A stretch of DNA of 64,000 nt, taken from contig NZ_JAMPKJ010000029.1 in NCBI RefSeq assembly GCF_039962115.1, positions 1-64,000 of the forward strand, written 5' to 3'. Below are positions 1 to 64,000 of this stretch, one piece after another. Position 1 is the first letter of the stretch. Each line of letters starts with the position of its first letter. The DNA is from Funiculus sociatus GB2-C1 (GTDB lineage Bacteria > Cyanobacteriota > Cyanobacteriia > Cyanobacteriales > FACHB-T130). The translations under genes and the position numbers were made by a program. Below the pieces are notes generated by a model. It was not told the DNA's origin. It saw only the letters and a list, made by a program, of their open reading frames with translations, and ran no database searches.

Positions 1-78
1 TTGTCATGAATAGATGGCTGTTGTGTGGTAACTCTAGCCTCTCATGTCCCTCTACCCTTTTTCACAAATTCCCCGCGG

Positions 79-375
79 CTATTGGCTTTCACCTACTTCT
101 GTCAGGCAGTCAGCCCAACAATCAATACCATGTAGTTCAGGTCTATTATGGATTCTTCCAATAGCCCTTCTCGCAACTGAGTTATATTTCGCTGTGCCGA
201 TTTTCTTAATCTCTGATATTTCAGCCAATCCTGTTGAATGTTTTTTAACAAATTGAAAACACTCCCATAGAATTTTACTCAAAGACGAGGTTAAGCCTTT
301 GCTTGTATAGTTAGTAAACTTCTCCCTAAATTGGTGTATATCCGCAGGCAAAGGTCTAAATCCTATGACACCCAA
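79..375 (-). CDS. possible small ORF of unknown function, perhaps decayed
   Basis: An open minus-strand frame of 98 codons has only a TTG start and no clear ribosome binding site. The frame stays open upstream to a stop at 442-444 without offering an ATG. The product is basic with several Trp and Cys residues and resembles no family I recognise. It may be the remnant of a mobile-element gene or a chance frame. The rest of 1-597 holds no other gene that I can support. Confidence 0.15.
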   Translation of the reverse strand: MGVIGFRPLPADIHQFREKFTNYTSKGLTSSLSKILWECFQFVKKHSTGLAEISEIKKIGTAKYNSVARRAIGRIHNRPELHGIDCWADCLTEVGESQ

Positions 376-482
376 AGCGCACCAAAAGTGCGATGGTATT
401 GAAATGAAATACCATAATCGCCATCCATCGGTAAAATGTAACTACTTCTCAGGGTAGAAATGAGCAGTGAGGTAATTGATAA

Positions 483-570
483 TAGGTAACTGGTAATTGG
501 TAGTAGCAATTACCCATTCCCGATTCTCGATTCCCCATTTCCCTTTCCCCATTCCCTGCTAAATTGGCAA
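483..570. repeat. short heptamer-type repeat tract (STRR-like)
   Basis: Imperfect short repeats of the GGTAATTG and CCCATTCCC/GATTCCCCATT types run together just upstream of the DUF3352 gene. Tracts like this are common in intergenic DNA of filamentous cyanobacteria. No coding potential is seen. Confidence 0.5.
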
Positions 571-597
571 TGGCACTGCATAGCCTGTCTGAATTTC

Positions 598-2316
598 ATG
601 CTTAAGAAAAATAAACGTCCCCTAATTCTGGCTTTGGGAACTGGTGCGTTGCTACTGGGCGGCGCATTGGCTTACTGGCTGCTGGTGCAGCAAAATATTT
701 TACGGGGTAATGTCCCAGAAGGTGCCAAGTTAGTTCCTCAGGATGCGCTCTTTGCCGTATCAGTTTCTACTGATGAAAAGCAATGGCAGCAACTGCGGGA
801 GTATGGCACTCCGCAAAGCCAAGCTGCCTTTGCCAAACAGCTGCAACAGCTGGAAAAAAATCTCCTCACTGCCAACGGCTACAACTATCAGCAAGATATT
901 AAGCCTTGGGTGGGTAAAGAAGTTACGATCGCTTTTTTGCCCCCGGAAACACCGCAATCCCCGAATGCGATTCCCGTTGGTCAACAATCGGTGGTGATGG
1001 TGCTGCCAATTAACGATCCCTTGCAAGCAAAGCAAGTGTTGGAAAGAGCCAGACCGCAAACCGCCAACAAGTTCGTTGAACGCGATTACAAGGGCATTAA
1101 GATTAGAGAAACGCCGAGCGGTGCGGCACAGAAGTTTTCCACAACGCTGCTAGAACGTTCTTTGGTTGTCAGCACCGATCCTAAAGGGACGGAGCGCATA
1201 ATCGATACCTACAAAGGTGCAGCATCTTTGGGGACTACTCCAGGTTACTCGGAGGCGTTGGGTAGGATTAGAGCCACAGATCCATTTGCGCGATTATATT
1301 TCAATGTGCCAGTTGCTACTGCTGTAGCCGCAGCAAACTCGGCGCGATCGCTTCCTTCCCAAAACCTCGCTTCTTTGCAACAAAAGCAGGGTTTAGCAAC
1401 AACGGTGATGTTGCAACCACAGGGAATTCTTTTTAAAGGGGTTTCTTGGCTGAAGCCGAACAGCGAAAACAAGTATGCTGTTGAAAACAATTCCAAAATT
1501 ATGTCCCGCCGCTTGCCAGAAAACACGCTGATGATGACTTCTGGCGGCAATTTAGAGCGATTATGGCAAGATTACGTCAAGGGCGCTCAATCAAATCCGA
1601 TTATCCCGATCAATCCAGAAGCCCTGAAAGCTGGAATAAAGTCTCAACTTGGTCTAGATTTAGAGCAAGATTTGCTGCCTTGGATGCGAGGCGAGTTTAG
1701 CTTGGCTTTAATTCCCGCACCTAAAGGAGTTCCCTCAAATTTAGGTGCTGGGGTGGTATTTATGGTGCAAGCAAGCGATCGCTCTCGTGCGGAAAAATCC
1801 CTCCAGCAAATAGATCAGGTGATGGCAAACCAATACCAATTCCAGGTGCAACAGGGAAGCTTGAATAATCAACCAGTAGTCAACTGGACATCGCAGTTGG
1901 GTGGTTTAGCCGCAACTCACGGCTGGTTAGATGGAAATGTTGCCTTCCTGTCCTTGGGCGCACCTGTTGCTACTACCATCGTCCCGCAACCACAAGCAAC
2001 TCTCTCCGACAGTGAGTTATTTAAACAGGGGATGCCAACAGAACTTAATGCCAAAAATGGTAGCTTCTTCATTGATGTTGACCGCACGATTAATACTGGA
2101 AATCTGGCACTGCCGCAATTTTCGCCCGATCAAAAGATATTTACAAATGCGATTCGCTCCATTGGGGTAACAGCTGGACTTAGTAGCGATCGCTCTAGCC
2201 GTTTTGACATCTTTGTGCGGACGAAAAAAATTGGGGAACCCAGTAATTCTGGAAAACCTAGTATTTCTCCTACTCCCCAAAGTAGCCCCCAAGCATCTCC
2301 CACCGCTTCGCCCTAA
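598..2316 (+). CDS. DUF3352 domain-containing membrane-anchored protein
   Basis: The 572-residue product begins with a basic stretch and one hydrophobic segment (about residues 9-30), so it is probably anchored in the plasma or thylakoid membrane with a large exported domain. The body, from 'VPEGAKLVPQDALFAVSVST' onward, matches the cyanobacterial DUF3352 family as I remember it. The C-terminus is a low-complexity Pro/Ser/Thr tail (PTPQSSPQASPTASP), probably a flexible linker or wall-spanning segment. A similar tail occurs on the tiny lipoprotein at 12439. The family has no established biochemical role. The gene stands alone and converges with the next gene on the minus strand. Confidence 0.75.
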   Translation: MLKKNKRPLILALGTGALLLGGALAYWLLVQQNILRGNVPEGAKLVPQDALFAVSVSTDEKQWQQLREYGTPQSQAAFAKQLQQLEKNLLTANGYNYQQDIKPWVGKEVTIAFLPPETPQSPNAIPVGQQSVVMVLPINDPLQAKQVLERARPQTANKFVERDYKGIKIRETPSGAAQKFSTTLLERSLVVSTDPKGTERIIDTYKGAASLGTTPGYSEALGRIRATDPFARLYFNVPVATAVAAANSARSLPSQNLASLQQKQGLATTVMLQPQGILFKGVSWLKPNSENKYAVENNSKIMSRRLPENTLMMTSGGNLERLWQDYVKGAQSNPIIPINPEALKAGIKSQLGLDLEQDLLPWMRGEFSLALIPAPKGVPSNLGAGVVFMVQASDRSRAEKSLQQIDQVMANQYQFQVQQGSLNNQPVVNWTSQLGGLAATHGWLDGNVAFLSLGAPVATTIVPQPQATLSDSELFKQGMPTELNAKNGSFFIDVDRTINTGNLALPQFSPDQKIFTNAIRSIGVTAGLSSDRSSRFDIFVRTKKIGEPSNSGKPSISPTPQSSPQASPTASP

Positions 2317-2349
2317 TTTTAGGAAGCTGCACATCTTTATTGTTTTTTG

Positions 2350-2384
2350 TCAGTGGTCAGTTGCCACAAAATACTGACCACTGA
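2350..2384. terminator. perfect 12-bp inverted repeat between convergent genes
   Basis: TCAGTGGTCAGT and ACTGACCACTGA are perfectly complementary, separated by 11 nt, and lie between two convergent genes. No U-tract follows directly on either strand. It could end transcription in both directions or be a member of the CAGTGGTCAGT dispersed repeat type. Confidence 0.4.
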
Positions 2385-2431
2385 CTACTGACAATATCCA
2401 AATAAGGAGTTTAAATTTATAAGAGCGATCG

Positions 2432-3004
2432 CTAATTTATTTTTTGGCAGTAACACTCTAACGCCAGGTCATAACAAGTATTGCTATTTTTATAAAACTC
2501 AACTTGGCTGGGCTTATTTGTCACTTCCGAGTTTCCCAAAGCACTGCACAGCCACCAATCACCATTAAGATTGAGACGTTTTGCCCATTCAGCGATTAAC
2601 GGTTGAGCTTTTGTATGCCATTCGCTGCTTGGTGAAATTCTACCAACTTTAACAAGTGCCTCTTTATAATTATTGGATGCTGCTAACTGGTTCGCCCACT
2701 CAAATCGACACTCTTGAGTTAGTGCATTAGCATCGGCGTAATAGTTGGAATTACTAAGTGCTGTTTTGGCTTGTACAATACATTCCTCAAATTTTCCCGC
2801 AGCTTTGAGATTTTCAACTTCTTCCAAAATGGTTTTTGCTTGAGAAGTTTGCAAAGGACTTGACGGACTTTGCATCTCAATTAAAGTCATTTCTTGGCTT
2901 TGTTCAGCTTGTATTTCAGTGTAAGCGTAAACGCTCATCCCACCAAGAAGAGCAACACCAAGACCTATTTCCAATATCAGGCCAGCTTTGTTGTAGGATG
3001 ACAT
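2432..3004 (-). CDS. hypothetical single-pass membrane protein
   Basis: The product has 190 residues when started at the ATG at 3004. A longer frame runs up to 3109, but its extra 35 residues look like untranslated sequence because the hydrophobic anchor follows MSSYNKAG directly. After the anchor (about residues 8-28) comes a soluble, probably exported region with about six cysteines and alternating helices ('AKTILEEVENLKAAGKFEEC', 'YYADANALTQECRFEWANQL') that resemble TPR-like helical pairs. I do not recognise the family. The role is unknown; it may be a cyanobacterial envelope protein. Confidence 0.55.
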   Translation of the reverse strand: MSSYNKAGLILEIGLGVALLGGMSVYAYTEIQAEQSQEMTLIEMQSPSSPLQTSQAKTILEEVENLKAAGKFEECIVQAKTALSNSNYYADANALTQECRFEWANQLAASNNYKEALVKVGRISPSSEWHTKAQPLIAEWAKRLNLNGDWWLCSALGNSEVTNKPSQVEFYKNSNTCYDLALECYCQKIN

Positions 3005-3255
3005 AAAATTTCGCACAGTAGCCTTGTGCAGAGATATTGTAAGCCATAGACTACTGGCTGGAGAATGTTTAATACATCCTGCTATCAGGTGAATTTGCAA
3101 TACACCCACACTTTACAAAGGTAGCGACTGAAGTCACCCTGGCATTTTGACTTTAACAATAATCACCCAATCGGGTGAATCGATAGAACGAAGTGCGATC
3201 TCTAGACAACATCGTATCGTAATATTTACCATGCGATGGACGGAGGCTCTTGTCC

Positions 3256-3414
3256 ATGTTTAAAAGACTTCTCCAAGCCGCCGCGATCACCTTGTCTCTC
3301 AACGTAATTGCGGCACTTAACCAACCTAGTATAAACCAGACGACTAATCAATTGCCGTCCGGGAAAACTTCAACACCAATAGCGAGTGTGCTGGATCAAT
3401 TTCTCAAAAACTGA
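3256..3414 (+). CDS. small exported protein, 52 aa
   Basis: ATG at 3256 is preceded by a strong GGAGG about 9 nt upstream (3242-3246) and opens a 52-codon frame ending in TGA. The N-terminus MFKRLLQAAAITLSLNVIAA is a typical signal peptide: two basic residues, a hydrophobic core and small residues near the cut. The mature part is about 30 residues, rich in Asn, Gln, Ser and Thr, ending DQFLKN. Another small gene starts 26 nt downstream on the same strand, so the two are probably co-transcribed. I do not recognise the family, but the good ribosome site and clean signal peptide argue for a real gene. Confidence 0.6.
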   Translation: MFKRLLQAAAITLSLNVIAALNQPSINQTTNQLPSGKTSTPIASVLDQFLKN

Positions 3415-3440
3415 GACTTAATTAATCAAGGAACCGCTAA

Positions 3441-3740
3441 ATGACACCACAATTTAAAGATTTAGAGGCGTTAGCTCAACAAGAAATTGAGCTAATGCCC
3501 ACATTAGCACTTACTTTGCGATCGCGCCAATATCAGGATGCACCTCTAGAAGAAATTTTTGATTTACTCGAAAGTGTTACAGAATCCTTTGCAGCGATCG
3601 CACACACCCTTCCTATACAGATGCAATACAGCGCCCGAAAAGAAATTGAGTTTTTCGTTTCTTTGTACCTACAGCGCTTTCATGATGCACTTTACAAAAA
3701 AAAATGCTATCGTGCAAAGACAAAAGTCATTAGTCGTTAG
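3441..3740 (+). CDS. hypothetical small helical protein
   Basis: A 99-codon frame starts with ATG 7 nt after a CAAGGAA ribosome-binding sequence. The product is predicted to be mostly helical and acidic at its N-terminal half ('DLEALAQQEIELMPTLALTL'), with a basic C-terminal tail (KKKCYRAKTK). It has no signal peptide or membrane segment. It lies 26 nt downstream of the small exported protein gene, suggesting one short transcript. I do not recognise a family. Confidence 0.5.
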   Translation: MTPQFKDLEALAQQEIELMPTLALTLRSRQYQDAPLEEIFDLLESVTESFAAIAHTLPIQMQYSARKEIEFFVSLYLQRFHDALYKKKCYRAKTKVISR

Positions 3741-3843
3741 CTAGTGACGATATAGCAATCTTAAAAAGGTTGTAAACCTTAGTAAAGGCTGGTCAACCTG
3801 TCGTTTTCATAACGAGAGCGGCTTAGCAAAGTGGAGTTTAAAT

Positions 3844-4641
3844 ATGAAAAAAAGTTTAATTGCATTTTTATTACTAATATTGGGTTCTGCTTCTGTTGCT
3901 TATTACTTTTGGAGTCAGGCAACAAAGCTCCCGGATTGGTACGTTTCCAAGGGAGTAAGTAGCGATAAATTAATTAACCTATCTAATGAAGTAGAAGTAC
4001 AAGCAGTAAAAACTAAGCTCCAAGAAAAGATTGATACCAAAATAGAAGACAGCATTAATGCTCGTCAAGAAGTCAGCCCTAAATTAGCTAGGGTTGATGG
4101 ATATGAAGTTAATACTGATGCACCGAAAAATCCTGAAGCCAAAGAAAATAGTAGAACTATAGAAATAGACTTAAGCGAAAAGGATTTCAACGAGTTGGTA
4201 GTTTCATCGGTAGCAGAAAATACACCGAATAGTAAAGTATTGGAAACAACCAAAGGTTTTAATACAACCATAAAAGATGGAAATCTAGAAAGTGGAGCAG
4301 TAATAAATGTTTCTGAGATTCCCAAAGACAGACTAGAGCAAAGGGAAAAGGCTTTTGTAGAAAAGATAACTAAAACTTTTCCTTTTTTAGAAAATCAAGA
4401 TGTTTATATTGGCATAGAGGGTAAGCCTAAAGTAGAAAATGGCCAGTTAAAATTTGAGGAAGATACAAGAATAAAACTGGGAAACTTGAGCTTGACAATA
4501 TCAGAGCTTTCCCAAAAGCTGGGGATTCCTGAAGATAAAATAAAAGAAAGGCTAAAGTTAGAATTGGAACTAGGGCAATTAAAAATAAGCGATATAGAAT
4601 TTAATGATAATAACGCTTTGATAAAAGGCTCAGTGAATTGA
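3844..4641 (+). CDS. hypothetical membrane-anchored exported protein
   Basis: The product has 265 residues. One N-terminal hydrophobic segment (about residues 5-25, 'LIAFLLLILGSASVAYYF') precedes a hydrophilic, Lys/Glu-rich domain, so the protein is probably tethered to the membrane and faces outward. The C-terminal half alternates short beta-type segments with a helix 'LGIPEDKIKERLKLELELGQ'. The layout is vaguely like small YpmS/DUF2140-type anchored proteins, but I cannot confirm that. The gene is clearly more AT-rich than its neighbours, which might mean acquisition or relaxed selection. Confidence 0.5.
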   Translation: MKKSLIAFLLLILGSASVAYYFWSQATKLPDWYVSKGVSSDKLINLSNEVEVQAVKTKLQEKIDTKIEDSINARQEVSPKLARVDGYEVNTDAPKNPEAKENSRTIEIDLSEKDFNELVVSSVAENTPNSKVLETTKGFNTTIKDGNLESGAVINVSEIPKDRLEQREKAFVEKITKTFPFLENQDVYIGIEGKPKVENGQLKFEEDTRIKLGNLSLTISELSQKLGIPEDKIKERLKLELELGQLKISDIEFNDNNALIKGSVN

Positions 4642-4779
4642 TGCGATCGCGAGTAGGCGCGTCTACCACCAAAGACAATCGAACAGGATACGACGCAAGA
4701 TGGAGCGATCGCTTGATGCCTCACGCTAAACTGCTAAAGGTGAAAACCGTTGTCAGACCGAGTGCTGCAATTAGCGTTT

Positions 4780-6828
4780 ATGAGCAATCGCCTAGCCCAA
4801 GAATCAAGCCTCTATCTCCGCAAACACGCTGAAAATCCCATAGACTGGTGGCCTTGGAGTCAAGAAGCCTTAGAAAAGGCAAAGGCTGAGAATAAGCCGA
4901 TTTTGCTCTCGATTGGTTACTCCAGCTGCCACTGGTGTACGGTAATGGAAGGAGAGGCGTTTTCAGATAACGCGATCGCGCAGTATATAAATGCCAATTT
5001 TATCCCGATTAAAGTAGACCGGGAAGAACGTCCTGACATTGATAGTATTTATATGCAGGCGTTGCAGATGATGAGTGGTCAAGGCGGCTGGCCTTTGAAT
5101 ATCTTTCTGTCGCCTGATGATTTGGTGCCTTTTTATGGCGGTACATATTTCCCCGTAGAACCGCGCTATGGACGACCGGGATTTTTGCAAGTGTTGCAAG
5201 CGCTTCGCCGCCACTACGACACCGAAACCGACAAAATGCAAAGTCTCAAAGAAGAACTTCTCGGTTATATGCAGCAAGCAGCTGTATTGCAAACTGGAGT
5301 AGAGACGCAGGGGTTGGATAAAAATTTGTTGCGGCGAGGTTTGGAAACTAGCGCCGGGGTAATAGACAGCGACGGACAGGGTGCGAGTTTCCCGATGATA
5401 CCGTATACCGAGTTGGCGCTGCGGGGTGTCCGATTTAATTTTGAATCCAAATCCGATCCTAACCAAGCTTGCAGCAAGCGAGGATTAGATTTAGCACTAG
5501 GAGGAATTTACGACCATGTAGGCGGCGGCTTTCACCGTTACACAGTCGATCCTACGTGGACGGTGCCACATTTTGAAAAAATGCTTTACGACAATGGACA
5601 AATTGTCGAGTATTTGGCGAATCTATGGAGTGCTGGGTTAAAGGAAGCAGCATTTGAGAGAGCGATCGCGCACACAGTAAAATGGCTGAAACGCGAAATG
5701 ACTGCACCCGAAGGTTACTTCTACGCTGCTCAGGATGCGGATAATTTTACCACTCCAGAAGAGGCAGAACCCGAAGAAGGGGCGTTTTACATTTGGAGTT
5801 ACCCGGAAATAGCCGAGTTGCTAACTCCCCAAGAGTTTGCAGAAATTCAAGAACAGTTTACAGTGACACCAGGAGGCAACTTTGAAGGCAAAATTGTATT
5901 GCAGCGCCGTCATCCAGGGAAACTGACTAAAACACTAGAAGCAGCTTTAGAAAAGCTGTTTGAAGCTCGTTATGGTGTTAAGGCAGGATTAGAAAATTTT
6001 CCTCCAGCCCGCAACAACCAAGAGGCAAAAACTGGAAATTGGCCGGGACGGATTCCACCTGTCACCGATACTAAAATGATTGTGGCATGGAATAGCCTGA
6101 TGATTTCAGGTTTAGCCAGAGCTTACGGAGTATTCAGCAAAGAAGAGTATTTGTCTCTCGCTGGAGGCGCTGCCAATTTCATCTTAGATCGCCAATTTAT
6201 TGACGGACGCTTCCACCGCCTTAACTACGACGGCTGTCCATCCGTATTGGCGCAGTCGGAAGATTACGCCCTGTTTATCAAAGCCCTGCTAGATTTGCAC
6301 CAAGTGACTCAAGCTCGTTTCTGGATGGAGAAAGCGATACAGTTGCAAGAAGAGTTTGACGAATTTCTTTGGAGTGTGGAACTGGGTGGATACTATAACA
6401 CAGCGAAGGATGCCAGTAGCGATCTAATCGTGCGAGAGCGTAGCTATGTGGATAATGCTACACCAGCGCCGAACGGGATAGCGATCGCCAACTTAGTCCG
6501 TCTAGCTATGCTCACGGAAAATCTGGAATATCTCGATCGGGCAGAGCAAACATTACAAGCATTTAGCAGCATAATGGAGCGATCGCCACAAGCGTGTCCA
6601 GGTTTGTTTACCGGGCTGGATTGGTATCTTCACTGTACGCTGCTTCGCACCACAGTTAACCAACTTGCCAGCGCGATCGCTCAATATCTCCCCACAACTG
6701 TATGCAATGCAGAGGTGATGCCATCTGAGGCGGTGGGATTAGTTTGTCAAGGGCTAACTTGTCTGCAACCCGCCCAAACCCAAGATCAGATGTGGGAGCA
6801 ACTTTTGCAAAGCCAAACTAGGGGGTAG
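4780..6828 (+). CDS. thioredoxin domain-containing protein (DUF255/YyaL, SSP411-like)
   Basis: The product has 682 residues from the ATG at 4780. A TTG ten codons upstream is possible, but family members begin close to 'NRLAQE.S.YL..HA.NP'. Residues 1-160 form a thioredoxin-like domain with the CxxC motif C50-H-W-C53. The following 500 residues look like the (alpha/alpha) barrel domain seen in YyaL and human SPATA20, with '[14 protein letters not shown]' and '[10 protein letters not shown]'. Full length and intact. The family is widespread, but its reaction is not established. It is probably cytoplasmic and stands alone here. Confidence 0.85.
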
Positions 6829-6830
6829 GG

Positions 6831-6926
6831 GCTGGGGACTAGGGACTAGGGACTAGGGACTAGGAACTGGCTAAGATTCTTCCCAATCCCCAATCCCCAA
6901 TCCCCAATCCCCAATCCCCAATCCCC
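6831..6926. repeat. two heptamer tandem-repeat tracts
   Basis: Between two convergent genes there are about four copies of GGGACTA (6835-6862), followed after a short spacer by about five copies of CCCAATC (6887-6926). The two arrays are roughly complementary in composition (G-rich, then C-rich) and could pair in RNA. They are typical cyanobacterial short tandem repeats, not a CRISPR array. Confidence 0.75.
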
Positions 6927-8879
6927 TCATTTTTCCGCCGAAGGTGGAATTTGTTCGATACTAATCAGCGCCTCCATGACTGATTTAACCACTGGTGCCG
7001 CCACAGTGGAACCATAGGCATTTTCCCCTTTCGGTTCATCCACTACAGCTAAAACCACATAGCGGGGAGAATCTATAGGCAAGATACCCACAAAGCTTGT
7101 AATTCTGGCACTAGAGTATCCTCCTGTAGCACTGGCTTTTTGGGCAGTTCCCGTTTTACCACCAATCCGATAACCTGGAATCTGAGCCGCTTTACCCGTT
7201 CCCTTTACCACCACAGCTTCCATCATTTCTAACACCGTCTGGGTAGTCTTCGGGGAAAAGAGGGGGCGCGGTGTTGGTTGATTTGGTTGCCAAAACACCT
7301 GCCCTTGAGTATCAAATAACCCCCGGACTAGATGGGGCGTTATCAGTTTGCCACCATTGGCCAGAGAAGCGTGCATCTGTGCGAGATGGATAGGCGTTAG
7401 AGAGAATCCCTGACCAAACGAGGTGGTAGCTGGTTCAATCCGAGATGAAGTAAACTGCTCAGAGCTTTTCATCTGCCCTGGTGCTTCAAAAGGCAGGTCA
7501 ATGCCCGCTGTTTGCCCCAGCCCCAGGCGTTCCAGCCAGCCGTAGTAGACGCTTGGCTTCATTTGTTGCATGATTTGTACCATGCCAATGTTGCTGGAGT
7601 ATTGCAGAATCTCAGAAATTGTGAGCCTCCCGTGACGGCCAGGTTCAGCGTTTTTGATCTGCCAGCCACCTACCTGAATATTACCGCCGTCATAGAATGT
7701 AGTTTCTGGTGTAATTGCTCCAGCTTCCAGAGCGATCGCTACATTCAACGGTTTAAACGTCGAACCCGGCTCATAAAGGTCAGCCAGCGCCCAGTTCTTA
7801 AACAAACCCACGTCAGAATTAAAATACTCATTCGGGTCATAGGTCGGCTCTGCCACCAGCGCCAGCAAAGCACCATCCCGCGCATCCATAACGATAACCG
7901 TACCACGCTTAGCTCTAAACAACTCTATCTGTTGCTTCAAGGCAGATCGCGCCGCCCGTTGCAAGCGAGAGTCAATCGTCAGCTGTAGTCGCAGGTCATC
8001 AAAGTGCAGCAATCCTTCTGGCAAATGGTCAGGCATTAACGTGCCATTCCCAGCGCGGCTGAGTCGCACGGTGCGAACAGCACGCACCAGTAAATTTTCC
8101 TGACTATATTCCACACCTGCCTGTCCGCGATGGTCAACATCGACATAGCCCACCACGTCTGCTGCTAAATCCTTCTGAGGATAGAGGCGGGCGTAATTTT
8201 GAATCAGTTCAAGTCCATCGTTTCGCAGTTGGGCGATCTTGTCAGCCTGTTCTTCGGTTAGAGAGTAGGCAACCCGAATCCCACTATCGCGCTGGTTAAA
8301 CATAGTAACCAGCGCGTCGGCAGAAATTCCCAAAGTCCCACTTAGCTTGGTAGCGATCGCAGATTTTGATTGTTTGAACAGCTTTGGGTGGGCAAACAGT
8401 GTATAAGCAGGGCGGTCTGTTGCTAAAACGTTGCCGTTGCGATCCACAATCGCGCGGCGCGGCACAAACGGACGCAGATATACCATTTGCTGCTGTCGCG
8501 CTTTTGCAAGCAGTGTTGGTGCCTTGACAATTTGCAGCCGATACACATTCAGCGCCAGCCCTAACCCACTTGCGAACAGCACTCCCCAAACGAGTAGCAG
8601 CCGGATGGATGAAGGATTAGACAGCAAGGCAAGAAAAGGAATTATGCCGCTTGTTTGTTTCTCTTCTTGCGGACTTTTGGCACCCATTAGAGACGCGAGA
8701 TTGCGCGTCTCTACATTATTTGATACCTGATGATTTTTTCTGGCACGAGTAGCTTCTAGGGGCAGTTTTTTGGCTGATGGCATCCTACTAGCTTTGTGAT
8801 TCAACAGGTTCGTAGTTTTGCCATTTCCGGAGACTTTCTGCGTAGATGTCCTACGACTTCTAGATCCTGAATTCTCCAT
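6927..8879 (-). CDS. ftsI: penicillin-binding protein 2/3, septal peptidoglycan transpeptidase FtsI
   Basis: This class B transpeptidase has 650 residues. A long basic cytoplasmic tail precedes one membrane anchor (about residues 92-112). Next come the dimerisation domain (about 135-290, 'FVPRRAIVDRNGNVLATDRP') and the transpeptidase domain with all three active-site motifs: STFK near 372, SSN ('QYSSNIGM') and KTGT near 576. It cross-links septal cell wall during division. The start lies 4 nt after the stop of an FtsL-like gene, so the two are co-transcribed. The N-terminal tail contains a palindromic dispersed repeat (8688-8713) that encodes VETRNLASL. Confidence 0.92.
   Translation of the reverse strand: MENSGSRSRRTSTQKVSGNGKTTNLLNHKASRMPSAKKLPLEATRARKNHQVSNNVETRNLASLMGAKSPQEEKQTSGIIPFLALLSNPSSIRLLLVWGVLFASGLGLALNVYRLQIVKAPTLLAKARQQQMVYLRPFVPRRAIVDRNGNVLATDRPAYTLFAHPKLFKQSKSAIATKLSGTLGISADALVTMFNQRDSGIRVAYSLTEEQADKIAQLRNDGLELIQNYARLYPQKDLAADVVGYVDVDHRGQAGVEYSQENLLVRAVRTVRLSRAGNGTLMPDHLPEGLLHFDDLRLQLTIDSRLQRAARSALKQQIELFRAKRGTVIVMDARDGALLALVAEPTYDPNEYFNSDVGLFKNWALADLYEPGSTFKPLNVAIALEAGAITPETTFYDGGNIQVGGWQIKNAEPGRHGRLTISEILQYSSNIGMVQIMQQMKPSVYYGWLERLGLGQTAGIDLPFEAPGQMKSSEQFTSSRIEPATTSFGQGFSLTPIHLAQMHASLANGGKLITPHLVRGLFDTQGQVFWQPNQPTPRPLFSPKTTQTVLEMMEAVVVKGTGKAAQIPGYRIGGKTGTAQKASATGGYSSARITSFVGILPIDSPRYVVLAVVDEPKGENAYGSTVAAPVVKSVMEALISIEQIPPSAEK
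8688..8713. repeat. TAGAGACGCG palindromic dispersed repeat inside ftsI
   Basis: TAGAGACGCG and CGCGTCTCTA form a perfect 10-bp inverted repeat with a 6-nt loop inside the ftsI coding sequence. It falls in the non-conserved cytoplasmic tail. Related palindromes occur at 32973-33005 in clpB and 46457-46482 in the DraG-fold gene. Confidence 0.6.
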
Positions 8880-8883
8880 GCCT

Positions 8884-9381
8884 CTAGTAGCCCATTGGCA
8901 TTGTTGGTGCTGGTTCTGGGTTAGCAGTCGCTGCTGGTGTGGGCAGTGACTGGCGCTGCGGTGCAGGCGCTAAAAAGATGGTGTTGGCGGGATTAGGAGA
9001 AACCAAGCCAGTTCCCGGACGCTCAGCTTCTTGAGCCAACTTATCTTTCAAGACTTCATTCGCCGCCGTCATCTGTCGCTCATTGCGTTGCAAGGTTTCC
9101 AGATGCTTGTACTGCCGGCTCCACATCTGCTGAGTATAGACTGTCCAAGCATAAACCCCCAGCGTAGCGGCAATCAAGCCGAAGCACAATATGTCTGATA
9201 CGCGCTGCACGTAGGCAAGCGATCGCAGCCAACCTGGTGATTGAGCTTGAAATGCTGGCTTTTGGGTTCTTCTGCTACTGGTTCTAGACGGTACGCCGCC
9301 TTTGGGTTGCCGCGAGGAGATATCTGGTTTTCTTTTCCCAAGGCGGCGGTCTGAAGCAACGGATTGAGGGACAGCAGACAT
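8884..9381 (-). CDS. FtsL-like small division protein (putative)
   Basis: The product has 165 residues. It has a basic Ser/Arg-rich cytoplasmic tail, one membrane segment (about residues 63-83, 'ILCFGLIAATLGVYAWTVYT') and a helical, coiled-coil-like stretch ('YKHLETLQRNERQMTAANEV'), and ends in a Pro/Ala-rich tail. This architecture, and its place directly upstream of ftsI with a 4-nt gap, matches FtsL, which bridges FtsB and FtsI in the divisome. Sequence similarity to known FtsL cannot be judged by eye, so the call rests on topology and context. Confidence 0.6.
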   Translation of the reverse strand: MSAVPQSVASDRRLGKRKPDISSRQPKGGVPSRTSSRRTQKPAFQAQSPGWLRSLAYVQRVSDILCFGLIAATLGVYAWTVYTQQMWSRQYKHLETLQRNERQMTAANEVLKDKLAQEAERPGTGLVSPNPANTIFLAPAPQRQSLPTPAATANPEPAPTMPMGY

Positions 9382-9512
9382 AAGCAGTTTTTAGTTGTTG
9401 GTTATCAGTTGTTAGTTGTCGGTTGTTTTTCCTTGCCACTAACTACTGACACCATTTTGTTTTACTTTGGTAACGCTTTGAATTATTGAAACTTCTACAG
9501 CTTAGAGTTTCA

Positions 9513-9535
9513 CATCCAAAATCCAAAATCCAAAA
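9513..9535. repeat. AAAATCC heptamer tandem repeat
   Basis: Three consecutive copies of the heptamer CCAAAAT/AAAATCC lie in the gap between the FtsL-like gene and the histidine kinase gene. The surrounding gap also carries TTAGTTGT-type repeats (9391-9425). Confidence 0.6.
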
Positions 9536-9643
9536 TGGTATGACCACTGACAAAGGACAAAACACCAACGACTTTAAACCATAGACACAAAGGCTGTCTA
9601 TTGTCCACATTTTAGAGTCGCTAGTCTGTTTTCGTGCAATTTG

Positions 9644-11845
9644 TCAATTCTTGCCCAATGGTGTCTTCCTAATCTCCATCCCTAATTTCATCGTGGTGTC
9701 TTCCCAGTCCCCAGTCGCCAATTCCCGATCCCCAATCTCTCCTTTACTTGGTGACAACGGTTTGGGTTGCTGGAGAGGAATTTCTATAATAAACTCTGCA
9801 CCTTGACCGGGTTGGGAGTGACAGTGTAAGTTGCCTTGGTGCTGGGAGACGATGGTTTGATAACTTACGGTTAAGCCCAATCCCCTGCCCTGACCAACAT
9901 CTTTGGTAGTAAAGAAGGGGTCGAAGATTTTCGGCTGAATTTCGTGGGCAATTCCAGGGCCATTGTCTGCGATCGCAATCCTCACAAAATCTTCCCCCGT
10001 TTCCCCATCACTCACCAACTCTGTACGCAACTTGATAATTTTTTCTTTAGAGGACCACCTGCTGATCGCTTCTATAGCGTTCATCAAGATACTCATAAAT
10101 ACCTGATTGAGTGGCTTTGGGTAACACTCCACGGGGGGTAAGTCGCCATAATGCCGCACCACCTCAATTTCATCGCCCAGGTAACTGTACAGAATTGAGA
10201 GGGTACTTTCTAACGCCTCGTGGATATCTATCGATTTCTGGGACGCTTGATTGAGGCGAGAAAAGTGCTGCAATGAGTTAACAATCTCGCGAATCCGCTC
10301 AGCACCTACCTGCATCGATTTTAAAATCTTGGGTAAATCTCTGAGTAAAAAATCTAGCTCCACTTGCTCAGTCAGCTTTTGTAATTCCGCATTTCGGTTC
10401 GGATACTGAGTTTGATAGCCCTGCACTAACCGGATCAGGTCATGGATATAATTTTCTACATAAGGAATATTGCCGTAGATAAAGTTCACTGGATTATTAA
10501 TTTCGTGAGCAACCCCAGCCACCATCCGCCCCAAACTTGACATTTTTTCACTCTGAATCAGCTGAGATTGCGTTAGCCGCAGTTCTAAGAGCGTTTGGGA
10601 GAGTTGCTCGGCTTGCTGGGCGCTCGTGTGTGCCTGCTGCTGAGTTTGGGCATACAGATTCGCCTGTTGAATAGAAATCGCCAACTGATCGGCAACTGCT
10701 TGGGCTAGTTTCTGGTCATTTTTCGACCAATACCGGATTTCGGAACACTGATTGAGATAAAGAATTGCGTGCAGCGTTCCGTTAGCCTGAACTGGCACCG
10801 CTAGAGAAGATTTTATCTGAGCTTTTTGGTACTCAAGGTTGGCTTCCCCAACTCGTCCATCTCGCGTAATGTCGGAGATGCTCACCTGTTGACGATGCTG
10901 GATCACCCACTGGGTGATTGGGCCGTGAGTATCAAAATCATCGATTGTGGGGGGAAAAGGCTCCCTACACACTTCATAAAGGTGTTTCCGTCTGAAAGCA
11001 GCAGAAGAGGGTTGGGGGTTTTGTAGGTGATTCTCCCGCTCAGATACACGGATACTCTCCTGTTCATGACTTTCTACCAGATGAATTAGACACCGATCGG
11101 CTGATAATGCTTGCATCAGCTCTCGCGTCGCTTCGGTGAGAATGGTTTCTAGGTCAAAACTTTGCCGGGTAAGACTGGTAATCTGATTCACCAGTTGCTC
11201 TCTTTGAGCTTGTTTCTGGGTTTGCTCATAAAGCTGAGCTTGACGGATGGCAATTTCCAGCTGCTGGGCGATCGCTTGCAGAAACTCGATTTCGGAGCTT
11301 GACCAAATGCGGGGTTGCTCTGAAATACAGGCAATAAAGCCTATCGAGCCTTCTGACTGCTTTAAGGGAACTAATAAGTTAGCGATCGCACCCTGGAATA
11401 TAGCCAACTGCGGCGATCGTTGGTCTTTCTTTATCTGCTGTTGGATCAGCCGCAGCTGGGAAAGCCATCGGCTAACTATACCCACCACGCCTGGATTAGA
11501 AACTGCTGTTTTGCTGTTGATGATTAATTTGCCAGTAGCGATCGCGGGCGCGATCGCTCCAAACTTTTCTACCGGATAGTATCCCAGTTGAGCATTTTTT
11601 CGATTTTGGCGCGATCGCTCTACTACTACTTGCACCCGTTGCGTATCCTCGAAATACCACAAAAAACAACACCTATCCAGGTTTAGCAATGTGGCAATTT
11701 CGTCTACCGCCGTTTGCAGAACTACTCTCAATTCCAATGAGTTCCGAATCCGGTCAACGATTTTCTGTAGTAGTGTCCAATGTTTTTGAGGATATGGCAT
11801 CCAGGCTGCTAGTAATTTGCTTTTTTTAGCAAAAATAGGGAACAC
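9644..11845 (-). CDS. GAF-domain sensor histidine kinase
   Basis: The product has about 733 residues. The start is uncertain: GTG at 11845 follows an AAGGAAAG sequence, TTG at 11863 lies further out, and an ATG lies at 11800. Two GAF domains fill roughly residues 25-190 and 225-395, and a glutamine-rich coiled coil links them to the HisKA domain with the phospho-accepting His in 'VAGVAHEINNP'. The ATPase domain has an N box ('SILMNAIEAI'), G1 ('ADNGPGIA') and G2 ('GRGLGLTVS'). No membrane segment is seen, so the kinase is cytoplasmic and probably binds a small ligand or bilin through GAF. No response regulator gene lies nearby. Confidence 0.88.
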   Translation of the reverse strand: MFPIFAKKSKLLAAWMPYPQKHWTLLQKIVDRIRNSLELRVVLQTAVDEIATLLNLDRCCFLWYFEDTQRVQVVVERSRQNRKNAQLGYYPVEKFGAIAPAIATGKLIINSKTAVSNPGVVGIVSRWLSQLRLIQQQIKKDQRSPQLAIFQGAIANLLVPLKQSEGSIGFIACISEQPRIWSSSEIEFLQAIAQQLEIAIRQAQLYEQTQKQAQREQLVNQITSLTRQSFDLETILTEATRELMQALSADRCLIHLVESHEQESIRVSERENHLQNPQPSSAAFRRKHLYEVCREPFPPTIDDFDTHGPITQWVIQHRQQVSISDITRDGRVGEANLEYQKAQIKSSLAVPVQANGTLHAILYLNQCSEIRYWSKNDQKLAQAVADQLAISIQQANLYAQTQQQAHTSAQQAEQLSQTLLELRLTQSQLIQSEKMSSLGRMVAGVAHEINNPVNFIYGNIPYVENYIHDLIRLVQGYQTQYPNRNAELQKLTEQVELDFLLRDLPKILKSMQVGAERIREIVNSLQHFSRLNQASQKSIDIHEALESTLSILYSYLGDEIEVVRHYGDLPPVECYPKPLNQVFMSILMNAIEAISRWSSKEKIIKLRTELVSDGETGEDFVRIAIADNGPGIAHEIQPKIFDPFFTTKDVGQGRGLGLTVSYQTIVSQHQGNLHCHSQPGQGAEFIIEIPLQQPKPLSPSKGEIGDRELATGDWEDTTMKLGMEIRKTPLGKN

Positions 11846-12438
11846 AAAGCTTTCCTTGAACAATTCGGGCGCTTGTGGGCTAGTTAAATTTTTATGCAGT
11901 GGTTACAAGTCCTTTTGTCAAGTTATTTTGCCCGGTGAAGCTTTGTCAGCATAACGGATCTTTTCCTCCTTAAGTTGTATTCAGATTAACTAATACTCAA
12001 CTTCGATAGAAGTTTCTTTCCAATTTACAGGGTTTTTTCTTATTTAAAGCTTAAAAAAACTGCATCACTCTTTAGTTATGGATTTTACACTAAAAATAGT
12101 ATAGACAGAAATTACCGTTCATGCTAAAATTTTTGTGGTTATTTTGGATTTTCAAAAAATTCCAAAACCCCAAGCAAATTCGCTGTCTGGCGAATAAAAG
12201 CAAATCCGCAAAGGCAGCGATAAACCGTCAATATCTAAGACAGCTTAGGAAAGGTGAGGCACGCGGAAATCGTCGGGACTCACTCGAAACGGAAACATCA
12301 CTTCTAGCCGATTGGGCAAAGTGAAGTTCAAAATCCAGAAATCCTCCTTTGTAGGGACAGGAGTTTCAAGCAAAAAATACAATATTGTGATTAAATAGCA
12401 AACGATTCCTTCAGTAGCAATCCATAAAAGAGGAGTGT
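11846..12438. other. gene-free stretch upstream of the lipoprotein gene
   Basis: This AT-rich gap holds the promoter region of the histidine kinase on the minus strand and of the small lipoprotein on the plus strand. One weak inverted repeat (TTTTGGA/TCCAAAA, about 12141-12166) is visible. A 67-codon frame at 12121-12324 has no ribosome site and no recognisable product, so I do not call it. Confidence 0.5.
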
Positions 12439-12582
12439 ATGAACAAAAAGATACTTAGTTTGGTTTTGGTACTCGGCTTGGCTGCCACCTTGGGAGCTTG
12501 TGACCAAACGGGAGGAGGCGGAGAAGGAGCTAGTCCTTCACCCACCGTATCACCCACCGCATCACCTACCACATCTCCTTAG
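12439..12582 (+). CDS. tiny lipoprotein, 47 aa
   Basis: ATG at 12439 follows an AGGAG site (12431-12435) by 3 nt, with an AAAAGAGGAG context. The product has a lipoprotein signal peptide with the lipobox LGAC: Cys21 would be lipidated. The mature part is only 27 residues: an acidic Gly-rich patch, then three to four SPT repeats (PSPTVSPTASPTTSP). It would be a short membrane-tethered, disordered peptide. Its tail closely resembles the C-terminal tail of the DUF3352 protein at 598. Its function is unknown. The lipobox and ribosome site make a real gene likely. Confidence 0.65.
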   Translation: MNKKILSLVLVLGLAATLGACDQTGGGGEGASPSPTVSPTASPTTSP

Positions 12583-12919
12583 TAATTAAGCTGGGTCTCG
12601 CTTCTCATCCCCTGAATGAAGTTCATACCGCCGAAAGGGTATGATTTTCTCCAGTTGGTTAGTTATCCCTAGTCTGAATCTCAGGTTGGTAATCGTTCCT
12701 AACATATTAAGTTAGGCATGTACTACCACCTGGGTATCAGATTTTTGATTACCAGCAAATACAAGTTTTATCTCAGATGTAGGCGCAGCTAAATTTTAGG
12801 TAATGGCTGACAAGATTTATATGATATTGCGGTAAGCAGCTTTTGGCGCTAAATGCTACTACTGCAATTAGGCAGTCTTGACTATTGTCGAAAACGAGAC
12901 TGGGGCTGGGATTTAAATA
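12583..12919. other. gene-free stretch downstream of the lipoprotein gene
   Basis: I see no open frame of note. A short inverted repeat (TCATACC/GGTATGA, about 12619-12641) follows the lipoprotein stop and could act as its terminator, although it lacks a U-tract. Confidence 0.35.
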
Positions 12920-13313
12920 AATTGCCCATCGAGTGAGAATTTAACCCCAGGGCTAGATATTCTCAAGCTAAAACCACTCACCAGGCTGAGGAGAGTTCCG
13001 GTGCTTTTGGCAAAATGGGAGCCGGAAGCGATCGCACACTCATCGCCGATTTTAAAATTTTTAGACAGCCATCGTTCTAAACCAGCGCTTTCTTTGCCAG
13101 ATTCCCAGCTACCGACCGAAGCATTGATGCTGGAATGGTTTGATGAAAGCATAGGCTCCCCACTCGCCTTGGAGAATAGCTGCCCTGGTTAGCCCTTTAG
13201 CACTGATTCCCAATTATTGGGAAGAATACCCTTGGTTGTTTGAGCGCATCAAGCAGATTCAACAAATCTGTAACGAACCGCTACCCCTAGGACTTCTGAA
13301 GGATGAACGATGA
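12920..13313 (+). pseudogene. glutathione S-transferase family pseudogene
   Basis: The frame read from 12920 gives 'PGLDILKLKPLTRLRRVPVL', then 'IAHSSPILKFLDSH' and 'MLEWFDESIG'. This is the usual order of the N-terminal thioredoxin-like domain of cyanobacterial GSTs (RQVPVL, then the glutathione-contacting 'DST.IA.YLD', then 'EEWADESIG'). The frame stops at 13190-13192. A second frame then gives 'EEYPWLFERIKQIQQICNEP', matching the usual GST C-terminus, ending at 13313. The start codon, the first 30 or so residues and most of the middle are missing. A deletion plus a frameshift has destroyed the gene. The identification is by eye from memory of the family. Confidence 0.7.
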
Positions 13314-13695
13314 ATTAAAAAAAACAAGTTTTTGCCTTTTGCAGCCTTCCACCCCCTCCAACTGGTTCGCCAGCAGGGGAGAGGGGAAAAACTTTTATTG
13401 CTGGGGGTTAGGCGGGATTGCCTTTTGTTTTTTACCTTTTGCCTTTTGCCTTCCTTCGTGGGCATTACCACCGCCGGAGGAAGTACCAGAGGAAGTATTG
13501 CGGACGGAGATTATTACCGAAGCGCGATCGCCAATTGATGGCAAACCCATCACAGCAGCTGAATACGCCCAGCTGCAAGCCGAGTTGCAAACCATTACCC
13601 CAGGGGCATCCCCACTCAATCCTCAACTGCGAGAATTAGTTTTTCTGCTGAGAGTGCGGCAACTACTGCGGAGAATTGGCGTTCCCATCAAATAG
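13303..13695 (+). CDS. conserved small exported protein with a repeat-built leader
   Basis: The frame has up to 130 codons, starting with an ATG inside the tail of the GST pseudogene; the true start may lie further in. Residues from about 80 to the end ('EVLRTEIITEARSPIDGKPI', 'AAEYAQLQAELQ', 'LRELVFLLRVRQLLRRIGVP') look like a small cyanobacterial protein family that I recall but cannot name. Before that lies a hydrophobic stretch 'GIAFCFLPFAFCLPSWALPP' suited to a signal peptide with a cut after WAL. Its codons are CCTTTTG heptamer repeats, so the leader seems built from repeat DNA. Confidence 0.55.
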   Translation: MNDELKKTSFCLLQPSTPSNWFASRGEGKNFYCWGLGGIAFCFLPFAFCLPSWALPPPEEVPEEVLRTEIITEARSPIDGKPITAAEYAQLQAELQTITPGASPLNPQLRELVFLLRVRQLLRRIGVPIK

Positions 13696-14002
13696 CATTT
13701 TGTCACTCCCAGCAAGACATCTCAGACTGTTGGGATTGATTCCCCGCCAATAATTTTTTACCTTTGCGCCTTTCTCCTGCGGATACTGGTGACATAATTT
13801 GCTATTGTCCCTTAGCAGGATGCAAAATATACAAACATAAAAAAATGTATATAAATATAAAGCACTCTTACATAGAGCGCCTGTAGATGCTTAGAAGCAA
13901 AACGACTTTAAGCGAGAGTGGCAGCTACCCTGATGGGTAGTGCAAGCTTCTTATTGAGCGAATCGTCTCAATTCAGTCAAGACCTTTAGGATAAGTAGGT
14001 TT
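13696..14002. other. leader and promoter region of glgB
   Basis: No gene is seen. A small hairpin (CTACCC, loop TGAT, GGGTAG, 13925-13940) lies about 60 nt upstream of the glgB start and would fall in its untranslated leader. An AT-rich stretch with TATAAATATAAA lies near 13850. Confidence 0.4.
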
Positions 14003-16291
14003 ATGTCCATGACCATCGCCCCCGAACAGATAGAGCGGATTGTTTGGAATCAACATCAAGACCCATTTGAAATCCTGGGTGCCCATCCCAGCACGCAAAA
14101 TGGCAAAACCGTCTGGGCAGTTCGAGCCTACCTACCCAATGCGATCGCTGCCTGGGTAGTTCGCCCAGAAGAACGGACTGAATACCCCATGCAATCAGTG
14201 CATCATCCCCATTTTTTTGAATGCACCATTGAAACCCCAGAATTAGCAAACTATCAGCTACGAGTTCAAGAAGGAGAACACGAGCGTGTTATCTATGACC
14301 CCTACGCCTTCCGTTCTCCCCGCCTCACAGACTTTGACCTGCATCTGTTTGGCGAAGGAAACCATCACCGCATCTACGAGAAACTGGGCGCTCATGCGAC
14401 AGAAATCGACGGCGTAAAAGGAGTTTACTTTGCTGTCTGGGCCCCAAATGCCCGCAACGTCTCAGTTTTGGGAGATTTTAACCTCTGGGATGGTCGCCAG
14501 CATCAAATGCGTAAAGGTTCCACTGGCATCTGGGAACTATTTATCCCTGGTTTGGCTGTCGGGGAACACTACAAATATGAAATCAAAAACATTGATGGTC
14601 ACATTTACGAGAAATCTGATCCCTACGGGTTTCAACAGGAAGTCCGACCTAAAACTGCATCTATCGTCACTGATCTAGATTCTTACCAATGGAAGGACGA
14701 AGAGTGGATGGAGAAGCGCCGCCACACCGAGCCGCTGACTCATCCCATCTCCGTGTATGAAGTTCATCTAGGATCATGGCTGCACGCTTCCTCAGCTGAA
14801 CCTGCGCGGTTGCCAAATGGCGAAACTGAGGATGTTGTAGTTGTCTCTGACTATAAACCAGGGGCGCGGTTCCTCACCTACCGAGAACTGGCAGAACGAC
14901 TGATTCCCTACGTCAAAGAGCTGGGATTCACTCACATTGAATTGTTACCAGTAGCAGAGCATCCTTATGATGGCTCCTGGGGCTACCAGGTAACAGGATA
15001 CTATGCCCCCACTTCCCGCTATGGCACAGCTCAAGACTTCATGTATTTCGTTGACCAGTGCCACCAAAACGGGATAGGGGTAATTGTGGACTGGGTTCCC
15101 GGTCACTTCCCCAAAGATGGCCATGGTCTGGCATTCTTCGATGGTACTCACCTCTACGAACACGCAGACCCCCGCAAGGGCGAACACAAAGAATGGGGTA
15201 CGTTGGTATTTAACTACAATCGCCATGAAGTGCGTAACTTCCTGGTTGCCAATGCCCTGTTCTGGTTTGACAAGTATCACATTGACGGAATTCGCGTGGA
15301 TGCTGTAGCATCAATGCTCTATTTAGACTATTGCCGTGAAGAGGGGGAATGGCTGACTAACCAGTACGGCGGGCGAGAAAATATTGAGGCAGCTGATTTC
15401 CTGCGCCAGACGAATCACACAATTTTTAGCTACTTTCCTGGTATTCTCTCGATTGCGGAAGAATCCACCTCTTGGCCTATGGTGTCTTGGCCTACTTATA
15501 TGGGGGGGCTGGGTTTTAATTTGAAGTGGAATATGGGCTGGATGCACGATATGTTGGACTATTTCCACATGGACCCGTGGTTCCGCCAATTCCACCAGAA
15601 CAATATCACTTTCAGTATGTGGTACAACCACAGCGAGAACTTCATGCTGGCCCTGTCTCACGATGAGATAGTCCACGGCAAGAGTAATATAATCGGCAAG
15701 ATGCCTGGTGATGAGTGGCAGAAGTGCGCTAATGTGCGCTGCCTGTTCGCTTTTATGTTTGCTCACCCAGGCAAGAAAACTCTGTTTATGAGTATGGAGT
15801 TTGGGCAGTGGAGTGAGTGGAATGTCTGGGGTGACTTGGAGTGGCATTTGTTGCAGCATGAGCCACACCAAAAACTAAAGCGGTTTATGAGCGAACTCAA
15901 CCACGTGTATCGCACTGAACCGTCACTTTATACTCAGGATTTCGCTCAGGAAGGTTTTGAGTGGATTGATTGCACTGATAATCGCCACAGTGTGGTTGCC
16001 TTTATCCGTCGCTCTAAGGACTCTGATGAGTTCGTGGTCACGGTCTGCAATTTCACGCCTCAGCCACACAGTCACTACCGCGTAGGTGTCCCTGTACCTG
16101 GATTCTATACGGAACTGTTTAACAGTGATGCCCGCGAGTATGGCGGCAGTAATATGGGCAATTTGGGCGGTAAGTGGACTGATGAATGGTCGTTCCACAC
16201 TCGTCCTTATTCGTTAGACCTGTGTTTGCCGCCTCTGGGGGTGCTGATTTTGAAGCTCGACCCGCAGAAGACGGCAGGGGCGATGTCTTAA
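14003..16291 (+). CDS. glgB: 1,4-alpha-glucan branching enzyme GlgB
   Basis: The 762-residue product is the standard length for the GH13 branching enzyme, which cuts alpha-1,4 chains and rejoins them by alpha-1,6 bonds in glycogen synthesis. An N-terminal extra domain and a CBM48 domain ('[19 protein letters not shown]') precede the barrel. The catalytic residues are visible: the nucleophile Asp in '[10 protein letters not shown]' (about 433), the acid Glu in 'SIAEEST' (about 486) and the third Asp in 'LSHDEIVHG'. It is cytoplasmic. No other glycogen gene is adjacent. Confidence 0.96.
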
Positions 16292-16356
16292 GCCTAGGAC
16301 TGAAGTTAAGGGCGAACAAACAAAGTGTGCCGACCCAGGCTAAGAAGGCTGTTTCT

Positions 16357-16381
16357 CGTTCCCAGTCAGAGACTGGGAACG
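16357..16381. repeat. CGTTCCCAG palindromic dispersed repeat
   Basis: CGTTCCCAGTC and GACTGGGAACG form a perfect 11-bp inverted repeat with a 3-nt loop, 66 nt after the glgB stop. Near-identical palindromes occur at 32911-32935 and, degenerate, at 26360-26382. It may also serve as a terminator for glgB, but no U-tract follows. Confidence 0.65.
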
Positions 16382-16480
16382 CTCAGAAGAAAGGTTCTGT
16401 CTCATTGTAAGCATTCTCTAGCGATCGCTTCGCTAGGCAACTAGAGAAATTTCCAGCCTCCCAACCCATGCACAAACTTG

Positions 16481-17014
16481 CTAATAGCAATACTTGTTAT
16501 CTTGGGCAGTAGAATGCTCTTTGGCAGTTCGCATTGCTCCTAAGAGAGTAGAAACAACTACACAACGTTTGGCTTTACCACCATTTTTTGAGGACAGGGT
16601 GATGCGACCAAATGGAATTGTTTTCACTTCACCCAGAAAGCCAAATTCTACACCGCGTACTCCATTGCTCTGAATGGGGTAGGTGGTTTCTGGATCAATT
16701 TGAATCAGCGGGTCAAGGCTATTCCAGTTTGCTACCGTTGGACTAAGGCTAGACGGATAAACTGCCCACTGCACAATTCCATTAACTTCTCGAAAACTAG
16801 CTCGCCAGTTTTGTTTATCGCGTTTGGCGTTGCTCTGGGCTGCCCGCATTGCCCAATAAATATGGTCTTGGGCTGTTCTGAGACTTTGGGTACTGAGGAA
16901 GCTTAGCCAGCTGGGAGCAGCGATCGCGCTTAATATTCCTATAATCAAAATTACTACTAAACTCTCGATCAGCGTGAACCCACTGCTGGAGCAATTAGAT
17001 AACTTTTTACGCAT
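16481..17014 (-). CDS. GspH/FimT-like prepilin protein
   Basis: The 177-residue product has a type III (prepilin) signal: a short basic leader, then G|FTLIE at residues 13-18 followed by the hydrophobic helix 'SLVVILIIGILSAIAAP'. PilD would cut before Phe and methylate it. The C-terminal globular part resembles GspH/FimT minor pseudopilins and has two Cys residues near the end. It lies 322 nt beyond the hps-type pseudopilin genes on the same strand, separated from them by a terminator and a decayed copy of its own 5' end. It probably helps build a minor pilus or secretion filament. Confidence 0.8.
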   Translation of the reverse strand: MRKKLSNCSSSGFTLIESLVVILIIGILSAIAAPSWLSFLSTQSLRTAQDHIYWAMRAAQSNAKRDKQNWRASFREVNGIVQWAVYPSSLSPTVANWNSLDPLIQIDPETTYPIQSNGVRGVEFGFLGEVKTIPFGRITLSSKNGGKAKRCVVVSTLLGAMRTAKEHSTAQDNKYCY

Positions 17015-17138
17015 TAGCTAAATACTTAAAAGACGCACCCAACTTTTCCAGTTTCCTCTCTGGGTGTGCCTTTTGGGTTCGGTATCTTTGCTGATTTTGG
17101 CAATTGCCTATTAGTTATAGTCAGTATGTTTCCCAGTT

Positions 17139-17242
17139 GCGATCGCGCTCAATATTCCTAATAATCAAAATTACTACTAAACTCTCTATTAGCGTAAATT
17201 TAGCTCTTGACTTTTGCCATCTTTTGTGAATTAGCTAAATAC
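17139..17242 (-). pseudogene. decayed duplicate of a prepilin gene 5' end
   Basis: Read on the minus strand, 17139-17206 gives 'RAKFTLIESLVVILIIRNIE', nearly the same as the N-terminal helix of the prepilin at 16481-17014, but the glycine before the cleavage site is changed and an extra base shifts the frame. The DNA from here to 17292 parallels 16920-17078, including the upstream ATTAGCTAAATAC and the GACGCACCC hairpin. This is a partial tandem duplication, offset about 219 bp, with only the 5' end left. Confidence 0.7.
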
Positions 17243-17292
17243 AAAAAGACGCACCCAACTTTTCAAGTTTCCTCTTTGGGTGCGTCTTTTTT
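17243..17292 (-). terminator. strong hairpin terminator after the pseudopilin gene
   Basis: AAAAAGACGCACCCAA (17243-17258) pairs with TTGGGTGCGTCTTTTTT (17276-17292). On the minus strand the stem ends in a run of Us. It lies 44 nt past the stop of the pseudopilin gene at 17337 and should end the hps-type transcript. The sequence can work in both directions. A degenerate copy lies at about 17028-17078. Confidence 0.8.
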
Positions 17293-17336
17293 ATTACGTA
17301 TTTTCCCCAATTTTTCAGATCAGGCTAATTTTTTAA

Positions 17337-17915
17337 TTAGCTACATTCAGAAGCCTCTTTCCCGGTTTGAATTGTTCCTAAAAGGGTTGTCACCTTGACG
17401 CACCGCTTTACAGCGTTGTTCGGTAGAAGAGATACGGTAACTTTATATGGAAGAGTTTGGTTTTGGCTAACTATGCCCTGGTAGTCAAAGGTGAATAAAT
17501 TTGCATTAGGAGTAACCTGAACTTGACCAGGCTTGATGTCTTGATTTTCAGCTAAAGTCTTCCACCGAGGGTCAGTAGCAGCTGGGGCGGTAGTACCAGG
17601 ATAAACAACAACCTGTGGACGTTGACCATTTGGAGTTTGAAAGCTGACGCTGTAGCTTAGTTTTGTCCTTTTAGCTTCTCTCTGGGCTTCTTGGAGGGCA
17701 TTCAATGCCGCATCGTTAACTGCATTCACCCGTTGCCGATTTAAAAAACCAAGCCAGCCAGGAGCCGCGATCGCGCTTAAAATTCCGACTATTATAATTA
17801 CTACGATAAGCTCAATCAGCGTGAATCCGGAGTTAGATTCAGATGGCGATTGCTTTGACTGGTACTGCTGTATTTTTTTTAAAAGAGCTAGGTTATCCAT
17901 ATTTTCTTGCGCCAC
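17337..17915 (-). CDS. GspH/FimT-like pseudopilin, possible HpsD equivalent
   Basis: The product has 192 residues from GTG at 17915 (an ATG five codons in is an alternative). After an unusually long leader of about 30 residues comes the prepilin motif SG|FTLIELIVVIIIVGILSA. The C-terminal domain has paired cysteines near the end ('RCVKVTTLLGTIQTGKEASE'), as in the 177-residue paralogue at 16481. It begins 24 nt after the stop of hpsC and shares its transcript. Nostoc punctiforme hps clusters, as I recall, carry several pseudopilin genes after hpsA. The hpsD assignment is by position only. Confidence 0.75.
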   Translation of the reverse strand: MAQENMDNLALLKKIQQYQSKQSPSESNSGFTLIELIVVIIIVGILSAIAAPGWLGFLNRQRVNAVNDAALNALQEAQREAKRTKLSYSVSFQTPNGQRPQVVVYPGTTAPAATDPRWKTLAENQDIKPGQVQVTPNANLFTFDYQGIVSQNQTLPYKVTVSLLPNNAVKRCVKVTTLLGTIQTGKEASECS

Positions 17916-17939
17916 TAATTTGCCTTACTAAGGTGTTTA

Positions 17940-18944
17940 TTATTTTGTATACAGAAAACCACGTCCTTGAACCCGAATACTGGCAGTTGGAAAATAAGTA
18001 GACTGGTTAGGGCTGTAAACAGCAGGTGGATTCTTCCTTACTCGCTCTAAAGCATTCCCTCTCATAAACACTTGTGCCGTAGTTCCAGTGGCATTCACAC
18101 AGGCATAAAAGCCAGGTGTCGGTGATGTAGGGGTTTGTGCTGGTGTCGTGACGGGACAAGTAGCTCCGTTAGCAGCTTTATCGACGTAATCAATCAAAAT
18201 AGCACTTATTGGATGATTTGTAATTTCAGTAATATTGTATAGTTCTGGGTGTTTTACCCATTGTTTCATCTTTGTAGCCAAATCGCCTGCCTTGGATAAA
18301 TCGAAGAGCTTAAAACCTTTATCGGGCAGTTTGTCGTAGTAGACAGTTTTCCCATTATCTTGTCTTGAGAATCTAGTGTTACGATTAGGATTGGGGATGC
18401 CATCTTTTATTTCAAATCTGCCTATCCGGGCTGTGTTTGACCAAGCACCATTACTACCACCATCAGTGATTAAGTAATACCCTACGAGTGAATATACAAA
18501 AGTATCATTTCCGCCTGTGAAATTTCCTATGTCGGCACTACTAAGAAACTTCCGCTTCCAGAAAACAAGAACTGGTTTACAATTTGTATTACTACAACCA
18601 CCAATTGCTTGAACCGGTGGTATTTGGTCTTTTATTCCCGAATTAGTAGGAGTGGTAGATGAATTTGTATTTAACGCAGCTGCGTCGTAGATAAAGACGG
18701 CCTGCGATAAATCTTGTGCAATGTAGTCAAGGGCGGACTTAACTTCTTGCTCTGTAGTTGATTTGGCTTGTTCTTTGCGATCGCTATCTAGAATATTGAT
18801 CATAAATCCTAGCAAAGGCGTAAGCACCAAGGCTGCCAGGATCATAGCTACTAGGACTTCTATCAGGGTAAACCCGCTATTTTTTTTCTCAGCCAAACGG
18901 GAGCGTTTTAGCTGACTGATTAACAAAAATTTAATTTGATTCAT
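17940..18944 (-). CDS. hpsC: hormogonium polysaccharide secretion pseudopilin HpsC
   Basis: The product has 334 residues. A basic leader ends at SG|FTLIEVLVAMILAALVL, a prepilin cleavage site followed by the filament-forming helix. The start of the mature domain ('EQEVKSALDYIAQDLSQAVF') is PulJ/GspJ-like and typical of HpsC. Several Cys pairs are present. In Nostoc punctiforme the hps genes are needed for polysaccharide secretion and gliding of hormogonia. Here the gene sits between hpsB and a GspH-like gene with gaps of only 55 and 24 nt. The name rests on sequence pattern and gene order. Confidence 0.8.
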   Translation of the reverse strand: MNQIKFLLISQLKRSRLAEKKNSGFTLIEVLVAMILAALVLTPLLGFMINILDSDRKEQAKSTTEQEVKSALDYIAQDLSQAVFIYDAAALNTNSSTTPTNSGIKDQIPPVQAIGGCSNTNCKPVLVFWKRKFLSSADIGNFTGGNDTFVYSLVGYYLITDGGSNGAWSNTARIGRFEIKDGIPNPNRNTRFSRQDNGKTVYYDKLPDKGFKLFDLSKAGDLATKMKQWVKHPELYNITEITNHPISAILIDYVDKAANGATCPVTTPAQTPTSPTPGFYACVNATGTTAQVFMRGNALERVRKNPPAVYSPNQSTYFPTASIRVQGRGFLYTK

Positions 18945-18999
18945 AATGCTAGTGTATTACCCTTTTTTCACAAACATTTAGCGATCGCAATTAAGATTG

Positions 19000-19641
19000 C
19001 TATTGGCAACTGTTAGCAGCATTGTTAATATCTTGCAAGCGAGCGCATAAATTTCTCAACGATGTATTATTGCCAGCAATCTCTGTAGTCGTCTCAAATT
19101 GGGGGGATTTGCGATCGAGCGCTCCTGCACTAAAAGTTTGAGCTTTAGCTTTATCAACTCCCATCGTCTTTAAGGGGCCTGAAGTTGAAAACGCATCTGC
19201 CCTGTAAACTCTAATACCCAACTTATAGCCATTTTGAGGCCTAGCTGGAAGACCGTTTCGGAAAGCCTGAATATATAAGTCTTTGTTGCTCCCGATATTA
19301 CAACCACCACCATCGAGATCGACGCAATACAAACCCGCCGCACTTGTAGGAGCAGGAACCAGCCTAAAAGACTGAGTGGTGTAAACCGGGAACCCCGGAG
19401 TAGGGGCTGGAGGGGCATTTGTGATGGCCCCTGACCGAACCCCATCAATGTATGCTCTAGCCGCATCAGCTCCCTGTTCTACCCGCTTTGCCTGAACCCG
19501 CGTTGCTACCGAAAGAACGATAACTGGTGCTACTCCCACCATCAAAATAGTCACCACCAGAATCGCCAGCAAAGATTCAATGATTGTGAAACCAGCTTGA
19601 TTAGACTGGCGAGGAATTTGCTGCTGTTTGGGTTTTATCAT
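19000..19641 (-). CDS. hpsB: hormogonium polysaccharide secretion pseudopilin HpsB
   Basis: The product has 213 residues. The leader ends AG|FTIIESLLAILVVTILMVGV, a prepilin signal with the conserved Glu at mature position 5. The mature domain begins with the helix 'RVQAKRVEQGADAARAYIDG' and includes a Cys-Gly patch, 'CVDLDGGGC'. It is the first pseudopilin after hpsA, 69 nt downstream of it, as in known hps clusters. It probably forms part of a pseudopilus linked to the type IV pilus machinery that secretes polysaccharide. Confidence 0.82.
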   Translation of the reverse strand: MIKPKQQQIPRQSNQAGFTIIESLLAILVVTILMVGVAPVIVLSVATRVQAKRVEQGADAARAYIDGVRSGAITNAPPAPTPGFPVYTTQSFRLVPAPTSAAGLYCVDLDGGGCNIGSNKDLYIQAFRNGLPARPQNGYKLGIRVYRADAFSTSGPLKTMGVDKAKAQTFSAGALDRKSPQFETTTEIAGNNTSLRNLCARLQDINNAANSCQ

Positions 19642-19710
19642 GGCTCGGTCTTAGTTGAACTAGAGTTTTGCTAGAGTCTGGAGAATATTTTTGCCTATCG
19701 CTGGCAGTAA

Positions 19711-22700
19711 TCAACCGCCTGTATTAGCGGCGCAGAAAGTACCAGGACGTTGGTCTCCGTCTATGGCAGGAGTAGTACCATTAGAAGCCAACTTAGCACA
19801 CAGTAAAGTTTGTACCCATTTGTCATCCCGACCTACTTCTCTGTAAAACTCGTTAGGATCGCCCGCAGACGGGGTTGTGAACCGTTGGGAGAATAAGTCG
19901 GGTATTTGAGACAGTAGCGCCACATCAAACCCCCAGAAACGGTTTGGTTCTACGTAGAAGGGTGAGCCACCACCAAGGTCTGGATTGCTGGGATTTATGG
20001 GACTGATGGTAGTGCTGTACAACTTTGTGTATCCAAACGGGCTTGTAGGCGGAGTTAGAGTTGTTGTTACTTCCTTAAAGGGAGCTGTGGCATAGGCACT
20101 GCGCTTGAACTGGATGAATGAACCACTGATTCGGGCAGGAATGTCAGCCTTCCAGTTCTCTAGGAATCGCACAAAGTTTTGCAGACCTCCATTTTGTTCA
20201 TTCCTGGTACCGTTACTAGGACTATCTCCTCCAGCAACCGCCAGATTAAAAATCGTGCCTGTGGAAGGTCTTTGCAGCCATAGTGAATTGTCCTTAATGC
20301 CTCCCTGAATAGGAGCAGTATCAGGATCTGTAGCAACAGGTTGATGTGTGAGCTGATATTGCAATACTGGAACCAAAAGCGGCTCAGCTTGAGCAGTAAT
20401 AGCCTTAACCTTGCCCGGTGGAATACTACCAGCAAGATTACTAAAGCCCAGGAAACGACCTCCAACAATATCGGTAGTAGTACCGATGTTAAGAAGACCT
20501 GTTCCCAGGAAGTTGCCTGCTAGTTGCTTATTAGTTCCTGTGAAAGCAAGGCCACCATTTGACACCCAGAAAATGTTATTAGGATCAACTCCTTTCAGAT
20601 TCAATGTGACATTTTGAAATGTCATGTTTCCTCCGCCACCTGTTGCTCGCAAGATAAAGATGGTTTCGGAATCGCCAGTAAGTGTAATATTGGTTCCTAA
20701 CCCTCTACCAATAGTAGGATTTGGGCCCAGATTGTAAATGTACACCTTCTCTCGTCTGGGAGCTTCTCCAGCCAGGGGAAGTTGGAAGTTTGGGTTGTCC
20801 AGTCTTCGTCTTATATTTTGCGGCGGGGGTGTCTGTGGCATAAGTGCTAAAGCATTTCTAGCAGCTGCAATACTAGGAGCAGCCGCTGAGCAGACAGCAC
20901 TAGGAGCAAGAGCAGTGACTGAATACTGATTTGACGAGCGCCCACCTGGATCTGTTAGGCAAACCGCAAAGTCCATAGCATCGTCATTGTCTATCGGAGG
21001 GTTTACAGTCGGGGTAGGCCCGTTAAGGGCTTCTGTAACAGGTCTTGCCCCTGGGATGTCGGCAATATTTGGTAACAGCAGTTCCTCACTTTCATTAGCA
21101 GGTGGCAAATAAAACAGAGGTCTGTCTTGTCTGTAGTCTCGTGTCCAGGGAGTGGTTGTTATATTGGTCGTAGTCCTAAAAGCCAAAGCATTATTATTTG
21201 GGGCTTGTCTAGGAACACTAGGAATACCACCAGTGGTGTAGGGGTACGCTTGAACTTGTCCTGTAGGATTTATGCCCAGTGGTATCGCAGTATTAAGAGA
21301 TGCTGGTGTAAGCAAAAGTCCGTTTTTGGTATCCCGTTGAAACGCAATACGGCGGGCATAGCGTTGATCGGCTGCTACTAAAGAGGGTCTGTCAGTTGTG
21401 CCTGAGCCTACTCTGTCAAATCTAGCACCAGCAATTGCTAGGAGACCAGATGCCTTAATATCTTTCTCTTGGATGGTGTCAGTTGTGTCACCGTCATTAT
21501 TAAGGTCACGTCCACTTTCGTTTACCGTGTCGGTTAAACCATTGATGCCATTAAAGTCATAACCTACTACCCAGTCGTCTGCTGTACATTCTGTCACTGG
21601 CAACTTCCGGCAGATTTCCATGACATACTCTCTGGACTGACCCCGCCGTTGAATTGGGGTGACAAAGTTGTTGAAGTAAGAACTGGGAATGTAATTAGTG
21701 TCTGGAGTATTGCTGGTGTAGGTAGCATCTACAGGTCTTCTGGCTACGAAAGCAGCATTAACGCTACCACTGTTCGTCGCTGTGACAGTGGCACCACTGC
21801 TAAGCCCATTGGTGACGAAGTTGTTGCTCAAAAAGCCGTCTTTCTTTCGTTGCGCTATGGAGCTGGGATCTCCTTGGTTGTTTCTCAGGTCATAGTCTCC
21901 CTCGTTACGGAAACCAAACCGGAAATCGTTGGAAAGTAGGCTGACAGAATCTGCAAGCACTGTTGCGGTTCGCCATAAATCACCTGTACCACAGTTAATC
22001 CCCGGTTGACCTGCACGACAAGCAAATCTGGTTTCCGGATTTTGACGACCATAGAAATAACCCTGAGCGTAGGCATTAGTTCCTAGCTGTTGGACAAACT
22101 CTTCCAGCTCTGCTCCACCTGATGTTTGGTGCTTGTTAAAGCTATTGGTAGCATCAGCTTTGACATAAGCTGGCAAGTTAGTCGCCAGGATCAAACCTTT
22201 TTCTGAACCTGGAGGAGTTACCAAAGTGTAAGCATTAGTAGGAGTCGCAGCCCCACGAGCTAGGATGCTGCCGTTGACTAACATAATTCCGTTAGGTTTT
22301 CGGGTGGGGTCTAGCTTAAAGTCAACTGGGCTTTGGCTCTTGCGTTCTGCCTCTTTTTGTTTTGGGGTATTTGTTCCAGCAGGCGTAGGCGCGCTCAAAT
22401 CCGGCAGAGCATCATCACGGGTAGCATAGATAATGCCGCTATCTGGGAGCAAAAACTCTGGTGTAGGACCGTTTGGTGCAACCAGTCCTCCAATTGTTGT
22501 TTGTCGCAGCTTGCTTAAATCCAAGACAGTGACACGGCTTTCCAGGGGCTGACGCTCTTCTAAAGGCAGGTTATAGTTCCCTAGTGCTGGGGTTATGGTA
22601 GATTGATTCGCAGCGTTTACGGCTCTAAACGATGCTAATCCCCCATTCGCATCGTCAGCGGGATTATTATCTTGCTCAATTGCTTTAATCTCACGAGAGT

Positions 22701-25377
22701 CGAGAAAACTGGTTTCGTAGATTGCTCCATCGGGGATAACAGAGGTATTACGAGGCAACGTATTGTCCGCAATTGTCAAGGCGCAAATAGTGGAATCAAG
22801 GGCAGATTGCTGAGCTAGGGTGAGAGCTGCGTTATTGGATAAGGCTGTGAGTGCATCGCGCAATGGCTCATTTACAAAACGCCCGTTAGGAAATATTAGG
22901 TTGGCTTGATAGTAGAGTCGTGACAGCACAGGAACAGCACTTGCCGGATTCTCAGCTCCGGCGACAACAGGAAATAAACCAGTAGTATTGTTTGGCGGTG
23001 CTGAAGCTGTAGGTCGTGCCGGTGGGGGTGCGTAGCTGATGCCGTTATTAGACCTGCCTGTAGTTGTTCCAGTTACACCAGGAGGTCCAGCAAAAGGTCC
23101 GGTTAGTGAGTTTTTAGCAGTTGCACTGGTGCTGGGGTCGTAGTAGCTGCTGACACAGGCAATTGGTGCTTGAGGAGCTGTAATGGTTTGAGCAGCGCTG
23201 CGTTTATAGTGATAAACTGCCGTGGCTCGCATTACCAGATCCCCTTTTCTGTCCTTGTTGTTAGCGTCGGGTGGAAACGATGAAGGAGGAAGCGAGGGAA
23301 GGCCGTTTAGATCTGTGTCTTCCCACATGGGCATTGAGTCAGGCCAGACAACTGTAAACTGTGACTCATCAACATTCAGGGTTGGTGTATAGTTGGGAAC
23401 AGTTGGTGGCGGTGGCAGGAAAGAAGCAATTGGTAGCAGAGTTGGTGGGGGCGGAGTTGGCAACATCCGGACACCCGTGTAAACTCCAGCACCAGTGACT
23501 ACACGTAGTCCGCCCCATCCATCAAGTCCTTGAACTGGGGGTTTGGCGGCGTGTTCTTCCCAGAAGCCGTCACGATCAGTGTTCCCTAAATCGGACAGAG
23601 GAACTACCTGGGTAGTACGGTAGCGCAACCTATTAGCAACGTCAGAGAAAGAATCCCACGCTGTATCAGGTTTAACTTGTTGTTTTCCTTGATCGCCCAC
23701 AAAATCGTTTAAGGTATTATCCCACCAAATAGCGGGTAGACCATTGCCAACCAAGATGCGATCGCCTAGATTGGTTTCCCTAGCATCAGATTTTTGTTTT
23801 GTTGGTTCTGTCGCTGAGGGCTTATTCCGCTCAATCGTAATACTGTTATTACTTGTTCCGCTATTTGGATCGACTGGATATATCCATTCATTAGGTGGAC
23901 GCAACGTGTCCCCAGCTCCTGCATACGTTTTGCCTGCATCGCCAGCAGTATTTTCTGCATAAGGCACGCCCCGCATCCGCAGTCTGAAGTAATTTTGTAG
24001 TGCCGCTAGGCGAATTTCTTCTTGTTTTAGTGCCGAGGCATTACCTGGAATTTTCTCTTTTACTTCCGTTGGATCGTTGACAAAAGTTGGATTAGCACCT
24101 GTCCACTTTTGCACTAAAATGTTAACTCTGTTAGCAAACGCTTGGCTGTTGTATGCCGCTTGGCTTGGCGTAGCGCCACTGACAGATTGGTCGCCTGTTC
24201 TTAAGTCTCTACGATTAACGCTACTTGGCTGAAACAAATCAACCTTAGCTGCCCTAGCTGTACTTCCATTTACACTGCCAAGAAGTATATTTCCACCTAC
24301 AGTAATTTTGCCGTTTTCTTCTTGGAAGAAACAAGATTTATAGCTGCTAACCTGATAGTATTCAACATCTCCATTAGCCACTTCCCCTGTGAAGAAGTTG
24401 CCGTTGGTTTGAATGCGTCCATTTAGCTTAATACCAGAACCAGGCGTAATCTCTAAGTCATCTTGATATACAACAGCATTGTTGCTCAGCGGAATCTGCG
24501 CCCGGTCTTGCTGGTACTCTATAGCAGAAAAGCCTTTGTTGCTCCCTGGTGGGAAAATCTGAGCATTTGCAGGTTTATTAGCCGCACTGGTAAATGGAAC
24601 AGTTGTAGCGAATACATAGAAGCTTTTCTTCAATACCGACCCAGATTTATACCAACCTGAACTGCCTACTAAACCAGCAAAGGTACCCTGTGCCGCTGCA
24701 CATTGTGGATTGGCACTACTGTCATCCTGAGGTGCAGTTCTCGCCTCTATAGGACTTCTACTAGGGTTAGCAGTTCTTAAAGATGGATTGGGAGTGCGGA
24801 AGTAAATACCGTAAAGAGTAAAGCTATCAAACCGTCCGTCGTTATCTGTATCAACCGGAAATCTCCAGGCAGTGGTTATTCTTTCATCATTGTCTAGAAC
24901 TGGAGTATTTGTTTGAATACCCCCACCATTAATGTCATACTGGACGACTAGCTGCGTCTCGTCACCCAAACTATACTTCTTGAGGTTTCCTGAGATTGCC
25001 TGATTCAGAGCCACATCTGTTGGGGTGGAGCGTGGCAGCGTCGGATCTTCAAGTAATGCCGCTATCTTGGCTTTAGCTCTGTCTAGTGCTGGGGTAGCTG
25101 CTGCCAATACTGCCTGATTCACCCTGACGTTACTGGCATTTTTAGATCGTTCAAATGATCGGAACACCATTGCAGTCGTCAGCAATATAACGACCAAAAT
25201 TACCATTGTCACCGTTGGCAAGATAAATCCAGCGTTTGCCAGATTTGCTTTTTTCCCAGTTACCAATATGCTCCGCAAGAGCCAATTCATCAGCTTTTTG
25301 GTGACAGCTTTTGCTATCTGCACCATTTCCCGGAACAGATTTTGAATGGCTTTGAGTAGCTTTTTGTGGGGTGACAT
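19711..25377 (-). CDS. hpsA: hormogonium polysaccharide biosynthesis protein HpsA
   Basis: This giant protein has 1,888 residues. A basic N-terminus leads to NAG|FILPTVTMVILVVILL at residues 48-66, a prepilin-like cut site followed by one hydrophobic helix; the rest is exported. The body is rich in Asn, Thr, Pro and Gly, has a proline-rich hinge near residue 645 and several DxDxDG-like loops ('DTDNDGRFD' at 176-184; others near 600, 690 and 1295) that could bind calcium. Length, N-terminus and the hpsB-hpsC genes after it match HpsA, required for motility-linked polysaccharide in Nostoc. It may be the tip or adhesin of the pseudopilus; that is inference. Confidence 0.88.
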   Translation of the reverse strand: MSPHKKLLKAIQNLFREMVQIAKAVTKKLMNWLLRSILVTGKKANLANAGFILPTVTMVILVVILLTTAMVFRSFERSKNASNVRVNQAVLAAATPALDRAKAKIAALLEDPTLPRSTPTDVALNQAISGNLKKYSLGDETQLVVQYDINGGGIQTNTPVLDNDERITTAWRFPVDTDNDGRFDSFTLYGIYFRTPNPSLRTANPSRSPIEARTAPQDDSSANPQCAAAQGTFAGLVGSSGWYKSGSVLKKSFYVFATTVPFTSAANKPANAQIFPPGSNKGFSAIEYQQDRAQIPLSNNAVVYQDDLEITPGSGIKLNGRIQTNGNFFTGEVANGDVEYYQVSSYKSCFFQEENGKITVGGNILLGSVNGSTARAAKVDLFQPSSVNRRDLRTGDQSVSGATPSQAAYNSQAFANRVNILVQKWTGANPTFVNDPTEVKEKIPGNASALKQEEIRLAALQNYFRLRMRGVPYAENTAGDAGKTYAGAGDTLRPPNEWIYPVDPNSGTSNNSITIERNKPSATEPTKQKSDARETNLGDRILVGNGLPAIWWDNTLNDFVGDQGKQQVKPDTAWDSFSDVANRLRYRTTQVVPLSDLGNTDRDGFWEEHAAKPPVQGLDGWGGLRVVTGAGVYTGVRMLPTPPPPTLLPIASFLPPPPTVPNYTPTLNVDESQFTVVWPDSMPMWEDTDLNGLPSLPPSSFPPDANNKDRKGDLVMRATAVYHYKRSAAQTITAPQAPIACVSSYYDPSTSATAKNSLTGPFAGPPGVTGTTTGRSNNGISYAPPPARPTASAPPNNTTGLFPVVAGAENPASAVPVLSRLYYQANLIFPNGRFVNEPLRDALTALSNNAALTLAQQSALDSTICALTIADNTLPRNTSVIPDGAIYETSFLDSREIKAIEQDNNPADDANGGLASFRAVNAANQSTITPALGNYNLPLEERQPLESRVTVLDLSKLRQTTIGGLVAPNGPTPEFLLPDSGIIYATRDDALPDLSAPTPAGTNTPKQKEAERKSQSPVDFKLDPTRKPNGIMLVNGSILARGAATPTNAYTLVTPPGSEKGLILATNLPAYVKADATNSFNKHQTSGGAELEEFVQQLGTNAYAQGYFYGRQNPETRFACRAGQPGINCGTGDLWRTATVLADSVSLLSNDFRFGFRNEGDYDLRNNQGDPSSIAQRKKDGFLSNNFVTNGLSSGATVTATNSGSVNAAFVARRPVDATYTSNTPDTNYIPSSYFNNFVTPIQRRGQSREYVMEICRKLPVTECTADDWVVGYDFNGINGLTDTVNESGRDLNNDGDTTDTIQEKDIKASGLLAIAGARFDRVGSGTTDRPSLVAADQRYARRIAFQRDTKNGLLLTPASLNTAIPLGINPTGQVQAYPYTTGGIPSVPRQAPNNNALAFRTTTNITTTPWTRDYRQDRPLFYLPPANESEELLLPNIADIPGARPVTEALNGPTPTVNPPIDNDDAMDFAVCLTDPGGRSSNQYSVTALAPSAVCSAAAPSIAAARNALALMPQTPPPQNIRRRLDNPNFQLPLAGEAPRREKVYIYNLGPNPTIGRGLGTNITLTGDSETIFILRATGGGGNMTFQNVTLNLKGVDPNNIFWVSNGGLAFTGTNKQLAGNFLGTGLLNIGTTTDIVGGRFLGFSNLAGSIPPGKVKAITAQAEPLLVPVLQYQLTHQPVATDPDTAPIQGGIKDNSLWLQRPSTGTIFNLAVAGGDSPSNGTRNEQNGGLQNFVRFLENWKADIPARISGSFIQFKRSAYATAPFKEVTTTLTPPTSPFGYTKLYSTTISPINPSNPDLGGGSPFYVEPNRFWGFDVALLSQIPDLFSQRFTTPSAGDPNEFYREVGRDDKWVQTLLCAKLASNGTTPAIDGDQRPGTFCAANTGG

Positions 25378-26005
25378 ACTTGCTTTCCTGTCAAACGTTG
25401 GATAGGGCTGAAATGAAGACTGAGGAGTAAATAATCTGCGGTAAATTAAATTTTTATAAAAGGCAGATGGGCTGAACTTCCCTAATCGCCTTGGTAAAGC
25501 TTCATCAAAACTTCATGATTTTGGCGTTCTTTTCTGTCTTAACAAGTCTAAACTTTGTTATCAACCGGGAAAGTACGCATTTAGATGTAATAAATTTTTA
25601 TTAAGTTTTTCAGTATTCTTCCGGAGCATAAATCGTCCACCAGAATTCTGAAACAGAAGTGAGGTTTGCGCTTCCCCCACAAGACTGATTTAGGGAAGAT
25701 GTATGAGTTGTCTGTGAAAGATAGCGATCACCTTAAACATAAATTAACAAACAAGGTGGGGAAATTACTGTATTTAGCATACCCACCTGTCTTAGAAAAC
25801 CTATCACCCCTCGCAAAAAAAATGGGAAGCCGCCCAACACCTAACAGAAGCAGGATAGACATCACAACGGTAGGGACGTTGGATACAAAAAGTTTTATCC
25901 CCTAGCCCCCTTGTTGAGGAGGGCTAGGGGGGAGCTAAACAATACAGTGTTGCCATCAAAATTTCTACAGAAAAAATAATCAGAGAAATTTCGAGAGTGG
26001 CTGCA
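25378..26005. other. hps promoter region and repeat-bearing gap
   Basis: This 628-nt gap holds the promoter and leader of hpsA on the minus strand. Near the rpmB end lies an inverted repeat, CCCCTAGCCC (25899-25908) and GGGCTAGGGG (25921-25930), a repeat type also hinted at near 58482. A 79-codon frame at 25666-25905 crosses this repeat, has no ribosome site and is not called. Confidence 0.45.
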
Positions 26006-26242
26006 TTAATAGTGATTTAGGTTGATTCCAGCCTCGTTCGCCATTGCTTGCAAACCCTTATGCTGTAAGGTTTTGATTGCTTTGGTGGAAAGCCGCAGTT
26101 TCACCCAGCGATTGCCTTGAGACCACCAAATCCGCTTCGATTGCAGGTTGGCTTCCTGTAGCTTCTTGGTGCGTCGGTGAGAGTGGGAAATGGCAAAGGC
26201 ATTATTCGCCTTTTTTCCGGTTAGCTGACATTTGCGCGACAT
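26006..26242 (-). CDS. rpmB: 50S ribosomal protein L28
   Basis: The product has 78 residues beginning [20 protein letters not shown], the standard L28 N-terminus with 'C.LTGK' and 'VSHS..R'. The longer frame to 26335 adds 31 residues that are not L28-like. The ATG at 26242 has a GGAG sequence about 8 nt upstream, which supports it. Only one Cys of the zinc-binding type is present, so this is probably the zinc-independent form. It stands alone, downstream of htpG and behind a hairpin terminator. Confidence 0.95.
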
Positions 26243-26305
26243 AGAATATCTCCAGAGTGGGGTTCGGTTAAATAACCACAGAATTCGGTCTATGGCTAGA
26301 CAAAC

Positions 26306-26330
26306 AAAGTCTCGCGCAACGCGAGACTTT
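26306..26330 (-). terminator. hairpin between htpG and rpmB
   Basis: AAAGTCTCGCG and CGCGAGACTTT form a perfect 11-bp stem with a CAA loop. On the minus strand it is followed by TGTTTGT, a partial U-run. It lies 72 nt past the htpG stop and upstream of rpmB, so it most likely ends the htpG transcript. Confidence 0.6.
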
Positions 26331-26359
26331 GGCAAGATGTCTATTGTATCGAATCTCTG

Positions 26360-26382
26360 GTTCTCAGGCTAAGCTTGGGAAC
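26360..26382. repeat. degenerate copy of the GTTCCCAG palindrome
   Basis: GTTCTCAG and CTTGGGAAC face each other across 6 nt, resembling the better-preserved palindromes at 16357 and 32911. It lies just after the htpG stop. Confidence 0.4.
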
Positions 26383-26401
26383 GCGAGATGGTTGCTAGTT
26401 G

Positions 26402-28378
26402 CTAACGTTCTGTGAGACGAGTTAGCACTTGATTCGACCGTTCCACAAAGGATTTCATCCCTTCGGCATCAAATCCCTTTTGAGCCATGAGCGCCAAATC
26501 ATAAATATGTTGACAGATTAAATTAGTCAACTCACCTGTAGGCGATCGCCCTTCTTCTTGAATAATACTACCTTGACTCATTTGAGTGAGATTCTGGATC
26601 AGCGGGTGGGCAGTGTTCACTACCAGAACGTGTTCTTCGGGAAACTCAACATTTTGCTGCTGCATGAGTGCGTTCATCTCTCGCAACCGTCGCAGCACTT
26701 CTGGTAGCAGCACCATTGCGGGTGGCGTTGCTTGCAGGTCATCTGACTTCAGCGCTTCGGTGCGGATGTTAAGTTTGGGTTTGTTGAGGGCTTGCTGGAA
26801 TAGTTCTTTGATTTGTTCGCTGCGGGTTTTGTTGGTTTTAGGGTCAACAATTTCGCCGGATTTATCTTGGTCAATTAGCGTCTTGTCCAGTTCTGAGTCT
26901 ACGCGGGAGAACTTGACATCCGGATGTTCCCGTTCTAGGAAGCTGATGAAGTGGGTGTCTATGAAGGAGTCCATAAACAGGACTTCTAAACCCTGGCTTT
27001 TATGTAATTGTACGTAGGTTGCTTGGGTGACTTCATCGGTGCAGTAAAAGACGCGGTTTTCTTGGCGTTCTTTGTTGCGTTCCAGGTAGTCTTTGAGGGT
27101 GGTGTATTGGGATGTTGGATTTTGTTGTTCTCCGGAGGTTGGGGTGACTTCTTGCCAAACATCGCCTTCCTGAGATTGTACTTCGACGGCTGGGGGAGTT
27201 TCGGGAGTTGCTTGTGTAAGGTTGGCGGTGGTGCGATAGATGATGATGTCTTCGACTTGCTTTTTGAATTTGTCGTCGTTGAGGGAGCCAAATTTGACGA
27301 AGGTGCCAACATCTTGCCAGCAACGGATGTATTCTTCGCGCTGTTCGCGGTAGAGTTCTTTTAAGCGATCGCCTACTTTTTTGGCGATGTAATCTGCTAT
27401 TCTCCGGACAGTACGGTCGTTGGTTAGGGCACTGCGAGAGACGTTGAGGGGGATGTCGGTGCTATCAATGACACCTTGCAGAGGTAGCAGGAATTTGGGG
27501 ATAACTTCTTCGCAGCGATCGCTCACAAAAACCTGGTTACAGAATAGTTTAATCTGCCCTTTAGTGACATCGACATCCGGCTTCAGCTTCGGGAAGTATA
27601 GAATCCCATTGAGAATGAAGGGATAGTCAGTATTTAGATGCACCCACAGCAGCGGATCTTCTTGGAACGGGTAGAGGTAGCGGTAGAATTCTAGATAATC
27701 TTCTTTGGCCAGGTTTTGCGGCGATTCCTTCCACGGTGCCTTTTGACGATTGATTACCTCCCCATCCAGTTTGATAGATACTGGCATGAAGTCGCAGTAG
27801 GTTTTCACCAACTGACGAATCCGCATCGGTTCCAGATATTCCTGTTCTTCATCCTGAAGGGTGAGGGTAATGGTGGTACCGCGTTCAGTGCGTGGCGACT
27901 CTTCTAAAACAAAGGCTGGTGAACCATCGCAAGACCAGTGTACTGCTTGGGCTCCTGGCTGGTATGAGAGGGTATCAATCTCGACTTTTTGCGCCACCAT
28001 GAAGGAGGAGTAAAAGCCTAGTCCGAAGTGACCGATAATTTGCTGTTCGGCGCTGGCTTTATACTTTTGGATAAATTCTTCAGCGCTGGAGAAAGCAACT
28101 TGGTTGATGTACTTCTTCACCTCATCGGCTGTCATCCCGATACCGTTATCGGTTATAGATAGGGTCTTTTTGTCTTTGTCAATAGCGATGTTAATTTCTG
28201 GTTCGCCTATTTCGCCTGTGACTTCCCCAGCGAAGGAAACCATTTTAAGTTTCTGGATAGCATCGACGGCGTTGGATACCAGTTCCCGCAAGAAGATTTC
28301 GTGGTCTGTGTAGAGGGACTTCTTGATAATCGGGAAAATATTCTCGGTATGTATCGTGATTGTGCCTTGTTCCAGCAT
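26402..28378 (-). CDS. htpG: molecular chaperone HtpG (Hsp90)
   Basis: The 658-residue product is an ATP-dependent chaperone of the GHKL fold. The ATP site is complete: 'ELVSNAVDAIQKL' (about residues 32-44), 'ITDNGIGM' and 'GHFGLGFYSSFM'. The middle domain carries 'DIPLNVSRSAL' and the C-terminal domain is present. The sequence starts MLEQGTITIHTENIF as expected. It acts in the cytoplasm in folding of stress-labile proteins. I saw no CIRCE element upstream. It shares its strand with clpB, but about 4 kb of glycosyltransferase genes lie between. Confidence 0.96.
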   Translation of the reverse strand: MLEQGTITIHTENIFPIIKKSLYTDHEIFLRELVSNAVDAIQKLKMVSFAGEVTGEIGEPEINIAIDKDKKTLSITDNGIGMTADEVKKYINQVAFSSAEEFIQKYKASAEQQIIGHFGLGFYSSFMVAQKVEIDTLSYQPGAQAVHWSCDGSPAFVLEESPRTERGTTITLTLQDEEQEYLEPMRIRQLVKTYCDFMPVSIKLDGEVINRQKAPWKESPQNLAKEDYLEFYRYLYPFQEDPLLWVHLNTDYPFILNGILYFPKLKPDVDVTKGQIKLFCNQVFVSDRCEEVIPKFLLPLQGVIDSTDIPLNVSRSALTNDRTVRRIADYIAKKVGDRLKELYREQREEYIRCWQDVGTFVKFGSLNDDKFKKQVEDIIIYRTTANLTQATPETPPAVEVQSQEGDVWQEVTPTSGEQQNPTSQYTTLKDYLERNKERQENRVFYCTDEVTQATYVQLHKSQGLEVLFMDSFIDTHFISFLEREHPDVKFSRVDSELDKTLIDQDKSGEIVDPKTNKTRSEQIKELFQQALNKPKLNIRTEALKSDDLQATPPAMVLLPEVLRRLREMNALMQQQNVEFPEEHVLVVNTAHPLIQNLTQMSQGSIIQEEGRSPTGELTNLICQHIYDLALMAQKGFDAEGMKSFVERSNQVLTRLTER

Positions 28379-28525
28379 ATATATCTTGTGGTAGTTGTGT
28401 AGAAGCTTTCTAAAGATTGATTGTGAGCGATCGCAGATGCTTGTGAGAAAGGGTTTTTCCGCCCTAGGGGAATTCGGATTTCCCTACTTGCTGGTCTATA
28501 TTCGCTCAATTAAGCTTGCTGAAGG

Positions 28526-29167
28526 CTAAGTTTTAGCCTTTTTTTCCAGTACGAAAAAGTAGTGATATGGATTTAATGGATCGATAAATTCTCTTTTAAT
28601 TGTAAGACCCGCTTTTTCAATCGAGTTTACCAGACGCTGTTTCGGGTAGTCTTTCAATCCCATTTCCCAGTAGTGTTCATCCTCGGTTAAGGGCTTTTGA
28701 CTCCAGAAGCGGGGAAGGTGGAGAAAAAGATGTCTCGGCCTTTGTTTTAAAGAATATTTAAACTGAATTGACAAAAATAAACTGCGATAGGGAACCGATA
28801 TTACCAGAAACTTTTTAGTAGCCTTTGCCAGCTTTTCGAGGGCTTTTTCTGACTTGTCGTAAGGGATATGTTCTAGCACTTGAAAAAGCGCGATCACATC
28901 AAATTTATCTTCTGGCAGTGTAAAATTACTTGCTAGATCCAGAACCATGTCCGGCTTTAATTCTGCGTCAAAATCAGCGGTTGTGACGTTATATCCAAAC
29001 CGTTTAAGCAAGTCCGTGAAAAGTGAATTAAATATTCCAATTTCCAGAATATTATTTACTTGCTTTCCTAAGCCTCTGATGATACGCGCCTGATTATGGT
29101 AGCTGATGAGTCGGTCTTTTGATATGTATTCATCGCTCGGAATTTTAGACGTGTTGATGCTTGTCAT
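28526..29167 (-). CDS. class I SAM-dependent methyltransferase
   Basis: The product has 213 residues from the ATG at 29167; a TTG four codons upstream is weaker. The SAM-binding motif I is 'ILEIGIFNSLFTDLL' (about residues 40-54; IFNS replaces the usual GxG), followed by the acidic loop 'VTTADFD'. Motif IV is 'FDVIALFQVLEHIPY', typical of the Methyltransf_11/23 group. The gene is the last of a tight set (15-30 nt gaps) with two glycosyltransferases, so it may methylate a sugar or glycan. Substrate unknown. Confidence 0.8.
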   Translation of the reverse strand: MTSINTSKIPSDEYISKDRLISYHNQARIIRGLGKQVNNILEIGIFNSLFTDLLKRFGYNVTTADFDAELKPDMVLDLASNFTLPEDKFDVIALFQVLEHIPYDKSEKALEKLAKATKKFLVISVPYRSLFLSIQFKYSLKQRPRHLFLHLPRFWSQKPLTEDEHYWEMGLKDYPKQRLVNSIEKAGLTIKREFIDPLNPYHYFFVLEKKAKT

Positions 29168-29194
29168 AAAATGTCCCAACCAAATAAACCACTA

Positions 29195-30361
29195 TTATAA
29201 TAAGTCAGTCATGAGTTGCTTCACCGTTTTAGTAGCCACATCCCAATTAAGACGAGATTGATACTCTTCAAATGAGGATATAGCCATTTTTTTATATTCA
29301 CTATAATTTTTTATAATAGACACAATATAGTTACAGTAATCGGATATATTAGCTTCTAACGCAAAAGTCTTTCCATTAAAATTCTCTTTAATAATGGTTG
29401 GTATACCGCCAGTATTTGTTGCTAAACAAGGAACCCCAAAAGAATTTGCTTCAACTAAAACGTGAGGAGAACAGTCAGCAAGAGTTGGTAAAATCAGAAA
29501 ATGTGATTCAGTAAAAAGCTTATTTAATTGATTCAACCCTTCCTTAGTTGATTTATCAATAAATCCTCGAACTTCAACAAAATTTGGTAGAGGCTCATCA
29601 ATAGTTGGTTTACACCCAACTACCGTAAGTTGAGTATTCAAGCCGATGCGATTTAATTCTCTAGCAACCTTAAAGGCAACATCTCCCCCTTTCCTGTGCC
29701 ACTCAAGACCAATAAATAACAATTTACAAGGCTTTGCAGCTCTAGATGCTAGAATATTTTGAATATCATCAATTGTGCGATCGCATTCTATATTTGCGCC
29801 CCAAGGAACCACTTTTACTTTAGCTGGCTCAATATTATAAATTTTAATAGCTGCTTGAGCGGCCCAGTCCGATAAGAAAATTACTAACTTGCATCGGTTT
29901 AACGCAGCTTGTTCCATTGCATAGATATTATTTCTAGTTTCGCCGCACAAGTTGTTTAAATAAGGATAAAAATCAATTAATCCAGCCAAGGTTGAATCTG
30001 TCCACAAAACAATTGGCTGCTTACATTCAAGATAAGCAAGGGGTGCTGCATTTTCAGGACAAAGCACTATATCTGAATTTAACGCAGACAGTTTTTTAGA
30101 AATTTGACGAGCATAATTTTTAAGCACTAATGGTTCTGCCCATCGGTAGTAATCTTGATGAAATAAGTTGCGGTAAAAGCTCCACTTAGCTCTAGTCAAG
30201 AATGAAAACTTTTTCTGCAAAGCTCCTAGATAGTCAAGTTCAATAGACTGACTAGCTAAAGACTGGGCTATATAATAACCTGCTCCACAAAATCCTACTT
30301 GATTTTTAGACCAAGTAGGACTATTAAAAACATCGTAAGTGGTAACATAAGCTACTTTCAT
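29195..30361 (-). CDS. glycosyltransferase family 4 (copy 1 of a tandem pair)
   Basis: The product has 388 residues with a GT-B fold. The C-terminal half shows the retaining-GT motif 'VEANSFGVPCLATNTGGIP', in which the Glu contacts the donor sugar, and a Lys site in 'LEWHRKGGDVAF'. The N-terminal part ('WTDSTLAGLIDFYP') is shared with the neighbour at 30373, only 11 nt away. The two proteins align end to end at perhaps half identity by eye and must be old tandem duplicates. It is probably membrane-associated through helices and builds a surface glycan. The donor and acceptor are unknown. Confidence 0.85.
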   Translation of the reverse strand: MKVAYVTTYDVFNSPTWSKNQVGFCGAGYYIAQSLASQSIELDYLGALQKKFSFLTRAKWSFYRNLFHQDYYRWAEPLVLKNYARQISKKLSALNSDIVLCPENAAPLAYLECKQPIVLWTDSTLAGLIDFYPYLNNLCGETRNNIYAMEQAALNRCKLVIFLSDWAAQAAIKIYNIEPAKVKVVPWGANIECDRTIDDIQNILASRAAKPCKLLFIGLEWHRKGGDVAFKVARELNRIGLNTQLTVVGCKPTIDEPLPNFVEVRGFIDKSTKEGLNQLNKLFTESHFLILPTLADCSPHVLVEANSFGVPCLATNTGGIPTIIKENFNGKTFALEANISDYCNYIVSIIKNYSEYKKMAISSFEEYQSRLNWDVATKTVKQLMTDLL

Positions 30362-30372
30362 AAATCAACCCA

Positions 30373-31548
30373 TTATATTAAAGTCATAAATAAAGTTTTA
30401 GCTGTTTGAGTAGCAACTGCCCAATTTAGACGAGTTTGATATTCATCAAATGAAGATAATGCGAGTTCCTTATACTTGGAATAGTTGGAAAACAAACTAT
30501 AAATATAGCTACAAGCTTCTGTAACAATTGCATTTATTGAATAAACTTTTCCATTTAAATTATCTTTAATAATTGTCGGTATACCGCCGCTGTTTGTAGA
30601 TATACAAGGAACGCCAAAAGAATTTGCTTCACAAAAAACATTGCCATAAGCTTCTGCTCTCGAAGGCACTATTATGAAGTGAGATTCAGCTATCAATCTG
30701 TTTAGTTTCTTTAATCCTTCTTCTGTAGATTTATTAATAAAACCAGGATTAATAACAAAATCAGGACATGAATCGTTCTGGAAAGGCTGGCACCCAACTA
30801 TTGTTAACTTAACATTTAACCCTGTTTTTTTTAACTCGCTTGCTACTTCTAGGGCTATGTCGCCACCTTTCCTATACCAATCTACACCTAAAAAGAGTAA
30901 CTTACATTGGTTTGACGGTCTGGCATCCACAATCTCTTTGATGTCTTCCAAGGTTCTGTTACACTCAACGTTAGCACCGGAGGGAATAACTTTTACTTTA
31001 GAAGGGTCAACTTGATAAACATCAATTACCTTTTGTGCAGCCCAGTCGGACGAAAATATAGCATAACTGCATTTATCATAGGTAAGTTTATCCATTGCAG
31101 TTAATTGCTCAGTTGTCTCTTTACAGAGGTTGCTAAACTCAGGGTAAAAGTTGATTAATCCAGCATAAGAAGCGTCTGTCCATACAATCACTGGTTGCTT
31201 GCATTCCAAGTAAGAAGCTAAATTAATGTCCGGGCATAAAACAATGTGGGGATTTATATCTAATACTTTTTGATGAATTTGGGAAGCGTAGCTTTTGTTA
31301 ACAAATTTTTCTGCCCAAGGTTGGTAAACCTGCTTAGTAAAATGCTTATGCCAGCGGTTTTTTGTTTTGGATATATATTTATATATAGGTGAGTAATTTT
31401 CTTTTAAAGGCCCAATATATTCCAATGATTCGCACTGCCTAGCAAGGGCAAGGGCTTTGTAATAGTTAGTCCCACAATGGCCGATCATTTTTCGGTGCCA
31501 AGTATGCCTATTTAAAATATCGTAGTGGGTAGCGAAGGCTATTTTCAT
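30373..31548 (-). CDS. glycosyltransferase family 4 (copy 2 of a tandem pair)
   Basis: The product has 391 residues and is homologous over its whole length to the protein at 29195: 'MKIAFATHYDILNRHTW' at the start, 'WTDASYAGLINFYPEF', 'DWYRKGGDIAL', and the donor motif 'CEANSFGVPCISTNSGGIP'. The two differ in the loop before the motif ('AEAYGNVF' here, 'ADCSPHVL' there), which may mean different substrates. It is the first gene of the three-gene set with the other copy and the methyltransferase. Both genes are more AT-rich than their neighbours. Confidence 0.85.
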   Translation of the reverse strand: MKIAFATHYDILNRHTWHRKMIGHCGTNYYKALALARQCESLEYIGPLKENYSPIYKYISKTKNRWHKHFTKQVYQPWAEKFVNKSYASQIHQKVLDINPHIVLCPDINLASYLECKQPVIVWTDASYAGLINFYPEFSNLCKETTEQLTAMDKLTYDKCSYAIFSSDWAAQKVIDVYQVDPSKVKVIPSGANVECNRTLEDIKEIVDARPSNQCKLLFLGVDWYRKGGDIALEVASELKKTGLNVKLTIVGCQPFQNDSCPDFVINPGFINKSTEEGLKKLNRLIAESHFIIVPSRAEAYGNVFCEANSFGVPCISTNSGGIPTIIKDNLNGKVYSINAIVTEACSYIYSLFSNYSKYKELALSSFDEYQTRLNWAVATQTAKTLFMTLI

Positions 31549-31728
31549 AACAAACTACAAAGACCCGAAAAAAGAAGAATTTAGTGGAATGAAATAACTT
31601 TGGCTAGTTATAGCAATCCAATTTGATTTGTAGAGGCATTGTCTGCAATGTCTTTATATTTTTAACGAACAGCAGAGACACAGAGTCCGCAGAGGAAGAG
31701 AAAAGATAGTTTCATAAATCAATTAAAA

Positions 31729-32787
31729 TTAATATATTGCTTTTTCCTGCTGACAAACTGCACGGTAAAGCTGTATTGTCTTTTTGCTTAATACAGACCA
31801 GTCTAGCATCTCTAATGGAGCCTGGTCTGGGCGTGGAGTATGCACCGCCCAATCTAAGCCTTCGCGGAGGATATCTGAGGTTAGTTCCTCTGAGTAGGTT
31901 TTAACCCACGCTTCTCCTACTAATGCCTGTAGTTCGCCCAGCGCACCTTTGCGCGGTACTAATATTGGGCAATCGAAGGAAAGAGCGAGTATTGCACTGC
32001 CAGAATTTAAAATTTCTTGAAATGGCAAGACTACTAAATCTGCTGATTTGAGATAAAACTGCACGTTTTCTGGCGGCACATATTGCGTGGATAATCTAAC
32101 GCGAAAATCACCATCTGCTGCCTCAAATACTTCTGTTTTAAGTTCTGGTAAATCGGGAGTGCCTGCTACCACTAAAACTAAATCAGCATCATCTAACTCA
32201 CCAAATGTGCGGATTAAGTGGGGAACGTTTTTATAGGGGGATATATGTCCTAGAAAAACTATGGTTCTAGCTTTTTCTGGTATATCTAATGTTTTCCTGG
32301 CACTAATTTTATCAACTTGATTTGGATATTCTCCACGATAATGTCCGTGGGGTACGACCGAGTTTAAGCGTTGTTTAAGGGAAGGGAAAGTTTCTTCAGC
32401 TAGAGTTTTTCCTGCCTCGCACATACTAATATATGCGTCTACACGAGATACGAATTCTGACTGAAACCAATCCGCTATCTGGGGATGCAAAACGATGTGG
32501 GGGATTGTGTCGTGAAAAGTCCAGATGATGCGCGTCCCTTGGTGCCGCACTCTGTCTATAAGGGCAAGCATGGCTTTTGCTCTTATAAAAGCTAAAGTTG
32601 GGTTGGGATGGCGTACTATCGTTTCGGCTGCCCAGTGTAGATGAAAAATATCGTAATGTTGGCGTAACAATTTGAGGGGCGAAAATTCTTCAACTGTCAC
32701 CCCTTGTTGGCCCATCTGGGAATACAACAACCAGTTATACGGGTTTTTGTATCTGGTTTTGAACGCAGGCCAAGCAATGACTTTCAT
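31729..32787 (-). CDS. glycosyltransferase (GT-B, group 1-like)
   Basis: The product has 352 residues and begins MKVIAWPAFKTRYKNPYNWL. 'FLGHISPYKNVPHLIRTF' and 'LVVLPFQEILNSGSAILALS' match the C-terminal donor half of GT-B enzymes, although the usual EAxxxG is replaced here by 'NSGSAILALSFDCPILV', as in some GT4-like relatives of beta-mannosyltransferases. It is distinct from the tandem pair downstream and separated from it by 180 nt that include a CAGAGGA-type repeat. It probably acts in surface polysaccharide synthesis. Confidence 0.78.
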   Translation of the reverse strand: MKVIAWPAFKTRYKNPYNWLLYSQMGQQGVTVEEFSPLKLLRQHYDIFHLHWAAETIVRHPNPTLAFIRAKAMLALIDRVRHQGTRIIWTFHDTIPHIVLHPQIADWFQSEFVSRVDAYISMCEAGKTLAEETFPSLKQRLNSVVPHGHYRGEYPNQVDKISARKTLDIPEKARTIVFLGHISPYKNVPHLIRTFGELDDADLVLVVAGTPDLPELKTEVFEAADGDFRVRLSTQYVPPENVQFYLKSADLVVLPFQEILNSGSAILALSFDCPILVPRKGALGELQALVGEAWVKTYSEELTSDILREGLDWAVHTPRPDQAPLEMLDWSVLSKKTIQLYRAVCQQEKAIY

Positions 32788-32910
32788 GTTTGATGTTACT
32801 TTCGCCTAAGTTTTTGGATGCTGTATTTACATCAAAATAGCATGAGATAATTTTATACGCAGATGCACTGTAGCTTTAGAAACAAATGGGAGGCGGCCAC
32901 CTTCTGAATG

Positions 32911-32935
32911 CGTTCCCAGTCTCAGCCTGGGAACG
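32911..32935. repeat. CGTTCCCAG palindromic dispersed repeat
   Basis: CGTTCCCAG and CTGGGAACG form a perfect 9-bp inverted repeat with a 7-nt loop, just past the clpB stop. It is the second good copy of the element at 16357. Confidence 0.65.
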
Positions 32936-32958
32936 GGATGGATGTAAGCAGTGGAAGT

Positions 32959-35652
32959 TTAGGGAATGACTTTTGTAGGAGAGACTGGAAGACTCGTCTC
33001 TACAATAGATTCGGAAATCTTCAGCGGTTGTTTTTTCCTGAAGGTGAGGGCATCATCTACGCAATCAACCACGATGGTGTCGCCACTCACGAAGGTGTTT
33101 TCTAGAAGGGCGGTTGCTAGAGTATTCTGCAATTCACGCTGAATAGCCCGTTTCAGGGGACGCGCACCATAAACTGGATCGTAGCCAGCCTCCGCTATGT
33201 GGTCTTGGGCTGCTGACGACAGTTGTATAGTAATTTTCTGATCCGCCAGCATGCGCTCAATCTGCTTAATTTGAATCCCCACAATTTGTCGCAGTTCTTT
33301 GCGGTTGAGCGTGTGGAAGAGAATTATGTCGTCCACCCGGTTGAGGAATTCCGGACGGAAATGCGATCGCAGCGCATCTGTCACCTTCTTCCGCATCAAC
33401 TCATATTGTGCATCATTCCCAGCCACATCCAGAATATGCTCGCTACCAATGTTGCTGGTCATAACAATTACTGTATTCCGAAAGTCTACTGTCCGACCTT
33501 GGGAATCCGTTATCCTACCGTCATCCAGCACCTGTAGCAAAATGTTGAAAACATCCCGGTGCGCCTTTTCCACCTCATCCAGCAATACCACCGAGTAGGG
33601 ACGACGACGAATCGCCTCTGAAAGTTGACCCCCCTCCTCATAACCTACATACCCTGGAGGCGCACCTACAAGACGCGAGACGGCGTGTTTCTCCATGTAC
33701 TCGGACATATCAATCCGCACCAGGGCATCATCGCTGTCAAAAAGAAACTGAGCTAAGGCACGCGCTAACTCAGTTTTACCCACACCAGTTGGTCCCATGA
33801 ACAGGAAGGAACCAATCGGACGACCGGGATCTTTCATCCCTGCACGGGCGCGACGAATTGCCGCCGCCACAGCCGAAACCGCCTCTGATTGACCGATAAC
33901 GCGCTCGTGCAAGTGCGATTCCAAATGTAGCAACTTTTGACGTTCCGACTCTAAAAGTCGGTTCACGGGGATGCCAGTCCACTTAGCAACGATTTCTGCG
34001 ATGTCACCCTCGCGTACTTCTTCGCGCAATAAAGCCGAACCGCGAGATTGCATTTCCAACAGCTGGGCTTCTTTGGCTTCCTTGTCGCGTCCTAACACCT
34101 CCAACCGCCCATACTTAAGCTGTGCAGCCTTGTTCAAGTCATAGGCGCGTTCCGCCTGCTCTATCTGCACCCGCAGGTGATCCTCTTCCTCCTTGACAGC
34201 ATTAATTTCTTCCAACAGTTGCTTTTCAGATTGCCACTGAGAGCTTAGTTGACGTTGTTTTTCACTCAAAGACTCAATTTCTTGCTCAATGCGCTCCAAA
34301 CGCTCTTGGGAAGAACGGAAAGCACCGACAACAGTTAAACCCAGCCGTTGACCTTCCCCTTGCAAAGATAGCTTTTCCATCTCTAGCTGCATCAGTCGGC
34401 GGTCAATCGCTTCTAATTCTACTGGCTTGGAGGTAATCTCCATTTTCAGCTTAGCTGCTGCCTCGTCCACCAAGTCTATCGCCTTATCTGGCAAAAACCG
34501 TTCTGTGATGTAGCGATCGCTTAAAGTAGCAGCAGCCACTAAAGCGGAATCCGTAATCTTCACGCCGTGATGAACTTCGTAGCGTTCTTTCAATCCCCGC
34601 AAAATCGAAATCGTATCTTCTACTGAAGGCTGATTTACATAAACCTGCTGAAATCGACGTTCTAGCGCCGCATCTTTCTCGATATGCTTACGATACTCGT
34701 CCAGCGTACTCGCCCCTATACAGCGCAATTCCCCCCGCGCCAACATTGGTTTGAGTAAATTACTCGCATCCATCGCGCCTTGAGTGGCACCAGCACCGAC
34801 GACGGTATGTAACTCGTCGATGAACAGGACAATTTGACCGTCAGAAGAGGTAACTTCGCGCAATACAGCCCGCAGCCTGTCTTCAAATTCTCCCCGATAT
34901 TTGGCACCCGCAATCAGACTACCCATATCCAAGGCGATCAACTGGCGCTTTTTCAGAGATTCCGGAACATCCCCGTTAACAATCCGCTGCGCCAGACCTT
35001 CTGCGATCGCTGTCTTCCCTACGCCCGGTTCCCCAATCAGCACCGGATTATTCTTACTCCGCCGAGATAGCACCTGCACCACCCGACGAATTTCCTCGTC
35101 TCTCCCAATTACCGGGTCGAGCTGACCAGATTTTGCCTTTTCTGTCAAGTCTTGTCCGTATTTTGCCAACGCCTCATAGCGTCCCTCTGGATTTTGGTCT
35201 TGTACTTTCTGAGCGCCCCGGACATCCTTGATTACCGCTTCTAGTTTCTGTCTGTCAACGTTGAAGCTTTTAAGCAAGCGCCGCCCGACGCGGTCATCTT
35301 CCGCAAAACCAAGCAATATATGCTCTATGGCAATAAATTCATCTTGTAAGGCACTTTTTGCTGCGTCAGCCTTGTCTAGCATAACATCTAAGCCTCTGCC
35401 CAGGTACAGCTGGTCAATTACGGTGACTTTTGGCTGGCGCTGGCTGAAGGCTTCCAGTTGCGCTTTTAATGCTGTGGTGTCTACCGCTGCTCGACTCAAA
35501 ACCCGACTCGCCAACCCGTCTTGTTCTATCAGGGCAATGGTTAAATGCTCTACCTCTAGCTGCTGATTTTTGAAGCGACGCGCCACATCTTGGGATTTGA
35601 CGATGCCTTCCCAGGCTTTTTCAGTAAACTTGGTAGAGTCAGTAGGCTGCAT
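32959..35652 (-). CDS. clpB: ATP-dependent chaperone ClpB
   Basis: The product has 897 residues, somewhat longer than usual. It has the N-terminal Clp repeat domain (about 1-150), a first AAA+ domain with '[15 protein letters not shown]' and 'VLFIDELHT', the long coiled-coil middle domain (about 405-525) that marks ClpB, and a second AAA+ domain with '[15 protein letters not shown]' and '[11 protein letters not shown]'. It pulls proteins out of aggregates with DnaK. The last 20 or so residues ('[18 protein letters not shown]') lie beyond the usual end and are partly encoded by a dispersed repeat. A hairpin lies in the leader (35677-35695). Confidence 0.96.
32973..33005. repeat. TTGTAGAGAC palindromic repeat inside the clpB 3' end
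   Basis: TTGTAG-GAGAGAC and GTCTCTACAA form an inverted repeat with one mismatch or bulge that covers codons of the last residues of ClpB (VETSLPVSP). It shares the TAGAGAC/GTCTCTA core with the repeats at 8688 and 46457. Confidence 0.6.
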
Positions 35653-35676
35653 TTTATAAAATATATCTCAGTCAAA

Positions 35677-35695
35677 TAGCGTGTCCCACACGCTA
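35677..35695 (-). promoter_or_regulatory. hairpin in the clpB leader
   Basis: TAGCGTGT and ACACGCTA form a perfect 8-bp inverted repeat with a CCC spacer, centred about 34 nt upstream of the clpB start. It could be an operator or an RNA stem in the leader. It does not match CIRCE (TTAGCACTC-N9-GAGTGCTAA). Function is inference. Confidence 0.35.
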
Positions 35696-35765
35696 GTATA
35701 ACAATCTGTTATTGGTCATTGGTCATTAGTTATTAACTAAAGTGCGCCAGAGACTTTTATGGCTA

Positions 35766-35845
35766 CTACACAAACAAAGCCGTAGCCAGCTTATAGACCG
35801 CCAAGGCGGTCTTTGTTTGTGTAGCCCCGACTTTAGTCGTCGGGG
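35766..35845 (-). terminator. compound inverted repeats downstream of rpsF
   Basis: Three nested or adjacent palindromes lie here: a 14-bp arm pair, CTACACAAACAAAG (35766-35779) and CTTTGTTTGTGTAG (35811-35824); an 18-bp palindrome AGACCGCCAAGGCGGTCT (35795-35812); and CCCCGAC/GTCGGGG (35825-35845). The last begins 7 nt from the rpsF stop and should end its transcript. The outer arms suggest a dispersed repeat, perhaps a tiny MITE. Confidence 0.55.
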
Positions 35846-35851
35846 TTTAGC

Positions 35852-36184
35852 TTACGCCTCTTGCTCAACAGGTTCAGCTTCTGGCTTCGCCTCGCGGACT
35901 TCCTGCTTGACTGTGAGGTAACGGATCACGTCTTCGGAAAGACGCATTGCCCGTTCTAGAAGCGCAATCTGGCTGCCATTGCACTTATAGTTCATCTGAA
36001 CGTATACACCTTCCCGGTGCTTGCCAATTTCCTGAGCCAAACGCCGCCTGCCGCGATGCTGAGTTTCAATCTCCTCAGCTCCATTTTCGGTCAGGATGTT
36101 CTGGTATTTGGCGATCGCTAGGTTGGTTTGTTCCTCGCCTAAGTCGGGACGGAGGATGTACATAGTTTCGTAAACGATCTGCAT
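35852..36184 (-). CDS. rpsF: 30S ribosomal protein S6
   Basis: The 110-residue product has the S6 core '[11 protein letters not shown]' at the start and '[20 protein letters not shown]' in the middle, ending in a Glu-rich tail ([11 protein letters not shown]) common in cyanobacterial S6. AAGGAG lies 8-9 nt upstream of the ATG. It binds 16S rRNA in the platform of the small subunit. The usual partners ssb and rpsR are absent here, as is typical of cyanobacteria. Confidence 0.96.
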
Positions 36185-36434
36185 TTTGGTAATCTCCTTA
36201 TGGACAATGAGGCTTCTTGGGGGGCTAAGGACTGGGGAGGAGGTGACTGGGTAGTGATTCCTCGCCTTGTGGCCTTCTACCCTGATAACTCTTCCCTAAC
36301 GCCTAACAACATGAAGAAGCAAGGACTTAAAATCTTACTACCAGTTCACAAATTCTACAAATTAACCGGGCTAAATTTGCATCTGTGACATTTGAAGCAC
36401 ACTCTTAAAGCATAATCAAACATTACTCAACCAT

Positions 36435-37226
36435 ATGGCGCAGCGCTACGTCCGAGTTCGCACTGAAAAAGGACAGACTTACTACGGTTTACTGCAACTG
36501 AGCCGAGGTGTTCAGGTGCTTGATGCGCCTCCCTGGTTGCATGGGCAACCTACAGATTTGCAGTTAGAACCAGACACTTACCAAATTTTGGCTCCTTGTG
36601 CGCCGTCTAAAATTATTGCGGTGGGCAAGAATTATGCTAACCATGCGGCGGAAATGGGAACCCAAGTGCCAAAAGAGCCGCTACTATTTCTCAAACCGCC
36701 GACTTCTGTCACCGCAGTGGGTACAGAAATTCATTATCCACCGCAATCGCAGCAGGTGGACTATGAGGGCGAGTTAGCTTTAGTCATTGGCGATCGCGCT
36801 TGCGACTGTACCCCAGAGGAGGCACAAGAAAAAATCTGGGGCTACACTATTGCCAATGATGTTACTGCCCGCGATCTGCAAAAATCAGACGGTCAGTGGA
36901 CGCGGGCAAAAGGGTTTAATACCTTTTGCCCCCTGGGTCCGTGGATTGTCCGCGAATTGAGTCCTGCTGCCCGCTTGCAAACTTTTCTTAATGACAATAA
37001 ACAGCCAGTGCAGTCTGCCTTAATTAATCAGATGGTGTTTTCGCCAGATTTTCTGGTGTCTTACATCTCTAGGGTGATGACACTGCTGCCTGGGGACGTA
37101 GTGCTTACTGGAACACCGCAGGGAGTGGGGCCGATGCAAGTGGGCGATCGAGTCCGCATCGAAATTGAGGGTATCGGTCAGATGGAAAATACCGTTGTGG
37201 TACGCCCCGCACCGACAGCGTCCTAA
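36435..37226 (+). CDS. fumarylacetoacetate hydrolase family protein
   Basis: The 263-residue product has the FAH fold: 'KIIAVGKNYANHAAEMG' (about residues 58-74), 'PLLFLKPPTSVT', 'VDYEGELALVIG' with the metal-binding Glu pair, and 'GYTIANDVTARDLQ' with the metal-binding Asp. The C-terminus 'LPGDVVLTGTPQGVGPMQVGD' is typical. Bacterial relatives include acylpyruvases and oxaloacetate decarboxylases. The substrate is not evident from sequence. It is cytoplasmic and stands alone. Confidence 0.88.
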   Translation: MAQRYVRVRTEKGQTYYGLLQLSRGVQVLDAPPWLHGQPTDLQLEPDTYQILAPCAPSKIIAVGKNYANHAAEMGTQVPKEPLLFLKPPTSVTAVGTEIHYPPQSQQVDYEGELALVIGDRACDCTPEEAQEKIWGYTIANDVTARDLQKSDGQWTRAKGFNTFCPLGPWIVRELSPAARLQTFLNDNKQPVQSALINQMVFSPDFLVSYISRVMTLLPGDVVLTGTPQGVGPMQVGDRVRIEIEGIGQMENTVVVRPAPTAS

Positions 37227-37252
37227 ACAAAGAAATGCCTGCGGTTTGAATA

Positions 37253-37729
37253 CTAGCGCACTTGCGTGTAAGCTGCCTCGGAAATGGCGGGTATTTCTCC
37301 GTAACGTCCCAGTATTGACTGGACAACTGAATAGCCGCAGGCTACCAGTGTTCCTAAAAAGACTACATTGACCAGCGTTTCTGTGATTAAGTTAGCGCCG
37401 CCTAGCGCTGGAAGTAAAATCCCCAAAAGCATACTGCACAGAAACAGCAGGATATCTAAAAGTATTGCCTGCATGGTGTTGAAACGAATAAAATGGTTAA
37501 TGTTTTCGTTTCTAACTACTCCTAAGAACAAGGCAAAGAAAATTATTAAGCTAGCAAAAGGTATATTGTAAATTGCTAACAAAGGTGACAGCGGCGTGTA
37601 AATAAGGCCAAATACAGGAAACTGTCTAACCAGAAACAGACGAAAAGGATACGCCGAAAGTAAAGGCAGTATATAAGGAAGGCAAGAAAAAATCCGGTCT
37701 TTGGTTGTTGTTGAACCACGCCAAGTCAT
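37253..37729 (-). CDS. Tic20/Ycf60 family membrane protein
   Basis: The product has 158 residues with four hydrophobic segments. The signature 'RDRIFSCLPYILPL'-like start and 'NINHFIRFNTMQAILLDILL' match the Tic20 family. In chloroplasts Tic20 forms part of the inner-membrane protein import channel; the role of cyanobacterial relatives is not settled. AGGAG lies 9 nt before the ATG. It converges with the FAH gene with a 26-nt gap. Confidence 0.85.
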   Translation of the reverse strand: MTWRGSTTTKDRIFSCLPYILPLLSAYPFRLFLVRQFPVFGLIYTPLSPLLAIYNIPFASLIIFFALFLGVVRNENINHFIRFNTMQAILLDILLFLCSMLLGILLPALGGANLITETLVNVVFLGTLVACGYSVVQSILGRYGEIPAISEAAYTQVR

Positions 37730-37864
37730 CGTGCGTTCTCCTGTTGTAATGTTATTAATCGCTAGTTCTTACTAAGTTCAGGATAACGCACACAGCAGGT
37801 CAATCATGTTGGGGCTGCGTGAGGCGGATCTTTCCCCCAGATGGTTCCGGGGTAGTGATCGCGC

Positions 37865-38062
37865 TCATTTAATATTGGCAATCCGGAAGCCCATGAGACA
37901 CTCGTATTGCTCCGGTTGATTTTCCGTCAGCTTGTGAATCGATTGACCACAGCCGAGTTGTCCTTTCCGCCAGCGGGGTTGACCGCTAGAGTCTGCTAGT
38001 AAACAGTTCTGACAAACTTGCTTGGGAGAGAGAATTTGTTCATCCGTAAGAATGACTAACAT
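37865..38062 (-). CDS. small cysteine-containing cyanobacterial protein, 65 aa
   Basis: The 65-residue product starts MLVILTDEQILSPKQVCQNC and has five cysteines: CxxC at 17-20, then C38 and C54. The arrangement could hold a metal ion or FeS centre. An excellent GGGAGG sits 5-6 nt before the ATG. I recall similar small proteins in other cyanobacteria, but no function. The cysteine spacing and the ribosome site support a real gene. Confidence 0.65.
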   Translation of the reverse strand: MLVILTDEQILSPKQVCQNCLLADSSGQPRWRKGQLGCGQSIHKLTENQPEQYECLMGFRIANIK

Positions 38063-38387
38063 TTGACACCTCCCTTAAGAGGCTTATCCGCTTTCCTCAA
38101 TTTTAAGCCAGGTTTTCGGGAATATATGGTAAATTAACATACACCTTAATGTCTTTAACCCTTATAGTCTTAAAGTTTTAATATGTTCTGTTGCCAGGTA
38201 AGGTATTTTTAGGAGAGACGGAACTCCGTAGAATCACTGGTAGAGTGTTAACAGAAAGGTCAGGACGGACGCGACTCCAACAGCATTAAAATAAAAGACT
38301 CAGGAAAATACAGGCGCAAGCCAGAAAAGAAAGCATCCGAACTAAAGTAGGAAGCGATCGCTAACAGTATCTCTAGGGGTTTACTCC
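38063..38387. other. long leader region upstream of glyA
   Basis: 325 nt without an open frame lie between two divergently transcribed genes. GGAGAGACGGAACTCCG (38212-38228) has short self-complementarity (CGGA/TCCG). I looked for a glycine riboswitch here and did not find its conserved core. Nothing else is recognisable. Confidence 0.4.
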
Positions 38388-39671
38388 GTGACAAAAACTA
38401 ACTTAGACTTTCTCGCCCAAACCGATCCCGTCGTTGCCGAGTTTATTGGGCAGGAACTCCAGCGTCAACGCGACCACCTGGAACTGATTGCCAGTGAAAA
38501 CTTTGCCTCAGCAGCGGTTCTGGCAGCACAAGGTTCCGTCCTGACGAATAAGTACGCCGAAGGCTTGCCTGGAAAGCGTTATTACGGCGGCTGCGAGTTT
38601 GTAGATAAAATTGAGCAACTGGCCATTGACCGCATTAAACAACTATTTGGGGCGGCTCATGCCAACGTACAACCCCATTCCGGGGCGCAGGCGAATTTTG
38701 CCGTTTTCCTGTCGCTGTTGCAGCCTGGAGACACGATTATGGGAATGGATTTGTCCCACGGGGGACACTTAACCCACGGTTCGCCAGTGAATGTATCGGG
38801 AAAGTGGTTCAAAGTTTGTCACTACGGTGTCAGTAAGGAAACAGAGCAGCTAGACTATGACCAAATTCGGGATTTGGCGCTGCAACATCGTCCTAAGCTA
38901 CTAATTTGTGGTTACTCAGCTTATCCGCGAGTGATAGAGTTTGAGAAATTCCGCGCGATCGCAGACGAAATTGGGGCATACCTGTTAGCCGATATCGCCC
39001 ACATTGCCGGGTTAGTCGCGACAGGACATCACCCCAACCCCCTCCCCCACTGTCACGTCGTCACCACGACCACTCATAAGACCCTGCGCGGTCCCAGAGG
39101 TGGTTTAATTATGACCAATGACCCGGAATTGGGTAAGCAGCTAGATAAAGCCGTCTTCCCCGGCACACAAGGCGGGCCTTTGGAACACGTTATTGCTGCT
39201 AAGGCAGTTGCTTTCGGGGAAGCACTGACACCAGCCTTTAAAACGTATTCAGGGCAAGTGATTGAAAATGCCCGTGCCTTAGCCGCCCAGTTGCAAAAAC
39301 GCGGCTTTAAGATTGTTTCTGCCGGCACTGACAATCATTTGATGCTAGTAGATTTGCGTTCCATCGGCATGACTGGCAAGCAAGCCGATCATCTGGTGAG
39401 CGGGGTAAATATTACCGCCAACAAAAATACCGTTCCCTTCGATCCAGAGTCGCCTTTTGTAACGAGTGGCTTGCGGCTGGGAACGCCTGCAATGACAACT
39501 CGCGGTATGGGAACAACGGAATTTACCGAAATTGGCGATATTATTGCCGAACGGCTGCTGAATCCGGAAGACGAAGCAGTAGCGGCTGCTTGTCGGCGTC
39601 GAGTTGGGGCATTATGCGAAGTCTTCCCCCTATACCCCCATCTAACAATTCCTGTCCCAGCTCTAGCTTAG
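38388..39671 (+). CDS. glyA: serine hydroxymethyltransferase
   Basis: The 427-residue product starts with GTG. It is a PLP enzyme that interconverts serine and glycine with tetrahydrofolate, feeding one-carbon metabolism and photorespiration. '[10 protein letters not shown]', '[16 protein letters not shown]' and the PLP-lysine motif '[13 protein letters not shown]' (Lys about 229) are all intact. The C-terminus '[16 protein letters not shown]' is complete. It is cytoplasmic and followed at 210 nt by a MraY/WecA-type gene. Confidence 0.96.
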
Positions 39672-39882
39672 TTACCAGTCATTGGCCAGCGGTCAGTATC
39701 AACGGACAACTGACCCCTGACAAGAGACAAATGACGACTAACTACTGACGTTTACCGTCCCAAATGTAGTAGACTCTGCCTGACGCCTTTTTTAAAGGAT
39801 GAAAGATCAATAGCGATTAGTTAACAGCTAACAGCTTTTTTGAATTATCCTTTGTGATGTCTCGCACCCTACTAAATTTCAG

Positions 39883-40941
39883 ATGCCTCCCCAGCTATAC
39901 CATCTGGTTGCCTTTCTCGTCTCTGCCTTTGTTGTCCTCTGGACGACACCCGTTGTCAACAAAATTGGCTTGCAAAAGGGATTGGTTGATTTACCCGGTG
40001 AACGCAAAGTCCACAAGCAGCCGATAGTGCGAGTGGGAGGTATCTCTATCTTTGCAGGTACCATAATCGCCCTGCTGATTGTTTGGGGAACCGGGGGATT
40101 TGGCACTCTCAGCGCAGATAAATCCTCCGAGATTTGGGGAGTCACTGTTGGTGGTCTAGGCTTTTTCCTGATTGGGCTGGCCGATGACTTGTTCAGTCTT
40201 TCGCCCTTCACGCGGCTGTTTATGCAAATAATCATTGCTAGCTGGGCGTGGCACTTCGGCGTCCAAATTGACTTTCTCACAGTTCCCTTCGCTGGGCTTG
40301 TCACGTTGCCAGACAGTATCAGCTGGCCGATCACAGTCATTTGGCTGGTAGGTATGACCAATGCCATTAACTGGATCGATGGTTTGGACGGTCTAGCTGC
40401 TGGAGTTTCTGGTATCGGTGCCGTGGTGATGCTAATTGTAAGTTTGTTTATGAACCAACCAGCAGCAGCCCTAATTGCGGCAGCGCTTGCTGGCGGCGCA
40501 CTAGGATTTCTGCGATATAATTTCAACCCCGCCCAGATTTTTATGGGAGATGGGGGAGCCTATTTTATGGGCTTTACTTTGGCTGGTGTCGGGGTGATTG
40601 GCTTAGTGAAAAGCACCGCTGTCACCGCTGTGCTATTGCCCTACTTAATTTTAGCTGTGCCGATTGTGGATATGTCAGCCGTGATTGTACAACGGCTGTT
40701 ACGCGGCAGTTCCCCTTTCATTGGCGATAAATTCCATCTACATCATCGGTTACTGCAAGCTGGTCTGCCACAACGCTTGATAGTTTTGTTTATCTACGCT
40801 TTAACTCTGTGGGTGGGAAGTCTGGCGCTGGCTCTGGCTAAGGTACCCAGCGGACTAGCTTATGCTTTTGGCGCAACTTTGCTGCTGGGTTATACCAGTT
40901 GGCAAGTTTGGCGATCCTCCCGTGTCAGAGGCGAAGAGTAA
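39883..40941 (+). CDS. MraY/WecA family glycosyl-phosphate transferase
   Basis: The 352-residue polytopic membrane protein has about ten to eleven membrane segments. The motifs of polyprenyl-phosphate HexNAc-1-phosphate transferases are present: 'GLADDLFSL' (DD), 'NAINWIDGLDGLAAG', 'FMGDGGAYFMGF' and the cytoplasmic 'HLHHRLLQAG'. It would load UDP-GlcNAc or a related sugar onto undecaprenyl phosphate to start a surface polysaccharide or wall glycan. MraY itself is usually distinguishable by other residues, so WecA/TagO-type is more likely. The next gene (cinA) starts 6 nt later, suggesting an operon. Confidence 0.9.
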   Translation: MPPQLYHLVAFLVSAFVVLWTTPVVNKIGLQKGLVDLPGERKVHKQPIVRVGGISIFAGTIIALLIVWGTGGFGTLSADKSSEIWGVTVGGLGFFLIGLADDLFSLSPFTRLFMQIIIASWAWHFGVQIDFLTVPFAGLVTLPDSISWPITVIWLVGMTNAINWIDGLDGLAAGVSGIGAVVMLIVSLFMNQPAAALIAAALAGGALGFLRYNFNPAQIFMGDGGAYFMGFTLAGVGVIGLVKSTAVTAVLLPYLILAVPIVDMSAVIVQRLLRGSSPFIGDKFHLHHRLLQAGLPQRLIVLFIYALTLWVGSLALALAKVPSGLAYAFGATLLLGYTSWQVWRSSRVRGEE

Positions 40942-40947
40942 AAAGTT

Positions 40948-42198
40948 ATGAGTGCTGAAATTATTTGTGTTGGTACGGAACTGCTACTAGGCGATATCCT
41001 CAACAGCAATGCTTATTTTTTGGCGCAGCAACTAGCATCTCTGGGAATCCCGCACTATTATCAAACGGTGGTGGGAGATAATCCAGAACGTCTCAAGCAG
41101 GTCATAGAAATTGCCCTGCAAAGATCGCAAATCTTAATTTTTACTGGTGGGCTTGGCCCGACTCCGGATGACCTGACAACGGAAGCGATCGCGGACTTTT
41201 TTGGCGTGCCCTTGCTGGAAAACCCGGAAATTATCGAAGATATTGCTCGGAAATATGCCCAGCGGGGGCGGCAAATGACACCCAGCAATCGCAAACAAGC
41301 CCTGATGCCGAACGGTGCCTCAATTTTACCCAATCCAGGCGGTACAGCCCCTGGCATTATCTGGCAACCGCGCCCACGATTGACGATTCTCACTTTCCCT
41401 GGTGTCCCCAGCGAAATGCAGCGGATGTGGCAAGAAACCGCTGTACCCTATCTCAAAAGTCAAGGCTGGGGCAAAGAAATTATCAAAAGCCGGATGTTAA
41501 GATTTTGGGGAATTGCTGAGTCGGCCTTAGCTGAAAAAGTTTCTGCTTTTCTCAATTTGCCCAATCCCACGGTTGCTCCTTATGCTGACTTTGGAGAGGT
41601 ACGCTTGAGAATTTCCGCAAGGGGGGAATCGGAGCCCCAAGCGCTGGGACTAATTGAGCCTGTAGCGCAGCAATTGCAGCAGATTGCAGGGCTGGATTAT
41701 TATGGCAGCGACACTGACACTCTTGCCTCTGTGGTGGGGCAGTTGTTGCAAGCAGAGGGTGAGACGCTTTCGGTTGCGGAATCTTGCACTGGAGGCGGCT
41801 TGGGGCAGATGATCACGTCTATCGCCGGAAGTTCTAGTTACTTTCTGGGCGGTGTCATTTCTTACGACAACTCGGTGAAAATTTCCCTTTTGGGTGTCAA
41901 TCCAGAAGATTTATCCCAATTCGGTGCGGTAAGCGATGTAGTTGCCACAGCGATGGCGGTTGGGGTGCGATCACGTCTCTCCACTACGTGGGGGCTTAGT
42001 ATAACTGGTATTGCAGGCCCAGGTGGAGGTACGGATGCTAAGCCAGTTGGCCTTGTCTACATTGGATTAGCAGGGCCAAATAACATTGGGTCAAGTTTTA
42101 AGTACCAGTTGGGTCAAACTCGAGAACGTGACTCAATTCGCTATGCCAGCGCTTGTAATGCCCTTGACTTGCTGCGGCGAAAATTGCTGACCCGCTGA
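40948..42198 (+). CDS. cinA: CinA family protein (competence/damage-inducible; NMN deamidase domain)
   Basis: The 416-residue product has an N-terminal MoaB/MogA-like domain ('EIICVGTELLLGDILNSNA', 'FTGGLGPTPDDLT') and a C-terminal CinA/PncC domain ('VAESCTGGGLGQMITSIAG', 'SITGIAGPGGGTDAKPVG'). The known activities of the family are ADP-ribose pyrophosphatase and nicotinamide mononucleotide deamidation, which serve NAD salvage. It is full length, with ATG 6 nt after the previous stop. A hairpin terminator follows at once. Confidence 0.93.
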   Translation: MSAEIICVGTELLLGDILNSNAYFLAQQLASLGIPHYYQTVVGDNPERLKQVIEIALQRSQILIFTGGLGPTPDDLTTEAIADFFGVPLLENPEIIEDIARKYAQRGRQMTPSNRKQALMPNGASILPNPGGTAPGIIWQPRPRLTILTFPGVPSEMQRMWQETAVPYLKSQGWGKEIIKSRMLRFWGIAESALAEKVSAFLNLPNPTVAPYADFGEVRLRISARGESEPQALGLIEPVAQQLQQIAGLDYYGSDTDTLASVVGQLLQAEGETLSVAESCTGGGLGQMITSIAGSSSYFLGGVISYDNSVKISLLGVNPEDLSQFGAVSDVVATAMAVGVRSRLSTTWGLSITGIAGPGGGTDAKPVGLVYIGLAGPNNIGSSFKYQLGQTRERDSIRYASACNALDLLRRKLLTR

Positions 42199-42199
42199 A

Positions 42200-42228
42200 C
42201 CTCTTATCAGTCTTTTGACTGATAGAGG
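42200..42228 (+). terminator. hairpin after cinA
   Basis: CCTCTTATCAGTC and GACTGATAGAGG pair with a single bulge around a TTTT loop, directly after the cinA stop. No strong U-run follows. Confidence 0.55.
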
Positions 42229-42386
42229 ATACTAAAACACTCTTCTATGGTGGGAGAGAGATGCTATTTCCTAATGTGCTAGGGTTAAAATAATAAATCT
42301 TATTAGTACAATAGGATTTAAGAACTGTCAATTTTGCCCAGTTGTAAACTATTTATCCTGGTTGTATTGCAGGAGCCGTCAGTACA

Positions 42387-42527
42387 ATGGACTACATAGA
42401 AAACGTGTTGGAAAAGCTTAAAGAATGGGCGCGGAAGCTCATCGAAACGCTGCTAGGGCCGGAGGCTGAGCCGGAACCGGAACCAATTCCAATACCCGTA
42501 AACGAGCGATCGCGCCAAAGACGTTAG
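42387..42527 (+). CDS. 46-aa charged helical protein upstream of aroQ
   Basis: ATG at 42387 follows AGGAG (42371-42375). The frame gives an amphipathic helix 'MDYIENVLEKLKEWARKLIE', then 'TLLGPEAEPEPEPIPIPVNE' and a basic end RSRQRR. The alternating Glu-Pro segment would be extended. I recall similar short proteins in other cyanobacteria. The aroQ start follows 8 nt later, so the two are co-transcribed and probably coupled in translation. Function unknown. Confidence 0.65.
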   Translation: MDYIENVLEKLKEWARKLIETLLGPEAEPEPEPIPIPVNERSRQRR

Positions 42528-42535
42528 TGTAATAC

Positions 42536-42997
42536 GTGACTCATAAAACTTTGGGCGCTGTAAGTGTTTTGGTACTGCACGGGCCAAACCTGAACCTGCT
42601 GGGACTGCGAGAACCAGGGATTTATGGATATTTAACGTTGGATGAAATTAACCACCTGTTAGAGCAAGAAGGGCAAACGCTACAGGCGAAACTTTCTATC
42701 ATCCAGTCGAATCACGAAGGTGTCTTAGTTGATGCCATCCAGAACGCTCTGGGGCAGCACCAAGGCATTTTGATTAACGCAGGGGCGTACACTCATACAA
42801 GCGTAGCCATACGAGATGCGATCGCGGCTGTGAACCTTCCCACAGTTGAAGTGCATCTGAGTAACATTTATCGCCGCGAAGCTTTCCGGCATCATTCCTA
42901 TATTGCACCAGTGGCAATTGGGCAAATCAGCGGCTTTGGTTCACAAAGCTATCTGCTTGGACTACAGGCGTTGATTCACTATCTCAAAGAAAATTAA
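42536..42997 (+). CDS. aroQ: type II 3-dehydroquinate dehydratase
   Basis: The 153-residue product starts with GTG. It catalyses the third step of the shikimate pathway, as a dodecamer in the cytoplasm. The signature '[19 protein letters not shown]' is present with catalytic Tyr30 in GIYG. '[14 protein letters not shown]', '[18 protein letters not shown]' (catalytic His and substrate Arg) and '[13 protein letters not shown]' complete the site. It lies in a pair with the 46-aa gene and ends at a strong terminator. Confidence 0.96.
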
Positions 42998-43041
42998 AAA
43001 TTAAAAGTCTAAAACTTTATTATTTTTTAATTTTCCATTAT

Positions 43042-43075
43042 ATAAGGACACGGCTGTGCCGTGTCCTTATTTTTG
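43042..43075 (+). terminator. intrinsic terminator of aroQ
   Basis: ATAAGGACACGGC and GCCGTGTCCTTAT form a perfect 13-bp stem with a TGT loop, followed by TTTTT. It lies 45 nt after the aroQ stop and can also stop minus-strand transcripts from the channel gene that converges here. Confidence 0.9.
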
Positions 43076-43105
43076 CAGGCAAGATACCTGAGCTACAGAT
43101 GAGAT

Positions 43106-44464
43106 TTATCGCATCGGGTTGCCATTAGAAAATAACCGCTGAGAATCGCGATCGCCAGCAGCGTCATTTTGGGGATTGCGAACCAGCACCGTATAAACTT
43201 CCGTTGGGATCTCAATTCCAGCCTTGTGCAACGCCTCTTTAATTGCCTGATTAGCGCTAGAAGTAGTCTTCAGAAACTCTAACCGTCGGGAATTTACCCA
43301 AAAGCGTATTTCCATACCCACACTGCCAGCAGCTAGTTCTCGAACCAAGACTTCTGGCGGTGGGTTCGACTGCACCCCTTCAACTTGGACAACAGCATCG
43401 GTTATGACTTGCGTAGCCGTATTGATATCTGCCTTATAAGTAATGCCCACCGTTACCGAACTGCGCCGATACGAGTAAGCAGTGTTATTAGTAATACTCG
43501 CTTGAAAAACCTCTTGATTAGGAATATAAACCTTTCGCCCATCATAGGTATTCAGGGTTGTAGCCCTCAGTTGAATTTGGGTGATGGTTCCCTCAAATTC
43601 CTTAATCACTACCTGATCACCTAACCGGAAAGGTCTGCCTGCAAGTAAAATCATTCCAGAAATGTAATTACTAAAAATTTCTTTAAGACCAAAACCGATA
43701 GCAACGCTAGTGAGTCCCACCGCTCCTAGTAAAGCTCCAAAGTTGAGTCCCAAGACACCTAGAGCAACTACTGAGCCAATTACCCAAACACCACCGTATC
43801 CCACTCGTCCTAAGAGGATTTCAGCACTGCGATCGCCTTCAGTCTTTTGCGCCCATTTTAAGGTCACGTAACGCACTCCCTTGGCAAATCCCCAAGTAAT
43901 GCCTATCACCACCAGCGTCCCTAAAATTGACGGCAACTTGCTTATCGTGTCGCGCAGCAAATCCCGCACAGTAATATATAGGCGCTGTCCGACATCAATG
44001 GCTAGAGACGGTTTCTCAAAAGCCCCATTCAATTGCCTCGCCCACCTCTCGGCAAGCACTTCTACAGGCAAACCGAAGTCGCGGGCATCCTGTTGAGTCA
44101 CTGTCATCAAGACGCGGTTATTCACTTGTAAGGTGGCGATTTTCTTTGGATCGTCGGGCTTGACGGCGACTTGCCCCAAAGCTTCGGGTTGTGCCAGTAC
44201 GCTAGCAATACGCCGATTGATAATTTGTGATCGCTCCTTAGCACTAAGTCCGGCCAAACTTCCGACTTGAAAAACTGGGTATCCTCTGACTATGACATCA
44301 GCAAAATAAAGTTCTTCCCCGTAAACCCTTACAGGTGTAGGTTTCGACGTAGGCATCTCTTGGGTTCCAGCTGGAGTTGCTGTAAACAAAACGCCAGTGA
44401 TGACGATTAAAATCTGGAAGCGATGTATTTTATTGCGAGTGGAACGATGAAAAAAGTTTTTCAT
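43106..44464 (-). CDS. mechanosensitive ion channel family protein (MscS type)
   Basis: The product has 452 residues from the ATG at 44464; a TTG ten codons upstream is less likely. A signal peptide is followed by a periplasmic domain of about 140 residues, then four or so membrane segments and the MscS core 'VGLTSVAIGFGLKEIFSNYI' with the following beta domain 'GRPFRLGDQVVIKEFEGTI'. The C-terminal alpha/beta domain is complete. It opens under membrane tension to release solutes after osmotic downshift. It resembles the larger cyanobacterial MscS-like group with an extended N-terminus. Confidence 0.9.
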   Translation of the reverse strand: MKNFFHRSTRNKIHRFQILIVITGVLFTATPAGTQEMPTSKPTPVRVYGEELYFADVIVRGYPVFQVGSLAGLSAKERSQIINRRIASVLAQPEALGQVAVKPDDPKKIATLQVNNRVLMTVTQQDARDFGLPVEVLAERWARQLNGAFEKPSLAIDVGQRLYITVRDLLRDTISKLPSILGTLVVIGITWGFAKGVRYVTLKWAQKTEGDRSAEILLGRVGYGGVWVIGSVVALGVLGLNFGALLGAVGLTSVAIGFGLKEIFSNYISGMILLAGRPFRLGDQVVIKEFEGTITQIQLRATTLNTYDGRKVYIPNQEVFQASITNNTAYSYRRSSVTVGITYKADINTATQVITDAVVQVEGVQSNPPPEVLVRELAAGSVGMEIRFWVNSRRLEFLKTTSSANQAIKEALHKAGIEIPTEVYTVLVRNPQNDAAGDRDSQRLFSNGNPMR

Positions 44465-44735
44465 GTCAATTCCAAAGGAGAACCCACATGACAATACATT
44501 AAGTTGTTGGCATCTGACTTCTGACGCGAGACAGGTTTTACAGCGATCGCATCTAAGAATTGAGTAATTGATTGATAGCTAAGTGTAGCTCATGCAGTAA
44601 ATACACACCTTTTGATAGATGGAAAAAGTCTGCTTTTAGCTATTAAAACATTATTTTTAATAAAGTGTAATAAGTTACAGGCATTAAGCAACTATGGCAG
44701 TTTAATTTAACTAGAAACATTCAAAGGTGAAAAAT

Positions 44736-45419
44736 ATGCTTACTGCCAATAAAGGATTTATTCCAGAAGATTTATTTAAAGCTCCAGAATATGAATTAGC
44801 TAAAAACCATAATAAAGAATTACCTGATGTTGAAAAAATCGCTACCAGAGCCAGATATTTAGATTCCTTGGCACCAATTAGCGCCATTCAAGTTTTTGAA
44901 GAAATACCTGGCATCAAAAAATCTACTATTTTACTTAATACAGAAACTTTCTTTGAGGTTTGGAATGTTATCCCAGATCGGGTATTACTTCCTGAAGATT
45001 TGGAGTTTCTTAAACAAGACGCTAATCGCGTTGAATCAATAGCTAAAAACCTGCTTTGGTTAGGTGAATCTTGGATAAGTTCACAAATTTTTGAGAAAAA
45101 GCTAAAAGTTGAAAATTGGGAAGATGTGCAAAAAATAGTGAATAGATACGAATATGAGTATGAGTTTATAGATATTGTTGAGGTTCCTTATAAAGTTAGT
45201 TTGAAACCCCATAAAAATAAATTTGGAGAAGTTAATAAATATTGGGGCGTGTATCCTACTTGTTGGAATATATCTCTAAATAGAACTCGCGGCTTTAATG
45301 GGTGTTACATCATAAATGACTACAATTCATCTTACAGCTTTAATATAGAGGTTTGGGCGGGAATCCCGTTTTTTAGGAACGTCAAAACTGGAGAAGTAGT
45401 AACGCTAGAAAATTTATAG
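44736..45419 (+). CDS. AT-rich hypothetical protein, 227 aa
   Basis: ATG at 44736 follows AAAGG by 8 nt; a GTG three codons upstream is also possible. The 227-residue product is hydrophilic, has no signal or membrane segment and is rich in Asn, Lys, Glu and aromatic residues. Its C-terminal part contains 'YWGVYPTCWNISLNRTRGFN' and 'IEVWAGIPFFRNVKTGEV'. I do not recognise a family. The gene is much more AT-rich than both neighbours and stands alone, which fits recent acquisition. It could be a phage- or toxin-related protein, but nothing proves it. Confidence 0.6.
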   Translation: MLTANKGFIPEDLFKAPEYELAKNHNKELPDVEKIATRARYLDSLAPISAIQVFEEIPGIKKSTILLNTETFFEVWNVIPDRVLLPEDLEFLKQDANRVESIAKNLLWLGESWISSQIFEKKLKVENWEDVQKIVNRYEYEYEFIDIVEVPYKVSLKPHKNKFGEVNKYWGVYPTCWNISLNRTRGFNGCYIINDYNSSYSFNIEVWAGIPFFRNVKTGEVVTLENL

Positions 45420-45630
45420 AGAAAATGCAATCGCAGTTTCTCTAGTTAGATGGTTCCAGACTAAGAATCATCAGCTGACCCATCTGACTTTCTTGGATAG
45501 CGAGGACTGGGCGCTAGATGCCTTATTTGCGGGAAAGGCTGGAAAAAGATAAATCCAGCCGCCGCGTTCCATGAGTAAACGGCAAGCTTTAGGCTTTTAT
45601 GGATTGGCTGCGTAGTCTACCATAGAAATC

Positions 45631-46524
45631 ATGCGCTACTCACTTTTAAGTCGATTTCGCGCCACCTTATTGGGGGCTGCAATTGGGGAAAATTACGCCT
45701 ATAAAGGCAAAAAACAGCCGCAGCATTCTTCTGGCTGGGGCAAAATCGCGGTTTTGGGTGCAGAAAGCTTAATTAAGCAATCTAGATTAGATTTAGAAGA
45801 TTGGTATCGCCTCAAAAGGGAATTTTTGGAACCAGAGGCGATGAATCCCGTCTCTACAGAAGCAATTATTTCGACGTTAACTGTCGTGTTATTTTCCCAC
45901 GAGTATAAAGCGAAACTGCGGCAAAACTTGCAACAAGTTGCCAGCGTTTTTTCAGACGAGCCAGAATTGCAGGATGCGGTGTTGGCGGTGGGATATGCGA
46001 TCGCGCAATCTCTCAGAGAAAAATTGAATCCCGCCACATTAATTCCCAAAACCCTCGACTTTCTAGAAAATTCCCAGACACCTCTGGTGGAACAACTGGG
46101 TGCAGTTCAAATATTATTAGAGCAGGGTGCTGGCTTAGAGATGGCTGTAACCCAACTGTGTCGGGATGCTCAGCCAAATAGTACCCCAATTGCCTTAGCC
46201 TTTTACTGCTTCCTTAGTACCTTAGAAGATTTTCGACTGAGTGTCGCCCGTGCGGCTCGTAGCGGCTATCAAACCCAGATTACCTGCGGTTTAGTCGGTG
46301 CAATGTCTGGAGCGTATAACACTACAGGGGGCATTCCTGTGGGATGGCGGCTACCTTGTAAACAGCATTGGGGAATCACGTCAATAGCCCAATTGCTGCA
46401 ACTATCCGACCGCCTCTTTGGCGTTTGGTCTGGTGTTTATGATCCTTCTACAGATGTAGAGACACAAAATTTTGCGTCTCTAAGTAGCGCTGTGGCAGCT
46501 CCGCGCGTAATTCAGCCACGTTAA
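45631..46524 (+). CDS. ADP-ribosylglycohydrolase-fold protein, probably inactive
   Basis: The 297-residue product has the outline of the DraG/ADP-ribosylglycohydrolase family: 'RFRATLLGAAIGENYAYKG' at the start and 'LVGAMSGAYNTTGGIPVGWR' near the end. The family needs Asp pairs for two magnesium ions (GDA at the start, DTD before G.l.GA.yG). Here they read GEN and TQI, so the metal site looks lost. It may be a binding protein rather than an enzyme. The C-terminal tail includes VETQNFASL, encoded by a dispersed palindrome (46457-46482). The call is by fold pattern only. Confidence 0.65.
   Translation: MRYSLLSRFRATLLGAAIGENYAYKGKKQPQHSSGWGKIAVLGAESLIKQSRLDLEDWYRLKREFLEPEAMNPVSTEAIISTLTVVLFSHEYKAKLRQNLQQVASVFSDEPELQDAVLAVGYAIAQSLREKLNPATLIPKTLDFLENSQTPLVEQLGAVQILLEQGAGLEMAVTQLCRDAQPNSTPIALAFYCFLSTLEDFRLSVARAARSGYQTQITCGLVGAMSGAYNTTGGIPVGWRLPCKQHWGITSIAQLLQLSDRLFGVWSGVYDPSTDVETQNFASLSSAVAAPRVIQPR
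46457..46482. repeat. TAGAGAC palindromic repeat inside the DraG-fold gene
   Basis: TAGAGACACAAAA and TTTTGCGTCTCTA pair with one mismatch as a 26-bp near-perfect palindrome within the coding sequence, giving VETQNFASL. It shares its core and frame with the copy in ftsI. Confidence 0.6.
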
Positions 46525-46761
46525 CTTTTTTTAGTCCCAAGAATAGATGCCAAGATTATAGTTGGTAAAAGGAAATCAAATCTGATAAGATTATTTCCCC
46601 ACAGGGGGCTAGGCATTCCCATCGGAGTTCTGTAAGGTAGGAAGAAGCCAACAATCGGGTGCCGCCTAGAGGTAAAGATTGCTGTTAGATGCCTTGAACC
46701 CAAGCAAAGTTAGCTCCCTCTCACCACGCCTGTCGCCTGAAACGGCAGTCATAACCATACT

Positions 46762-49218
46762 ATGAAGACGCTTCAGTCATTGACACATCAGCTTGATCAA
46801 TGGCGGCGAACGAACCAGCCTATTCGCAATCTTTTTCCATCCCGCTCATCTCGTCGAGCAGCAGATGGATCGGCGCGAGGCTTGCGGCTAGGTATTGATT
46901 CTACACTTCGTAGGCGAGGAAACCGTCCCAAGTTCGTTTGGATGCTGGCAGTGGTGTCTCTCACGGGGACGATGGGACAACGCTTTTACAATGCTCCGAA
47001 GCTGGATGTCGGCAAGACAGCTCCTCAAACCATCCGCGCTCCCTATGATGCCAGCATTGAGGATTTCAAAACTACGGAAGAAAAACGCAAAGCTGCTCGC
47101 ACAGGTGCTGTACCAATCTTGATGGTAAATCAAGATGTCACTCAACAAGTGTACGAGGATCTGGAGCGATCGCTTCGCACCGCGGACGACCTTCGACAAA
47201 TCGCCGGGTTTTTTCCTTTAGTTCCGGCTAATGTATTGTCATATCCCACGCAGATTGCCCTCCGTAAATGTCCGGAATGGGAGTGGCGGGGTGTGCTGGC
47301 AGCAGTTAACACCGATATGGATGTTAACCAATCTCAGTTGGGGTCATTGCCTGATGCCGATAAGCAATTAAATGCTTCTACAGCACCAGCTGCGGTTGAA
47401 CTCCGAGCCTACTATAAGACGGCTAGCCCGGAACAGTTTTCCATCCTGATTGATACAATTACCCAAGCACGCGATCGCTACGACAAGGCTTTAGCTGCGC
47501 TCTCAGAAACAGACAAAGCCAGAAGTCGCTACGATGTTTCCCTGCTTGACTTATCAAATGATGTCTGGCAAAAAACCCAAACGGGAATCCTGCAAGCTGC
47601 CGAACGCATTCTTACCCAAGGCATTCCTCCAGGCTTACCTGACAGTATCTTACAGGAGGCGCTGAAAGTCCATCTGCGTTCGTTGGTTCCCATCGAAGCT
47701 GAGCCTGTAGCCAACCAGTTGTTGCTTTGGGCGCTGCGACCTAACTTAACCGAAGATCAAGAACAAACGAAATTATTCGCAGAACAAGCAGCACAAGCTG
47801 TAAAACCGCAAATGGTGATGGTGCACAAAGGCGAGGCGATTGTCCGAGCTGGTGAAGTAATTTCTCAAGCAGATTTTGTGCTGTTAGATTATTTCAAATT
47901 GAGTCGCCGGGGCATCAGTTTGCCTGGTGTGCTGGGGTTTGGGATTCTCATCTCTGGTGCTGTTGGTACTTTCTGGCTGGTGGAACGCCGATTTCACCGG
48001 AAAATGCGGCAACGAGATCACCTGCTGGTGTTGCTGCTAACTTTGAGTACGCCAGTGCTGGTGAGTTTGGGTATTCGCTACACGAACTTGGCAGCTGTTG
48101 GTTTACTGGTGGGCAGCTTTTACGGTTCGGCCTTGGGCATCACGGTTGTGGGGCTGCTGAGTGCCGTATTACCAATTAGCCTGAAAATCGGCTGGGATTA
48201 TTTGCTGGCTGGTATTGCGGGTGGGATAGTAGTAAGCCTGTTGGCTGGGAGAATGCGATCGCGCGAAGAATTGGCTTTTGTAGGTGTTGGCGTAGGATTA
48301 ACTCAAAGCACTGTCTACCTAGTGGTAAATCTTATCTTCAGTGCAGCTGCTGGTTCAATTTGGTACACCGTCCTCCAAGAAGCTGCTTTATGCGGTCTTT
48401 CCGGTTTAGCTTGGAGTATTGTAGCCCTTGGTCTTAGTCCCTATCTTGAACACGTCTTTGACCTGGTTACACCGATTCGTCTGGCAGAACTTGCTAACCC
48501 CAACCGTCCCCTGCTGAAACGATTAGCTGCTGAAGCTCCCGGAACCTTTCAACATACCCTGTTCGTGGCTACGTTGGCAGAAGCGGCAGCCCGGAAACTC
48601 GGTTGTAACGTGGAACTCGTCAGAGCGGGTACACTCTACCACGATATCGGCAAAATGCACGACTCATTAGGATTTATTGAGAATCAGATGGGTGGGCCAA
48701 ATAAGCACGATGAGATTAATGACCCCTGGAAAAGTGCAGCAATTATCAAAAAGCACGTTACCGAAGGTGAGGTGATGGCGCGGCGGTGTCGTTTACCAAA
48801 AGCGATTCGGGCGTTTATCCCGGAGCATCAGGGAACAATGCTGATTGCCTATTTTTATCACCAAGCGCAGCAAATCGCCGAAAAAGACCCCAGTAAAGTT
48901 GTGCGGGAGGAGGATTTCCGCTATGACGGCCCAATTCCCCAGTCGCGAGAAACTGGGGTGATGATGTTGGCGGATTCCTGCGAAGCGGCGTTGCGAAGTC
49001 TCAAAGAAGCCACACCGGAACAAGCGCTAGCGATGATTAACAAAATCCTCCGCGCCCGTTGGCAAGATAACCAGTTAGTAGATTCTGGGCTAACGCGAGA
49101 AGATTTAACCTGCATTGCCCAAGTCTTCGTGCAAGTCTGGCAACAGTACAATCACCAACGCATTGCTTATCCTAAATTAGTGGTTAATTCAGAGAAAAGT
49201 TGTCAGGCATCAGTTTGA
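46762..49218 (+). CDS. 7TM-HD domain phosphohydrolase, PgpH-like c-di-AMP phosphodiesterase
   Basis: The 818-residue product begins with a basic cytoplasmic part and a first membrane segment, then an extracytoplasmic 7TMR-HDED domain (about residues 90-380), seven membrane segments (about 390-590) and a cytoplasmic HD domain with 'TLYHDIGKM' near 626 and 'IPEHQGTMLIAYFY'. In Listeria PgpH this architecture hydrolyses c-di-AMP. In cyanobacteria c-di-AMP acts in osmotic and day-night control, so the same role is likely. It stands alone behind a gap of about 240 nt. Confidence 0.9.
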   Translation: MKTLQSLTHQLDQWRRTNQPIRNLFPSRSSRRAADGSARGLRLGIDSTLRRRGNRPKFVWMLAVVSLTGTMGQRFYNAPKLDVGKTAPQTIRAPYDASIEDFKTTEEKRKAARTGAVPILMVNQDVTQQVYEDLERSLRTADDLRQIAGFFPLVPANVLSYPTQIALRKCPEWEWRGVLAAVNTDMDVNQSQLGSLPDADKQLNASTAPAAVELRAYYKTASPEQFSILIDTITQARDRYDKALAALSETDKARSRYDVSLLDLSNDVWQKTQTGILQAAERILTQGIPPGLPDSILQEALKVHLRSLVPIEAEPVANQLLLWALRPNLTEDQEQTKLFAEQAAQAVKPQMVMVHKGEAIVRAGEVISQADFVLLDYFKLSRRGISLPGVLGFGILISGAVGTFWLVERRFHRKMRQRDHLLVLLLTLSTPVLVSLGIRYTNLAAVGLLVGSFYGSALGITVVGLLSAVLPISLKIGWDYLLAGIAGGIVVSLLAGRMRSREELAFVGVGVGLTQSTVYLVVNLIFSAAAGSIWYTVLQEAALCGLSGLAWSIVALGLSPYLEHVFDLVTPIRLAELANPNRPLLKRLAAEAPGTFQHTLFVATLAEAAARKLGCNVELVRAGTLYHDIGKMHDSLGFIENQMGGPNKHDEINDPWKSAAIIKKHVTEGEVMARRCRLPKAIRAFIPEHQGTMLIAYFYHQAQQIAEKDPSKVVREEDFRYDGPIPQSRETGVMMLADSCEAALRSLKEATPEQALAMINKILRARWQDNQLVDSGLTREDLTCIAQVFVQVWQQYNHQRIAYPKLVVNSEKSCQASV

Positions 49219-49270
49219 AATAGCTAATAGCTAAGACTATTGGCTAATTGCTAGAAAAGGTTATTTACTA

Positions 49271-50194
49271 TTAGCCATTAGTTGCTGACAGATAATGTTG
49301 TAATAATCCAATTACTAACTCTGGCTGCTCTAAATGCGGTAGAACTCCTGTTCCCGGAACTGGTTGAAACACGGAAATTGCTTGTTTATTTAGCCCAGCT
49401 AAACGCCGCCCCAGTCGAAGCTTAGTAAATTGCGCTTCCTCTCCCCAAAGAACGTAAGTGGGAACTGTCAGCTGTTGAATATATAGCGACAGGTCAAAAT
49501 AAAGGTCGCCCCGCAAAAATGCTAATGCCCCATATTCTGCATTCGGCTGTTGCGCTGATGCCAAAAAAGCCTCTACCATATCTTGAGAAACTCGCTCTGG
49601 CTTGGCAAAGAGAAACCGTTCCAAAAAGTTCCTCACCGACACTTCATTCGTCGCCCCAAGCGTATAAATCAACTTATCTAATATGGGGGTGCCAATTACC
49701 TGAAGGGGTAGTCTGCGCCCCGCATCTTGCCCAAAGTCGGCAAACCCAGACGGACAAACCAAAAACAGTGTCTTAAATAAATCCGGGCGTTGAATAGCAA
49801 GGCGAATAGTAATAGCAGCGGTCAGAGAAGAAGCTACCACCTGTAGCGGCGCAAAGCCTTGCTCTCCCGTCGAGATAGAAATCTTTTCCAGAAACTCAGT
49901 TAGCGTCTTGAGATAGTCTGCAACTTGGTAATCTCGAACTGGATGAGCCGACTGACCCCAGCCTATCAAATCCGGAGCTAACACGCGGTAAGTGGTAGCA
50001 AAAGCTGGGTACACCTTCGACCACTCATAAGCAGACGATCCTCCACCAAAGCCATGCAGGAAGATTAACGGCGGCAAATCTGCACCTTGTCGGGATAAGG
50101 ACCAAGGTTGGTCTAGTGCGCTGTAGTAAACCATTGATCCCAGCGAGGTTTCGATAACTTTTTGTTCAAAGCCGAGAGGTTGAAACTGAAGCAT
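49271..50194 (-). CDS. alpha/beta fold hydrolase
   Basis: The product has 307 residues from the ATG at 50194; a TTG three codons upstream is less likely. 'PPLIFLHGFGGGSSAYEWSK' gives the oxyanion HG motif. 'LAPDLIGWGQSAHP' is typical of the family. The nucleophile elbow reads 'VASSLTAA', so the Ser sits in A-S-S-L-T instead of the common GxSxG; the fold allows small residues here. The His lies in 'GVLPHLEQPELV'. The substrate is unknown. Resemblance to cyanobacterial relatives of plant pheophytinase-type hydrolases is possible but not proved. Confidence 0.82.
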   Translation of the reverse strand: MLQFQPLGFEQKVIETSLGSMVYYSALDQPWSLSRQGADLPPLIFLHGFGGGSSAYEWSKVYPAFATTYRVLAPDLIGWGQSAHPVRDYQVADYLKTLTEFLEKISISTGEQGFAPLQVVASSLTAAITIRLAIQRPDLFKTLFLVCPSGFADFGQDAGRRLPLQVIGTPILDKLIYTLGATNEVSVRNFLERFLFAKPERVSQDMVEAFLASAQQPNAEYGALAFLRGDLYFDLSLYIQQLTVPTYVLWGEEAQFTKLRLGRRLAGLNKQAISVFQPVPGTGVLPHLEQPELVIGLLQHYLSATNG

Positions 50195-50406
50195 GGTTTG
50201 CAACGAATGATCTTACTGACATTTTGCCTCAGTAAGATAGCGATCGCTACCCCCGGAGTGCCAATTACCCTTTTCTGTAACTACTATCAAGTGCCGCGAT
50301 GCAATTTTAAAATTAATATGGTGCTGAACCAAAAATGAAAAGAATTATATTTTATACTTAACTGGTAAAATTCAATAATTCTAGCGATTATTTAATAATT
50401 TAACTT

Positions 50407-51210
50407 GTGCGAACTGATAAAATATTTTATAGCCTATTTCAGGAATTTCCTAGCATCTTTTTTGAACTAATTGGCGATACAAGTGCAGATGCCGCTGCCT
50501 ATCAGTTCACCTCGGTTGAACTCAAAGAAACAGCTTTTAGGATTGATGGGGTGTTCGTCTCAAATCTAGAAGCTCCTGTTCAACCAGTTTACTTTGTAGA
50601 AGTCCAGTTTCAACAAGATTCAACTTTTTACAGACGCTTCTTTGCAGAAATCTTCCTTTACCTGCGTCAAAATGAATCTGTTAACTTTTGGCGTGCCGTC
50701 GTTATCTATCCTACTCGAAGTATAGAGACAGACGACGAAGAACCGTATCGGTTGCTACTAGAGAGTACGCAAGTACAGCGCGTGTATTTGAATGAGTTGG
50801 GGGACGCAGCAGAAAGCTCTCTGGAAATTGCAGTTGTGCAGTTAATTGTGGAAAGCGAAGCTACAGCAATTAACCGAGGCAGAGAGTTGATTTTGCAAGC
50901 GCGTGAGGAACTTGCGGATGAAGCAACTAGGCGAAAAATTTTAGAATTAATAGAGACTATTTTGTTGTACAAATTTACCCGGCTAAGCCGCGAGGAGTTG
51001 GCGCAGATGTTGGAAATAGACGACGAATTCAGGCAGACAAGGATGTATCAATCCATCAAGCAGGAAGGCTTGGAAGAAGGCAAAATAGAGGGTAAGTTAG
51101 AATCCGTGCCTGGGTTGTTGGCATTGGGGTTGAGTGTGGAACAAATAGCAGGCGTATTAGGTTTGACTGTGGAGCAAGTACAGCAAGCATCCGATAATAA
51201 GTCTAGCTGA
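50407..51210 (+). CDS. Rpn family PD-(D/E)XK nuclease-like protein (DUF2887)
   Basis: The 267-residue product starts with GTG. The N-terminal half fits the PD-(D/E)XK fold as found in DUF2887/Rpn proteins: Asp in 'FRIDGVFVSN' (about 47) and 'VYFVEVQFQQDSTFYRR' with Glu-X-Gln (about 68-70). The C-terminal third is helical ('LSREELAQMLEIDDEFRQTR', then 'EGKIEGKLESVPGLLALGL'), common in this large cyanobacterial family. The E. coli Rpn proteins are recombination-promoting nucleases. Such genes are often multicopy and mobile-like. It stands alone here. Confidence 0.85.
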   Translation: MRTDKIFYSLFQEFPSIFFELIGDTSADAAAYQFTSVELKETAFRIDGVFVSNLEAPVQPVYFVEVQFQQDSTFYRRFFAEIFLYLRQNESVNFWRAVVIYPTRSIETDDEEPYRLLLESTQVQRVYLNELGDAAESSLEIAVVQLIVESEATAINRGRELILQAREELADEATRRKILELIETILLYKFTRLSREELAQMLEIDDEFRQTRMYQSIKQEGLEEGKIEGKLESVPGLLALGLSVEQIAGVLGLTVEQVQQASDNKSS

Positions 51211-51237
51211 TAGCGATCGCATCTATCACCTGCCAGT

Positions 51238-51976
51238 TCAAAGATCAGCATCGCCATAGGTTTGTCGCCAGCTTTGGGCTTGCTGAAATTTTACGCCTGC
51301 TTTTGCAGCTGCTTCTCGGTCTTCACTGCGATCGCCTACCATTAAAACTGAGACAGGCGAATATTTTTGGATAACCAAATTTAGCATTCCTGGGTTTGGT
51401 TTGCGAAAATTTCGGCTCTTCCGTACCTAATATGCTAATCTGCCTCCTGCGATGCCCAAAATTGTTACTTAGCAGGAGTTTTGGGCATTATTTTAAATTG
51501 TTTTTGGCGGTAGAGGCGCTAAGAAGCCCCAAAGGTTTCTATTCCAGGCTTTTCAGCCCTTTAAACTAATAGTTTGGCATACCAAGTAATGAAGAACCAA
51601 AATTTCCAGACTCGGGATGCTTGCTGTAATTAAGAACTTGGTTTTTCGTTACGCAGAAACACTTTTTACCATCAAAATCTGGAGAGAAATAAATTTCTTC
51701 GATTTCTGGCAATAATTCCAGCGTGTACTGCTGTTCTTTGATGCAACTTTGGAGGGATTTTTTGCCACTGGCGACACCAGCTTGATTTGTCACGCCGACA
51801 ATTTTTCAACCAGTAGCGGCGAAATATGCGATCGCATTCTCAACACCTTCGATAATCTGTTGATCGCGCGGACGCTGGATAAACTTATTACCTGAGAGCG
51901 GTTGCCTCACAGTACCATCCATGTCCAATATTAATAGGTTTATATCTGCGGTTATTTCTCGATCTTCCTGCTCCAT
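51238..51976 (-). pseudogene. HAD-superfamily phosphatase pseudogene
   Basis: From ATG at 51976 the minus strand reads 'LLILDMDGTVRQPLSGNKFI' with the HAD motif DMDGT, then 'ATG-stop-KIVGVTNQAGVASG', where an in-frame TGA replaces a likely Trp codon. Reading continues to SGNF at 51599, where a 185-bp insertion breaks the gene. Past the insertion come 'RKPNPGMLNLVIQKYSPVSV' and 'LMVGDRSEDREAAAKAGVKF', the usual HAD motifs III and IV, and a stop at 51238. Removing the insertion and one target copy leaves 546 nt, exactly 182 codons. The family is the histidinol-phosphatase/GmhB or polynucleotide 3'-phosphatase type. The gene is dead by insertion plus nonsense. Confidence 0.85.
51406..51606. mobile_element. 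185-bp MITE with terminal inverted repeats and 8-bp target duplication
   Basis: The element spans 51414-51598, flanked by AAAATTTC on both sides (51406-51413 and 51599-51606). Its ends, GGCTCTTCCGTACC and, in reverse complement, GGTTCTTCATTACTTGG, match at about 19 of the first 27 positions. It encodes no transposase. An internal inverted repeat (GATGCCCAAAA/TTTTGGGCAT) is present. The GGCTCTTC ends and 8-bp AT-rich target copy suggest mobilisation by an ISL3-family transposase; that is from memory of the family. Confidence 0.8.
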
Positions 51977-52026
51977 GCCTCAATCTTATCTGTTATCAAA
52001 AAGATATATGTGCATTTGAGAATAAA

Positions 52027-53526
52027 ATGTCAAATCAAAACAATCGCTCTAAATGGGATTTTGGCAGATTTTTGCAAACCCTTGCCTATTTCGAGGTTAT
52101 CCCTTTCCTCAGTTGTCTACAGCGGTTATTTCAAGGTCGTGCCAAGGATAATAAGGACAGACCTACTGGAGAAAAGCGCGTGGGAGTGATACTGGTAGCA
52201 GGGGCGACAGGCGGAGTCGGTAAGCGAGTAGTGCGACGACTGGTTGAGCGGGGTTATAGAGTGCGATCGCTTGTCAGAGATGCCCATAGAGCAAAGGAAA
52301 TACTTGGCGACAATGTGGAACTGTTCGAGGGAGACATCACCATCCCAGAAACTCTCACTTCCGCAATGATGCAAAACGTAACAGCCATTGTCTGTTGTAC
52401 GGGTGTCAAAGTGCAGCCAGTCGAAGGCGACACGCCAGATCGAGCTAAGTATTATCAAGGTATTAAATTTTATATGCCTGAAGTCGTGGACAAGCCCGAA
52501 ATTGTAGACTATCAAGGCATTAAAAACCTAGTACAAGCCGTCTCTGAGCAATTTTCCTCCCATAATAAAGGAGGAGCTGACGAAAAACGGATATTTGATT
52601 TTACCAACCCATCGGATGACATCAAAAATACTTGGGGTGCAGTGGATGATGTTGTTATGGGTGGCGTGAGTCAGAGTGGTATCCAACTGGTTGAAAACAC
52701 TGTACTATTTGCTGGAAACGTGTCAACCGAAAACTCCGGCGGCTTTGCTTCAATTCGCACGAAAAACTTCGAGTCACCGATTGATTTAGCTGGTTACGAA
52801 GGTATAGAATTGCGCGTCAGAGGCGACGGAAAACGATATAAATTCTTTCTCCGTACAGAAGCTAAATGGGATGGAGTTGCCTATAGCCATTCCTTCGATA
52901 CCGTAGCAAATACTTGGATTAATGTTTGCGTACCTTTCGCGGACTTAATTCCTGTATTCCGTGCCAAAACTTTGACAGATGGAGAGCCAATCAATTCCAG
53001 TAAAATTTGCTCATTTCAATTCATGTTGAGCAAGTTTGAATACGATGGTGGGCTAAATCCCAAATTTTCTCCCGGTGGCTTTGCCTTACAAGTAGAATCC
53101 ATCAAAGCTTACGGTGGTGAAACTTTACCTCAATTTATCATGATCAGTTCAGCAGGTGTAACTCGTCCTGGCCGCCCTGGAATTAATTTAGAAGAAGAAC
53201 CGCCAGCGGTGAGAATGAACGAGCAACTCGGAGGAATTTTAACTTGGAAATTGCGCGGAGAAGATAGCGTTAGAGAAAGTGGAATCCCTTACACAATTAT
53301 CAGACCTTGTGCGCTGACTGAAGAACCAGGAGGCAAACAATTAATTTTCGAGCAAGGCGACAACATCCGGGGGAAAGTGAGCCGAGAAGATATTGCCGAT
53401 TTGTGCATACAAGCCTTAGAACAACCCAAAGCGTGTAACGTAACTTTTGAGGTGAAAGAGGGAGAAAATAGCGCTGACTCCCTAGACTGGCAAAATCTTT
53501 TTTCCCACTTGCAACCTGACAGGTAG
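52027..53526 (+). CDS. SDR-CIA30 fusion protein, HCF173-like
   Basis: The 499-residue product has a Rossmann SDR fold with 'VAGATGGVGKRVVRRL' near residue 57, then a CIA30 domain (about 186-360: 'WGAVDDVVMGGVSQSG', 'GVAYSHSFDTVANTWINVCV') inserted into the SDR. The SDR resumes with 'GIPYTIIRPCALTEEPGGKQ'. This split architecture matches the Arabidopsis protein HCF173, needed for psbA mRNA translation in photosystem II, and its cyanobacterial relatives. The usual active-site YxxxK of SDRs is not evident, which fits a binding role. ATG starts after an AT-rich leader. Confidence 0.83.
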   Translation: MSNQNNRSKWDFGRFLQTLAYFEVIPFLSCLQRLFQGRAKDNKDRPTGEKRVGVILVAGATGGVGKRVVRRLVERGYRVRSLVRDAHRAKEILGDNVELFEGDITIPETLTSAMMQNVTAIVCCTGVKVQPVEGDTPDRAKYYQGIKFYMPEVVDKPEIVDYQGIKNLVQAVSEQFSSHNKGGADEKRIFDFTNPSDDIKNTWGAVDDVVMGGVSQSGIQLVENTVLFAGNVSTENSGGFASIRTKNFESPIDLAGYEGIELRVRGDGKRYKFFLRTEAKWDGVAYSHSFDTVANTWINVCVPFADLIPVFRAKTLTDGEPINSSKICSFQFMLSKFEYDGGLNPKFSPGGFALQVESIKAYGGETLPQFIMISSAGVTRPGRPGINLEEEPPAVRMNEQLGGILTWKLRGEDSVRESGIPYTIIRPCALTEEPGGKQLIFEQGDNIRGKVSREDIADLCIQALEQPKACNVTFEVKEGENSADSLDWQNLFSHLQPDR

Positions 53527-53951
53527 GAGATTATGACAAAATCTTCACAGGACTACTTCCTTCTATAGTTTCCTGTCTTTACCCTGCCTTTTCAGCGTCT
53601 GCGATAGCTCGTTTTTCTTGTAATCTAAGCCTACCCACCCACAAAATCTCAACCCTCAAAAAGAAAACCCCAGGCTTATCGCCTGGGGCAAACATCAGGG
53701 TGCATCTACTAATCTTTGTTTCCATTAGCAAGGTAGTCTCCTCCGGAAAACTCCAGATTTATTTTTTGCCGATGGTTCACCGGATGCGGGAAATGGTTGC
53801 GCCTGCCGCTGAATATAGCGGTAGATCTTATCCTCTGCGTTTAAAGGGCTAGAATCAACCGCAGAGGATTAGGAGAGACTGGAATTATTCGTTTCTGTCT
53901 TGGAGTTGATTCCATATAAACCCAAAAATACTCCTTGCTTCTAAAAAGTCG
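53527..53951. other. gene-free stretch between convergent genes
   Basis: A hairpin terminator (53668-53688) and a second inverted repeat, TCCTCTGCG (53831-53839) with CGCAGAGGA (53860-53868), lie here. The CGCAGAGGA type recurs at 54993. No coding frame is seen. Confidence 0.5.
53668..53688 (-). terminator. intrinsic terminator on the minus strand
   Basis: CCCCAGGC, loop TTATC, GCCTGGGG. Read on the minus strand the stem is followed by TTTTCTTTTT. It should end transcripts from the permease gene at 53952, and the stem alone may also slow plus-strand transcripts from the CIA30-SDR gene. Confidence 0.75.
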
Positions 53952-54815
53952 TTAACCTTTAACGCCGCTGCCAGTATCTGTCGCCACAATGTAACGCTGC
54001 AAGAATAGAAAAACTAGCAGTACTGGCGCAATTGAAATAACACTCCCAGCGGCAATTAATCGCCAATCTAGAGAAAATGTCCCGGCAAGATTAGCAACAC
54101 CCAAAGGAAGAGTGTAATATTCTGGCCTATCGAGGACAATCAAAGGCCAAAGAAAGTCACTCCAAGAACCAATAAAAACAAAAAGAGCCAAGCAGACCAA
54201 TGCTGGACGAATTGCTGGAAGCATTACGTGCCACCACAAGCCTAACTCAGAACAGCCGTCCATCCGGGCAGCTTCTTCGAGTTCTTTGGGGACTCCTTGA
54301 AAAGCTTGGCGCAGTAGAAAAATTCCAAAGGCAGATGCAACGCTTGGCAAAATAACGCCCAAATAAGTGTTTCTTAAACCCAGTTGCACCGTCAAAATAT
54401 ACAGGGGAATCATCACTATCTGGAACGGAATCATGATAGTAGAGACAACTCCGGCAAAAATCATGTCGCGTCCCCGAAAATTTAGCCGCGCTAACGGGTA
54501 AGCGGCGAGGGAGCAAAACAGCAAATTTAAGCCCACTGTCAGGACTGCAATTAGGGTACTGTTAAACAAATACTGCCCAAAGGGATTTGTTTGCCAAACT
54601 TGCACAAAGTTCTGGAATGTCGGTTGGCTTGGCACCAACTGGGGTGGAAATTGAAAGATGTTTTCTGATGGGGATTTGAGGGATGTGCTGATGAGCCAGA
54701 TCAGAGGGAAAAGCATAATCACCGCGATCGCTCCCAAGATCCCATACATCCACACAGTTCTTATTTTTGAGTTCTTAGCTTGGTTCTTCGGTTTTTTAGC
54801 CTGGTAATTATTCAT
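53952..54815 (-). CDS. carbohydrate ABC transporter permease (MalG/UgpE type)
   Basis: The 287-residue product has six membrane segments. The EAA loop, 'PKELEEAARMDGCSELGLWW', sits before 'HVMLPAIRPALVCLAL' and is the site that docks the ATPase. 'FPLIWLISTSLKSPSENIFQ' at the N-terminus is typical of MalG-like permeases. The partner permease (MalF type), the binding protein and the ATPase are not in this window. The substrate may be a sugar, glycerol phosphate or compatible solute such as glucosylglycerol. Confidence 0.92.
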   Translation of the reverse strand: MNNYQAKKPKNQAKNSKIRTVWMYGILGAIAVIMLFPLIWLISTSLKSPSENIFQFPPQLVPSQPTFQNFVQVWQTNPFGQYLFNSTLIAVLTVGLNLLFCSLAAYPLARLNFRGRDMIFAGVVSTIMIPFQIVMIPLYILTVQLGLRNTYLGVILPSVASAFGIFLLRQAFQGVPKELEEAARMDGCSELGLWWHVMLPAIRPALVCLALFVFIGSWSDFLWPLIVLDRPEYYTLPLGVANLAGTFSLDWRLIAAGSVISIAPVLLVFLFLQRYIVATDTGSGVKG

Positions 54816-54992
54816 CTACAATTACACTTTATATTTCCAATTAATGGTCATCTCTAAATTATCAACTATTGCGCTTTTACTGCCGAAAATTTGCTAATTA
54901 TTTTTCTACAAATACTTGCAATTAACATTGTTATGTCATATTATGTGAATGTATTGGTCTAACCAAATGCTTGCTAAAGGTAGGTGGTTAGA

Positions 54993-55017
54993 GCGCAGAG
55001 GACAATGTCCTCTGCGC
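54993..55017. repeat. GCGCAGAGGAC palindrome
   Basis: GCGCAGAGGAC and GTCCTCTGCGC form a perfect 11-bp stem with an AAT loop, 27 nt past the stop of the cyclo-ligase gene. It shares GCAGAGGA with 53860. It may serve as that gene's terminator, but no U-run follows. Confidence 0.55.
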
Positions 55018-55043
55018 GGAAATCAGAAATTTGGAGATTTGAT

Positions 55044-55616
55044 TCATCGCATTATCCTCAAACCCGTTTCTGTACAAACGCCATGCAAGGGTTTATCCCA
55101 TTCATCAATAGGTAATTTGGGCGAAAAAGCAAATTCAAATGCAATCCCTATAGTCGGTTTGTCCGCCCACGGAGATGAACTTAGCAAGCGATCATAATAA
55201 CCACCACCGTAACCTAAGCGATATCCGCGAACATCACAAGCCACAGAAGGTACAAGAATTAAATCAACTTCATCTGGTTGCAAAATGGGAGCATCTGGGC
55301 GCGGTTCAAGAATACCATAAGCTCCCTGGCTCGTCGATTCTCCAGGTGTGCAGATATGCCACATCAGGGAATCGCCAACACATCGGGGAAATCCCCATCT
55401 GCGATTATCTACAAATAAAGGGCTGAGGTCTGGTTCCTGTCGAAAGCTGAAGTAAGCGAGGACAGTTTTAGCCTGAGTAAATAGAGGCGAGGATTGCAGG
55501 TAAGTGCAGATGCGATCGCTATTTTCTCTCCATTTTCTCACAGGCATAAATTGCCGTATTTTGAGAAGCGATCTCCGTAATTCTACTTTATCTAGTTGAT
55601 TATCAACTTTGTTCAC
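55044..55616 (-). CDS. 5-formyltetrahydrofolate cyclo-ligase
   Basis: The 190-residue product uses ATP to convert 5-formyl-THF to 5,10-methenyl-THF, returning an inactive folate to one-carbon metabolism. The ATP-binding motif 'RGYRLGYGGGYYDRLL' (about residues 128-143) and 'ILVPSVACD' are intact. It is of standard length for the family and cytoplasmic. Confidence 0.92.
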   Translation of the reverse strand: MNKVDNQLDKVELRRSLLKIRQFMPVRKWRENSDRICTYLQSSPLFTQAKTVLAYFSFRQEPDLSPLFVDNRRWGFPRCVGDSLMWHICTPGESTSQGAYGILEPRPDAPILQPDEVDLILVPSVACDVRGYRLGYGGGYYDRLLSSSPWADKPTIGIAFEFAFSPKLPIDEWDKPLHGVCTETGLRIMR

Positions 55617-55730
55617 AAGTTCTATGGATAGGTTGGTTGTGAGATTATACTAGCTTCCATCTTAGTGTCTCCCTATCCTAGGAGGCTTGCTGTGCGCTCG
55701 GTAAGAAGATTTTGGATACTGTCAACACAA

Positions 55731-55762
55731 AAACCCGTTTTGTTAAACAAAACGGGTTTTTC
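55731..55762 (-). terminator. strong bidirectional terminator after the GDP-fucose synthase gene
   Basis: AAAACCCGTTTTGTT and AACAAAACGGGTTTT form a perfect 15-bp inverted repeat with A- and T-rich flanks. Its edge is 21 nt past the stop of the gene at 55783 on the minus strand. Confidence 0.85.
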
Positions 55763-55782
55763 ACACTCAAAATTTTTTCGAC

Positions 55783-56727
55783 TTACTCTGCGTGTTGTCG
55801 ATACCACTCAATGGTATTTTTTAGACCTTGCTTGAAGTCAACTTTGGCGGTGAAGCCAAATTCTCGGCTAGCCCGTTCGGTATCTAAACAGCGGCGCGGT
55901 TGACCATTGGGCTTATCTGTTTCCCAAACAATTTCACCCTCATAGCCCATTAGTTCGCAAATGAGTTCTACCAACTCCTTGATGGAAATTTCATAACCTG
56001 TTCCCAGGTTCACGGGTTCTGTACCATCGTAGTCCTGCGTACCCATGACGATACCCAAAGCAGCATCAGTTGAGTAGAGAAACTCGCGGGTAGGACTACC
56101 ATCGCCCCATACAGGTAGATGCTTATCTCCTCTAATTTGGGCTTCGTGTACCTTGCGAATCAAAGCTGGGATAACATGGGAACTCTTGGGGTCAAAGTTA
56201 TCTTCTGGGCCGTACAAGTTTACTGGCAACAGGTAAATACCATTAAAGCCGTACTGCTGTCGGTAAGATTGGAGTTGAACTAATAAAGCTTTCTTAGCAA
56301 CGCCGTAGGGGGCGTTGGTTTCTTCCGGGTAGCCATTCCAAAGGTCATCTTCTTTGAATGGCACTGGTGTAAACTTGGGATAAGCGCAGATAGTGCCAAC
56401 ACAGGTGAACTTTTGGACACCAGCTTGATAGGCGGCATGAATCAGCTGAGCGCCCATCATCAAGTTGTCATAGAATAATTCAGCAGGTTTTACCAGATTC
56501 AAGCCAATGCCGCCGACGTGGGCTGCGAGGTGAATCACGACATCCTGGTGTTCGACAGCGCGTTGGCAAGCTTCAAGTGATCGCAAATCATAATCGCGCG
56601 ATCGCGGTATCGTAATCTTCTCTAGGTCTGCCCCTGCTAACCTCAGCTGTTCCACCACCTGACGCCCCAAAAAACCAGCCCCACCCGTAACTAGAATCCG
56701 TTTATTGCTCAAATCTAAAGTAGCCAT
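55783..56727 (-). CDS. fcl: GDP-L-fucose synthase
   Basis: The product has 314 residues from the ATG at 56727. An upstream ATG at 56739 touches the GGGGAGG sequence, so that site can only serve the inner start. It is an extended SDR with '[16 protein letters not shown]' near residue 10, '[15 protein letters not shown]' and the catalytic '[14 protein letters not shown]' (YxxxK). The enzyme epimerises and reduces GDP-4-keto-6-deoxymannose to GDP-L-fucose. The gene that makes its substrate (gmd) is directly upstream. Confidence 0.94.
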
Positions 56728-56772
56728 ATTTCTTACCATCCTCCCCTAAATTTTTGGATATCTGCTAAAAAT

Positions 56773-56825
56773 TATGAGTTATGAATAAACTCATAACTCA
56801 TAACTCCTAGCTCCTAACTTTTAAC
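56773..56825. repeat. TAACTCA heptamer repeats
   Basis: Several copies of the heptamer type AACTCAT/TAACTCC lie in the 101-nt gap between fcl and gmd. AACTCAT and ATGAGTT copies face each other and could form a stem. Confidence 0.6.
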
Positions 56826-56828
56826 TCT

Positions 56829-57908
56829 CTAGTCGTGCATACTACCGGCAGCCTGGCGAATCGTAGCCATATCCAGAGGGGAGTGGGAACCGTTACCGTT
56901 AGGTGAAGTTAAGCCTAAAGCTTGCATATCCCCTTCCACCATCAAATGAACTAATTGTTCAAAAGTAACAGAAGGTTTCCAGCCTAGTTTCTCTAGAGCC
57001 TTAGTCGGATCGCCGATGAGTAACTCCACTTCTGCTGGACGCAGGTAGCGTTCGTCAAACTCTACATAGTCATGCCAATCCAAATTGACGTAATTAAAAG
57101 CAACATCTAGGAATTGGCGAATTGAGTAAGTTTCTCCGGTTGCTACCACGTAATCATCCGGCTCCTCTTGCTGGAGCATCAGCCACATTGCTTTTACGTA
57201 GTCTTTAGCATAGCCCCAGTCCCGCTTGGAATCGAGATTACCCAGGTAGATTTTTTTCTGTTTTCCGGCAATGATGCGAGCGATCGCTCTGGTAATCTTT
57301 CGCGTTACAAACGTTTCGCCCCGGCGCGGACTCTCGTGGTTAAATAATATCCCGTTACAGGCAAATAAGCCGTAAGATTCCCGATAATTTACCGTTTGCC
57401 AGTGAGCATAAACCTTGGCACAAGCATAAGGACTGCGGGGGTAAAAGGGTGTCGTTTCCTTCTGAGGCACCTCCTGCACCTTACCAAACATCTCAGAAGA
57501 ACCCGCCTGATAGAAACGTACCTCAATCCCGGTACGCTGCTGGTAGTCTCTAATTGCTTCCAACAAGCGCAGCGTCCCCATTCCCACCGCATCGACAGTA
57601 TATTCCGGCGAGTCAAAGCTGACCCTTACGTGAGATTGAGCGCCCAAATTGTAAATTTCTACTGGCTTGACTTCCTCTAAAATCCGGCGCAGGGTGGTGC
57701 CATCAGTTAAGTCGCCATAGTGCAGAAACAACCGCACGCCCTCTTTGTGAGGGTCTTCGTACATATGGTCTATGCGGTCTGTGTTAAACGTAGAAGTCCG
57801 GCGGATGATACCGTGAACCTCATAACCTTGCTCAAGCAATAACTCACTTAAGTAGGAACCGTCTTGTCCAGTAATACCTGTGATTAGTGCGATCTTGCGT
57901 TGCGTCAT
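56829..57908 (-). CDS. gmd: GDP-mannose 4,6-dehydratase
   Basis: The 359-residue product makes GDP-4-keto-6-deoxymannose from GDP-mannose, the first step to GDP-fucose, rhamnose or perosamine. '[17 protein letters not shown]' is the NADP site and '[12 protein letters not shown]' the catalytic YxxxK; '[14 protein letters not shown]' and '[17 protein letters not shown]' are signature stretches. It is upstream of fcl on the same strand, 101 nt apart. Together the two supply GDP-fucose for the surface glycans that the nearby transferases build. Confidence 0.96.
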
Positions 57909-58545
57909 ACTTAATCTTCCCTATAGCCTCTGACCAAATAATTGTCTTGACAACAGCTCTAAATTCTCTTTTGATTTTCTCTCGCCATCTACGAGAGCTA
58001 ACAGCACCCAATTTTGTGAAAAATCCCTCTATCAGTAGAGGAAATCCCTAAGTCACTACTTAAGTTAACTCAAAATTTCTCGGAGAACATCAGGAATATA
58101 CGTAGAGTATGCCCAGAATCAAAATAAAACTTACGTATTTCGACGGTAGACTGAGAATTTTCCAGGTCTAGGGTGGAGAAGAGATCAGCACAGGGGAGAA
58201 AACTTTAGTTATAAGAATGCAACTTGGTATATAAAAAATGCCCACACTAAAATCTACAGCCCTTCTGCGGCAGGGAGAAAAGCTGTAGCGGTCAAAAGCA
58301 AGGACTACCAGCAAATTAATAAATTGCTGATAATCAGCTAACGCCATGTGCAACTAAGATAAGCCCCCTTTCTTGCCCGAAGATTTGGGGAAAGCGATCG
58401 CTTTCCCTACGCCCTGTCTTGCGGGCGCTTTTTAAGCTCTTTTGGGGAAGCAACACATGAGTTGGTCTGTTCTTTCGATCTCCCCTAGCCCCCCATAAAT
58501 TGGGGGGGTATGAGCTGTAAAGTTGCACATCGGGTCAGCTATTTT
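57909..58545. other. gene-free stretch with a HIP1-centred palindrome
   Basis: This 637-nt gap holds the gmd promoter. GGGAAAGCGATCGCTTTCCC (58388-58407) is a perfect 20-bp palindrome centred on HIP1. CCCCTAGCCCCCC/GGGGGGG (about 58483-58510) is a related dispersed repeat. Small open frames here cross these repeats and are not called. Confidence 0.45.
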
Positions 58546-59295
58546 TCAGTAGGCACCATTGTCTTTGGGGGATATGACAATGCCAATCGTTTTTATCACC
58601 ACGCACAGATCCAGCCAGAAATTCCTGGCATTGACGTAATAGACATCTATCTGCACTCGGCGGGGATAGGGGATATCGTTGCGTCCAGAAACTTGCCACA
58701 ATCCGGTAATTCCAGGGCGAATCATCAACACTTTATCAATTTGATTCCCGTATTTTGACAGTTCCTCTGGAACTAGAGGTCTTGGCCCGACAACGCTCAT
58801 GTCCCCTGTGAGCACGTTCCAGAACTGGGGGAACTCATCCAGGCTAGTCACCCTTAGGAATTTACCAATCCAGGTGATCCGAGGGTCATCTTTGAGCTTG
58901 AAATTGTCCTCAAATTCCTCACGCAGATCCGGTGATGTTGCAATCATTTGCTCCAACAGCTCATCTGCATTCACCACCATCGTTCTGAATTTGATACACC
59001 TAAAAGGCTTATAGTCTTTCCCCACGCGTTCCTGAATATAAAAAATCGGACCTTGCGAGCTGAGGGCAATCAGCAAGGCCAACAGCAGGTAAACCGGAGA
59101 AAACAAAATCAAAACCGATAGCGAAAACACAACATCAAAACATCGTTTAACGGAATCTCGGTCTAGACGTTGTAGAGAGAGGTCGCGGTGTTTGCTCAAA
59201 CCTCTTTGTCTACCTATCGGCGTCAGTGGGTGAAACCCTCGTTTCACCAGCGCCAATAACGTCTTGCCGGAGATAAGTTGGCTCTCGGCAGTCAT
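58546..59295 (-). CDS. undecaprenyl-phosphate sugar-1-phosphate transferase
   Basis: The 249-residue product has one membrane segment (about residues 58-80) and the bacterial sugar transferase domain (PF02397): 'KFRTMVVNADELL', 'DEFPQFWNVLTGDMSVVGPR' and 'RPGITGLWQVSGRND'. It transfers a sugar phosphate, often glucose or galactose, to undecaprenyl phosphate to start a polysaccharide. The short form lacks the WbaP N-terminal membrane domain. It sits between gmd and a glycosyltransferase, forming a likely exopolysaccharide gene group. Confidence 0.93.
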   Translation of the reverse strand: MTAESQLISGKTLLALVKRGFHPLTPIGRQRGLSKHRDLSLQRLDRDSVKRCFDVVFSLSVLILFSPVYLLLALLIALSSQGPIFYIQERVGKDYKPFRCIKFRTMVVNADELLEQMIATSPDLREEFEDNFKLKDDPRITWIGKFLRVTSLDEFPQFWNVLTGDMSVVGPRPLVPEELSKYGNQIDKVLMIRPGITGLWQVSGRNDIPYPRRVQIDVYYVNARNFWLDLCVVIKTIGIVISPKDNGAY

Positions 59296-59444
59296 CTTAC
59301 TCCTTCACATCACACCACACAGTCCCGATCATAAAGCCACAAGACACCTGAAGACAGCGAATTGTGTTCTTAGAAGTGGAATTTAAGTCACCACTCACCA
59401 GTTATTAGTCATTAGTCCTTAGCAATAGAGTAACTAACTAAAGA

Positions 59445-60593
59445 CTAATAACTGCGAACTAAGGATGATTGAAATTCCTGTAAACAGCGCTCCACAAAGG
59501 CTAGGTATAACGCCTGAAAGGCCGGAACAGCAAACTGGGCAGCGTTTAACCGAGCCTTCTGAGGATTAAACGACTTCTGGGAGGCCTCGAAAGTTTCTAC
59601 TGCTTCTATCAAAGCCGCTTCTGTTTGGGAGGGGAAAAATAAGCCAGTTCCCTTGGTCGGGTGTTGCCGAATATCCAAGACAGTTTCTAGCGCCCCGCCA
59701 GCACCGTAGGCAATTATTGGAGTGCCGCAGGCTTGAGCTTCTACCAACGCTATGCCAAAATCTTCACAGGCTGCATACACAAACGCTTTTGCTTGCGCCA
59801 TATACCTCTCAACAACGTCATCTGGCTGCGGCCCTAACACTTTTACATTTGGTTGCGCTAGCTGGCGCATCTTGTCAAGTTCGGGTCCAGTACCAATCAC
59901 TACTAGCGGGTGTCCTAGTTGGTTAAACGATCGGATGATTAAAGATACTTGCTTGTAGCTCACCAGCCGGGAAACGGTAAGGTAAAAATCTTCTTTTTTC
60001 GGCTGAAAGGAAAATCGCTCGATATTGACTGGTGGATAAATTACTTCCGCAGGTCGGCGGTAGCAGCGCCAGATGCGACGAGCTGTGTGTTTGGAGTTGG
60101 CAATAAAGTAGTCAACTCGGTTGGCTGAAACTACGTCCCACTGACGCAGCTGGTGGAGCAGATACCGCGTCAGGATGCCAGGAACGCCGCCTCCCAGTCG
60201 GCTACTATTCAGGTAGTCAAAGGTCAAATCCCATGCGTAGCGCATGGGCGTGTGGCAGTAGCAGATGTGCATTTGTTGCGGACTGGTGAGGACTCCTTTA
60301 GCGACGGCGTGGGATGAGGATAGGATTACGTCATAATTGCGTAAGTCGAGTTGTTCAATGGCTAGGGGCAGCAAAGGAAGATATTTTTGTACGCCACTAC
60401 TAGCCTGTGGAAAATGTTGCAGGAAGGTTGTACCTATGGGGCGCTTGAATAAATAACTTTCGGGATTGGTAGATTCAAAGTCAATTAGGGCGTAGAGGTC
60501 GGCATCTAGTGAAGAGAGGATTTCTCTGACAACGAGTTCCGATCCTCCGGTGGCTTTGGGGGTCAACCACTCATGGACGACGGCATATTTCAT
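59445..60593 (-). CDS. glycosyltransferase family 4
   Basis: The 382-residue product has a GT-B fold. 'HEWLTPKATGGSELVVREIL' is the acceptor-side start and 'VEAQACGTPIIAYGAGGALE' the donor-sugar motif (EX7E type with 'CEDFGIALVEAQ'). It resembles the WbaZ-like mannosyl/galactosyl transferases of O-antigen and EPS clusters. It is the first gene of the group that follows with the sugar transferase and GDP-fucose genes, although gaps are 100 nt or more. Confidence 0.88.
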   Translation of the reverse strand: MKYAVVHEWLTPKATGGSELVVREILSSLDADLYALIDFESTNPESYLFKRPIGTTFLQHFPQASSGVQKYLPLLPLAIEQLDLRNYDVILSSSHAVAKGVLTSPQQMHICYCHTPMRYAWDLTFDYLNSSRLGGGVPGILTRYLLHQLRQWDVVSANRVDYFIANSKHTARRIWRCYRRPAEVIYPPVNIERFSFQPKKEDFYLTVSRLVSYKQVSLIIRSFNQLGHPLVVIGTGPELDKMRQLAQPNVKVLGPQPDDVVERYMAQAKAFVYAACEDFGIALVEAQACGTPIIAYGAGGALETVLDIRQHPTKGTGLFFPSQTEAALIEAVETFEASQKSFNPQKARLNAAQFAVPAFQALYLAFVERCLQEFQSSLVRSY

Positions 60594-60849
60594 AAGTTTT
60601 TACTTTTGAATTTTGAATTTTGAATCTTAACTCAAAACTCATAACTCAAATTCACGGCTATGGCCATAAAAAATATTGACTTTATACTCATTTTGTACGA
60701 CGAACAAGCGATCGCTACCTGAGTTAAAGCATCGCTCTTGATTTCGGCAGTATAAACCGATGCAATGACATAAGTGCCAATGTTAATACCTGGAATGGCG
60801 AAGAAAGACCAGAGGTGAGTCCACTCGTGCCACTACCAATCAGGGAAAT

Positions 60850-61263
60850 GGGGTCAGGTGGTGCGGGAAGCTGAAGCGATTGCCAAAATTCCGCCCAGCA
60901 ACACCTCTATAGTAGTTAAAACTTAAAGCTCGCGTTTTCCCGGAGGATATTCGTATTGCGGTTGGTCAACAGGTCTAGATGCGAGTTTGTGCCTATCCTT
61001 ATCCAGATTACGGTACGCTCAAAGGGAAAGTGAGTGCGATCGCTCCCGATGCCACGGCTCCTCAAAGCAACGAAACTACTACATCTGGGGCCGTTTTGCC
61101 TTTTTACGAAGTGACCATTCAGCCTCTAAAAACAGAATTAAACAAAGGCGCTCGCCAATATACCGTCCAACCAGGGATGGACATTACAGCAGATATTATT
61201 TCTAGAGAAGAAACTGTACTTACATTTATCCTGAGAAAAGCAAGGTTAATCACAGATTTATAA
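60850..61263 (+). pseudogene. HlyD-type membrane fusion protein remnant
   Basis: The first frame gives 'GQVVREAEAIAKIPPSNTSI' then a stop; a second frame gives 'EDIRIAVGQQV', an in-frame TAG, then 'MRVCAYPYPDYGTLKGKVSA' and, to the end, 'MDITADIISREETVLTFILR'. These match the C-terminal part of cyanobacterial HlyD-family secretion adaptors. The N-terminal two-thirds is gone, and a frameshift and nonsense codon are present. The TAA at 61261-61263 overlaps the next gene's ATG by one base. Confidence 0.8.
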
Positions 61264-62087
61264 TGAATTTTTCATCAGCACGTCAATCTTTTTACCAGGA
61301 AATCAATCAGCCAGATGAGCAAATCAATCTGGCAAAAGCCGCCCTGGATATTGCACAGGAAGAGTATCCAGACCTCGATCTAGAGGAATATCTTAATGCT
61401 CTCGATACTATGGCAGCTGAGGTACAAGAACGCTTACCTGCCGAACGGTATCCGATGCGGACGATCCAAACTATCAACCGATATCTCTACGATGATTTGG
61501 GTTTTATCGGTAATACAGATGATTACTACGATCCGCGCAACAGCTTTTTAAATGATGTCATCGACCGACGCACAGGCATCCCACTTACCCTAGCGCTAGT
61601 TTATCTGGAGATTGCACGGCGGATAGATTTTCCGATGGTGGGTGTGGGAATGCCGGGACATTTCTTAATTCGCCCAGAATTTGAGGATGTAGGAATTTTC
61701 GTGGATGCTTTTAATCGCGGCGAGATTCTATTTGAGCAGGATTGCAAAGAGCGACTTGCCCAAATTTATCAGCAACCAGTGGAGCTACAAGGGAATTTTA
61801 TCGCCCCAGTGAGTTCCCGGCGCTTTTTGACGCGGATGCTGACGAATCTGAAAATGATTTACATGAACCGCCAGGATTTGCCAAAAGCGCTTTCTACAGT
61901 CGAGCGAATTTTGCTGTTGTTTCCAGATGCACCAGTGGAATTGCGCGATCGCGGTCTTTTATACTATCAATTGGGGCGTTGGGCAGAGGCATCCCAGGAT
62001 TTGAACATTTATTTGGCAATGCTTCCCAATGCTGAGGATGCGCCTTTGATTCGCCAGCTGCTGAAACATTTGGGCGGTGATGGCTAA
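61263..62087 (+). CDS. SirB1 family protein (transglutaminase-like with TPR)
   Basis: The 274-residue product has the SirB1 N-terminal domain: 'DPRNSFLNDVIDRRTGIPLT' and 'GVGMPGHFLIRPE', a transglutaminase-like fold. The last 80 residues form TPR-type helices ('RQDLPKALSTVERILLLFPD'). The cellular role of the family is not established. Its ATG overlaps the stop of the HlyD remnant by one base (ATAATG), which could mean its transcription once depended on that gene. Confidence 0.86.
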   Translation: MNFSSARQSFYQEINQPDEQINLAKAALDIAQEEYPDLDLEEYLNALDTMAAEVQERLPAERYPMRTIQTINRYLYDDLGFIGNTDDYYDPRNSFLNDVIDRRTGIPLTLALVYLEIARRIDFPMVGVGMPGHFLIRPEFEDVGIFVDAFNRGEILFEQDCKERLAQIYQQPVELQGNFIAPVSSRRFLTRMLTNLKMIYMNRQDLPKALSTVERILLLFPDAPVELRDRGLLYYQLGRWAEASQDLNIYLAMLPNAEDAPLIRQLLKHLGGDG

Positions 62088-62102
62088 TAGCTATTAGCTA
62101 AT

Positions 62103-62552
62103 TTAATTCTTAATTTCCTCTGCGACTCGTTTGAGGCGTTGCAGTTGAGCTTGCATATCTTTTTGAGTCCAGGTAGTAGCAAAGGTGTTAAAGCCAAAGC
62201 GTACTAAGGGGTTGGGAATTTCAAACTCAAAGCGATTTAGCAAGAGGGTTTTCTGGGAGACGGGTTGACATTCCCAGCGATCGCGTCCTTTAAAATATCC
62301 TTCAAATCCCCAGACTATCAGCCCCGGTTTCCGCTCCACAATTGTACAATTTAAGCCTAACCGCAACACCGGAATTTGAATAATAAAGCGACATTTACTT
62401 CCTAAATCCGTTCGCCACTCCCCCACTGGTTCGCAACGCAAAACTGGATTCAACCATCGGTGCATCAGGGCGTTGTCAGTAATGCACTGTTCAACCACAG
62501 TTGCACTAGCATTAATTTCGATAGATTGCTCGAATACTTGGGGATGTGCCAT
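62103..62552 (-). CDS. SRPBCC family (START-like) protein
   Basis: The product has 149 residues from the ATG at 62552; the frame extends 20 codons upstream without family features. 'VFEQSIEINASATVVEQCIT' followed by 'NALMHRWLNPVLRCEPVGEW' is typical of the polyketide-cyclase-like START fold, a hydrophobic-ligand pocket. Ligand unknown. It is probably cytoplasmic and converges with the SirB1 gene 15 nt away. Confidence 0.82.
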   Translation of the reverse strand: MAHPQVFEQSIEINASATVVEQCITDNALMHRWLNPVLRCEPVGEWRTDLGSKCRFIIQIPVLRLGLNCTIVERKPGLIVWGFEGYFKGRDRWECQPVSQKTLLLNRFEFEIPNPLVRFGFNTFATTWTQKDMQAQLQRLKRVAEEIKN

Positions 62553-62834
62553 ATTATACAGCTTACTCTTTGATGAGTATAGCGATCGCGCTTGAGTATA
62601 CAGCGATTGCATAAAAGCGGAAAATTTGCCTATTTTTAAGCATTAATTATCTATAAAGATAGATTCATAACATCTGGTGGTAACTTATATCTATCTCATC
62701 CTGTGTTAAATGGTTCTTTACGAACCAAGCAGCAATCAGAGAATTTACCAGTGTATCGGGTAATTCTCAGCTATTCCTGCTAAACGTAGTAAATTATCGT
62801 ACATTTGCCTGATCCGAGGTTAACCAAAGACACC

Positions 62835-64000
62835 ATGAATGGAACTTGGCAAGGAATTACACAAACTCTTTGGCTCGATCTGCCAGTCAAGTTAAATGGA
62901 TTGTTGGCACAGGTTACACCAGTACCTGTGGATGAACCAGCACCAGCCAGAGGGTTTTCGTTTGATAGTATTTTCGCCAATCTTGGCCTGAATCTGGGCA
63001 GTTCGCTAGTGGATCTGCTCAAGGCGATCCTGACGCTAGTGGTTGGCTTGATTGTAGCTTCGCTTGTGGCGGCGGCGGTAAGAGGACTGTTGAACCGCAC
63101 CAACATCGATAATCGCATCGCCAGTTGGGTGACTGGTCGTCAAGGGGCTGAGGCACCACCAGTGGAGAAATGGGTCTCTAGTCTGGTGTTTTGGCTAATT
63201 ATGCTCTTTGCCATAGTTGCCTTTTTACAGACCTTGAGGCTAACAGCGGTTGCAGGCCCCCTCAACACTTTGTTAGAGCAAGTGACCCAGTTCCTGCCCA
63301 AGTTAGTAAGTGCAGCGATTCTGGTGGGGGTAGCTTGGTTGCTGGCAACTCTGGCAAAGCTAGTAGTGACGCGAGGGCTGCGGGCGCTGCGAATAGATGA
63401 ACGTTTGGGCGAGCAAGTGGGGGGAACGAGCAGGGCAAATCTGGGTGATCCCGCAGTGGAGACTCCCAGGACAAATCCGTATGCTCTCAGCGACACCCTC
63501 GCCAACGCCTTGTACTGGTTCATCTTCTTGCTGTTTCTGCCGCTGGTTCTGGATGCCCTACAGCTACAGCAGGCACTCGGCCCAGTTAACAATCTGCTAA
63601 ATCAGATTCTGGGGGCAATACCAAATATCCTGACAGCTGTAATTATTGGTGCAGCGGGATGGTTGCTGGCTCAGGTGGTGCGGCGAATTGTGACAAATTT
63701 GTTGGCAGCAGCTGGGGCAGACAGGTTGGGTGCTAGGTTTGGGATTTCGCGGGCTACTGGTGGGCAGTCGCTTTCCTGGCTAATTGGGACAGTTGTCTTC
63801 GTTTTAATTTTGATTCCGACAGCGATCGCAGCCCTAAATGCTTTGGGAATTGCGGCGATTTCAGTTCCAGCGATCGCGATGTTGACGCAGATTCTCAACG
63901 CGATCCCGTTAATTTTTACCGCTGGGTTGATTTTAGCGATCGCTTACGTAATTGGACACTTTGTCTCCGAGTTAGTTACCAATATCCTCACCAGTATTGG
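62835..64000 (+). CDS. mechanosensitive ion channel family protein (TM-helix repeats), partial
   Basis: ATG at 62835 opens a frame of at least 388 codons that runs off the window. The product is highly hydrophobic with about six to eight membrane segments. Segments such as 'LPKLVSAAILVGVAWLLATL' and 'IPNILTAVIIGAAGWLLAQV' repeat the pattern of the conserved TM-helix domain (PF05552) found in cyanobacterial MscS-like proteins. Whether a full MscS domain follows cannot be seen. It is a different family branch from the channel at 43106. Confidence 0.8.
   Translation, partial: MNGTWQGITQTLWLDLPVKLNGLLAQVTPVPVDEPAPARGFSFDSIFANLGLNLGSSLVDLLKAILTLVVGLIVASLVAAAVRGLLNRTNIDNRIASWVTGRQGAEAPPVEKWVSSLVFWLIMLFAIVAFLQTLRLTAVAGPLNTLLEQVTQFLPKLVSAAILVGVAWLLATLAKLVVTRGLRALRIDERLGEQVGGTSRANLGDPAVETPRTNPYALSDTLANALYWFIFLLFLPLVLDALQLQQALGPVNNLLNQILGAIPNILTAVIIGAAGWLLAQVVRRIVTNLLAAAGADRLGARFGISRATGGQSLSWLIGTVVFVLILIPTAIAALNALGIAAISVPAIAMLTQILNAIPLIFTAGLILAIAYVIGHFVSELVTNILTSI

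Follow-up and report, generated by a model that had tools for sequence, protein, structure and literature searches.

The closest described system is a MITE of Microcystis aeruginosa PCC 7806, an ISL3-type element of 187 nt that is present in 31-33 identical copies (PMC11448079). Its ends are GGCTCTTCG, it is bounded by 8-nt direct repeats, it has been linked to ISL3, and it splits the genes sbp and livG (PMC11448079). Nezha (Zhou et al. 2008) is described in the passage of PMC10969869 that cites it as a cyanobacterial MITE, and as far as that description goes it is like the element reported here.

We analysed a stretch of 64,000 nucleotides of Funiculus sociatus GB2-C1 (the window), in which a 185-bp element lies inside a phosphatase gene (Table 1). 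The element resembles the Microcystis MITE in its length (185 against 187), in ends starting with GGCTCTTC, in its 8-nt direct repeats and its stem-loop, in having no transposase, in the match of its ends to the ISL3 family and in being inserted inside a protein gene (PMC11448079). It differs in that its five copies are diverged, whereas those in Microcystis are identical and far more numerous, and in that the inverted repeat, given as 9 nt there, spans about 27 imperfect bp here; the two were likened by their published or observed description (PMC11448079). With ISL3 insertion sequences (PF01610) the window MITE shares the ends and the 8-bp AT-rich duplications, but there is no transposase gene in its 185 bp. 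Neither the element nor the event is out of the ordinary: both belong to a well-known kind, that of the Microcystis MITE, here in another lineage, and the window MITE seems to be unnamed in the literature searched. The locus provides a fully documented recent transposition, with copies, duplications, a likely parent IS and empty sites in what is apparently the same species, in a second cyanobacterial lineage beside the published case. In annotation, the repeat can be entered as an ISL3 MITE, and the gene that it splits as a pseudogene.

Table 1. Features of the locus and further copies of the element (positions without a contig are those of the window)
Feature	Position	Strand	Remark
MITE (ISL3 type), non-coding	51414-51598	+	one of 5 full-length copies in this genome; the others are 91-96% identical to it
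Left 8-bp target duplication AAAATTTC	51406-51413	.	single copy at the FACHB-40 empty site
Right 8-bp target duplication AAAATTTC	51599-51606	.	single copy at the FACHB-40 empty site
Left terminal inverted repeat GGCTCTTCCGTACCTAATATGCTAATC	51414-51440	+	19/27 against the right end; 22/25 against this genome's ISL3 IS ends
Right terminal inverted repeat GGTTCTTCATTACTTGGTATGCCAAAC	51572-51598	-	21/25 against ISL3 IS ends
Stem-loop, then T-rich stretch (ATTATTTT)	51451-51489	+	terminator-like shape; 10-sequence alignment
5' part of split HAD-IIIA-type phosphatase gene	51607-51976	-	DMDGT and TNQ motifs
3' part of split gene	51238-51413	-	RKPNPGM and GDRSEDREAA motifs, TGA stop
In-frame TGA, codon 57	51806-51808	-	TGG (Trp) in FACHB-40 and 5 other orthologues
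Further full-length MITE copy	C51:24827-25010		own perfect AT-rich 8-bp duplication
Further full-length MITE copy	C80:10113-10296		own perfect AT-rich 8-bp duplication
Further full-length MITE copy	C20:45931-46115		own perfect AT-rich 8-bp duplication
Further full-length MITE copy	C51:1477-1661		own perfect AT-rich 8-bp duplication

The element and its ISL3-type ends

A sequence-only reading of the window had described a MITE flanked on both sides by an 8-bp copy, with imperfect inverted repeats of about 27 bp at its ends. Both details were found as described, and the imperfect ends match at roughly two thirds of their positions (Table 1). MITEs are taken to be shorter than 500 bp and to lack a transposase; this element is well within that size and has no long reading frame of its own. 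It occurs in five copies with five perfect 8-bp duplications, and both occupied and empty sites exist. An Rfam search of the 185-bp element gave no match. Judged by its structure, the segment is a non-autonomous element (MITE) with ISL3-type ends, and the genome copies together with the empty sites in relatives bear out the earlier assignment. Its derivation from ISL3 is indicated by ends that agree with those of the genome's own IS at 21-22 of 25 positions, a complete IS being present in another genome (G002), and by the 8-bp AT-rich target duplication, which is as for the IS.

It had also been proposed to look for full-length IS elements with the same ends, and this search led to a multicopy ISL3 IS in the same genome, seen by its ends, and to the complete relative in G002. 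The genome of the window (6.47 Mb in 142 contigs) has one full-length ISL3 transposase (PF01610), on C121, with one TAA in frame, and the ends of this complete copy differ from the MITE-type ends. Identical or near-identical ends of an ISL3 transposase (PF01610), 42 residues long, were found at six contig ends, and the IS end GGCTCTTCAGTACTTAGTATGCTAA at 11. When these contig ends were paired by the adjoining 8 bases, C18/C87, C80/C21 and C115/C63 agreed at 8/8 and C12/C104 and C68/C64 at 7/8. This pairing by neighbouring bases shows a multicopy IS with 8-bp duplications inside which the assembly breaks; because the contigs break there and the interior of the IS is missing, the genome sequence yielded no intact transposase bounded by exactly these ends. 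The duplications that link the three 8/8 pairs are also usable for ordering contigs. The relative in G002 is 1437 bp long, has the same ends and an 8-bp duplication (AACAATTT), and encodes an intact 419-aa transposase with the PF01610, Zn-ribbon and HTH domains of ISL3. It seems likely that the multicopy ISL3-family IS of the genome, or a close relative of it, supplied the transposase for the MITE.

Very probably, a DDE transposase of the ISL3 family acted in trans on a 185-bp non-autonomous element with ISL3-type ends and inserted it, by cut-and-paste or copy-out, at AAAATTTC in the HAD-IIIA-type phosphatase gene, which would have duplicated the 8 bp. It is quite improbable that a transposase of another family that makes 8-bp duplications moved the element and that the ISL3-like ends arose by convergence. 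The MITE and IS ends are indeed not identical, 3-4 of 25 positions being different, but both MITE ends start with GGYTCTTC and have TATGCNAA in common with the genome's ISL3 IS and the complete IS of G002, and all of these elements have 8-bp duplications. Convergence is further opposed by the reversed-pattern control of the IS end scan, which gave no match in any genome, and by the same ISL3 link of the Microcystis MITE (PMC11448079).

Copies, empty sites and timing

According to the sequence-only reading, the element should recur, and relatives should not have the same sequence as part of an intact gene. A genome search with the 185-bp segment gave the four further full-length copies listed in Table 1, and the five copies carry five different duplications. 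Only the window copy is intragenic; by the ORF lists, the other four are intergenic or at a stop codon. A sixth full-length copy was found in Trichocoleus sp. FACHB-40. Matches of 14-37 bases in the own genome (E 3-7) were dismissed as chance.

At 1e-5 the MITE matched 12 of 293 genomes of the order, and full-length diverged relatives are present in other genera of the order. Those in four genomes of one other family (G134, G244, G068 and G197) are 173-185 bp long and 70-78% identical, and two of them are bounded by perfect 8-bp duplications (AAGTTAGT and ACAAAAAT). A match in G186 (L124) gave no alignment and was excluded from the relatives, and no copy was found in the plasmid records, phage records and viral contigs searched. 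Four elements of 184-207 bp in G006 and G035 (L091-L094) have ends of the same kind and a different interior; they are without clear duplications and were not counted as members, and they may represent additional MITE families that belong to the same IS group.

FACHB-40, found by an exact-pattern scan, is the nearest strain, and its genome is apparently listed as the same species. At the site of the window insertion it reads GCGAAAATTTCCAGAC, with one AAAATTTC and no element, and the flanks are likewise joined without the element in five more distant relatives (G002, G003, G004, G029 and G035). The 185-bp sequence within an intact gene was found in none of the relatives compared. The alternative that the gene originally contained the 185 bp, as an intervening sequence or a linker, and that relatives have lost them can practically be discarded: nothing beyond presence in one strain favours it, and it is refuted by the four copies with perfect duplications at unrelated sites and by the six empty sites, one of them in the same species.

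Of the five genome insertions, FACHB-40 lacks four and shares one, that at C51:1477, where the flanks of the two strains agree at 94% over 3 kb; from this pattern the MITE appears to have moved recently. At the empty sites in FACHB-40, the matches to the two flanks overlap by exactly 8 bp for the C80 copy, by 6 bp for the C20 copy and by 11 bp, in an A/T run, for C51:24827. After the strains had split, either the four copies were gained or FACHB-40 lost them; the perfect duplication around each favours a gain.

The split phosphatase gene

The interrupted gene had been taken for a HAD phosphatase, and its motifs DMDGT, TNQ, RKPNPGM and GDRSEDREAA do stand in the order found in HAD proteins. An intact orthologue scored 55.3 bits against the HAD-IIIA profile TIGR01662 (HAD-SF-IIIA, cut-off 44.6), and in Pfam 33.6 with PF08645 and 33.3 with PF13242 (cut-off 22 for both). 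The predicted family is that of HAD-IIIA-type phosphatases; an identity as GmhB or HisB phosphatase was rejected, the equivalog cut-offs being far from reached.

Together with 51599-51606, the 5' part of the gene reads to SGNF. When 51414-51606 were removed, the minus strand gave the proposed 546 nt, or 182 codons including the stop, from the ATG at 51976 to the TGA at 51238-51240, and the rejoined protein aligned end to end with intact orthologues (181-188 codons) at 74-76% identity. The proposal that removal restores the frame exactly was right as to the register, but the frame is not open, since the in-frame TGA, which had also been pointed out, remains at codon 57, where all orthologues read have TGG. 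Removal of the element thus gives back the register and no working gene. The insertion ends the reading frame a few codons inside the element, ahead of the conserved RKPNPGM motif; added to the change of Trp codon 57 to a stop, this makes the window gene a pseudogene. An intact paralogue, 56% identical, remains at C58:3771-4274.

At 12 of 123 columns the window gene stands alone against agreement among the five others; the corresponding figure for each of these five is 0-5. Part of this excess comes from its being the outlier, and relaxed selection may account for the remainder. The FACHB-40 orthologue (L103, G040:C68) is open and has its own 24-nt in-frame deletion adjoining the insertion site, independent of the lesions of the window gene; because of this deletion, the species may be in the course of losing the phosphatase gene.

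The internal stem-loop and an RNA match in the window

In the alignment of 10 sequences, 92% of the cells of the internal stem-loop were paired and five pairs had changed on both sides, while slid versions were only 39-49% paired. One of 500 shuffles scored as high, the shuffles ignoring the relatedness of the sequences. The C51:1477 copy has a perfect stem of 18 pairs, and diverged full-length relatives share the stem-loop with compensatory changes. We regard the pairing as good, though not conclusive, evidence that the structure has been conserved. Its function as a terminator is only a suggestion, since a terminator scan with strict stem-loop and T-tail rules did not list it. It is conceivable, though we lean against it, that selection has maintained the stem-loop throughout an old MITE family spanning several cyanobacterial genera, for example as a terminator or an aid to transposition. 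If true, the element would be more than two ends enclosing random filler.

Elsewhere in the window, a single-copy Rfam match to NsiR1 (nitrogen stress-induced RNA 1) was observed on the minus strand at 53659-53711 (49.1 bits, cut-off 39). NsiR1 is tied to heterocyst-forming cyanobacteria. As Trichocoleus does not form heterocysts and the sequence can also be taken for a GC-rich, terminator-like hairpin, this match may be due to chance.
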